Part shown: positions 1-38,409 of the stretch, in pieces
How the letters are laid out: the number at the start of each line of letters is the position of its first letter
Numbering within the stretch: position 1 is the stretch's first letter
Origin: Acidobacteriaceae bacterium
GTDB lineage: Bacteria > Acidobacteriota > Terriglobia > Terriglobales > Acidobacteriaceae
Length of the DNA stretch: 38,409 nt
NCBI GenBank assembly: GCA_025449575.1
Contig: JANWJB010000060.1
Coordinates: forward strand, 1 to 38,409
Direction of reading: 5' to 3'
Notes under the pieces: generated by a model
Told to the model about the DNA's origin: nothing
Databases searched by the model: none
What the model saw: only the letters and a program-made list of their open reading frames with translations
Made by a program: the position numbers and the translations under genes

Positions 1-48
1 CAATGATTATGCTGAATAGCGGCGGCTTCGACATTTCGTTGTCCTTAA

Positions 49-86
49 CAACCTTCCACACAGGTTGGTTCCCCGGCTCTGCCGGG
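49..86. other. Two adjacent hairpins 3' of the acyltransferase gene
   Basis: Two short perfect stems lie next to each other just beyond the stop of the minus-strand acyltransferase. One pairs 49-54 with 62-67 (CAACCT/AGGTTG) and the other pairs 72-77 with 81-86 (CCCGGC/GCCGGG). Neither is followed by a T-run on either strand, so a standard Rho-independent terminator is not shown. They may protect or end the transcript. The rest of 1-102 holds no recognisable gene. Confidence 0.3.
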
Positions 87-102
87 TGACCGCCCAATGT
101 GG

Positions 103-1377
103 CTAATTATCGAACTGGAGTCGTGCGGAAATCTGGTCCCTACGTTGCAAACCCTTAAGGTGCTTGAGCTTCAGCCACTGCTTTTCGTAAAGATGCCAAC
201 TCGCGAGCGCGATCGTGATCGACACAGCGCCCGCGACTCCGTCGACGGTTAGGACCGACAATACTCGACTATGCAGTAGTGTGGCCAGATGGTCGGCATT
301 TAATCCTGCCTTTGCAAAGATCACAATGACGGGAAGATGGCAGACGTAGAGGCAATAACTGTATTTCCCAAAGAACCGTAAAAAGCGCGAGGACAGGATG
401 CGATTTCCCGGGCTTTTCTGATGTGAGGAAACAGCTATCGCTATCCACGCTCCAAAGAAGATGCCGGCCAAGGTGAGCTCGAATGTACTCATGAAAAAAG
501 TGGGGACGTCTCCGGGGCCGCCTGTGCAAGTTGGGTTGAGAACCCGCCCCAGGATGATGGCGCCGAGTGCCGGCAGCGCTAATCGTCGCGCCCACTTCAG
601 GAGTTTCTTCCGATCATTGGGATCGCGAGCGGCCAGAGCTACGACTGCTCCAATCGCAAGGGAATCCATCCGGCAGACCGTCCACGTATAGGAGGCGACG
701 GGAAAGTGAAGCCAATACATGATGGCTCGTAAAGTAAGAGCCAACACCATGAGGCCGGCACAGACTCCCATCAACCGTCGCCGCGTCAACTTCAGGACTA
801 GGAAAGGCCATATCAGGTAGAACTGTTCTTCGACCGCCAGGGTCCAGAAATGTTGAAGCGGGTGGGGAACTACTTCCCATCCTTTGATGCCCAGATACCA
901 GTTTAGGAGATAGGTCCATGAGAACAGCTTCGTAGCAGCGGGACTCGTCATCCCTACCAGGGTGTGCGCGTGGATGTGCGAGAGAACAAACGGGCCGATC
1001 AGAAAGAAGAACGCAAGGGCCCCATAGTACAGAGGGAAGATGCGAACCGTTCTCCGGCCATAGAAGACGCGAAAGTAGTGCGCGGTGTCTTTTGAATCGT
1101 AGAGGATTCCGGTGATCAAAAAACCGGAGAGGACAAAAAACAAATCTACGCCAATCCAGCCCATCCCGGCCACATCGCCATAGACGCGCTCCCAGAGCAG
1201 AGTGCCACCCTCAATGCCAACGATCCAGAAATGGAAGGTCATAACGAGAAGAACGGCGACACCTCGGATTCCATCGAGGGCCGGCACCCGATCGGCAGAG
1301 GGCGTGCGCTTTTTCGGCATGGCAATGGCGGGTGCTTCAGGTAAACCGGATAAGGTCGGCACTGCAAAATTACCCAT
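103..1377 (-). CDS. Acyltransferase 3 family membrane protein (OafA/YrhL-like)
   Basis: A 424-residue polytopic inner-membrane protein of the acyltransferase-3 family, which moves acetyl or other acyl groups onto sugars of O-antigen, exopolysaccharide or peptidoglycan on the periplasmic face. The N-terminal family signature is visible: DGIRG at residues 35-39 followed by a membrane-embedded His at 49, then an Arg-rich cytoplasmic loop (YGRRTVRIFPLYY) and about ten hydrophobic segments. Length is typical for the family. The ATG at 1377 has only a weak ribosome-binding site; the ATG 19 codons later (MPKKRT), directly before the conserved domain, is an alternative. The gene follows tRNA-Gly in the same direction and lies beside polysaccharide-modifying genes, which suggests envelope glycan acylation. 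The acceptor cannot be told from sequence. Confidence 0.85.
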   Translation of the reverse strand: MGNFAVPTLSGLPEAPAIAMPKKRTPSADRVPALDGIRGVAVLLVMTFHFWIVGIEGGTLLWERVYGDVAGMGWIGVDLFFVLSGFLITGILYDSKDTAHYFRVFYGRRTVRIFPLYYGALAFFFLIGPFVLSHIHAHTLVGMTSPAATKLFSWTYLLNWYLGIKGWEVVPHPLQHFWTLAVEEQFYLIWPFLVLKLTRRRLMGVCAGLMVLALTLRAIMYWLHFPVASYTWTVCRMDSLAIGAVVALAARDPNDRKKLLKWARRLALPALGAIILGRVLNPTCTGGPGDVPTFFMSTFELTLAGIFFGAWIAIAVSSHQKSPGNRILSSRFLRFFGKYSYCLYVCHLPVIVIFAKAGLNADHLATLLHSRVLSVLTVDGVAGAVSITIALASWHLYEKQWLKLKHLKGLQRRDQISARLQFDN

Positions 1378-1487
1378 TTGACCCTAGTCAAGCGTGAGAT
1401 TGAAAAGGGGGAGTGGTGCTTTCTTACCGGCTTCTTGAGAGTGGGCTCTGGACCAAAATCAAGGCTATGAAACCATCAAGTGGAACA

Positions 1488-1562
1488 TGGAGCGGGCTAA
1501 AGGAGTCGAACCTTTACCTGGAACCTGGAGGGCTCCCATTCTGCCAATTGAACTAAACCCGC
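1488..1562 (-). tRNA. tRNA-Gly(UCC)
   Basis: The minus strand folds into a complete 75-nt cloverleaf with encoded CCA. The acceptor GCGGGTT pairs with AGCCCGC. The D stem is GTTC/GAAT with GG in the loop. The anticodon stem GGAGC/GTTCC contains one G-U pair, the T stem is AAAGG/CCTTT with T loop TTCGACT, and the discriminator is U. The anticodon loop reads CCTCCAG, giving anticodon UCC, which decodes GGA/GGG glycine codons. Discriminator U and the GCGGG acceptor fit bacterial glycine tRNAs. Position 33 is C instead of the near-universal U, which is unusual and is listed as a finding. Confidence 0.9.
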
Positions 1563-1874
1563 AATCACATTTTACAAATGCCCTAAGGCCTGGCGATACC
1601 CCATTCGTCTCGCAATAGTCATTCTTCCGTAAGTTACGTTCGTGCATCGTTCCGGGGATCGACATTAAGCCGATTGATAGGGTCCAGAACCCAATTTCTG
1701 GTCCATATTACATTACCGGCGATTATGCAGACAATTCCGGCCGTTAGGGGAGGACGCCATGCCGGATGCTTCCATTTCACACATCGAATGCAGTCTGCCC
1801 GGCAGTCGTGCAGCGCTCGGAGGAGCGTAAAAAGCCTTTTGCCAGGATCAAGGATTCCGGCCTGGCACAGGGCC
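1563..1874. other. Intergenic stretch, no gene seen
   Basis: About 310 bases between the metallophosphoesterase stop and the 5' end of tRNA-Gly. It is less GC-rich than the flanking genes. Open frames here show no recognisable protein and no supported start. A TAAAAT hexamer six bases before the tRNA 5' end could be a -10 box, but no matching -35 is clear. Confidence 0.4.
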
Positions 1875-2810
1875 TCATGCCAGCGTGAGGAGTGTGATTT
1901 CCGGCGGGCAGTTGAGGCGAAACGGAAGGCCGATTGCGCCAATCCCGCGATTTACATAAAGTTGCGTTGGGCCAAGACGGAACCAGCCTTCGACGTAGCG
2001 CTTACCATACTCGGGTAGAAAGAGCGGCGGCAAAAAAGGAATGCGCACTTGGCCCCCATGCGTGTGTCCGGAGAGCATCAGGTCAGCATTATACTTGGCG
2101 ATCTCCGGCAGAATATCGGGCTCGTGCGCCAGGACGATCATCGCTTCCTTTTCGCGGACGGCGCTCGCGGGAATGGCCCGGTCCGGCGCCGCATCCGCCG
2201 CGCATGCGCTGCCCAGGCCCACCAGCCACAGGCGCTTGCCGTCTCTCTCGATGGGGATGGCGCTGTTCCTTAGAACGGGCAGGCCCTGGCTCTCCAGATC
2301 TCCATAGATATAGCGGCCACCGACCATCATGTCGTGGTTGCCCAGCGTGGAATAGCGCAGGGGGCACCGGATGCCGCTCAGAATCGAGGCGCATTCCGGC
2401 ATGTGGCGGAGGGCGAATCTCTTGTGTGCATCCTGGCTGGGCCAACGCAACGGCCCGTAGGTCACGAAATCCCCGATAAGCACGACCATGTCCGCTTTCA
2501 GGGCGTTGACGCGGTCGACTACCTCCCGGAGAAAGAAGCTTTCGGTGTACTCCATGTAATGGATGTCGGAGATCTGCGCGATCCGCATGCCGCGGAAGGA
2601 GTCGGCAAGGCCGGGAAGGTGGACGGTATAAGTTTCGACATTCAGTTCGTGACGCGCGATTTCCCCGGAATAGAGCGCAAGGCCACCAATGGAAGCGGCA
2701 GCAAGCGTAAGGAAGGATCGGCGGGTGAGCCGCTTCGGCCACTGAGGCGATGAGGGCTCTCGCCCAAGCCGGGTCTTCGCGCCGATTTCGGCAGACTTTG
2801 GAGGTTCCAT
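1875..2810 (-). CDS. Tat-exported metallophosphoesterase (YkuE-like)
   Basis: A 311-residue calcineurin-type metallophosphoesterase. The N-terminus has a twin-arginine signal (LTRRSFLTLAAAS, residues 28-40) followed by a hydrophobic segment, so the folded enzyme is probably exported to the periplasm or anchored in the membrane. The dimetal-site motifs are present in order: SDIH (81-84), GDF, GNHD, an isolated His in LAHEPD, and GHTHGGQ near the C-terminus. This set is typical of the YkuE/YaeI group, whose members hydrolyse phosphodiesters such as UDP-2,3-diacylglucosamine or other envelope substrates; the substrate here is unknown. The gene lies 185 bp downstream of the FemAB-like gene in the same direction and may or may not share its transcript. 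The ATG at 2810 is chosen because it puts the Tat motif in the usual place. Confidence 0.88.
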   Translation of the reverse strand: MEPPKSAEIGAKTRLGREPSSPQWPKRLTRRSFLTLAAASIGGLALYSGEIARHELNVETYTVHLPGLADSFRGMRIAQISDIHYMEYTESFFLREVVDRVNALKADMVVLIGDFVTYGPLRWPSQDAHKRFALRHMPECASILSGIRCPLRYSTLGNHDMMVGGRYIYGDLESQGLPVLRNSAIPIERDGKRLWLVGLGSACAADAAPDRAIPASAVREKEAMIVLAHEPDILPEIAKYNADLMLSGHTHGGQVRIPFLPPLFLPEYGKRYVEGWFRLGPTQLYVNRGIGAIGLPFRLNCPPEITLLTLA

Positions 2811-2995
2811 TTGCGTATCGAGCGGGCGGAGCGATGGAAGGATTCACGGGCTTGCCGGAAAATCCTCTTCTCTCCCAAGAATTTTAACCTGGCCCATCCT
2901 TTCGGAGTGGCCATCTGCTGCAGCTTGCCAGTCGCACATCCGCAAATGACGGTGGCGGCTGGACGATCCATCGTTCATCCCATGACTCAACCGGC

Positions 2996-4120
2996 TCAGA
3001 GGTACCCGTAGACGCGATCCCCCAGCCATGCCGTCAGAGTAAGGGGCATGTAACGCCAAGTCCGTTTTGCCAGCGATATCGGGACAGGCTCCCTCTCTCG
3101 GGAGGAATGCTCAGTATTTGGAAAATCGGGATAGTAATACCGATATAAACGGACCCGTTCAGCACCCCACTTACTCTTGAACCGGGCCAGGTTATCATCA
3201 CCTTCCGGCACTTCTCCAAGGTCGAAGAATCGGTATCCTTCCAGGCTGGCGCTCTGAATGGCCTGCCAGAGTATCACGTCGTTCGGGCGAAGGTGCAAAT
3301 CACTGGATCCCGATGCACCGAAAGCATAAGTCACTGTATGTCCGAAGAAAAAGAACAAGTGACCCGCGATAATTCGGGAACCTGCATCCGCGTGCTGTTC
3401 AGCCAATAACAGCCGCATCATCCCCGTCGATCCCATTAGCTCCCACAGAGCCAAAAAAAAGCGATACGGCCGGGCAGGGACGAAATTGCGCCGCATTGTC
3501 TCCAGATAGAACCCGTACCAGACGCGAAAGTCCGTCTCCGCATCGGCCAGACGCGTGCGCACACCCATGGAGGCCGCTTTGTTGATCCCCCGACGAATAG
3601 CGCCGCGATCGTGGCTGTCGGGTATCTCATAGCTCTGCCCGGGACTTCCGGCAAGGCGCACAACATAACTCTCGCGCCAGGGCTTTCTCACGATTCCATC
3701 CATCCCGTCGCTCAGGTCCCCCCGCTGCGCTTTAATCTGCATTCGAAGACGTGGTTCCGCAATGGTTCTTTGCACCGCTTCGCGCAACAACTCCGCCGTC
3801 ACCGCTGGATCGACCGACAGTGGGCCGGCCAGCGGCGTCCGCGGCAGAGAAGACAGTCGCGGACCGGTGAGAGGGCGGCTGCCGCTCAAGGGGAAACCGC
3901 GAGTGTACAGCAGGGGCAGGATTCCCATTAGAATTCCATCGGGATCCTCGCACGCCAAGTACGCAGCCCGCTGCCGGTATTCGCGCTCGAGCGCCCTCAG
4001 CCATGCGGGATGGTGGTAGATCGTTCCCTCCGGGTGCTTTGTGACGAAAGCCTCCCAGCGGGGGTCCCCCCATGGACTGATCTCTACCACTCGCAATTTT
4101 GGAGAAGAGCTGATTTGCAT
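2996..4120 (-). CDS. FemAB-like GNAT-fold transferase (first of two)
   Basis: A 374-residue protein with the double GNAT fold of FemAB/GNAT_6 proteins. Diagnostic segments are the N-terminal block around TIYHHPAWLRALE and the C-terminal block LRPNDVILWQAIQ...FFDLGEV...LARFKSKWG. Family members transfer aminoacyl or acyl groups to cell-wall or polysaccharide substrates; several sit in exopolysaccharide loci linked to PEP-CTERM/XrtA systems. The ATG at 4120 is preferred over a TTG nine bases upstream because a GAGGGAG ribosome-binding site stands at the right distance for the ATG. It lies 46 bp downstream of the deacetylase-glycosyltransferase gene in the same direction, so co-transcription is likely. 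It is clearly related to the gene at 6379-7443, but the two differ enough to have separate substrates. The acceptor is unknown. Confidence 0.8.
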   Translation of the reverse strand: MQISSSPKLRVVEISPWGDPRWEAFVTKHPEGTIYHHPAWLRALEREYRQRAAYLACEDPDGILMGILPLLYTRGFPLSGSRPLTGPRLSSLPRTPLAGPLSVDPAVTAELLREAVQRTIAEPRLRMQIKAQRGDLSDGMDGIVRKPWRESYVVRLAGSPGQSYEIPDSHDRGAIRRGINKAASMGVRTRLADAETDFRVWYGFYLETMRRNFVPARPYRFFLALWELMGSTGMMRLLLAEQHADAGSRIIAGHLFFFFGHTVTYAFGASGSSDLHLRPNDVILWQAIQSASLEGYRFFDLGEVPEGDDNLARFKSKWGAERVRLYRYYYPDFPNTEHSSREREPVPISLAKRTWRYMPLTLTAWLGDRVYGYL

Positions 4121-4166
4121 GGAGAGCAAACTCCCTCACTTCATGGCTTTCAGGTACATCCGCCAA

Positions 4167-6317
4167 TCAGCGCTCAACGGCCGGACTCAGTTTTCCTTTC
4201 AAGTCATGGCCCTTGAATTGTACTGTGGACAGGCGATCGATAAGACCGAGATACTCCTTCCTCTTCTGATCCCACCCGTGGCGCTTGACATATTCCAGAC
4301 CGTGCCGGATCAGCGATTCCCGAAGAATCGGATCCCGAGCAACGTCATACATGGCTTCGGCCATCGCCGCACTGTCACCCGAGGGGAAGAATCGCACCGT
4401 CGCATCGTCAAAGTAGTAGCTGTCAATTTTCGTCCGCGAAACGACTACCGGGATCCCTTGGGACATAAACTCCATGATTTTCGTGCTGTAAGCCTCATTG
4501 CCGAACGAATCCGCCCGCTTGGGTACGACACCCAGATCCGCGTTGGCAATGATGTCCGCGATAGTATCGAGCGGCGCCAGATCGTTGAAAATCACCGAGC
4601 CCTCGAGCCCGAGTTCGCGTACTAGGTTCTTCAACGGCGCCGTATGCTTCATATCGTTGGATGCATAGAGATGAAATTCTGCATTGGGCACCCTCTTCTT
4701 GAACTCGGCGAAGGCTTTGATTCCGATATCCAATCCCTGATGCCACTGAAGGGAACCGGGGAACAGCACGATAAAGCGGCCATCCTGACGGGTGCGCTGA
4801 CGCTGTGCAAAGATCTCCGGATCGGGATGGTTGACGATAACGGAGCACTGATTCGGACGGATGGACCGCGCTGCCAGCTTCTCGGCCCACAGGTGATTGG
4901 AGACAATCACGTGGTCGACAAACCTGGCGGATAGCTTTTCCACGACGCGCAGCCCGGTGACATAGAAGCTTTTCAATGAGGATTTGAATTTATTGTTGAA
5001 CAGCTCAGGCGTCATGTCATGAATGTCGAGAATGAGACGCGCTCCCGTCATCTTCGGATACCAGGCTGCGAAGACCAGGAAATCCGGCATGTTATGAATG
5101 TGCACCACATCGTAGCGATTACGCGCGTGCAGCCGGGTGAGAGTGACGGACGACCGAAACAGGAAGCGCAGCAGCCGGGAGGCATAACTCCAGTGGCTCG
5201 ACTCATTATGGTCGCGACGCTGGATGTGGTGGATGGTAACTCCGTTCATCATGCTGATTTTCCGCCCGGTACTCAGCCCTTCTAACGCGATGACGTCGAC
5301 CATATCGCCGCGTCTAGCCAGCGCTTCCGCATAGCGGCGGACGCGGCCGTCGGTTTCGTATCCCGTATAAGCCACCATGCAAACGCGGCGGCGGGTGTTC
5401 CGGCACTCTGCCGGCAGCTTCGCGCAGTAATAGCGGGAGACCTCGCGCGGCAGGGCATGCCAGCACTTATCGGCATAGTTGTCGCGCACGTAGCTCAGGA
5501 ACTCCTCGTACAGGGCGACGGGGTACTCATCTCGGCCCGGAGATCCCTCCATGCACATGTAGTCGGGATGCGTATTGATTAGGGCCATCCCACCCTGCTC
5601 CACCAGCCAGTCCAATTTCTTTTTCCAGATGTCGATGCTCTGTTCGCGAAGAACCTTAAAGAGGTTGAAGTCTTGGACAAGCGTGTAGGGTAGCTCTACA
5701 AAACCCTTGGTGTTGGGAGCCTGGGTCCAGAAGGGAAAGATGGTGCGCATTCCATCGGACTCCGGCTCAAACGGATCGACATCGAACGTCGAGCAGTCAT
5801 ACTCGGAACCGAGCTCGTGCATCCATCCCAGGCGGTGCTGCATGAGCGGTGAACGAAAACCCACCGCACCCCACTCATTCATGATCTGTCGAATCTGTGC
5901 GGCTTTCGCGTGGAACTTCTTCCGCGAGCGGTAGAGCTTCCCGTCGTGCTTCAGCCCATGAACCCCGGCCTCGAACCCCGCGTCTTCGAGTATCCCGAGC
6001 AGCGCAGGCGTGACCTGGTATTTGCCGCGCGGAACGAAGTTGAAGCAGGCACGAAAACCGTGCTTCCGCGTGAGCTCGACCAGCTGCGGGACACGCTCAA
6101 ATCCCTTTTCCCCTTCTACGTCGTGAGTCAGAACCAGGCCAAATCGTTTCCCGTCCGGCCAACCCGGCCACCGCGGCGGAACTGCTGCAGAGCCCGCGTC
6201 GATCGGCCATACCTCAGCAAAGGCCCGGCGCCGGTGCTCGGCGCGCCAGCGGCGCCCGAACATGCGAATACGCCAGGGTAGAAGAGGCTTCACAAGGTAG
6301 TACGTTTTCATGAACAT
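4167..6317 (-). CDS. Fused polysaccharide deacetylase / GT4 glycosyltransferase
   Basis: A 716-residue two-domain protein. Residues about 55-290 are a NodB/polysaccharide-deacetylase-like domain with THD (64-66) and the metal His pair H120/H124 in GVHGLKHD, then GFRSP (153-157) and NTHPDY (H250). Residues about 310-716 are a family-4 glycosyltransferase (GT-B fold): DVVHIHNMPDF, LDIHDMTPELF, FPGSLQWHQGLD, and the nucleotide-sugar E-x7-E motif in FGNEAYSTKIMEFMSQG. The two activities are usually encoded by neighbouring genes. No frameshift or internal start separates them, so this looks like a genuine fusion. No signal peptide is present, pointing to the cytoplasm and to modification of a lipid-linked sugar during assembly. 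It sits between two FemAB-like genes (gaps of 61 and 46 bp), forming a likely three-gene operon. ATGs at 6317 and 6311 are both possible starts. Confidence 0.87.
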   Translation of the reverse strand: MFMKTYYLVKPLLPWRIRMFGRRWRAEHRRRAFAEVWPIDAGSAAVPPRWPGWPDGKRFGLVLTHDVEGEKGFERVPQLVELTRKHGFRACFNFVPRGKYQVTPALLGILEDAGFEAGVHGLKHDGKLYRSRKKFHAKAAQIRQIMNEWGAVGFRSPLMQHRLGWMHELGSEYDCSTFDVDPFEPESDGMRTIFPFWTQAPNTKGFVELPYTLVQDFNLFKVLREQSIDIWKKKLDWLVEQGGMALINTHPDYMCMEGSPGRDEYPVALYEEFLSYVRDNYADKCWHALPREVSRYYCAKLPAECRNTRRRVCMVAYTGYETDGRVRRYAEALARRGDMVDVIALEGLSTGRKISMMNGVTIHHIQRRDHNESSHWSYASRLLRFLFRSSVTLTRLHARNRYDVVHIHNMPDFLVFAAWYPKMTGARLILDIHDMTPELFNNKFKSSLKSFYVTGLRVVEKLSARFVDHVIVSNHLWAEKLAARSIRPNQCSVIVNHPDPEIFAQRQRTRQDGRFIVLFPGSLQWHQGLDIGIKAFAEFKKRVPNAEFHLYASNDMKHTAPLKNLVRELGLEGSVIFNDLAPLDTIADIIANADLGVVPKRADSFGNEAYSTKIMEFMSQGIPVVVSRTKIDSYYFDDATVRFFPSGDSAAMAEAMYDVARDPILRESLIRHGLEYVKRHGWDQKRKEYLGLIDRLSTVQFKGHDLKGKLSPAVER

Positions 6318-6378
6318 GGGGACAGGTGGCTCCGGTTAAAAAGAAGCAGATTGCGAAGCTTTTTACACTCCACCAGTT

Positions 6379-7443
6379 TCAACCCATGTGCCGATAGAGA
6401 GTATTGGACGCAAGTAGCAGAACCCAGTTCGGGCTGGCCGCAATCATGTGATTTGCCAATCTTTTTTGCCCTACGGGCCGCTTTTTTGCCTCCGCGGCAG
6501 GATATTGCCAATAAGTAAGCGGAGCAGGCACGCTGCCCCAGTGTTCTTTGAAGACGCTCAGACCTGGATCCTGGAGATCGGAGCGTCCCATGTCGAGTTC
6601 ATTCTGCCCATGGGCTTTCGCTTCCTGAATAGCTTGCCAAAACAGCATCGGGGTGCCGCCATATTTATTGGCGCTGGAGTCGCTGCAGCCATACTTATAC
6701 ACCATTGTCCGGCGGTGCGAGATGGTGACGATACTCGCGACTGCGATGCCATCTTTCCTTGCGATGCGTACCTTCAGGCTAGGGCCGAAGGCGGCGATGA
6801 GCGCCCGAAACCACTGCAAAGGCTGGGGAGGCAGGCCATGGCGGCGGCGCGTCATCGTCATGAGCCGATAGAAGTCGCCCAGCTGCGCTTCGGAATTTCC
6901 TTCTTCGTATACGAGATTCTCGCGTTCGGCGCGGCGTATCTTCCGCTGGATGCAGTCCTTGTGAAAGCTCCGAAGGAGCTGATCGGCGGGAGCGGTCAGG
7001 TCCAAGCGGTGGAGAACGGCGCCGCCTTTGAGCTGGAAATCTCGCACCTCAGTGCATGGCGCCGTGTGCGGCCGGACCTCCATCCGCTTGTAGCGCCCCT
7101 GTTCGATTGCGCGCCGTGCATGCTTGAGGACCGCGTCCAGCGCCTCCGGAGCATTCATCAGCGGCTCGCAATGATCCGAAAACGGTAGCGATACCAGCCG
7201 CGACCCGGTCAGCCAGGAGCGAACCTCGCAGAACGCAATGCCATCCGTCAGCGGGGCGTCCGGCGGACAGGTCGTGAGGACCAGCGGCCGGTATCCGTAG
7301 GTTGCCTTCAGGGCACTAAGCCACGCGCATGTATGGAACACCGATGCTTGCGAATGCGCAGTCACCAAAGCCGGCCACCGCGAGTCGGAGAGAGGGTCAA
7401 GCTCATAAACCTCTCCAATCGTCCCGGAACCTCTGCCGTCCAT
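6379..7443 (-). CDS. FemAB-like GNAT-fold transferase (second of two)
   Basis: A 354-residue paralogue of the FemAB-like protein at 2996-4120 and the first gene of the three-gene run. Matching landmarks are the N-terminal ASVFHTCAWLSALKATYG block, the basic helix CIQRKIRRAERE, and the C-terminal GGTPMLFWQAIQEAK...LDMGRSDLQD...FKEHWG block that forms the second GNAT fold. The family transfers aminoacyl or acyl groups to envelope polymers; no substrate can be read from the sequence. The ATG at 7443 has a GGGAGAGAGAG ribosome-binding site. It ends 61 bp before the deacetylase-glycosyltransferase, supporting a common function in building or decorating a polysaccharide. It has no signal peptide and no membrane segment, so it should act in the cytoplasm. 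Confidence 0.8.
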   Translation of the reverse strand: MDGRGSGTIGEVYELDPLSDSRWPALVTAHSQASVFHTCAWLSALKATYGYRPLVLTTCPPDAPLTDGIAFCEVRSWLTGSRLVSLPFSDHCEPLMNAPEALDAVLKHARRAIEQGRYKRMEVRPHTAPCTEVRDFQLKGGAVLHRLDLTAPADQLLRSFHKDCIQRKIRRAERENLVYEEGNSEAQLGDFYRLMTMTRRRHGLPPQPLQWFRALIAAFGPSLKVRIARKDGIAVASIVTISHRRTMVYKYGCSDSSANKYGGTPMLFWQAIQEAKAHGQNELDMGRSDLQDPGLSVFKEHWGSVPAPLTYWQYPAAEAKKRPVGQKRLANHMIAASPNWVLLLASNTLYRHMG

Positions 7444-7824
7444 AGTGACTCTCTCTCCCGATCGGTATTGGCTCAGTCAAGCCTCTAGGAGGCGCCGAGT
7501 TCGTCTTCCGGTGCGTCTGCCCGCGCTTTTACGAACACCTTTCTTCTCTGCAGGAACGTGCGACAAACCTTCTGACGCCGAACGCTCGCTGATCGATGGT
7601 TGTGAACCAGCCTAACAGCCGGGTTTTGGCTTGTCCAAAAGGGCGCATTCTCCGGAATCTCTTCGAACGACGGCTTATCATGCCGCCGGGATCCGCACTC
7701 TGCTCACCCAGCTCGGCGGCGCCTATCTTACCTGCCGCACAGCGGGGACGGGGCGCGCATCCAGCTCCAAAAGTCACCGGAATGTCATCGCCCCAGAAGA
7801 TCACGTCATTAATTCAGATCGGCC
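7444..7824. other. Intergenic stretch, no gene seen
   Basis: About 380 bases between otsA and the polysaccharide operon, both on the minus strand. It must hold the promoter of the operon starting at 7443 and the end of the otsBA transcript, but I could not pick out a convincing -35/-10 pair or terminator. Open frames on both strands have no recognisable content. Confidence 0.35.
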
Positions 7825-9258
7825 TTAGCTCGCCGCGGGGCTTTTCTTGATGGCGGCGAAGAAGCGATCGCGCCACTTGAGAATGTTGGCGGTCCGAATC
7901 TGATTCTGCAGGCGCAACATGCGCCGGTGGCGCTCCTCGGCAGGCATCTCCAGAGCCTTCTTGATCGCCGCCGCCACGCCGTCTTCGTCGTAGGGATTGA
8001 CCAGCAGCGCGCCGTTGCGAAGCTCGGACGCCGCGCCGGCAAACTCGCTCAAGATGAGCACGCCGTCGGTCTGCGCGCGCGAGGCGCAATATTCCTTGGC
8101 TACCAGGTTCATCCCATCTTTAAGCGGAGTGATGAGTGCGACCTCCGCCGCGTTATATACCGCGATCAGCTCTTCGCGCGGGATGGAGCGATGGATGTAG
8201 TTAATGGGGATCCATTCCGGCTCGCCAAATTCTCCATTGATTTCGGCGACCAGCCGCTCTACTTCATTCTTCAAGTCCTGATAGTGAGGGATGCTCTCGC
8301 GGCTGGGCACAACGATTTGGATGAGTGTCACTCGGCGATGAAATTGGGGATAGTTGCGCAGCAGAGAACGAAAAGCCTTCAGGCGTTCAGGGATGCCCTT
8401 GGTGTAATCCATGCGATCCACGCCCAGGGCAATCTGCATTCCGGAGTGATGGGCGCGAATCTCTTCCACGCGCTGCTGCACGGGAGCCGACGCGGCAGCT
8501 TCGGAGAACTTGGGGTAGTCGATGCTGATGGGCAGAAAGCGGATGTAGGTCTGGCGCCGCTCGCTGACCACGGTATGGCCTTCCTCGCCTCCGGCGATCT
8601 TGATGGACGGCACAAAACTGCGCAGGCAGCCCACGAAGTTACGCTCATCGCGCCGGGTTTGCAGTCCAATTAGATCGTGTTCCAGCAGCCCTTCCAGAAT
8701 TTCGCGCCGCCACGGCAATTTCTCGAAGATGTCGGGCGGGGGAAAAGGAATGTGCAGGAAAAAGGCCAAGCGGGCTTCGGGCCGGTGAGCGCGCAGCGTT
8801 CTTCCCACCTGCATCAGGTGATAGTCGTGGATCCAGATCAGCGTATCCGGGCCGGCAGCGTTCTCCGCCGCCTTGGCAAATTTTCGATTGACGTCCTGAT
8901 AGGAGCGCCAATACCTGGGATCGAAGTTGCAGCGGGATTGCAGATCGTGGAAGAGCGGCCAGAGAACCTCATTCGAGAAGCCCTGGTAGAAATACTGCTG
9001 CTCCTCCGCGCTCAAGTAAACCGAGGCATATCGATGGTTCTTCGGGTGCGCCGCTCCCGCCATCAATTTGTGCACCTCCGGCGAATCGTAGCCTCCCGGC
9101 GAGCCCACCCAAACCCCTCCCTGATCTTCCAGCAGTGGCTCCAGAGCGCTCACGAGACCGCCGCTACTGGTTTGCAGCCGCAGCTTGCCCCTCTCGTACT
9201 GGCAGGTGACGGGAATGCGGTTCGAAACAACAACCAAGCCGGGCGGTTTTGTCTTCAT
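7825..9258 (-). CDS. otsA: Trehalose-6-phosphate synthase
   Basis: A GT20-family enzyme of 477 residues that joins UDP-glucose (or another NDP-glucose) and glucose-6-phosphate to trehalose-6-phosphate in the cytoplasm, the first step of osmoprotectant trehalose synthesis. Family blocks are plain: VVVSNRIPV at the N-terminus, [52 protein letters not shown], and [20 protein letters not shown] with NPYD. The start is set at the ATG at 9258: it has an AGGAGAAAGGAC ribosome-binding site, and the downstream sequence begins the conserved VVVSNR strand. A longer open frame would only add residues overlapping otsB. Its ATG overlaps the otsB stop in an ATGA tetranucleotide, so translation of the two genes is probably coupled. 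Confidence 0.96.
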
Positions 9259-10112
9259 GAGTCCTTTCTCCTGGAGCGGGCTCCTGCCGCTTGCACCCAC
9301 GAATCTAGAAATTCCAACAGTTCTTCCGGCGGCTTCAGCCAGAAGCGGGCCGAGGACTCTCGCGGCTCGGTGCGAACCAGGATAGAGAGAGCGCGATCGC
9401 CGGCCGCGGCGAACGCATCCTCATCCGTCAGATCGTCGCCGAGGTACGCGGCGATGATGCCGGGCTCCTCTTCTGCGAGAATTTGCTCTACCGCGACATC
9501 CTTGCCGGCATGTTTCGATCGCAGCTCGATGCCGCCGTCAAACTCCAACAATCGCAGATCGCTTCGCTCCCCCTGCTGTCGATAGAGCGTCCGGACCGCG
9601 GAGTTTATTCGGTCGCGCTCTTGCGGGTCGAGTCCGCGCCAGTGAATGGCCAGGGACGCCGGCTTCGCCTCCACTGTCCCGGAAAGGCCCAACCGCGCAA
9701 CCTCTTCCTTCACCGCGTCCATGAGTCTGCGCTCCTCTTCGCCTACTGGACGCAATGAGTAGGAGTCGTCGCTGCGCAGTCGCTCCTGCCCATGATCTCC
9801 CCAGATCTCCGCCCGCTGGCCAATCCCCGGCACACATGTGAGAAGGCCGAGCAACTCGCGCGCAGGGCGGCCGGAGACCAGCACTAGGCGCACGCTCTCC
9901 AGAGCGGCGAGCCGGGCAAGCCGCTCCGGAACTCCGGGGTAAGGATAGGCCTCCAAGCGCTCCTTGCGAAAGGGCGCCAGCGTTCCGTCATAATCCAGCA
10001 TCAGCACGGAGCGGCCGGACGCACCAATGCGAGACCACAAATCGGACTCTCGCGGCCAGCGTGGAGGCGCGTCCGCCATTTTCCGTTTTTCGGATGACTC
10101 GATCTCGCGCAT
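9255..10112 (-). CDS. otsB: Trehalose-6-phosphate phosphatase
   Basis: A 285-residue HAD-superfamily phosphatase that removes phosphate from trehalose-6-phosphate to give trehalose. The nucleophile motif is LMLDYDGTLAP, with D40 and D42. SGRPARELLG supplies motif II, and YLGDDLTDEDAFA gives the acidic Mg-binding motif IV. Length fits bacterial OtsB. It is the first gene of a two-gene operon with otsA, overlapping it by four bases. The ATG at 10112 is used; an internal ATG at codon 12 is possible and would remove a charged, poorly conserved tail. Neither has a strong ribosome-binding site. It is transcribed divergently from trpC across a 199-bp region. Confidence 0.95.
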   Translation of the reverse strand: MREIESSEKRKMADAPPRWPRESDLWSRIGASGRSVLMLDYDGTLAPFRKERLEAYPYPGVPERLARLAALESVRLVLVSGRPARELLGLLTCVPGIGQRAEIWGDHGQERLRSDDSYSLRPVGEEERRLMDAVKEEVARLGLSGTVEAKPASLAIHWRGLDPQERDRINSAVRTLYRQQGERSDLRLLEFDGGIELRSKHAGKDVAVEQILAEEEPGIIAAYLGDDLTDEDAFAAAGDRALSILVRTEPRESSARFWLKPPEELLEFLDSWVQAAGARSRRKDS

Positions 10113-10249
10113 GGATGCTGTCCGGGCGACATTGCCGTCGCTTCGCGGGTGATTCGGTGTTAAGGGATGCCTGCAATGAACTTATCGTATTTACCGCGTA
10201 ATTGCCTGGCCGGAGGCGCTGCACCGGCGTGGCGCTGCTTCTGGTGGCC

Positions 10250-10288
10250 CTTGGCTGGCGGAATATCTCTTGGCTGGCGGAATATACT
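10250..10288 (+). promoter_or_regulatory. Tandem 17-bp direct repeat with -10 box upstream of trpC
   Basis: The sequence CTTGGCTGGCGGAATAT occurs at 10250-10266 and again, exactly, at 10269-10285, a 19-bp period close to two helical turns. The second copy runs into TATACT (10283-10288), a good -10 hexamer placed 23 bp before the trpC ATG. No clear -35 exists at 16-18 bp, so the repeats occupy the place where an activator or repressor would bind. A chance local duplication is the alternative. Confidence 0.4.
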
Positions 10289-10311
10289 GAGGAATCGGTT
10301 TATTTGCGACC

Positions 10312-11145
10312 ATGAACACCCAGCTACAAACGATTCTGGCGGCAACGCGGAAATCCGTGGAGGAGCGCAAAGCGCATCGCTCTCGCATCGATCTGGAGCG
10401 CGCGGCGGCCGCATATACTCCGCGCGGCTTCGCGCGGGCGCTGCGGCGGAGTGCCCATGCCGGCCCTGCGGTGATTGCGGAGTTGAAGAAGGCCTCGCCC
10501 TCGCGGGGACTGATACGCGCTGACTTTGATGTCGCCGCGCTCGCCGCCGAATTAGCCCGCTCCGGCGCTGCGGCGTTTTCCGTGCTGACGGACGAACCGT
10601 TTTTCCAGGGCAGTCTGCGCAATCTGGAGATTGCATCGGAGGCAGCCGCCCTGCCGTGCCTGCGCAAAGACTTCATGATCGACGAATTCCAGATCTTGGA
10701 GGCGCGCGCCCATCATGCCGATGCCATTCTGTTGATTGCCGCCGCACTCGATGATGGGGAACTCTCCAAGCTGACATTGGCGGCGCATGCGCTGGAATTG
10801 GATGTGCTTTGTGAGGTGCACACGCTGGAGGAATTGGATCGCGTGGCCGAGTTGGATCTATCCTGCGACGCGATCGGCGTGAACAACCGGGATCTTAAGA
10901 CCTTCGAGGTGCGGCTGGAGGTTTCGCTGGAACTCGCCGCGCGGCTCCCCGCCGATACGGTTCATGTGGCGGAGAGCGGCATCGCGACCCCCGAGGATAT
11001 CGAACGTTTACGCGGCGTCGGATTTCACGCCTTTCTCATCGGTGAATCTCTGATGCGGCAGCCGCATCCAGGCCTGGCGCTGGCGAAGCTGCTCTCCAGC
11101 CCGCATCTTCGGGGCGAGATGGGGGCGGCTACGGCCTGGAAGTGA
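10312..11145 (+). CDS. trpC: Indole-3-glycerol phosphate synthase
   Basis: A 277-residue TIM-barrel enzyme that cyclises 1-(2-carboxyphenylamino)-1-deoxyribulose-5-phosphate to indole-3-glycerol phosphate in tryptophan biosynthesis. Signature segments are VIAELKKASPSRG (catalytic Glu57 and Lys59 by family alignment), LPCLRKDFMIDEFQI (Lys119), DAIGVNNRDLKTF, and the phosphate-binding VAESGI and FLIGESLM blocks. Length is normal for a monofunctional TrpC. trpF begins nine bases after the stop, so the two are an operon. The rest of the trp pathway is not in this window. The start is an ATG with only a weak ribosome-binding site (GAGGAA too far upstream). Confidence 0.96.
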   Translation: MNTQLQTILAATRKSVEERKAHRSRIDLERAAAAYTPRGFARALRRSAHAGPAVIAELKKASPSRGLIRADFDVAALAAELARSGAAAFSVLTDEPFFQGSLRNLEIASEAAALPCLRKDFMIDEFQILEARAHHADAILLIAAALDDGELSKLTLAAHALELDVLCEVHTLEELDRVAELDLSCDAIGVNNRDLKTFEVRLEVSLELAARLPADTVHVAESGIATPEDIERLRGVGFHAFLIGESLMRQPHPGLALAKLLSSPHLRGEMGAATAWK

Positions 11146-11154
11146 GTCTTCGCC

Positions 11155-11847
11155 ATGTGGATCAAAATTTGCGCCAACACCAATCTCGAAGACGCGCGTG
11201 CGGCTGCCGATAGCGGCGCAGACGCCATCGGTTTCGTCTTTGCCTCCAGCCCGCGGCGAGTGACCGCGGAAGAGGTGGCGGTCATTACGGCGGCGCTGCC
11301 GGGCAACCTCAAGAAGATCGGCGTCTTTGGGGAGCACAGCTTCGATGAGATTGTCTTCACCGTGCGCGCCGCTGGCCTGGATGGAGCGCAGTTGCACGGC
11401 GGCTCCGATCCGCTTTTGGCTGAAAAGCTGCGCCGGGAGTTCGGCTCCGAACTCTTTCTGATACAGACACTGCACTGGAACGTCAATGGAGATTCCGCGG
11501 CAGCGGAGCGGGATTTTCGCGACGGATGGCGCACCATTGCCCGCCATAACTCGGTAGACGCGGTTTTGCTCGATGCGAAGACGGCAGCCGCCTCGGGCGG
11601 CACCGGAACGAGCTTCGATTGGGCGCCCGCCCGCGCCGTGCTCGATGAGGAGGGCGGGGAATTGCGCGTGATCGTGGCCGGCGGCCTTCATGCCGGCAAT
11701 GTTGCCGAAGCGGTGGCGCTCTTCAGCCCGTGGGGTGTGGACGTCGCCAGCGGCACCGAGCGCTCGCCGGGGAAGAAAGACGCCAAGAGAATTCGGGAAT
11801 TTATCGCTGCCGCCAGAGTGGCAAAACGAACGCACTCGAGAGAATAG
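11155..11847 (+). CDS. trpF: Phosphoribosylanthranilate isomerase
   Basis: A 230-residue TIM-barrel isomerase that carries out the Amadori rearrangement of phosphoribosylanthranilate, the step before TrpC. It keeps the catalytic Cys of the first strand in IKICANT, but the usual Gly after it (KICG) is Ala here. Other family blocks are present: GADAIGFVFASSPRRV, the substrate Asp in AVLLDAKT, GTGTSFDW, VAGGLHAGNV and DVASGTERSPGKKD at the phosphate site. It follows trpC by nine bases. The neighbouring minus-strand ABC gene converges on it, with no obvious terminator in the 47-bp gap. Confidence 0.95.
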   Translation: MWIKICANTNLEDARAAADSGADAIGFVFASSPRRVTAEEVAVITAALPGNLKKIGVFGEHSFDEIVFTVRAAGLDGAQLHGGSDPLLAEKLRREFGSELFLIQTLHWNVNGDSAAAERDFRDGWRTIARHNSVDAVLLDAKTAAASGGTGTSFDWAPARAVLDEEGGELRVIVAGGLHAGNVAEAVALFSPWGVDVASGTERSPGKKDAKRIREFIAAARVAKRTHSRE

Positions 11848-11894
11848 GATTTATCCTGGGACAATTTGCCGGGAGGCAGTCACGATGGAACAGC

Positions 11895-12773
11895 TTACCG
11901 GCTGACGCGCACCCAATGACCGGGAGCCTCCTCCACCAACGGATCGGAGGCGCTGGTCTCTGCGGCCGGCAGGGCTGCGAGCGGTTGGCTGCGATCGATG
12001 GTGAGGGTCGGCGCCGCGCCCAATAGGCTGCGCGTGTACGCATGGCCGGGATGAAAAAAGATCTGATCGCGCGTGCCCGACTCCAACAATACCCCGTGCC
12101 GCATGACGGCGACCCGGCTGGCAATCTGGGCCACCACCGCCAGATCGTGCGAGATGAATAGCAGAGCCAGACCAAATTGCCTTTGCAGATCCTTGAGCAG
12201 GGAGAGGATCTGAGCCTGCACGGTAACGTCGAGCGCGGTAGTCGGCTCATCGGCGATCAAGAGTTGTGGACGATTCACCAGCGCCATCGCGATCAGGATC
12301 CGCTGCCGCTGGCCGCCGGAGAACTGGTGCGGGTAATCGCGCAGCCGCCGCTCCGGTTCGGGGATGGCTACGGCGTGCAGCGCTTCGATGAGGGCGTCGC
12401 GGACTTGTCTCCGCTTGAGTCCCGGTTGATGCGTTTCGATGGCCTCGGCGATCTGACGCCCTATCGTCATCACCGGATTCAGCGCCGTCATCGGTTCCTG
12501 GAAAATCATGGCAATCTTGCGCCCGCGGAGGCCGCGCATCTCACGGGGCGATAAGCTCGGCAGATCGGTGCCGGCAAAGCGAATGCTGCCTTCAATACTC
12601 GCCGCCGCATCCAGCAGGCGCAGGATGGCAAGGGAAGTAACAGATTTGCCGGAGCCGGATTCGCCCACTAACCCCAGGACTTCGCCGGAGTCGATCGCGA
12701 AACTTAGATTGCTCACCACCGGCCGCTCGCGGAAGCGCACGGAGAGATGGTCGACTTCAAGCAGGTGTGACAC
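11895..12773 (-). CDS. Oligopeptide/dipeptide-type ABC transporter ATPase (DppD/OppD-like)
   Basis: A 292-residue ABC ATPase. Walker A is GESGSGKS (37-44), the signature is FSGGQRQRI (from 151), Walker B is LLIADEP (171-177), and the switch His lies in FISHDL. The C-terminal extension with [13 protein letters not shown] is the oligopeptide-transporter (oligo_HPY) domain, so this is the DppD/OppD type that powers peptide or nickel import. No permease, binding protein or second ATPase is adjacent, so it is an orphan here. The start is a GTG at 12773, three bases beyond the stop of the thioredoxin-like gene, which implies translational coupling within a ruvB-led operon. The transported substrate is unknown. 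Confidence 0.88.
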
Positions 12774-12776
12774 GGC

Positions 12777-13337
12777 TCAGTTCTCGCGCCATTTGATGTT
12801 GCAGCCCAGGCTTGGCCGCTGTTCGGCGGGAACCGGTGCGCCCGCCAATGTCAAGTCGATGGCCCGGCGGAGATCTTCGCCCGTAACCGCGACACCGTTG
12901 CCGGGGCGGCTGCCATCGAATTGGCCGCGATAGATCAGTCGCAGTGACCGGTCGAAAAGGAAAAAATCGGGCGTGCAGGCCGCATTGTAGGCCCGCGCAA
13001 CCTGCTGGGTTTTATCGAAAAGATATGGGAAAGAAAACCCAAGATCCTTGGCTTGCTGACGCAGGCTGGCCGGCGCGTCTTCAGGGTAGGCCTGCGGATC
13101 GTTGCTGGAGATGGCGACAATTCCCAGTCGCTGCTTGGTGTAATCGTGTCCCAAGGCGGCCAAAGCATGTTCCAGGTGCTTCACAAAAGGGCAGTGCCGG
13201 CAGATAAACATGACCAGCAGAGGCCGATGATCGCGGAAATCATTCAGTTCCACGGTCTTGCCGCTGACGGCATCCTGCAGCGAAAAGTCGGGCGCTTCCG
13301 TGCCCAGGGGCAACATTGCGGATTCGGTTCTTGGCAT
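12777..13337 (-). CDS. Thioredoxin-like/AhpC-TSA family redox protein
   Basis: A protein of 186 residues with a thioredoxin fold of the AhpC/TSA-redoxin group. The N-terminal LPLGTEAPDFSLQDA is the typical redoxin strand, and the active site is FICRHCPFVKHLE, a CxxC pair. The later block ARAYNAACTPDFFLFD carries the cis-Pro loop. It lacks a signal peptide, so it probably acts in the cytoplasm as a thiol oxidoreductase or peroxidase-like protein; the partner is unknown. The ATG at 13337 has an AGGAAGG box close by. The longer open frame to 13481 would run into ruvB and adds unconserved sequence, so it is rejected. It sits between ruvB (43-bp gap) and the ABC ATPase (3-bp gap) on the same strand. 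Confidence 0.85.
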   Translation of the reverse strand: MPRTESAMLPLGTEAPDFSLQDAVSGKTVELNDFRDHRPLLVMFICRHCPFVKHLEHALAALGHDYTKQRLGIVAISSNDPQAYPEDAPASLRQQAKDLGFSFPYLFDKTQQVARAYNAACTPDFFLFDRSLRLIYRGQFDGSRPGNGVAVTGEDLRRAIDLTLAGAPVPAEQRPSLGCNIKWREN

Positions 13338-13380
13338 CGGCCTTCCTGGCTTATGAGAATGGTTCGTAGCTGTAACTATG

Positions 13381-14415
13381 CTAAAAGAGATGAGCTTGCT
13401 TGCGTGGAAGCGGCAAGCCGAAGTGCTCGTAGGCCAGCCGGGTTGCCACTCGTCCTCGCGGCGTGCGATCGAGAAATCCAATCTGGATCAGGAATGGCTC
13501 GTAGACTTCTTCGAGCGCGTCTTCTTCTTCCGCCAGCGTCGCGGCAAGCGTATTCAGACCCACCGGGCCGCCGTCGTACTTTTCAATGATGGTTAAAAGC
13601 AGCCGGCGATCCAACTCGTCAAAGCCGTGAGCATCCACGCCGAGCAGCTTCAAAGCAGCCTGCGCCGTTTCGCGGTCGATGCGGCCGTTCCCGCGCACCT
13701 GCGCATAGTCCCGCACCCGGCGCAGCAGCCGGTTGGCGATCCGTGGCGTGCCGCGCGAGCGGAGTGCGAGTTCCGCCGCGCCGTCGCGGGTGGTGGGCAC
13801 ATTCAGCACCTCTGCCGAGCGTTCCACGATGTAGCGCAGTTCATCCTCGGTGTAGAACTCCAGGCGCAGCAGAATGCCGAAGCGGGAGCGGAGCGGGGAG
13901 GAGAGAAGCCCCGGCCGGGTGGTGGCTGCGACAAACGTGAAGGGCTTGATCTCCATCACGTGGGTGCGCGCCGCCGGGCCCTGGCCGATGATGATGTCCA
14001 GCTTGTAGTCCTCCAGCGCCGTATAGAGCTTTTCTTCCAGCACCGGCTGCAGGCGATGGATCTCGTCTAAAAACAGAACCTGGCGCTCCCGGAGATTGGT
14101 GAGGATGGCGGTCAGATCGCCTTGGATTTGCAGCGTGGGTCCGGAGGTTTGTTGAAAGCCGACGTCCAGCTCATTCGCGATAATCGAGGCCAGAGTCGTC
14201 TTGCCCAGGCCGGGGGGGCCGAAGAGCAGCACATGGTCCAGCGCCTCACCCCGCGACTTGGCCGCCTCAAGCGCGATAGCCAGCTGCTCCTTTGCCTTCT
14301 CCTGGCCGATGAATTCGGTCAGCCGTTTGGGCCGCAGCTTCAGTTCGAAAGAATTGTCATCCTCATCGCGCGCGGCGGAGACCAGCCGCTCAGTGTCGCT
14401 TCGGCTCGCAGGCAT
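13381..14415 (-). CDS. ruvB: Holliday junction branch-migration helicase RuvB
   Basis: A 344-residue AAA+ ATPase, the motor that drives branch migration of Holliday junctions with RuvA. Family features are [19 protein letters not shown], Walker A GPPGLGKT (66-73), [11 protein letters not shown], Walker B LFLDEIH (114-120), the RuvA-contact hairpin region [12 protein letters not shown], sensor [18 protein letters not shown], and a C-terminal winged-helix domain. Length is usual. ruvA and ruvC are not adjacent. The ATG at 14415 has GAGG only three bases upstream. It is followed by the thioredoxin-like and ABC genes, probably as one transcript, and faces a divergent membrane-protein gene across 188 bp of very GC-rich DNA. 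Confidence 0.97.
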
Positions 14416-14513
14416 TTGCCTCGAATCCTAACCGCTCCGCCGCCGCGAAGCAATGTTGCCGGTGCCTGGCCGGGCCGAAGGGGCGGGGCGCGCATCCACG
14501 GGCGGCTCGGAGA

Positions 14514-14529
14514 GGCGCGCCGGCGCGCC
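14514..14529. repeat. Perfect 16-bp palindrome between divergent genes
   Basis: GGCGCGCCGGCGCGCC is a perfect palindrome made of two tandem GGCGCGCC units, in the divergent spacer between ruvB and the membrane-protein gene. It could be an operator shared by both promoters, or a by-product of extreme local GC content. Confidence 0.35.
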
Positions 14530-14557
14530 CATTCCGCGGCGCCGGCGGGCCGGACCT

Positions 14558-14585
14558 TTGCCCCGCGCGCCGCTCCCGGTACACT
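14558..14585 (+). promoter_or_regulatory. Possible sigma70-type promoter for the membrane-protein gene
   Basis: TTGCCC (14558-14563) and TACACT (14580-14585) are separated by 16 bp, ending 18 bp before the ATG at 14604. The match is moderate and would give a very short untranslated leader. Confidence 0.3.
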
Positions 14586-14603
14586 GGGGATTCCCAACTT
14601 CGA

Positions 14604-15758
14604 ATGGTCAAGCCCGGTCTTCTTACCTTCAAGCGCCCCCAACAGCTCGCACTCTTGCTGCTGCTCTTGTTATGCGCGCAGAGCCTTTGGGTGATCCATC
14701 GTCAAACATTGACGAAACGGGATTACGATTTTGCCCGCTGCGGCCGGGAGATGTGGGAGAAGCCCTCCCCGCTGGCCGGCTACTTTACCACCTGCGGAAA
14801 CATACAGGATGGAACTCTGGGGTATCGCGTTGCCGGGCTGCCGCTCACGATTCAGCGCATCATCGCCGGACAATCCCAAGACACCTCGACGTGGGAGATG
14901 CGGCATGAGTTGAGTTATGTGCTTCTGTTGATGCACGGAGCCTTTCTGCTGGTGGGTCTGGCTCTAGGGGCTGCGCTTTGGTGGGTTACCCGTCGCCTTT
15001 ATGGGAATACCGGCGGCTTCATTGCGCTGGCCCTCTATTGTTTTGCTCCGCCGGTCATTCACGCCTGCACTTACCCCAACAATGAGATTCTGGCCGCATT
15101 TGGGTTGTTCGCTGCCGTCTATACGGCGGTGGGAGTCGCGCATTCTCTGCATGGGCCCAAGGGAAAAGGACGCATGCGGATCCTGCTGCTGATTCTGGCG
15201 CTTGGCTTTACCGCCTCGGCGCACGTGTCGGCCTTCATGATCGCGATCGCTCTGTCGGTGATCTTCATGGGCTACCTCGCGCAAGGGCATCGCGCGGCGG
15301 TGATCCCGATCGTGGCGCTGGTCGCGGGGGGCGCGCTGGTGCTTGTCTTCGCCTCCTACACTTTTAACGCTGACGCCTACAGTTACTTCTTCCGCAGCGG
15401 GGCCGGTTTTATGTGGCTTTCCTTCGGGGCGGCTCGCATCTGGGTCCTCGACCCGCGCCACGCCGCAATGGTAATTGCGGCCGCCGCTGCCCTGTTCTTC
15501 TACATCCTCCACCGGCGCTCTCGCTATTTCGGGAACACCATGCCGCTGCTGATTGCTCTGCTGCTCTTTTTTCTGCTGACCACGGGCATATCGAGCGAGC
15601 CCACGCTCTGGGCTCTGCCGTTTCTCCTGGCATTTATCGCCGGGGTCTTCGCCGATGTGCTGGAGAGCCGTCACCGCCGTGTCTTCCTGTGGGCCACCGG
15701 CTCGATACTGCTGCTGCAAGTCGCGCTCAGCATCGTCTCTCTGCCCACACTGGGGTGA
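14604..15758 (+). CDS. Polytopic membrane protein, possibly GT-C glycosyltransferase-like
   Basis: A 384-residue integral membrane protein that I cannot assign to a named family with confidence. It opens with a hydrophobic segment (LALLLLLLLCAQS), followed by an extracytoplasmic-looking loop with DYDFARCGREMW and a second Cys in FTTCGNI, then about nine more hydrophobic segments separated by short basic loops. The layout of an acidic loop after the first membrane helix followed by many helices resembles GT-C/PMT-type glycosyltransferases or their inactive relatives. It is a single gene between ruvB (divergent) and gyrA (same strand, 324 bp downstream, own promoter). The start ATG is fixed by the adjacent hydrophobic segment. 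Confidence 0.65.
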   Translation: MVKPGLLTFKRPQQLALLLLLLLCAQSLWVIHRQTLTKRDYDFARCGREMWEKPSPLAGYFTTCGNIQDGTLGYRVAGLPLTIQRIIAGQSQDTSTWEMRHELSYVLLLMHGAFLLVGLALGAALWWVTRRLYGNTGGFIALALYCFAPPVIHACTYPNNEILAAFGLFAAVYTAVGVAHSLHGPKGKGRMRILLLILALGFTASAHVSAFMIAIALSVIFMGYLAQGHRAAVIPIVALVAGGALVLVFASYTFNADAYSYFFRSGAGFMWLSFGAARIWVLDPRHAAMVIAAAAALFFYILHRRSRYFGNTMPLLIALLLFFLLTTGISSEPTLWALPFLLAFIAGVFADVLESRHRRVFLWATGSILLLQVALSIVSLPTLG

Positions 15759-15924
15759 GTTGCGGCACAGCCGGGTCTCTGGGCGGGTTCTCAAAAAGCT
15801 AAGTTCAAATCTGCGGGCTCCGGGAAACAGCCCCCGCCTGCGCGGCCGCTTTTGAACGCCTTTCCCGATTGCGCTCTACGGCCTCCATCGAGGAACTGCG
15901 AGGAAACGGAAGCCCTTCAAAATG

Positions 15925-15940
15925 TGTGACTTAAATCACT
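15925..15940. promoter_or_regulatory. CRP/FNR-family-like operator upstream of gyrA
   Basis: TGTGACTTAAATCACT matches the TGTGA-N6-TCACA layout of CRP-type sites except for its last base. It is centred about 50 bp before the expected gyrA start site and ten bases from the -35 box, a position usual for activators. No crp-like gene is visible here. Confidence 0.4.
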
Positions 15941-15949
15941 CCAACCCGC

Positions 15950-15978
15950 TTGCCGGAAAGGGCTTAAAAACGTATGAT
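15950..15978 (+). promoter_or_regulatory. Sigma70-type promoter of gyrA
   Basis: TTGCCG (15950-15955) and TATGAT (15973-15978) are separated by 17 bp, a near-ideal housekeeping promoter. Transcription would begin near 15985, giving a leader of about 100 nt before the gyrA ATG. The remainder of the 15759-16082 spacer holds no gene. Confidence 0.6.
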
Positions 15979-16082
15979 GAAGGAGTAGCTCTTCGCTTCA
16001 TCGTTTTCGCTTCAGGCGCATAGAGGCTTCTTTTTCCGCAGCCCGTTAAGCGCAGATTCCGAACGAACGGCCCTTCTCTCCT

Positions 16083-18704
16083 ATGGCAGACGATCAAAAT
16101 CCCAATCTTCCGCTGGGCGATCCGAATGGCGGCGGCAAGCCTCCCGGCAGGCTCGGCTCTCTCATTCCCATCAACATTGAAGAGGAGATGCGCCACTCGT
16201 ATCTCGACTATTCGATGTCGGTCATCATCGGACGCGCGCTGCCCGACATTCGCGATGGCTTCAAGCCCGTGCATCGGCGCATTCTCTACACGATGCACGA
16301 GATGGGGCTCGAATTTAACAAGAAGTACAGCAAGTGCGCGAAGGTCGTGGGCCAGGCGATGGGCGTCTACCATCCGCATGGCGATTCGGCGATTTACGAC
16401 ACGCTGGTCCGGCTGGCGCAACCCTTCAGCCTGCGCTATCCCATGGTGGATGGGCAGGGCAATTTCGGCTCCGTAGACGGCGATCCTCCTGCGGCCATGC
16501 GCTACACCGAGTGCCGCATGACGCGGATTGCCGGCCAGATGCTGGCTGACATCGATCAGGACACGGTCGACTTCGTTCCCAACTACGACGAGAGCACAGC
16601 GGAGCCGACGGTGCTGCCGGCGCGCATTCCCAACCTCATCGTGAACGGGTCCAATGGCATCGCCGTCGGCATGGCGACCAACATTCCGCCTCACAACCTG
16701 ACGGAAATTATCGACGCCACCATCGAATTGGTAAACAATCCTCGCGCCGGGTTGGCTGAGGTATTGAAGCACGTGCAAGGTCCCGACTTTCCCACTGGAG
16801 GCTTCATCTACGGGCGGGCGGGGATCGCACAGGCATACAGAACCGGCCGGGGACGCTTCCTGATGCGCGCCAAAGCCGCCATCGAGCAGCTCAAGGGCGG
16901 CCGCTCTGCGATCATCGTCACCGAGATTCCCTACCAGGTCAACAAGGCCAAGCTCATCGAACGCATCGCCGAGTTGGTCAACAATAAGGTCATCACCGAC
17001 ATCGCGGAAGACGACTTCCGCGACGAGAGCGATCGCGATGGCATGCGCATCGTGATTGGCCTCAAGCGCGGCGCCGAGGCTCAGATCGTCCTGAACCAAC
17101 TGCACAAGCACACGCAGATGCAGGAGAGCTTCTCGATGATCTTTCTGGCTGTGGTCAACGGCCAGCCGCGGGAACTCTCGCTGGATTCCGCGATCCGTCA
17201 CTTCATCGACCATCGCGTGGACGTGGTGCGCCGCCGCACCGCCTTCCTTTTGCGCAAGGCGCGTGAGCGCGAACACATTCTGGAAGGCTACAAGGTCGCG
17301 CTGGATAACCTCGATCGGGTCATCCGCATTATCCGCGGGTCGGCTTCTCGGGCCGAAGCCCGCGAGAACCTTCGCACCTTCTCCTTGGGCAAGGAAATCA
17401 TCATCAAGCTCGACGGCGGCTCGACCGCCCCGGCGCGGGAGCCCGGCCTGAGCTACCGGCAGATCGACGCCATCCTCGAATTGCAGCTCTACCGGCTCAC
17501 CCAACTCTCCATCGACGAGCTGCTCAAGGAGCTGGCCGAGGTGCGCGAGCGCATCGCCGAATATGAGTCCATCCTGGCCTCGGAGAAAAAGCTGCGCGGA
17601 GTCATCGTTAAGGAGCTGGAGGCGGTGCGCAAGGAGTACGGCGACCAGCGGCGCACGCAGATTCTTGACGAGAGCGCGGAGCTGCAACTGGAAGACCTGA
17701 TCGCCGACGAGCAGGTTGCCGTCACCGTCTCCCATTCCGGCTATCTCAAACGGACACCCATCTCCACCTACCGGCAGCAGCGTCGGGGCGGCACCGGCCG
17801 GCTGGGCATGCGCACGCGGGAAGAAGACTTTGTCTCTCAGCTTATCGTGGACTCCACGCACGCGTATCTGCTCTGCTTTACCAACACCGGCCGGGTCTAC
17901 TGGCTGAAGGTCTATGAGGTTCCCGACGTGGGCGCCGCAGGCAAGGGCAAATCCATGGCCAGCCTGCTCAACCTGCAGCCGGGCGAGACCGTGCGCACCA
18001 TCCTTCCTGTGCGGAATTTGGAAGAAGAGGGAGCCTTCGTCTTTTTCGCCACCCGCAAGGGTACGGTCAAGAAAACGCCGGTAAAGGACTTCTCCAACGT
18101 AATGGCGCGGGGCATCATCGCCATTGGCATCGATGACGACGACGAGTTGGTGGGCGCCTGTCACACGGACGGCAATCAACTCATTTTTCTTGCCACCCAC
18201 GCCGGCATGGCGATCCGCTTCCATGAGAACGACGTGCGCTCCATGGGCAGGCCCGCTTACGGCGTACGAGGACTCGACCTCGGCAAATCCGACTATCTGG
18301 TCGGACTGGCTGCGACTCCGCGGGAGCGCAAAAAGAACGGCAACGGAGACCAAAGCCCTTCGCTGATCCTTTCTGTCACCACCCAGGGCTATGGGAAGCG
18401 CACCGATGTGGATGAATATCGCTTGCAAACCCGCGGCGGCAAGGGCGTGATCAACCTGAAGACCACCGAGCGCAACGGCAAGGTTGCGGCAATTCTGCTC
18501 GTCGACGAGAGCTCGGAGCTGATGGTGATCAGCCAGTTCGGCAAGATCATCCGCATCGACACCAAAACCATTCGTGCCGCCGGCCGCTCCACGCAAGGGG
18601 TTCGCCTGCTCCACCTCGAAGAAGGAGACAAGGTCGCCGCCGCCGTCGTGATTCCGCCCGAAGAAGCCAAGCCAGTCCCCGAAAACGGTTCGCTGCTGCA
18701 ATAG
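16083..18704 (+). CDS. gyrA: DNA gyrase subunit A
   Basis: An 873-residue type IIA topoisomerase subunit that breaks and rejoins DNA during ATP-driven negative supercoiling with GyrB. Visible features are the conserved N-terminus ([21 protein letters not shown]), the quinolone-region loop [13 protein letters not shown], the catalytic Tyr141 in AAMRYTE, and a C-terminal DNA-wrapping domain opened by the GyrA box QRRGGTG (from residue 566), which distinguishes gyrase from topoisomerase IV. At the two main quinolone-resistance positions (E. coli Ser83 and Asp87) it carries Ser102 and Asp106, the sensitive-type residues. A Gly/Pro-rich tail precedes the domain. gyrB is not adjacent. It has its own promoter and a strong terminator, so it is monocistronic. 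Confidence 0.98.
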
Positions 18705-18723
18705 TCTCGATTCAATCCGCGGT

Positions 18724-18755
18724 AAAAAGGGCATCGCAATCGCGATGCCCTTTTT
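18724..18755 (+). terminator. Rho-independent terminator of gyrA
   Basis: AAAAAGGGCATCGC, loop AATC, GCGATGCCCTTTTT: a 14-bp perfect stem (nine GC-containing core pairs plus A/T pairs) ending in a T-run, 20 bp after the gyrA stop. The A-run on the other side makes it usable from the minus strand too. Confidence 0.9.
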
Positions 18756-18882
18756 GTCCACCAAGACCCAGTATTGCAGGAGGAAAATTGAAAAGACTCA
18801 GAAGAACCGGCCCGGCCCGATACTTGAAACCACGGATTTTTTGATCAAAATCTGTCCGGAGCCGGGTTGGTTCTGCCGAGGA

Positions 18883-19284
18883 TTAGCGAACCTCTGCGAG
18901 CTGTTTGGCGGAGGCTTCCAGCTCTTCGGTCTGATGCGAGTTGCCGCAGTAATTGATTTCATAGCGGTCATACTGCGGCTGCAAATAAAGCACATAATGT
19001 TTGCCCACCGTCATTGGAAATGCGGCCGGGGTGTTTTCACTGAAGACGTGGTACTCGGCGCGGTCTACGCGGCCATGGAGGACGCTGTCCACGCGCACCG
19101 TATAGCTGACTCCGTCGAGGAAATCCCATGATTCCGCCAGCGGAACCGCCGCCATTACTGTTCCCACAATGACCGCGGATGAGTTGTGGATCTCGTCGCG
19201 AGCGCTTACGCGGGTCGATGTACATTGTGCGACGCCGGCCGCCGATCCCAAAACCAGCACCAAGATAGTTGCAAGAGTTTTCAT
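18883..19284 (-). CDS. Small secreted protein, NTR/TIMP-like (copy 1)
   Basis: A protein of 133 residues with a clear Sec signal (MKTLATILVLVLGSAAGVAQ) that leaves Cys21 at or near the mature N-terminus. The rest looks like one beta-rich domain: SAVIVGTV, YTVRVDSVLHG, VFSENT, VGKHYVLYL and NYCGNS (Cys113). The order N-terminal Cys, 'VGTV', 'V-HG', 'VGKHYVLYL', 'CGNS' resembles netrin/TIMP-like (NTR) beta-barrel domains, known in some bacterial secreted proteins; this is a pattern judgement and not a database match. A related gene lies upstream at 19907. The ATG at 19284 is chosen because the signal peptide starts there and an AGGAC box precedes it. Function is unknown; a periplasmic or surface binding role is plausible. 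Confidence 0.7.
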   Translation of the reverse strand: MKTLATILVLVLGSAAGVAQCTSTRVSARDEIHNSSAVIVGTVMAAVPLAESWDFLDGVSYTVRVDSVLHGRVDRAEYHVFSENTPAAFPMTVGKHYVLYLQPQYDRYEINYCGNSHQTEELEASAKQLAEVR

Positions 19285-19906
19285 TGTCCTGTCCCCCGGG
19301 GCCCGTACTCCCCATACGACCAAAGTTGTATGTCCTACGACTTAAGTGTTAGCTTGGCGCACGGCTGGAATGCATGACAAGAAATGAAACAGTTCGTGCC
19401 CTTACGTTTGGGGCGAGTGCGCGCGCGCCGGTGCCGCCTTTTCGGTTCCCTTCGTAACGGAAGGAATCCGAGGGTAAGGCAGGACAATGACTTACGGAAG
19501 ATGAGAGGCGGAGGCCGGTGAGGAGGAGACGATAGGGAATCTATCTCTCAAGGAGTTATCGTCCCCAGAAGAGCCATGGATCGTTACTTTAGGGTAGCCG
19601 CAGGAGTATTTTCATCTTCAAGGGAGTCAACAGAAGCTGGACGGGGATCGTTTCTTGCGGAAACAGGCGCCGTTCACGCGCTCGCGGGGTTTACCGACTC
19701 TCGGTTGTGAAGGTGCGCTTCTAGCGGATTCACGATAACCACGGTGGGGCATAGCAATCGTGAATCTGCTCTGGTCTGCGGGCGAGCAATGGGTGCGGCC
19801 GCTAGGCGTATACCGTACACGCCTTGGTATGCACGGAGAATGTCTGCCTTGAAGGCGGTCGACATACCTCCGGAACAGAGAATGTTCTCAATCGTTGCCC
19901 AGGACT
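19285..19906. other. Long gap between the two NTR-like genes, no gene seen
   Basis: About 620 bases without a supported gene. It contains the short palindromic element at 19721-19770. GACGATA and TATCGTC near 19530-19565 could pair around a loop of about 20 nt, hinting at a structured transcript. The decamer AATCGTTGCC occurs twice with a 20-bp period around 19889-19919, overlapping the 3' end of the next gene. No convincing promoter was found. Its lower coding density and repeats suggest a degraded or insertion-prone segment. Confidence 0.35.
19721..19770. repeat. Short palindromic element, deleted copy (A)
   Basis: Inverted ends GATTCACGAT (19727-19736) and ATCGTGAATC (19757-19766) extend to 14 bp with one mismatch (AGCGGATTCACGAT / ATCGTGAATCTGCT). 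Its right half, ACGGTGGGGCATAGCAATCG, is nearly the same as in the copy at 26282-26385, which carries about 60 more internal bases. So this is a family member with an internal deletion. No transposase is nearby; it resembles a MITE or REP-like element. Confidence 0.6.
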
Positions 19907-20326
19907 CTAATCGTTGCCGAGCATATGAGCGATCTGCTTGATCACCGGGCCTTCGTCGTCCAGCGAGCCGGAATTTCCGCACTTGTTGACTTCCCAATGC
20001 TGGTAGGTGTCTGTGAGAAAGAGCAGATACTGGCTCCCGACCTTTAAATTGAAGGCATCATCGCTGTGTTCGCTGAAGACAGTCATCTCTCCGGACAGCT
20101 TGCCCTTCACCTTCTGATCGATGTGTACGGTGAAGTTCGTTCCATCGAAGGCGTCCCAAGTCTGCGGGACCCGGCGGGCAGACTCTACCGTCACGATCAC
20201 GACGGATTGCGACTGCTTGTATTCCTGTTTCACTGGCAGTGTCTGGACACATTCCCCGAACGAAACTGTCGTGAAAAGAGTGCAAGCCAGAGCTAGGATT
20301 CCTCGCTTCAAGGGGCCTCGCTTCAC
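19907..20326 (-). CDS. Small secreted protein, NTR/TIMP-like (copy 2)
   Basis: A paralogue of the protein at 18883-19284. Shared landmarks in the same order are a hydrophobic signal segment (ILALACTLFTTVSFG) followed by Cys, VVIVTVESA, the aromatic WDAFDGTNFTVHID, a short KGKLSGEMTVFSEHSDDAF stretch, VGSQYLLFL, and CGNSG close to the C-terminus. There is no ATG in a sensible place: GTG at 20326 (139 residues) or TTG at 20311 with GCGAGG upstream are the likely starts, both placing the signal peptide first. A TTG at 20419 would bury the signal and is rejected. Same strand as copy 1, but too far away for certain co-transcription. Function is unknown. Confidence 0.62.
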   Translation of the reverse strand: MKRGPLKRGILALACTLFTTVSFGECVQTLPVKQEYKQSQSVVIVTVESARRVPQTWDAFDGTNFTVHIDQKVKGKLSGEMTVFSEHSDDAFNLKVGSQYLLFLTDTYQHWEVNKCGNSGSLDDEGPVIKQIAHMLGND

Positions 20327-20488
20327 CTCATTGGTAACCGGGGGAGGGTTTATGGACCCACGGTAATTCCGTTCTATAAGCAGCTTACCTATTCGAAGTC
20401 CCTTCGAGACATTACACAAAGGTAACAGCCGGGGGGCTTTTGTGACCGCGGGCAGGGGAGCAGAATCGCATTCGAAGGGGGAATCAGC

Positions 20489-21559
20489 CTAAGGCAGCCG
20501 GGTCGCCAACAGCGGGGTGGTGTGGTGGCGGCGGCGCGACCTCCGCGCCGGGGCAGGAGCGTGGGAGCGGGCCTGCGGATGCGCCGGAGTTTGGGTCGAG
20601 GCCTGCGCCACGGAGATGACCCGTTCTCCCCCTCCTGCCGGGTGATAAGACTCATAAACCGAAATATGGAAGCAGGCTTGATGGAACTCCTCCTCCACGT
20701 CCAGCCTGCCCTGCGATTGCAGGGGCAGGAGATAAGCCCGCAGCCACCCGATTTCCGAGCGCGTTAATCCCTTCTTGCTGATGTCCACGGCCTCCCCGGT
20801 GAGGTGGGGAGACCGAATCTCGCCTTCTGCCGGGGCCGCGTTGCCGTTCACCCGTAACAGATGACGTTGGTACTGAACCGTACGCACAGCCGAATCCACC
20901 TTGAGCGGGGCGCCGAAGCGTGCATAGAATGCTTGCGCCAGATCGGTGAGGAAGCGCGCGGTCCAGGGCCGGCAATAGCGCCGGTCAGTGTCCAGTCGCG
21001 GGTCCACGGTCAGTCTCCTGCTCTGTGGTAGCGCCACCAGCGCGCCGCTCTGCGTCATGGCATCGAGCATTTTGTCGTCGTCAACGCGCTTCAAACCCTC
21101 CTCATCCGCCCGTTGGTTCTGGCGCAAGAGGGATTCGCGCGATCCGCGGAGGGGTGGAAGCGACAGAAATGTTTTCAGAGGTCGCTGAGCAAGTTCTGTG
21201 TTGACGGTAGGGCGCTCGGTATCGAGATCTGCGGAGCCCCGTGCAACGCGAGTGGAAGGCGAATGCGCGGTGCGATGCGCGCGAGCCGTGAGACGCGTGC
21301 GGGCGGTGCGATGCGCGCGAGAGGATCGGTGGGCGCGGGCAACATGGGAAGGATGCGCCGTCCCATGCGCCGCGGCATGAGCGTGGTTGCTTCTGGCGCG
21401 GTGCGTTCTCGATGGCCGTGTGTTGTGCGCTCTGGATGGACTATGGCGCCGATGCGCGGCCCAAGCCGGAGCGGTGCAGAGAAAGAGCGCCACCGCAATC
21501 ACGGCGAGGAAAGCGTTCGCCGCGCGGCGGAAATCTCCGGACTGGATGCAATCGGACAT
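20489..21559 (-). CDS. Secreted DUF5715/M15-like protein with a His-Arg-Ala-rich tract
   Basis: A protein of 356 residues. After a Sec-type signal (hydrophobic residues about 14-34, cleavage near PAWAA) comes a tract of about 70 residues (36-107) made almost only of His, Arg, Ala, Ser and Thr with repeated AHR/ARAHR units. A folded C-terminal domain then carries SPHLTGEAVDI (His252, Asp259) and EEEFHQACFHISVY (Glu291, His298). That spacing matches the Zn ligands and catalytic Glu of LAS/M15 peptidases (VanY-like D,D-carboxypeptidases), and I recognise the overall type as DUF5715. A role in periplasmic peptidoglycan trimming is inferred. The ATG at 21559 is chosen over the longer frame because the signal peptide follows it; the longer frame would overlap fabF. 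Confidence 0.75.
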   Translation of the reverse strand: MSDCIQSGDFRRAANAFLAVIAVALFLCTAPAWAAHRRHSPSRAHNTRPSRTHRARSNHAHAAAHGTAHPSHVARAHRSSRAHRTARTRLTARAHRTAHSPSTRVARGSADLDTERPTVNTELAQRPLKTFLSLPPLRGSRESLLRQNQRADEEGLKRVDDDKMLDAMTQSGALVALPQSRRLTVDPRLDTDRRYCRPWTARFLTDLAQAFYARFGAPLKVDSAVRTVQYQRHLLRVNGNAAPAEGEIRSPHLTGEAVDISKKGLTRSEIGWLRAYLLPLQSQGRLDVEEEFHQACFHISVYESYHPAGGGERVISVAQASTQTPAHPQARSHAPAPARRSRRRHHTTPLLATRLP

Positions 21560-21719
21560 GAGTGGGTGCGGAGCGAAGCGGCAAGATTTCCCGGATTTGC
21601 TAATTGTAGCAATCGCGGAAGAAAATCTCTGCCGGAAATCTGAGAGTAGTCCTGCCGTGGCCGAAGATGAAGTGGCGACTTTGATTCCGCCACTCCGTTT
21701 TCCTCTGCCGGTGTTCCGG

Positions 21720-22967
<1,248 letters not shown>

Positions 22968-22968
22968 A

Positions 22969-23214
22969 CTACTTGCCGCCTTTCGCGTTCTTCTCGATGT
23001 AGTCGGTCGCGTCCTTCACGGTTTTAATCTTCTCAGCGTCTTCATCCGGAATCTCCAGATCGAAAGCCTCCTCGAACTGCATCACCAGTTCGACCACATC
23101 GAGCGAGTCCGCACCCAGGTCCTCTTGAAAGGACGCACTGGGAGTGACCTCTGCTTCGTCCACCTGAAGCTGCTCAACAATGATCTGCTTTACCTTTTCC
23201 TCCACTGCTGCCAT
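22969..23214 (-). CDS. acpP: Acyl carrier protein
   Basis: An 81-residue acidic four-helix protein that carries acyl chains on a 4'-phosphopantetheine arm. The attachment site is Ser37 in [10 protein letters not shown], the canonical DSL motif. [16 protein letters not shown] forms helix II-III and [12 protein letters not shown] the last helix. The ATG at 23214 has a strong AGGAGATAGG ribosome-binding site, suiting an abundant protein. It is transcribed directly before fabF with a single base between stop and start. Confidence 0.98.
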
Positions 23215-23653
23215 GCCTATCTCCTGTCATGTAGAAACGCAAACTTGTTTTGGCCCACCGCAAATCCAGCCGGCTTGATCCGCTCCGCCTTCCAGCCCTG
23301 CGAACGCACAACTACACTGCGCGCTGCGTATTCTGCAGCGCCATACGGCTGCTATTACGACCGGCGCAGCCAAGGCGCTTTCTCCCGCCCGCCTCCGGAG
23401 TCGCTTTCGGGGAGGAAGCCAACTGGAACCCCTCGCCGAAAGCCGCCGGATGCTTTAACCTCTGATCGGAATGAAAGCCCCAGGGCGCGAATGAAGAAAG
23501 CTCTAAGGTTTTCAGTCTACTGAGGGGGGCAAGTGGTGTAAAGCGCGGCAACCCCCATACTTCCTTGCTCCTTCGGCGCGGCTTTCCGGACGCAGCATTT
23601 TACGGCTCGGCTTGGAGCCGGAAGAAGATAGAGTCGGGAGAGCGGAGTTACCC
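23215..23653. other. Divergent spacer between acpP and rmuC
   Basis: About 440 bases that must hold the acpP and rmuC promoters. An imperfect hairpin pairs 23404-23415 with 23431-23442 (CTTTCGGGGAGG against CCTCGCCGAAAG, one mismatch) but has no T-run. I found no clear -35/-10 pair and no supported small gene on either strand. Confidence 0.35.
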
Positions 23654-24994
23654 ATGACCCCTATTCTCATCGCTGCAGCGTTGGCCGCCGGCGCCATCCT
23701 TGCCTGGTGGTTTGCGACCAGCCGCGCACGTGTGAAGCTCGCGGTGCTCGAACACTCTCTAAGAGAGGCCCAGCTGCGCTGGACAGAAGCGCATGAGCAG
23801 CTGGCGAAGGAGCGCGCATCGCTGGAGGCGGCTCAGGCTGCCGGGGGCGCCCAGCAGGCGGAGGTCGCGCGGCTGGAGGAGCGTAATGCAGCCGAAAAAC
23901 GCGCCTCCGAGCAGATTCTGGAGCAGATGCGGGCTGGTTTGCCGGACACCTTCCGGGCGCTCGCCAGCGCCGTTCTGGAAGAGAAGTCGCAGAGTTTTGC
24001 TGAGCGCAATCAGGCCGGTTTGAACCAAATTCTGGCCCCGTTGAACAGCCGGCTGCAGGACTTCCAAAAGAAGGTGGAGGAGGTGCACCAGCAGCAGCTT
24101 GTGGGTGGTGCTGCGCTGCGTGAGCAGGTCAATCTTTTGGTGGCTTCCACCACCAAGGTCAGTGACCAGGCAAACAGCCTTGCCAATGCGCTCAAGGGGT
24201 CTACCAAAGCCCAGGGAAACTGGGGAGAACTGGTGTTGCGGCGAATCTTGGAGAGCGCCGGGCTGCGCGAGGGGCATGAATACGAGACGCAGGAAAGCCA
24301 CACGGTGGAAAATGGGCGCCGCCTCCAACCCGACGTGGTGATCTACCTGCCCGAAGGGCGTCGCCTGGTGATCGACTCCAAGGTGTCTCTTGTGGCCTAT
24401 GAGACGCACTGCAACGCGCAAGATGACGCCGCCCGTCTCTCGGCGGCGAATGATCATCTCGCCGCGGTCCGCAACCACATGCGCGGCCTGTCGGAAAAGA
24501 ATTATCAGTTGCTCTATGGTTTGAAGTCGCTCGATTTCGTGATCATGTTTCTCCCCATCGAGCCCGCTTTTATGCTGGCCCTCGCCTGCGACGAGAAGCT
24601 CTGGGAGCAGGCATGGCAAAAGAACATTCTGCTGGTAAGCCCCAGCACCCTGCTGTTTGTGCTCCGGACGGTTTCGTATCTATGGCGGCAGGAGCAGCAG
24701 GAGCGCAATGTGCAGGAGATCGCCAAGCGGGGCGCGGAGCTCTACAACAAGCTGGCATTGTTCGTCGGCGATCTTTCCGATGTGGGCGCCCGGTTAGAGC
24801 AGGCGCAGAAGAGCTACGATGGCGCCTTTGCCAAGCTGAAGACGGGACGCGGCAACCTGATCCGGCAGGCCGAACTGTTGCGAGCGCTGGGGGTCAAACC
24901 GTCGAAGGAGCTTCCGCAGGGCTTGGTGGAGGAGGCGCAGCAAGAGGATTTGGACTTGCAGGCCCCCGCTGCTCTCCCGGGAGAGAGCGCTTAG
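23654..24994 (+). CDS. rmuC: DNA recombination protein RmuC homologue
   Basis: A 446-residue RmuC-family protein, implicated in limiting inversions at short inverted repeats and resembling a structure-specific nuclease. Layout: an N-terminal membrane anchor (ILIAAALAAGAILAWWF), a coiled coil over roughly residues 25-110 rich in Glu, Ala and Arg, then the RmuC domain with GNWGELVLRRILESAG, QPDVVIYLPEGRRLVIDSK (PD-(D/E)xK-like strand), FVIMFLPIEPAFMLAL and ILLVSPSTLLFVLRTV. The ATG at 23654 is chosen over an upstream one because it starts directly before the anchor and has GGAG upstream. Its stop codon overlaps the stop of the convergent HIT gene. Confidence 0.92.
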   Translation: MTPILIAAALAAGAILAWWFATSRARVKLAVLEHSLREAQLRWTEAHEQLAKERASLEAAQAAGGAQQAEVARLEERNAAEKRASEQILEQMRAGLPDTFRALASAVLEEKSQSFAERNQAGLNQILAPLNSRLQDFQKKVEEVHQQQLVGGAALREQVNLLVASTTKVSDQANSLANALKGSTKAQGNWGELVLRRILESAGLREGHEYETQESHTVENGRRLQPDVVIYLPEGRRLVIDSKVSLVAYETHCNAQDDAARLSAANDHLAAVRNHMRGLSEKNYQLLYGLKSLDFVIMFLPIEPAFMLALACDEKLWEQAWQKNILLVSPSTLLFVLRTVSYLWRQEQQERNVQEIAKRGAELYNKLALFVGDLSDVGARLEQAQKSYDGAFAKLKTGRGNLIRQAELLRALGVKPSKELPQGLVEEAQQEDLDLQAPAALPGESA

Positions 24995-25554
24995 CTCTTG
25001 AAGGCCGCCCGCATTCGCTCCCACGTGGTGTCCAGCGTCTCCGGCAGAACGCGGGTGTCGGCGATGGCCGTCATGAAATTTCCGTCCCCCATCCATCGCG
25101 GTAGGATGTGCAGGTGCAGGTGCCCATCGATGCCCGCACCGGCGGCGCGGCCAAGGTTCATTCCCATGTTCAATCCGTCGGGGGAATAGACCTGCTGGAG
25201 CGCTCGCTCGGTCCGCTGCGCCAAAGCCGTGATCTCCTGCGCCGCTTCCGCATCGAGCGCCGCGAAGGAGCCGATGTGAGAATAGGGCAAAATCATCACG
25301 TGTCCCGAGGTATAGGGAAAACGGTTCAGGCAGATGAAGCTGTGTTGCGCCCGCAGCACGATGCCGGCGGCGCGGTCCACCTCGTCAATCGGCTTTCCGC
25401 CCTGGAGGCCATGCTCGGCGGCGGCCAGCAGATTGCAGAAGACGCAGCCTGCATCGCCGGGCCACGACGCGAGTTCGTCCGGCACGCCTTTGCGCTCATC
25501 GCTGTGCGCGCCGGCCAAGTAGGCATAGCGCCAGGGTGTCCAAAGATGGTCCAT
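24991..25554 (-). CDS. HIT-family hydrolase / Ap4A phosphorylase-type protein
   Basis: A 187-residue histidine-triad protein that cleaves or transfers nucleoside phosphates. It has the catalytic triad GHLHLHILPRW (His145, His147, His149), and the N-terminal MDHLWTPWRYAYL with CVFC (Cys37, Cys40) that marks the AF-HIT/Ap4A-phosphorylase-like subgroup, where the cysteines may bind zinc. RFPYTSGHVMILPYSH is the nucleotide-binding strand. Members act on diadenosine polyphosphates or adenylylated compounds; the true substrate is open. The ATG at 25554 is chosen because family members start MDHLW/MxxLWAPWR; the longer frame adds nothing conserved. The stop codons of this gene and rmuC overlap (TTAG), so the two transcripts end in each other. 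Confidence 0.9.
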   Translation of the reverse strand: MDHLWTPWRYAYLAGAHSDERKGVPDELASWPGDAGCVFCNLLAAAEHGLQGGKPIDEVDRAAGIVLRAQHSFICLNRFPYTSGHVMILPYSHIGSFAALDAEAAQEITALAQRTERALQQVYSPDGLNMGMNLGRAAGAGIDGHLHLHILPRWMGDGNFMTAIADTRVLPETLDTTWERMRAAFKS

Positions 25555-25709
25555 GAGTTGTGGGAAACAGATGCCCCACTGAGTATAGAGCGGCGGCCCC
25601 ACCAGGCTCGCCCCGCCGGGCTCCAGGGTGCTCCCGCGCCGGCGCTGTTTGACGAAGGTGTCGGAACGGGCGGCTCCGCTCGAATTGAAAAGGAAAAGGA
25701 GGATGCGAG

Positions 25710-26285
25710 ATGAGCAAGGGGCGCATGGAGGCTTTCAGCGATGGTGTTCTTGCCGTCATCATCACCATCATGGTGCTGGACATGAAGTCCCCGCATGGAA
25801 CCGGCCTCGCCGCCTTGCGGCCGCTCCTGCCGGTTTTTTTAAGCTATGTCCTGAGCTTCATTTACATCGGTATCTACTGGACCAACCATCATCATCTTCT
25901 GCAGGCGGCCCAACGCGTCTCGGGCGGCATCTTGTGGGCAAATCTTCATCTGCTCTTCTGGCTCTCGCTGATCCCATTCGCTACCGCCTGGATGGGAGAG
26001 AACCATTTTGCGGCTTGGCCGGTGACGTTGTATGGCGTGGTTTTGATGCTCGCGGGAACCGCCTACACCTTGCTAACCCGGGCGCTGATCGCCCGTCATG
26101 GAAAAGATTCAACCCTTGCGGCATCGATTGGACGTGACGTGAAAGGGAGGCTGTCGGTCGTCATCTATGCGGTCGCGATATTGCTCTCCCCGGTGCGGTC
26201 CTGGATTGCCTGCGCCGGCTACGTCCTGGTTGCCGTCATGTGGCTGATTCCCGACCGGCGTATCGAAGACGCACTGGGGCGCTAG
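25710..26285 (+). CDS. TMEM175-family potassium channel-like membrane protein (DUF1211)
   Basis: A 191-residue membrane protein with six hydrophobic segments. The first helix contains FSDGVLAVIITIMVL (FSDG at 9-12), the signature of bacterial TMEM175 proteins, which form tetrameric K+-permeable channels. A second typical feature is FIYIGIYWTNHHHLL after helix 2. Length equals the single-repeat bacterial form. The start has a strong AAAGGAGG box ahead of the ATG. It is divergent from the HIT gene. The TAG stop (26283-26285) lies within the left end of a palindromic element, so the last codon or two may have been altered by insertion. Confidence 0.88.
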   Translation: MSKGRMEAFSDGVLAVIITIMVLDMKSPHGTGLAALRPLLPVFLSYVLSFIYIGIYWTNHHHLLQAAQRVSGGILWANLHLLFWLSLIPFATAWMGENHFAAWPVTLYGVVLMLAGTAYTLLTRALIARHGKDSTLAASIGRDVKGRLSVVIYAVAILLSPVRSWIACAGYVLVAVMWLIPDRRIEDALGR

Positions 26286-26385
26286 AGCCGATTCACGATA
26301 GGTGTACCCCGAGGCAAACACACCATACGCGGCTTTTCGGTTAAGAAAGGCTACGGTGGGCATGGCAATCGTGAATCCTCTCTAG
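26282..26385. repeat. Short palindromic element, full copy (B)
   Basis: About 104 bp bounded by 18-bp inverted ends with two mismatches: CTAGAGCCGATTCACGAT (26282-26299) and ATCGTGAATCCTCTCTAG (26368-26385). Its right part matches the copy at 19721-19770. The left CTAG includes the stop codon of the TMEM175 gene, and the whole element lies between that gene and the rpsA promoter. No coding capacity and no transposase is seen; a MITE-like or REP-like nature is inferred. Transcripts would fold it into a long hairpin that might act as a terminator or RNA-stability element. Confidence 0.65.
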
Positions 26386-26445
26386 CCGTCGATCGGTCCG
26401 CGCCTGTTTCGCCCCCGTGAATTCGAGGCCGGAAAGGTGCTTTGA

Positions 26446-26475
26446 TTGACATGATTTCGCGGCCATTGCTATAGT
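26446..26475 (+). promoter_or_regulatory. Strong sigma70-type promoter of rpsA
   Basis: A perfect TTGACA (26446-26451), an 18-bp spacer and TATAGT (26470-26475). Transcription should begin near 26482, giving a leader of about 340 nt. An imperfect hairpin (GGTCTGCA...TGCAGATC) lies at its very 5' end. Confidence 0.75.
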
Positions 26476-26766
26476 TAGAACGAAGGTCTGCACAGCGGAT
26501 TCGATGCAGATCTTCATCGCCGCTCTTGCTCATCCCGCCTGCCCGGTAAGGTCCCGACCGGAGACCTCTCGAAGTGACGTTCCACAGTTGGTGGACGCGC
26601 TCCGGGTCTCCCGCAGAATCTCTCGCGGCGTCCCCGGGGCAGCAGGTTCCACGGCGCCCAAGACTTCGCGGACCCTGGCTCTTCATGAAGGATCATCCAG
26701 CGAGGCAAATTGCAGGTAAAGCGCCTGGGCTCGAAGCAATAGTCCCGGTCGCGCGTTCCTCCGAGG

Positions 26767-26817
26767 GGCGGTCTGCAAATGGCGGAATGGGAACCGCCGA
26801 CTGGAATCCGGAGTCGG
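26767..26817 (+). promoter_or_regulatory. Alternative hairpins at the rpsA ribosome-binding site
   Basis: CCGACT (26797-26802) and AGTCGG (26812-26817) form a 6-bp stem with a 9-nt loop ending six bases before the rpsA ATG, enclosing the GGAG of the ribosome-binding site. A competing stem pairs GGCGGT (26767-26772) with ACCGCC (26793-26798), sharing 26797-26798 with the first, so both cannot form together. This fits a translational switch, as S1 is known to repress its own mRNA in E. coli. Confidence 0.4.
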
Positions 26818-26822
26818 AAGTC

Positions 26823-28679
26823 ATGGCAGACGTCCTTAATCCTGAACGAATCGAGAGCACACCTCTGAGCAGCCAACTGGAAACCTCAACGCTGGAAGCA
26901 GCGACGGAGCACGCCGAGCCGTCCCACGATCTCACCCCTAACCCGCAGCCGGAGAACACGCCAGTCGAATCCCCGTCAACCGCGGAGGAAACCGATTTCA
27001 GCGGCATGGACGATTTTGCCGCGGCGCTTGAGTCCTTCGACCGGGAGCAAGCGGCCGAGGCTGCGACAGTGACCTATGACGACAACATCGTCACCGGCAC
27101 GGTCGTTAAGCTGACCGACAAGCATGTGGTGGTCGATGTGGGGCTCAAGTCCGAGGGGTTGATTCCCATCGAGCAGGTGGTGGACCACAACGGGCAACCG
27201 AAGCTGAAGCCGGGCGACTCGGTCGAAGTGGTCGTGGAGCGCGAGGAGTCCGAGGGCGGCTATCTGCTCAGCTACGACAAGGCGCAGCGCCACCGGGTGT
27301 GGGACAGTATTGAGCGCGCGGCCAATGAGAAGATGCCCGTGGTGGGCACGGTTTTGGGGCGCGTGAAGGGCGGCGTCACCATCGACATCGGCATCAAGGC
27401 CTTCTTGCCTGGCTCCCAGCTTGAAATACGCCCGGTTCGTAACCTCGACAGCTACATCGGCCAGCAAATTGAAGTTCGCGTCATCAAGCTGAACAAGAAG
27501 CGCGGCAATGTGGTCGTCTCACGCAAGGAGCTGCTGGAGGAAGAGCAGACGGCCAAGCGCGGCGAAACCCTCGAACACCTGGAAGAGGGAGCGGTGCTCA
27601 CCGGGACGGTCAAGAACCTTACCGACTACGGCGCCTTTGTCGACTTGGGCGGAATTGACGGCCTGCTCCATATCACCGATATGTCGTGGGGCCGCCTTAC
27701 CCACCCCCGCGATCTCGTCAACGTCGGCGATGAAATTCAGGTTAAGGTGCTCAAGTTTGACCGTGAGAAGCAGCGCGTCTCGCTCGGCTTCAAGCAGCTC
27801 ACCCCCGATCCCTGGCTCGATGCCGTGGAGCGCTACCCCGCCGGAGCACGGGTTCGCGGCCGCGTGCTTAGCGTCACTGACTACGGCGCTTTTATAGAGC
27901 TGGAGCAGGGCATTGAGGGGCTGGTCCACGTTTCGGAGATGACCTGGTCCAAGCGGATGAAGCATCCCTCCAAGCTGGTCAAGCCCGGTGATGAAGTGGA
28001 TACCGTGGTCCTCAGCGTGAATCCCAGCGATCGCCGCATCTCGCTCGGCATGAAGCAGCTTCTCGAAAACCCATGGGAGAATCTCTCCGAGCGTTATCCG
28101 GCGGGAGCCGTGGTCGAAGGCCGGGTACGCAATCTCACCGACTTCGGAGCCTTCATCGAAATTGAAGATGGCATCGACGGTCTGGTTCATGTCAGCAATC
28201 TGAGCTGGACGAAGCGCGTCAAGCATCCTTCCGAAGTCCTCAAGAAGGGCGAGAAGGTACGCGCTGTGGTCCTCGGCGTTGAAGCGGAGAGCCGCCGTCT
28301 TTCCCTCGGCATCAAGCAGTTGCAGCCCGACGTTTGGGAGAGCTTCTTTGCCCAGCATCGAGTAGGCGACGTTGTGCGCGGCAAGGTGCTGCGGACCGCG
28401 CAGTTTGGCGCTTTTGTGGAGATTGCCGAAGGGGTGGAAGGGCTTTGCCACGTCTCGGAGGCTGCCGATCCCTCCGGCGCTCCCCTCAAGCTCGAAGCCG
28501 GCCAGGAGCACGATTTCAAGATTATCAAGATGAACCAGGACGAGAAGAAGGTCGGTCTCAGCATCCGCGCCGTGGGTGAAGAAGCCAGCCGCGCCGACGT
28601 GGAAGCCTACAAGCAGCCCGTCTCCAGCTCGACCACGACCCTCGGCGATCTGGTGAACTGGAAGCGCTCTGAGCAGTAG
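26823..28679 (+). CDS. rpsA: 30S ribosomal protein S1
   Basis: A 618-residue S1 protein that binds mRNA and helps load it on the 30S subunit. Six S1 (OB-fold) domains follow one another: two divergent ones (IVTGTVVKLTDKHVVVDVG; VVGTVLGRVKGGVTIDIG) and four typical ones with G-V/F-DYGAF-V/I-...GLLHI/GLVHVSE cores. An acidic, Pro/Thr/Ser-rich N-terminal extension of about 65 residues precedes domain 1, making it longer than E. coli S1. The ATG at 26823 has GGAAG just upstream; an in-frame extension to 26574 reads as basic, low-quality sequence inside the leader and is rejected. A single-gene transcript with a strong promoter and terminator. Confidence 0.96.
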   Translation: MADVLNPERIESTPLSSQLETSTLEAATEHAEPSHDLTPNPQPENTPVESPSTAEETDFSGMDDFAAALESFDREQAAEAATVTYDDNIVTGTVVKLTDKHVVVDVGLKSEGLIPIEQVVDHNGQPKLKPGDSVEVVVEREESEGGYLLSYDKAQRHRVWDSIERAANEKMPVVGTVLGRVKGGVTIDIGIKAFLPGSQLEIRPVRNLDSYIGQQIEVRVIKLNKKRGNVVVSRKELLEEEQTAKRGETLEHLEEGAVLTGTVKNLTDYGAFVDLGGIDGLLHITDMSWGRLTHPRDLVNVGDEIQVKVLKFDREKQRVSLGFKQLTPDPWLDAVERYPAGARVRGRVLSVTDYGAFIELEQGIEGLVHVSEMTWSKRMKHPSKLVKPGDEVDTVVLSVNPSDRRISLGMKQLLENPWENLSERYPAGAVVEGRVRNLTDFGAFIEIEDGIDGLVHVSNLSWTKRVKHPSEVLKKGEKVRAVVLGVEAESRRLSLGIKQLQPDVWESFFAQHRVGDVVRGKVLRTAQFGAFVEIAEGVEGLCHVSEAADPSGAPLKLEAGQEHDFKIIKMNQDEKKVGLSIRAVGEEASRADVEAYKQPVSSSTTTLGDLVNWKRSEQ

Positions 28680-28717
28680 CTCAACCGCCTTGCTTTCCTG
28701 GGAAGCTGGAACATCGT

Positions 28718-28749
28718 AAAAATCCGCCGTTCATCGGCGGATTTTTTTT
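28718..28749 (+). terminator. Rho-independent terminator of rpsA
   Basis: AAAAATCCGCCG, loop TTCAT, CGGCGGATTTTTTTT: a 12-bp stem with an eight-T tail, 38 bp after the rpsA stop. The convergent sugar-kinase gene ends beyond it, and the A-run could serve the opposite strand. Confidence 0.9.
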
Positions 28750-28862
28750 GCCTCCTGCAGCTTCGGGCAGCGAGCGCCAATATCGCTCTCCGGCTTTCAG
28801 GAGCCGCGAGGATCGCTTTCCCCGCTCCTTTCAGAAAGCTGCGGCGCTCCAAGCGAGGACCG

Positions 28863-29804
28863 TCATAAAATGTTTGCCTTTTCCGGCGCGACGCCGTTGC
28901 GAGCCCGCCATAGCGCGCCGGCAACCGGGTCCACCGGAGCCGGCATGATTTCAAGCTTGAGCTCCGGCTGTTGCAGCGCTTTGATCGTGGCTTCGCGAAA
29001 TGGACCGTCGGAGGTGAGTACACTGCCGGCGAAGGCCACGCGGAGCACAGACGCATCCCCACCCTCGCGCAACTTTCGCGTCACCAGGTGCGCCAAACGC
29101 GCCAACTCTTCTCCCGCGCGGCGGGCCGTCTCGATCGCGACCGCATCTCCGGCCTGGGCGCAGGCGGCAACCACAGGAGCCAGTTCGGAGAAGGATGGCG
29201 GAGAAGCCGCATTCGCTCTCTCCACCAGTTGCTCTAATTGATCCGCTCCGCGCAGGCCCCAGCAATCTGCCGCGGCTTCCAACAGGCGCGACGGATGGCC
29301 TTCGTCCCGCGCGCGCAGCGCCTTTCGGACTGCCTCCTGGCCAATCCAGTGGCCGGAGCCCTCATCGCCTAAATGCGGTCCCCACCCGCCGGCGCTCGCC
29401 ATCTGACCATTCACCCCGCGGCCGATCGCGTTGGAGCCGGTACCGGATACCACCAGCACGCCCGGGCCGCCCCCGAACGCCGCGTCGAGCGCAATCTCTT
29501 CGTCGCCGCACAGCAGCAGCTCGCCGGAGGCAAACAGCGGTAGTGTGCTGCGTATCCAGGCGGCGACGCGTGGCGTTCTTACCCCGGCAATGCCAACGCA
29601 GATTCTCTCCAGCGATCGCAGATCGACTGCCGAGCCGGCGGAGAGCTCCGCGAGCAGCGAGCGCAGGTGCTCACGCGCAATCTCGGGATCGGTTCGGAGT
29701 ACCTTGATCGCTCCCCCCGAGGCTCGCGCCAACTCGCGTTCGCCATCGCCAATTGCGCCAATCGTTTTTGTGCCGCCGGCGTCGAGCGCCAAAAAATATT
29801 GCAT
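28863..29804 (-). CDS. BadF/BadG-type ATPase, probable N-acetylglucosamine kinase
   Basis: A 313-residue protein of the ASKHA (sugar kinase/actin) fold. DAGGTKT (8-14) is the phosphate-1 loop, VVSGTGSNAIGRG the phosphate-2 loop and VAFAGSVLTSDGP the adenosine motif, with GWGPHLGDEGSGHWIGQEA typical of the BadF/BadG/BcrA group that includes N-acetylglucosamine kinase. It lacks the Cys residues of the 2-hydroxyacyl-CoA dehydratase activators, which favours the amino-sugar kinase reading. The probable role is recycling of GlcNAc from cell wall or chitin into GlcNAc-6-phosphate. Single gene, converging on rpsA; the SDR gene starts 127 bp away in the opposite direction. Confidence 0.82.
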   Translation of the reverse strand: MQYFLALDAGGTKTIGAIGDGERELARASGGAIKVLRTDPEIAREHLRSLLAELSAGSAVDLRSLERICVGIAGVRTPRVAAWIRSTLPLFASGELLLCGDEEIALDAAFGGGPGVLVVSGTGSNAIGRGVNGQMASAGGWGPHLGDEGSGHWIGQEAVRKALRARDEGHPSRLLEAAADCWGLRGADQLEQLVERANAASPPSFSELAPVVAACAQAGDAVAIETARRAGEELARLAHLVTRKLREGGDASVLRVAFAGSVLTSDGPFREATIKALQQPELKLEIMPAPVDPVAGALWRARNGVAPEKANIL

Positions 29805-29930
29805 GGATGGTCTTCTGCGCCCGGGGGAGCCGGGTCGTTCCGATTCTAGTTTGTTTCCGGCAGGCCACGCGATGGAGCGGAGGCGGACTCAAAAAAGCAG
29901 CGGGGCCGCCGAGCCTTCTATACTCGTGCC

Positions 29931-30719
29931 ATGGAAACCGGATTGCGCAACCGACTTGCCGTCGTCGCCGCTTCGAGCCAGGGAATTGGGCGCGCCGCGG
30001 CCCTTGCCTTTGCCGCTGAAGGCGCCAACCTCGCTTTGTGCGCCCGCAATCGGCAGACGCTGGACCACGTCGCCCAAGAGGCGCGGCAGAAGCATGCAGT
30101 GGAGGTCTACGCGGAAGTTCTGGATGTTGGCGACGACTCTGGCGTCCGGCAGTTCATTCACCAAGCCAACACCCATTTCGGCCGTATCGACATCTGCGTC
30201 ACCAATGCCGGAGGGCCCCCGGCGAAGCCGTTTTCCGAAACCACCATGGAGGACTGGGACCGCGCCTACGAGTTGAACCTGCGCAGCATTATCTCCTTCG
30301 CTCACGCCGTTCTGCCCCTGATGGAGCTGAGGCGCTGGGGAAGATTCATCACCCTGACTTCCATCTCGGTAAAGCAGCCGGTTCCGGAGCTTGTTTTGTC
30401 CAATTCCATCCGCACCGGCGTGCTGGGCTTGGTGCGCTCGCTGGCCGGCCAGTATGGCCCGCAGAATATTACCGTGAACAACGTTGCGCCCGGCTTTACG
30501 GCTACTGCCCGCATCGCGGATATCGCGCGAAGGCGCGCGGCGGAGGCTGGCGTTACTCCGGAGAGCTTTATGGCGGAGATGGCCAGGGATATCCCGCTGC
30601 GGCGGATCGCCAAGCCGGAAGAGGTTGCCGACGCCATTGTGTGGCTGGCCTCCGAGCGCGCCTCCTATATCACCGGACAGACGATTCTGGTCGATGGCGG
30701 CTCCTATCGCGGGATCTGA
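29931..30719 (+). CDS. SDR-family oxidoreductase-like protein with altered active site
   Basis: A 262-residue short-chain dehydrogenase/reductase fold. The dinucleotide loop is AASSQGIGRA (13-22; the first Gly of TGxxxGIG is replaced), NAGG is present at 92-95, and the C-terminal YITGQTILVDGG is typical. The catalytic YxxxK is missing: the aligned stretch reads SNSIR (157-161), so Tyr is Ser and Lys is Arg. This fits the 3-oxoacyl-ACP-reductase-like SDR subgroup known to lack the standard motif and tetrad. Activity is therefore unclear. The ATG at 29931 lies close to the divergent kinase gene; no strong ribosome-binding site is visible. Confidence 0.85.
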   Translation: METGLRNRLAVVAASSQGIGRAAALAFAAEGANLALCARNRQTLDHVAQEARQKHAVEVYAEVLDVGDDSGVRQFIHQANTHFGRIDICVTNAGGPPAKPFSETTMEDWDRAYELNLRSIISFAHAVLPLMELRRWGRFITLTSISVKQPVPELVLSNSIRTGVLGLVRSLAGQYGPQNITVNNVAPGFTATARIADIARRRAAEAGVTPESFMAEMARDIPLRRIAKPEEVADAIVWLASERASYITGQTILVDGGSYRGI

Positions 30720-30781
30720 GCGCCGTACCAAATACCTGCAGGTGCTCAGAATATTTTGAGTTTCTTTTTCCCAGGAATCTA

Positions 30782-30803
30782 AGCCACTCCGCGAGGAATG
30801 GCT
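30782..30803. other. Hairpin downstream of the SDR gene
   Basis: AGCCACTCC (30782-30790) and GGAATGGCT (30795-30803) pair with one G-T/A-C type mismatch around a GCGA tetraloop of the stable GNRA class. The following bases (ATCTATAT) are AT-rich but not a T-run. It may end or protect the SDR transcript. Confidence 0.35.
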
Positions 30804-30861
30804 ATCTATATAGGCGCATTCGCATTTACTCTGTCAAGAGCCGATTGTCTTCTAAGACATG

Positions 30862-30887
30862 AAAAAAGGCGCCGGAGGGCGCCTTCT
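30862..30887 (-). terminator. Rho-independent terminator of the porin gene
   Basis: Read on the minus strand: AAGGCGCC, loop CTCC, GGCGCCTT followed by TTTT, 27 bp after the porin stop. An 8-bp perfect stem with a T-tail, supporting single-gene transcription of the porin. Confidence 0.8.
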
Positions 30888-30913
30888 TCAATGGCAGGTT
30901 GCCGCCGGTCCGC

Positions 30914-32710
30914 CTACGGCAGGTAATAGCGGAACGATGTCCAGAACATATTATTGGTTGACTGCGGAGTGGCTCCAATACCCGACCAGATGTTGCGCTG
31001 GAAGTAGGCGTACTGAAATCCCTGGCGCAGCCGTCCCTTCGATCCGCTGTAGAAGTTGAACCAGTAGCCGGCCGTAAATTCCTGCACGTCTTTCGTGTCG
31101 GCGGTGCAGTTGGGTTGCGAAGAGGGCGTATACCCGGTGTTGCCGCTCCCCGGAGCCGGTTCGGTGTCGCAGCCGGTCTCTACGTTGAAGGGCGATCCAT
31201 AGCCTACCGCTTTCCCCGGCGCGGAGATAAAGTACCTGCGCCCGGCATAATCGCCTCCGTAGTTGGCGTAGAGATCCAGACGAGGCGTGACGTGGAACTC
31301 CAGGGTGCTGAGCGCGGAGAAACCGCGGACCAGTGCCAGTTGCCCGGCGGGATTTACCGTGGTGTCGGCGATCCCGCTGCTCCCGTAACGGCCGATACCG
31401 TCTCCCCACAATCCCTTCAGGCCGACATCGAGATGTTTGTGCAGCGTGGGAACACGCAGGCTGCCGCCGATCCCTCCGCCGGTAGTGATGTTGTTGTAGG
31501 CTCCCGCGGAGGATGGCGTAGACGAGGTGTCGTTGGGATAAACGCGTTCCCGGAAGAAGCGCCCAATGCCGAAGATCTCATAATGCCCCCAGCCGGGTTC
31601 CAGAGCGAGTTTCGCGACAAAATCGGGGGCCACGTTGGAGGCGTAGCTTGCAGTGGAGTTGAAGAGGCCTCCTCCCGTGCCCGACTGTCCCACCAGGAAG
31701 TTGTCGGGCAGGTTGTGGCCGGCGACACTCGGAATCTGGGCATTCTCCACTGACGCTGCCAGCGAGAGCTTGCTGCCAAAATCCTTGCTCACGCGAAAGC
31801 CATACTGCCGCGCCCAAACAAAGCCCGCCGTGTACTGCGGATCGATCACGGAGGGAAGGATCTCGCTTTTGTTCTGCGTCAACTTGGTGGTTTCCGTCGC
31901 CAAAGACCACATCTGGCCGCCCGTAAAGGTCATGCTGCCCCAGTGCGCTTGAGCCCAGAGCTGGCGCTGGCGCAGTGTGTAGCTGTTGCTCTGGTTGTTG
32001 TTGGAGGTGATGCCGGAGCTCAGCCAGTCCGCCTCATAATATCCTTGCAGCGTGAGGTGGTCGCTTACTTTGCCTATGGCATCGAGCGCTATGCGAGACT
32101 GACGGCCCGACCCGTAGAACTCTGAATAATGGCCCTGGGGCGCGTCGTTGAGCGGGATGCCGGTAAAGGCGGTGTTGAGTCCGCCGCCGGTCGCCCGCTG
32201 CCGGTACACGGTTTCCGCTGCCAGAAAGCTGCCGGCGGGCGAGAGCGTAATGCCCTTGTAGTGAATGACGTCGGGATTGGCAGCCTCCTTTTGAATCTTG
32301 GCTTGCTCTGCCGGAATCATCGTTGCCAGGGACGCGTTGGTGGTCTGCAGATCGGTGACGGTCCCCTTGAGATTGGCGAGAGTTTGACGGCTCGCATTGG
32401 AGGCTGCAGCCTGCTGCGCGTTCTCTTCCTTCGCCTCGTTGGCCGCCGCCTGGGCATCCGCCGCTGCCTGTTTCGCCTGCTGCAGTTGCCGATCTCGATC
32501 GGCGAGCTGTTGCCTTAGTTCCTGGATCTGGCCCTCGAGATCCCCCCGCAGAGCCTCTATCTGGCTGGCGACAGAGGGTTCTCTAGAAGCCGTGCGCGCC
32601 TGAGTTTGTTTGTTCCGCGCCGATTTTCTGGCGGACCTCGTTTGGGCATGCGCGCCAGTCATTGCCGAGATAAGCACCAGCGCCGCCAGCGTCTCAAAAC
32701 AATATTTCAT
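30914..32710 (-). CDS. Outer-membrane porin with N-terminal coiled coil (DcaP-like)
   Basis: A 598-residue outer-membrane protein. A Sec signal (cleavage near AHA, residue 22) and a basic stretch precede a coiled coil at about 47-128, rich in Gln, Ala, Glu and Leu (IEALRGDLEGQIQELRQQL). The remainder alternates short hydrophobic-aromatic strands and Gly/Asn/Ser-rich loops typical of a 16-strand-type barrel, and it ends in an aromatic strand (MFWTSFRYYLP). Trimeric porins with a periplasmic coiled coil (DcaP group) are known from Acinetobacter; assignment here is by architecture. Substrates are unknown, possibly small organic acids or sugars. The ATG at 32710 has a GAGAGG box. It has its own terminator, a -10-like box and a palindrome upstream. 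Confidence 0.8.
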   Translation of the reverse strand: MKYCFETLAALVLISAMTGAHAQTRSARKSARNKQTQARTASREPSVASQIEALRGDLEGQIQELRQQLADRDRQLQQAKQAAADAQAAANEAKEENAQQAAASNASRQTLANLKGTVTDLQTTNASLATMIPAEQAKIQKEAANPDVIHYKGITLSPAGSFLAAETVYRQRATGGGLNTAFTGIPLNDAPQGHYSEFYGSGRQSRIALDAIGKVSDHLTLQGYYEADWLSSGITSNNNQSNSYTLRQRQLWAQAHWGSMTFTGGQMWSLATETTKLTQNKSEILPSVIDPQYTAGFVWARQYGFRVSKDFGSKLSLAASVENAQIPSVAGHNLPDNFLVGQSGTGGGLFNSTASYASNVAPDFVAKLALEPGWGHYEIFGIGRFFRERVYPNDTSSTPSSAGAYNNITTGGGIGGSLRVPTLHKHLDVGLKGLWGDGIGRYGSSGIADTTVNPAGQLALVRGFSALSTLEFHVTPRLDLYANYGGDYAGRRYFISAPGKAVGYGSPFNVETGCDTEPAPGSGNTGYTPSSQPNCTADTKDVQEFTAGYWFNFYSGSKGRLRQGFQYAYFQRNIWSGIGATPQSTNNMFWTSFRYYLP

Positions 32711-32727
32711 AAGCCTCTCTTTGCCAG

Positions 32728-32789
32728 GCCTTTCCTCTTTGTCCGGGAGGAAGGCGAAAGCCTTATAGAATTGGGTTACCTGGCAGGTA
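32728..32789 (-). promoter_or_regulatory. Porin promoter region: -10 box, operator-like palindrome and leader hairpin
   Basis: On the minus strand TATAAG (32762-32767) can serve as the -10 box. A perfect palindrome with one central base, TACCTGGCAGGTA (32777-32789), covers the place of the -35, which itself does not match the consensus. The transcript, starting near 32755, would begin with a hairpin (GCCTTCCTC...GAGGAAAGGC, about 32728-32755) before the ribosome-binding site. Together these suggest regulated porin expression. Confidence 0.4.
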
Positions 32790-33028
32790 GCTTCCCAGGG
32801 GCATGTAAAAGGTTGAAGAATCTAAAGTGAATAACCGGAGAATGCGCTGTTGGCCGCCCTATAAGGGGGACATTTCGGAGCCAAGCCTGGATGTAACTTT
32901 GTTCGTCCGAAAGCGTCTCAAAAGTAAATCGGCGCAATCCATCCGGCTGCGCTGAGCGTAACCGGAGTGAGAGCAGTGCAAGAGAGTCGGATCTGCCGCT
33001 GAGCAGCGACTGGAGAGGGCCACTTCTT
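32790..33028. other. Rest of the divergent porin/msrP spacer
   Basis: About 240 bases with no supported gene. A TATAAG hexamer at 32860-32865 on the plus strand might be an msrP -10 box, but no -35 is seen at a normal distance. Confidence 0.3.
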
Positions 33029-34000
33029 ATGTTGATCAAGAAAGCTGCGGACATTCCGTCTTCGGAGATCACCCCTCAATCCGCCTATCTCAATCGTCGC
33101 ACGTTCATGCGCGGCGCGGCTGCCATGGGCATTCTGGGCCTGGGGGGCGATGGAATTTCCAAGCTCGTTGCTCCGCGCCGCACGGTGGCCGCCGACAGCA
33201 AACTCACTACCGTTCCCAGCCCCCTTTCCGACAAGGGAGAAACAGTCACTCCTTTCCAGGACGTCACTAGCTACAATAACTTTTACGAATTTGGCGTGGA
33301 GAAGGGCGATCCGTTGCACAATGCCTGGCGGATGAAGACGCGGCCCTGGACGGTGACCGTCGATGGACTGGTGAAAGCTAAAAAGACTGCCGGCATCGAC
33401 GACCTCCTGAAGTACCGGCCATTGGAGGAGCGGATCTATCGCCACCGCTGCGTGGAGGCGTGGAGCATGGTGATTCCCTGGGTGGGCTATTCGCTCTCGG
33501 AGTTCATCAATTGGGCCGAACCGCTGCCTTCAGCGAAATATATCCAGTTCCTGACCCTGGAAGATACCAAGACCATGCCGGGGCTCTACCAGATCAATTT
33601 GAACTGGCCCTACTCGGAGGGGCTGCGCATGGACGAGGCGATGCATCCGCTCGCGCTGCTTACCTTCGGCATGTATGGCCAGGTGTTGCCCAATCAGGAT
33701 GGCGCGCCCGTGCGCGTTGTCGTTCCCTGGAAGTATGGGTTTAAATCCGCCAAATCCATCGTGCATGTGCGCTTCACCGCCAAGCAGCCGCACACTGCTT
33801 GGAACGACGAAGCTCCACAGGAATATGGCTTCTATTCCAATGTGAATCCCGACGTCGATCGCACGCCTTGGAGCCAGAAGACCGAGCGGAGAATTGGCCT
33901 GCCGTTTTGGAAGGCTACGCAACCCTCGCAAATGTTTAACGGCTATGGCGACCAGGTGGCCCAACTCTACGCCGGCATGGACCTGAAGAAATTCTTCTAG
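33029..34000 (+). CDS. msrP: Periplasmic methionine-sulfoxide reductase, molybdopterin subunit
   Basis: A 323-residue MsrP (YedY) protein that repairs oxidised methionines in periplasmic proteins with electrons from the quinone pool passed on by MsrQ. A Tat signal (LNRRTFMRGAAAMG, 21-34) exports it folded with its Mo-molybdopterin. YNNFYEFGVEKGDP and RPWTVTVDG are typical, and Cys141 in YRHRCVEAWSMVIPW is the Mo ligand. VVPWKYGFKSAKSIVHVRF is the C-terminal signature. A GGAGAGGG box precedes the ATG. msrQ follows in the same reading frame after a single TAG stop (33998-34000). Confidence 0.95.
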   Translation: MLIKKAADIPSSEITPQSAYLNRRTFMRGAAAMGILGLGGDGISKLVAPRRTVAADSKLTTVPSPLSDKGETVTPFQDVTSYNNFYEFGVEKGDPLHNAWRMKTRPWTVTVDGLVKAKKTAGIDDLLKYRPLEERIYRHRCVEAWSMVIPWVGYSLSEFINWAEPLPSAKYIQFLTLEDTKTMPGLYQINLNWPYSEGLRMDEAMHPLALLTFGMYGQVLPNQDGAPVRVVVPWKYGFKSAKSIVHVRFTAKQPHTAWNDEAPQEYGFYSNVNPDVDRTPWSQKTERRIGLPFWKATQPSQMFNGYGDQVAQLYAGMDLKKFF

Positions 34001-34150
34001 ACCACCTGCGGAACCCGAATCGGCGGAGCATTTGCGACCGCCCTGCTAGACGGGCTGGCCGCGGCGGAGGCCGTTACGGATTCCAACACTCAGACATTTG
34101 CCGTTGAAGCCCCAACGCTGGGGCCGGGCCGCCGCACGGGCGGCCTGCGC

Positions 34151-34780
34151 TTGACGCCGCAACGGCTCCTCTCCTTGCTGAAGGGAGTGGTCTTTCTCGT
34201 CTGCCTGTTGCCGCTGGGTCTGCTGGTTCTGCACGGTTTCCAAAATAACCTGGGTCCCGATCCGATCGTCACGATCACCCATGGCACCGGCTTTGCCACC
34301 CTGCGCCTGCTGGTGATCACCCTGGCGATCTCCCCCGTCCGCCATTTGTGGGTGCGGCTCTCCTGGCTGATCCGCTTTCGGCGCATGCTCGGCCTCTTCG
34401 CCTTTTTCTATGGCTGCCTGCATTTGCTGACCTATGTGTGGCTCTTCTCCGGCTTTCATCTATCCACCATGATCGCCGACATCACCAAGCGCCGCTTTAT
34501 CATGGTGGGATTCACGGCGTGGATTCTGATGCTTCCTCTGGCCCTTACCTCAACCAAGTGGGCGATCAAAAAACTGGGCGGAAAACGCTGGCGCGCTCTG
34601 CACCGGCTGATTTACATCTCCGCGATCTGCGGCGTGATCCACTACTGGTGGATCGTCAAGCCTGGCGTGCGCACGCCGATGAAGATCACGGTTGTACTGG
34701 CCGTGCTGCTTGCCGCGCGGCCGGCCTGGGCGCTGCTGCAGGCGCGCCGAAGCGGCGCTCGGGCCCCGGAGCGGGCCTGA
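34151..34780 (+). CDS. msrQ: Heme-binding membrane subunit of methionine-sulfoxide reductase
   Basis: A ferric-reductase-like heme b membrane protein of about 209 residues that carries electrons from quinones or flavin to MsrP. Six hydrophobic segments are visible. Likely heme ligands are His91 (GCLHLLTYVW), His151 (ALHRLIY) and His164 (GVIHYWW); HGTGFATLRLLVITLAISPVRHL is a family block. No ATG or GTG starts it: the TTG at 34151 with a weak GGGCGG box is used here. The same frame is open back to the msrP stop (50 codons from 34001), so the true start, or read-through of TAG, is uncertain. The 3' end lies 10 bp from the convergent PIG-L gene. Confidence 0.85.
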   Translation: MTPQRLLSLLKGVVFLVCLLPLGLLVLHGFQNNLGPDPIVTITHGTGFATLRLLVITLAISPVRHLWVRLSWLIRFRRMLGLFAFFYGCLHLLTYVWLFSGFHLSTMIADITKRRFIMVGFTAWILMLPLALTSTKWAIKKLGGKRWRALHRLIYISAICGVIHYWWIVKPGVRTPMKITVVLAVLLAARPAWALLQARRSGARAPERA

Positions 34781-34790
34781 GAAAGTCTCT

Positions 34791-35543
34791 CTACTCCTCG
34801 ACCACTCCGCCGAACATATCTGTTTCGAGCAGATTGGGAAGCTCGCCGCGCGCGGCTGCCAGCAGGTAGCTCTCCTCTCCGGAATGCTTCTCGAAGAGCG
34901 CTTTCGCGCGATCCAGAACGGGAGCCTGAGTCGTGTGTTGGCGAAAGGCCTCATATTTCTTGGCCTTCAGATCCTGCACGTCGAGCGTCAAGGAGCTGGG
35001 AACGAAGGCAATGTAGCGGGCCTCCTCTGGGGTCGCGATCAGGAAGGGCGCACACGCGTAGTAGAGTTTCTGCGGGTGCCAGGGCGCGAGCGGCGAGACG
35101 GCGTCCGCGGGCAGCGCATTGCGGCCGGCCCAGTGAAAGGCGGCCGTGGTGAGGAGCGAAGTCATCGTGTGATCAGGATGCCGGTTTACGCTGCCGTCGC
35201 CTCCGAAGGTAAGCACCACTTGCGGACGAAAGCGGCGTATGCGCTCGACGAGCGCCGCAGCGAGCTGGATAAAGTTCTGTTCTGCGAGCTTGCCGTCGGG
35301 ATAACCGAGTACCTCGCCTTCGCTCACCCCGAGCACACGGAGCGCCGAGGCGAACTCTTGCCGTCGTGTGAGTGTCAGCTCCTGGGTGTCTTTTGTCGCG
35401 CCCCGGTGCGAGGCCGCGCCTCCATCGGTTAGGCAGACAACGCTAGTGCTCGCGCCACGCTCTTGCGCCCGCAGAAGGGCTCCGCCGAACCCGGCGCTCT
35501 CATCGTCAGGATGAGCGGTGATGCACATCAGCCGTAAGGTCAA
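34791..35543 (-). CDS. PIG-L/LmbE-family N-acetyl sugar deacetylase
   Basis: A 250-residue zinc-dependent deacetylase of the PIG-L group, which removes acetyl from GlcNAc conjugates, for example in bacillithiol (BshB) or mycothiol synthesis, or in antibiotic and glycolipid pathways. Zn ligands and catalytic residues are in AHPDDE (His11, Asp13, Asp14, Glu15) and NRHPDHT (His122, Asp124, His125). Which pathway it serves cannot be told; no bshA or bshC is adjacent. The start is a TTG at 35543 with an AAGGAG box seven bases upstream. Confidence 0.85.
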   Translation of the reverse strand: MTLRLMCITAHPDDESAGFGGALLRAQERGASTSVVCLTDGGAASHRGATKDTQELTLTRRQEFASALRVLGVSEGEVLGYPDGKLAEQNFIQLAAALVERIRRFRPQVVLTFGGDGSVNRHPDHTMTSLLTTAAFHWAGRNALPADAVSPLAPWHPQKLYYACAPFLIATPEEARYIAFVPSSLTLDVQDLKAKKYEAFRQHTTQAPVLDRAKALFEKHSGEESYLLAAARGELPNLLETDMFGGVVEE

Positions 35544-35645
35544 CGCTGATCTCCTTTTTGAGGCGGTCCCAGCCGGCTTTCACGCCATGACTCCAAGCAT
35601 CCACTCGAAACCTCCCTGGTTAAGACAACCTGGATGAGGACAGTT

Positions 35646-36341
35646 CTAGTCCCAGCGCAGCTCGCTCTGCGCGACTGGAAGAAAGCTTCTGCGATGCAGT
35701 GGGCAGGGGCCATGATCGAGCAGTGCCTGCCGGTGCTGAGGGGTAGCGTACCCCTTATGCATGGCCAGGCCGTATTGGGGATATTCCCGATCCAACTCTC
35801 GCATCCGGCGGTCGCGATAAACCTTCGCGACTACCGAGGCCGCGGCGATCGAAACACTCAGCGAGTCGCCATAGATGATGGAGGTCTGCGCGCAGTCCAA
35901 CTCCAGACGCATCGCGTCTACCAGTAGATGGTCGGGAGTGAGATGCAGCCGGCAGACTGCCGCCTGCATCGCCATGCGGGAAGCTTGATAGATGTTTACG
36001 CGATCGATGGTCTCCGAATCGACTTCCTCCACCGCGATCGCCAGGGCCCGCCGCTCAACGATGCGCGCAAAGCGTTCGCGCTCCGGGGCGAGAAGCTGTT
36101 TGGAGTCGCGCAAGCCGGGAATGCGGCAGTTCTCGGGCAGAATCACCGCGGCGGCGACTACCGGCCCAAAGAGCGCACCCCGCCCCACCTCATCGACTCC
36201 CGCAACCAGCCGCGCTCCCGCGGCGCGCGCCGCTCGCTCATAGCGGCCGCCGCACACCAGGGTTCGCAGCATGCGCATCTTGCGCGCGGAGGGAGAGAGT
36301 TCGTCTTCCTCTTCCGCGGCGCTTCTCTTCAAGCCCTTCAT
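35646..36341 (-). CDS. rnhB: Ribonuclease HII
   Basis: A 231-residue RNase HII that cuts RNA in RNA-DNA hybrids and removes single ribonucleotides from DNA. Family signatures: GVDEVGRGALFGPVVAAAVIL (first Asp and Glu of the DEDD site), LRDSKQL, LLVDAM (second-last Asp, in place of the more usual DG/DA variant), GDSLSVSIAAASVVAKVYRD and YPQYGLAMHKGY. An N-terminal basic/acidic extension of about 50 residues precedes the domain. The ATG at 36341 is preferred to a TTG two codons upstream. It follows rplS in the same direction but across a terminator-like palindrome, so it may have its own promoter. Confidence 0.94.
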   Translation of the reverse strand: MKGLKRSAAEEEDELSPSARKMRMLRTLVCGGRYERAARAAGARLVAGVDEVGRGALFGPVVAAAVILPENCRIPGLRDSKQLLAPERERFARIVERRALAIAVEEVDSETIDRVNIYQASRMAMQAAVCRLHLTPDHLLVDAMRLELDCAQTSIIYGDSLSVSIAAASVVAKVYRDRRMRELDREYPQYGLAMHKGYATPQHRQALLDHGPCPLHRRSFLPVAQSELRWD

Positions 36342-36414
36342 GACCAAAATGAGTTTAGAGCATTTTCACCGGCGCGCGTTCGTGAGATTCACCGCGGCGA
36401 GAATGTCCACCGCC

Positions 36415-36445
36415 AAACACCCCGACGGCAGCCGTCGGGGTGTTT
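36415..36445 (-). terminator. Perfect palindrome, probable terminator after rplS
   Basis: AAACACCCCGACGGC-A-GCCGTCGGGGTGTTT is a perfect 15-bp inverted repeat about 40 bp after the rplS stop. T residues close the stem on each strand, so it may act in both directions, though the tail is short. Confidence 0.65.
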
Positions 36446-36485
36446 GAAAAATCGGAAGCAAAGAATGGAAGTTGCGGCCTCTCGC

Positions 36486-36839
36486 TTAGGTGCGCTCTAC
36501 TTCCTTTAGGCGCGCCGCCTTGCCTCGCAGACCACGCAGATAAAACAGTTTGGAGCGGCGTACGCGCGCGGAACGAACCTTCTGCACCTTGTCGATCACT
36601 TTGGAGTTAAAGGGGAAGATGCGCTCGACCCCCTGGCCGAAGCTCATCTTGCGCACGGTAAAGCTGCCCTGGGGTCCCTTCTTGAGAGCGATGACTACGC
36701 CCTCAAAGGCCTGCAGGCGCTCTTTTTCGCCCTCTTTGATTTTGACCTGTACGCGCACCGTATCGCCGGGCACGAATGCCGGAAGATCCGTGCGTTCAAG
36801 TTTGTCTGCGAGACGCTGCATCACTGGATGAATAGACAT
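36486..36839 (-). CDS. rplS: 50S ribosomal protein L19
   Basis: A 117-residue L19 that sits at the 30S-50S interface. Recognisable family segments are [48 protein letters not shown] and [21 protein letters not shown]. Length is normal. It is the last gene of the conserved rimM-trmD-rplS operon, 53 bp after trmD, and is followed by a palindrome that probably ends the transcript. Confidence 0.98.
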
Positions 36840-36892
36840 AATTTTGTTCCCATTAAAATTGATTCAGGTCAATTGCGTGCCCGATCCTCAGT

Positions 36893-37756
36893 TTACACGG
36901 AATTTTCAGTTTTCGCCGCTTCCCGCGAGCCTGGATAGCGCTGGGATCGCTCCTCCAGTCCACGCAGAAATCCGCGGTCCTCGGCGGTGAGGTCTGCGCC
37001 TGCGAGCAGGTCCGGCCGGTTGCGCCACGTCTTCTCGAGCGCCCGCTCGCGCCGCCACTTGCGAATCTGCTCGTGGTTGCCGCCGCTCAGCACCGGGGGG
37101 ATGCCCACGCCCCTAAAGTCGGCGGGCCTGGTGTAGTGCGGGTAATCCAGAAGGCCTCCCGCGGCATGCGTTGAAGTGGGCGCTCCCGCCCCACCGGCCG
37201 GCCCCGCGAGCTCGCTCTCCGACAGCCCGAAACTCTCAAACTCCGCCGAGGCGTGGTTGCCCAGCACTCCGGGGAGCAGCCGCACTGTCGCATCCACGAC
37301 GGCTGCTGCTGCAATTTCTCCGCCCGACAAGACATAGTCTCCAATCGAAAGCTCGTCGTCGGCGATCAGCTCGTTTACCCGCTCGTCCACGCCCTCGTAG
37401 CGCCCGCACAGCAGGATTACCCGCTCCAGTCGCGCCAATCCGCGAGCCACGGCTTGCGTGAACCGCCGCCCTTGCGGAGAAAGCAGAATCACCGACTCAA
37501 GGGCTGCCGAGCGCTCTGCCTTCGGCCGCACGCCAAGCGATTCGACGGCTTCCGCCAGCGGCTCCGGCTTGAGTACCATGCCTTCGCCTCCGCCAAAGGG
37601 GCGGTCGTCCACCGTGCGGTGCCGGTCATGTGCGAAACGGCGCAAGTCATGGCGCACAATCTCAGCTTGGCCACCCTCCACCGCGCGCCGAGGCATTCCG
37701 AATTCGAACACGCCGGAAAAGAATTCGGGGAAGATGCTAACGATGTCGAAGCGCAT
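36893..37756 (-). CDS. trmD: tRNA (guanine-N1)-methyltransferase
   Basis: A 287-residue SPOUT-class enzyme that methylates G37 of tRNAs reading CNN codons, preventing frameshifts. Family blocks: MRFDIVSIFPEFF at the start, DDRPFGGGEGMVLKPEP, LLSPQGRRFTQAVA, LLCGRYEGVDERV, SIGDYVLSGGE (SAM-binding trefoil knot) and HYTRPADFRG. Between the knot and HYTRP there is an extra Gly/Ala/Pro-rich stretch (about residues 180-200) not found in E. coli TrmD. The ATG at 37756 gives the exact family N-terminus; the longer frame is a shadow of rimM. It overlaps the rimM 3' end by 20 bp. Confidence 0.97.
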   Translation of the reverse strand: MRFDIVSIFPEFFSGVFEFGMPRRAVEGGQAEIVRHDLRRFAHDRHRTVDDRPFGGGEGMVLKPEPLAEAVESLGVRPKAERSAALESVILLSPQGRRFTQAVARGLARLERVILLCGRYEGVDERVNELIADDELSIGDYVLSGGEIAAAAVVDATVRLLPGVLGNHASAEFESFGLSESELAGPAGGAGAPTSTHAAGGLLDYPHYTRPADFRGVGIPPVLSGGNHEQIRKWRRERALEKTWRNRPDLLAGADLTAEDRGFLRGLEERSQRYPGSREAAKTENSV

Positions 37757-38378
37757 GGCCGTTCCGATCCGCCTCCGGGGCAGGGCTCCGTTCTTCCTCG
37801 CGCAAGCGCCGCCACTCCTCCGCGGTGAGGGGCGCTTGCACTGCCAGCAAACCCTCCGGCAGATCCATCTCGATCCGCTTAGCCGCAAGGTCCATCTTCT
37901 TCAGATACGCCTTAACGAAGGGAATAAGAACCGGCTCGCCCGCTCCGGCGCGGATCACCAACATGGCGGGCCCGGCGCCCTCCGGCAACACCTCTGCGAC
38001 CGTTCCTACCTCATCCGCCGAGCCGCCGTGGATGTCCACCACCTGCGCGCCCACCAGATCGCCGACATAGACCGCGTCTTCGGTGAGCGGCATTCGCTCG
38101 TCAATGGGGAGTACTACCAGCAAATCGCGAAGCTGATTGGCCTCATCGATAGAGTTGGTGCCGGCGAACTTCAGCAAGACACGCCCTTGATGAAGGCGCC
38201 AGGCTTCAAGGCTGACCTGGCGGATCGCCTCGCCGCTTCCCGATTGCAGAAACAGCCGCTTGCGCTCGGAGAAGCTTTGAGCAAAGTCGGTGAGAAGCTC
38301 GGCAATTACTTCACCACGCCGTCCGTGGGAACGGACGATGCGCGCCAAGACAACCCAATTTGTTTCAGGTATGGTCAC
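37737..38378 (-). CDS. rimM: Ribosome maturation factor RimM
   Basis: A 213-residue RimM, which binds S19 and helps process the 16S rRNA 3' domain in 30S assembly. The N-terminal barrel carries VVLARIVRSHGRRGEV with LLTDF, and the C-terminal PRC-barrel carries DAVYVGDLVGAQVVD, GTVAEVLPEGAGPAMLVI and EPVLIPFV. A charged tail extends beyond the PRC domain and overlaps trmD. The start is a GTG at 38378 that overlaps the upstream stop (GTGA), which implies coupling in the operon. Confidence 0.95.
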   Translation of the reverse strand: MTIPETNWVVLARIVRSHGRRGEVIAELLTDFAQSFSERKRLFLQSGSGEAIRQVSLEAWRLHQGRVLLKFAGTNSIDEANQLRDLLVVLPIDERMPLTEDAVYVGDLVGAQVVDIHGGSADEVGTVAEVLPEGAGPAMLVIRAGAGEPVLIPFVKAYLKKMDLAAKRIEMDLPEGLLAVQAPLTAEEWRRLREEERSPAPEADRNGHALRHR

Positions 38379-38409
38379 ATTGCCGGTAGACGCTCTGCCG
38401 AAGCTGCCG
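38375..38409 (-). CDS. 3' end of the gene upstream of rimM (probably khpA, partial)
   Basis: The minus strand at the window edge reads ...AASAERLPAM followed by TGA, which overlaps the rimM GTG by four bases (GTGA). In many bacteria rpsP and the KH-domain RNA-binding protein KhpA (YlqC) precede rimM, so this may be the khpA C-terminus, but only ten codons are visible and no domain can be checked. Confidence 0.4.
   Translation of the reverse strand, partial: AASAERLPAM

Follow-up and report, generated by a model that had tools for sequence, protein, structure and literature searches.

A deacetylase–glycosyltransferase fusion beside two FemAB-like proteins in a truncated acidobacterial exopolysaccharide locus

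The operon and its wider locus

The stretch of DNA analysed here, hereafter called the window (38,409 nucleotides), corresponds to the entire contig C60 from an acidobacterial MAG (3.03 Mb, 233 contigs, completeness 83%, contamination 0.66%). It carries three neighbouring genes, all on the minus strand, for a FemAB-like protein, a deacetylase joined to a family 4 glycosyltransferase (GT4) and another FemAB-like protein; open reading frames, Pfam matches and sequence motifs agree on this arrangement, at the positions given by an earlier, sequence-only reading. The first gene of the operon encodes FemAB-like protein A (6379..7443, 354 aa, ATG start), followed by the fusion gene (4167..6317, 716 aa, ATG start) and by the gene for FemAB-like protein B (2996..4129, 377 aa from a TTG start at 4129, the other candidate start being the ATG at 4120). 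Gaps of 61 bp between A and the fusion and of 37 bp (TTG) or 46 bp (ATG 4120) between the fusion and B separate the genes, and the earlier value of 46 bp is thus correct for the ATG start. None of the three proteins contains a strongly hydrophobic, membrane-type segment.

Further downstream on the minus strand are genes for a YaeI/LpxG-like metallophosphoesterase (1875..2810) and a membrane acyltransferase of the Acyl_transf_3 family (103..1377), the latter with hydrophobic segments. We assign both to the operon because they occupy the same place, in the same order, in the named Acidobacteriaceae MAGs whose loci, L025 and L026, are most closely related to it, where the phosphoesterase is 77–79% and the acyltransferase approximately 70% identical. 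The complete order in L026 is FemAB, fusion, FemAB, phosphoesterase and acyltransferase, with identities of 78, 77, 62, 77 and 70% to the products encoded in the window. The acyltransferase gene stops 102 bases short of the contig end, and the operon runs into the left end of C60.

The operon is a fragment of a larger exopolysaccharide (EPS) locus that is cut by the contig end. At related loci, the neighbouring clusters comprise GT2, Wzz, sugar-1-phosphate transferase, Gfo/Idh, DegT, Wzy-like and AsnB proteins, hexapeptide acetyltransferases and, at 23 of 48 loci, a second deacetylase. Locus L044 reads PGT, Gfo/Idh, hexapeptide acetyltransferase, DegT, FemAB, fusion, second deacetylase, GT2, GT2 and a partial open reading frame that is AsnB-like at its N-terminus. 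L090 has the same order, but there the deacetylase and the glycosyltransferase are split and AsnB is complete. The AsnB proteins of L090 and L026 best match TIGR03108, the family in which Veith et al. place WbpS (PMC7468200). Deacetylase, FemAB-like and glycosyltransferase genes are thus clustered and co-linear with genes for WbpB/D/E-like enzymes in L044 and L090, whereas in this MAG such genes lie on two separate contigs, C60 and C166. Contig C166 encodes a PGT, Gfo/Idh, a hexapeptide acetyltransferase, DegT, a second deacetylase and Wzx-like and Wzy-like proteins, the last two being 76% and approximately 75% identical to their L026 counterparts. For the Gfo/Idh protein, UDP-GlcNAc 3-dehydrogenase is the top match, with a score under the cut-off of that model. 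No orthologue of either AsnB or GT2b from L026 turned up in this 83% complete MAG. The sequence-only reading had called the operon compact and had pointed out that the window lacks exosortase, Wzx and Wzy genes. The latter is true of the window, but since a Wzx/Wzy-like set is present on C166, the absence of Wzx and Wzy from a cut contig carries no meaning; ‘compact’ likewise describes the contig and not the system, to which the phosphoesterase and acyltransferase genes also belong.

A recurrent two-domain protein

The fusion protein is encoded in a single open frame without internal stop and combines a NodB/CE4-type deacetylase (residues 1 to about 300) with a retaining GT-B glycosyltransferase of family 4 (about residues 306–700). 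The GT4 domain (4167..5402, minus strand, residues 306–716) is matched by the Pfam families PF13579, PF13692 and PF00534 over residues 325–672 with E-values down to 3e-19. It has the GT-B fold and the E-x7-E motif expected of GT4 enzymes (E608-x7-E616), together with H526-Q-G and H406-x-H408. H406, H408, D431, H526, K600 and E616 are near-invariant in an alignment of 53 copies (E616 in 53, E608 in 46). MshA, BshA, PglA and sucrose-phosphate synthase are its nearest solved folds; VIA-align superimposed MshA with Z 36.4 and an rmsd of 3.0 over 363 residues, and BshA with Z 36 and an rmsd of 3.1 over 355 residues. The predicted model of the whole chain reached a mean pLDDT of 89.3 and a pTM of 0.87, and as the VIA-align comparison of the whole fusion spanned the GT half only, the fold of the deacetylase half was judged from sequence and motifs.

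The deacetylase domain (5418..6317, minus strand, residues 1–300) starts with two helices (residues 2–12 and 15–32). Its match to Polysacc_deac_1 is weak (residues 73–150, E 0.004, under the Pfam cut-off), and we base the assignment on motifs conserved in 53 copies and on the match to the solved deacetylase 3rxz (E 9e-6). The domain contains the metal-binding HxxxH (H120-xxx-H124), an acidic motif 1 (T64-H-D-V-E68) and the other NodB motifs (R155, D174-x-S176 and H250-P-D-Y253). Motif 1 reads THDVE rather than TFDD; the corresponding sequence in 3rxz, the nearest solved deacetylase, is TFDVD. Among the 53 aligned copies, D66, R155 and D174 are present in all, H120/H124 and H250 in 52 and E68 in 51, and the near-invariant set comprises H65, D66, E68, H120, H124, R155, D174, S176, D179, E208, H250 and D252. 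Given this conservation of active-site residues, both halves of the fusion look active.

A scan of 84,980 species genomes yielded 80 loci. In 67 of these, one frame matches both domains (the L025 copy, counted here, is broken by a frameshift), six encode deacetylase and glycosyltransferase as adjacent genes, five have the glycosyltransferase alone, and at L049 and L091 the fusion is covered by tblastn but was missed by the ORF caller. Besides the copy in the window, 51 single-frame copies of 690–760 aa were found, distributed over Acidobacteriota, Verrucomicrobiota, Nitrospirota, Desulfobacterota and other groups; aligned copies share 44–78% identity. The joining of the two domains in one chain is thereby confirmed, and homologues elsewhere are mostly fused rather than always encoded by separate genes. 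A frameshift or chimera is ruled out by the 51 further copies, and the wider suspicion of an artefact or of chance neighbours, for which nothing speaks beyond the MAG status of the assembly, becomes vanishingly improbable in view of these copies, the L025/L026 synteny and a fusion in reverse order: genome G026 encodes a glycosyltransferase followed by a deacetylase in one 872-aa frame, an arrangement that arose independently. In G309, the same deacetylase is joined to a DUF354 GT-B-like domain. This repeated joining is strong evidence that the deacetylase and glycosyltransferase functions work together.

Within Acidobacteriota the distribution of the fusion is patchy: a full-length match was obtained in 3 of 297 sampled genomes, the one analysed here included, and none in two other genomes of the same genus that were searched. 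One copy (L024), from the cultured soil-type isolate Bryobacterales F-183, sits on plasmid pF-183-1. We found no sign of a phage origin, as no relative was present among the viral contigs searched; a plasmid search returned only low-identity matches to the GT domain, none of which extended over 80% of the query, and a plasmid origin was likewise rejected. A literature search, which had most subscription papers outside its reach, found no described deacetylase–GT4 fusion.

Two old classes of FemAB-like proteins

The outer two genes of the trio match Pfam Acetyltransf_6 and FemAB, and no FemAB homologue other than their two products was found in the MAG. The sequence-only reading took them for a doubled gene. 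A and B share only 26.7% identity, however, and their sequences identify them as old, separate paralogue classes: this divergence, separate counterparts in L026 and a tree of 67 FemABs together rule out a recent tandem duplication. In the tree, A pairs with the upstream FemAB of L026 (support 100/100), to which it is 78% identical, among the acidobacterial copies; next to these stands a 34-member clade from Verrucomicrobiota, Desulfobacterota and Nitrospirota whose genes precede that of the fusion. B falls with the downstream copies of L025 and L026, close to those of L040, L042 and L052, with weak support for the deeper join (85/72). A thus falls among the acidobacterial members of the common fusion-neighbouring FemAB class, and we propose a VimA-like role for it.

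Protein A is predicted to adopt a tandem GNAT fold (model pLDDT 92.8). Its best solved matches are FemX (Foldseek E 3e-17, TM 0.68–0.71; profile E 3e-19) and Sbb17/Sba18, tRNA-dependent enzymes solved with streptothrisamine; tandem GNAT acetyltransferases appear lower down in the fold list. By alignment, Lys305 of FemX, the sole reactive residue near the substrate (PMC12945691), corresponds to K299 of A, and a lysine is present in 38 of 38 FemABs. R211, one of the residues with which FemX binds UDP-MurNAc-pentapeptide, is not kept and aligns with Q or P (Q207 region); B has E instead of R directly after the conserved G286. Because the lysine is retained and the acceptor residue is lost, aminoacyl transfer by Fem-like enzymes to an acceptor other than that of peptidoglycan FemX is favoured for A and B, as judged from their sequences. 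For such an acceptor there is precedent: a Fem-like enzyme aminoacylates the amino sugar compound streptothrisamine (PMC12945691, PMC10156733), and in BD-12 biosynthesis the Fem-like enzyme Orf11 aminoacylates an amino sugar intermediate (PMC10156733). These Orf11/Sbb17-type and FemX/FemABX aminoacyltransferases share fold and catalytic lysine with the proteins studied here, whose own use of tRNA would follow by analogy.

Whether FemAB genes accompany the fusion in other genomes was counted at loci with enough flanking sequence. Of the 41 testable loci with the pair, fused or split, 31 have a FemAB gene no more than 5 kb away (29 of 36 fusions, two of five split pairs), as against none of the four testable GT-only loci (Fisher p 0.007), so that the co-occurrence anticipated by the sequence-only reading does exist; the remaining 10 of the 41 loci lack a FemAB gene within that distance.

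Proposed function and alternatives

MshA and BshA, two of the solved structures closest to the GT half in fold, belong to the mycothiol and bacillithiol pathways (MshA-MshB-MshC and BshA-BshB-BshC), in which GT4-type transfer of a HexNAc is followed by de-N-acetylation of the MshA or BshA product and attachment of an amino acid. The products of these pathways are small molecules, their deacetylases are of the LmbE and not of the NodB type, and to our knowledge no Fem-like transferase takes part.

A closer parallel is provided by the Wbp/Vim linking-sugar pathway of Porphyromonas gingivalis and Tannerella forsythia (PMC7468200). The Wbp enzymes of Porphyromonas produce UDP-GlcNAc(3NAc)A, and VimE has been proposed to take off an acetyl group; Ser or Gly is added by VimA, as shown by exchanging vimA between species, the AsnB-type enzyme WbpS amidates the acid, and the product becomes amide-bonded to the C-terminus of secreted proteins (PMC7468200). 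The glycosyltransferase gene vimF lies downstream of vimE (PMC7468200). Both systems have a CE4 deacetylase with a glycosyltransferase encoded downstream of it, a GNAT protein for which TIGR03019 is a match as well, the set of Gfo/Idh, aminotransferase and hexapeptide acetyltransferase and, here in related loci, an AsnB-type amidotransferase; the likeness to VimA, VimE and VimF is one of enzyme kind and gene order. In contrast to Wbp/Vim, deacetylase and glycosyltransferase here form one chain, a second, divergent FemAB is present, and the genes belong to an EPS-type Wzx/Wzy locus of Acidobacteriota. Being fused, equipped with two FemAB classes and found outside Bacteroidota, the system looks like a variation on an established type of aminoacyl-sugar pathway.

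We consider it probable that the operon is the sugar-finishing part of a Wzx/Wzy-type EPS locus that follows Wbp/Vim-like logic, VimE- and VimF-like functions being combined in one protein. Working on the cytoplasmic side, the GT4 half would transfer an N-acetylated sugar to a growing lipid-linked glycan; this sugar is probably a HexNAc or a 2,3-diacetamido sugar, supplied by Gfo/Idh, DegT and hexapeptide enzymes whose genes lie elsewhere in the locus. The fusion's deacetylase half would then strip off an N-acetyl group, and A would load an aminoacyl group from aminoacyl-tRNA onto the freed amine by FemX-like chemistry via the conserved lysine, while B may perform the same reaction on another amine or with another donor. 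By coupling transfer to deacetylation, the fusion would confine formation of the modified residue to the glycan. Transfer, de-N-acetylation and aminoacylation, in the order already put forward by the sequence-only reading, is the best-supported scheme given the invariant lysine and the VimA-VimE-VimF precedent; the chemistry itself, including sugar identity, acceptor, step order, tRNA donor and cytoplasmic location, is what we infer. Several observations sit less comfortably with this scheme, namely the weak Pfam match of the deacetylase, its THDVE motif, the 10 of 41 loci without FemAB, the below-cut-off match of Gfo/Idh and the L026 AsnB and GT2b orthologues not found in the MAG.

The versatility of GNAT-fold donors is a further such point. 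In a different reading, the FemABs are acyl-CoA- or acyl-ACP-dependent N-acyltransferases and the polymer carries non-acetyl N-acyl groups instead of amino acids. The Acetyltransf_6 match and the tandem GNAT acetyltransferases in the fold list fit such an activity, as does the Caulobacter holdfast, where a single pathway has been proposed for the deacetylase HfsH and the FemAB/GNAT protein HfsK, with the amine exposed on EPS precursors as the site of action (PMC5362036, PMC8449245), and where HfsK may likewise be such an enzyme, its authors making no prediction of the donor (PMC5362036); unlike the genes studied here, hfsK lies outside the hfs locus and no fusion is involved. Still, FemX and tRNA-dependent peptide synthases rank first by fold and by profile, ahead of acetyl-CoA enzymes, the lysine equivalent to FemX Lys305 is invariant, and exchange of vimA turns Ser into Gly in the product (PMC7468200); we hence regard acyl-CoA-dependent transfer as possible and rather unlikely. 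Less plausible still appears an arrangement in which the deacetylase just leaves a positively charged amine, as in deacetylated PNAG or holdfast, while the FemABs act on another residue and all share the locus merely as EPS genes. FemAB-less loci and the frequent second deacetylase would be expected under it, and in Hirschia baltica HfsH alters adhesion while deletion of hfsK is without effect (PMC8449245). However, FemAB genes are tied to the deacetylase–glycosyltransferase pair and absent from GT-only loci, of which only four were testable, and deacetylase, FemAB and glycosyltransferase genes (nodB-femA-GT) are also separate neighbours in the PEP-CTERM locus of Rubrivivax (PMC3684757), as the sequence-only reading had stated for such loci.

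If aminoacylation of a deacetylated sugar is the right reading, an amino-acid-on-sugar pathway of two oral Bacteroidota would reach Acidobacteriota, Verrucomicrobiota, Nitrospirota, Desulfobacterota and others, and the single-chain enzyme would allow transfer and deacetylation to be assayed together.

Possible link to protein anchoring

Peptide bridges made by FemABX enzymes serve as sortase acceptors. By extension, the fusion (VimE-VimF-like) and the FemABs might form a module of wide distribution whose product, an aminoacylated amino sugar, is the acceptor in exosortase- or sortase-like protein anchoring, this acidobacterial branch being one without exosortase; we put this forward as a tentative suggestion. 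The purpose of the sugar would then be to link: an exosortase would join sorted proteins to it, a role that a sortase-like enzyme or a missed exosortase would fill here. The idea, already raised for exosortase systems by Veith et al. (PMC7468200), is an addition to the aminoacylation scheme rather than an exclusive alternative, and we regard it as possible but rather unlikely. In its favour, an exosortase is encoded in 37 of 40 fusion genomes compared with 46 of 199 sampled Acidobacteriota, and within Acidobacteriota in 10 of 12 fusion genomes compared with 46 of 199 (p 4e-5). These figures describe an association only, as the background covers one phylum and is uncorrected for genome size, and the co-occurrence may merely reflect large, EPS-rich genomes. 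Against it, a PF09721 search found no exosortase in the 83% complete MAG analysed here, and the L026 genome lacks one as well, although both may be incomplete; these two are the acidobacterial fusion genomes without exosortase, and they share the five-gene block.

XrtA/PEP-CTERM EPS loci, with a deacetylase (TIGR03006), a FemAB (TIGR03019), a glycosyltransferase (TIGR04063/TIGR03088) and an amidotransferase (TIGR03108), contain the same kinds of proteins side by side. XrtA-associated models are the best matches of the FemABs and AsnB, yet scores here stay far under the curated cut-offs: the two FemABs reach 132 and 98 bits against 260 for TIGR03019 (pepcterm_femAB) and are relatives rather than members of that family, the glycosyltransferase 53 against 442 and the deacetylase 22.6 (TIGR03006) against 276. 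If true, the proposed module would reveal the acceptor of exosortase, and its presence alongside exosortase in so many fusion genomes would make the question of what exosortase attaches proteins to directly testable. Exosortase genes are located inside some of the loci themselves.

Other joinings of the deacetylase

The 716-aa deacetylase-GT4 fusion has a counterpart of reverse order in genome G026, where GT4 precedes deacetylase in a single 872-aa frame (L005:1504-4122, contig C262) with an asparagine-synthase-like gene immediately 5' of it. Here the GT4 and deacetylase functions have been brought into one chain independently. Downstream of this G026 fusion lies a run of several ORFs of unknown type (L108, C262:7393-11295), which share 60-68% identity with those 3' of the fusion at another locus, L022.

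In genome G309, the same deacetylase domain is fused to a GT-B-like DUF354 domain (PF04007; L112:6227-8260), and similar open frames were found in G277 and G285. Judged by eye, one neighbour of the G309 fusion is UDP-GlcNAc 2-epimerase-like and another adjoining gene resembles C5-epimerase/GH-like neighbours at other loci.

Frames lacking family matches

Three long ORFs in the window, 30914-32710 (minus strand), 21387-23027 (plus) and 14604-15758 (plus), gave no Pfam match and are possibly spurious frames or uncharacterised proteins. Searches against Pfam and NCBIfam likewise returned nothing for two proteins of 563 aa (L106:5337-7028) and 535 aa (L106:7223-8830), encoded inside the exopolysaccharide locus on C166, a second contig of the same MAG, and flanked by the Wzx-like and second deacetylase genes.

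Genomic setting of the module

Directly upstream of the operon and on its strand, the window carries an OtsA/OtsB-like trehalose-6-phosphate synthase and phosphatase pair (7825-10112), whereas AsnB and GT2 genes occupy this place in L026, an Acidobacteriaceae MAG locus sharing a five-gene block with the window. The module can also reside on a plasmid, since fusion, FemAB and exosortase genes occur together on the 46-kb pF-183-1 of a Bryobacterales isolate (L024, AP025253.1).
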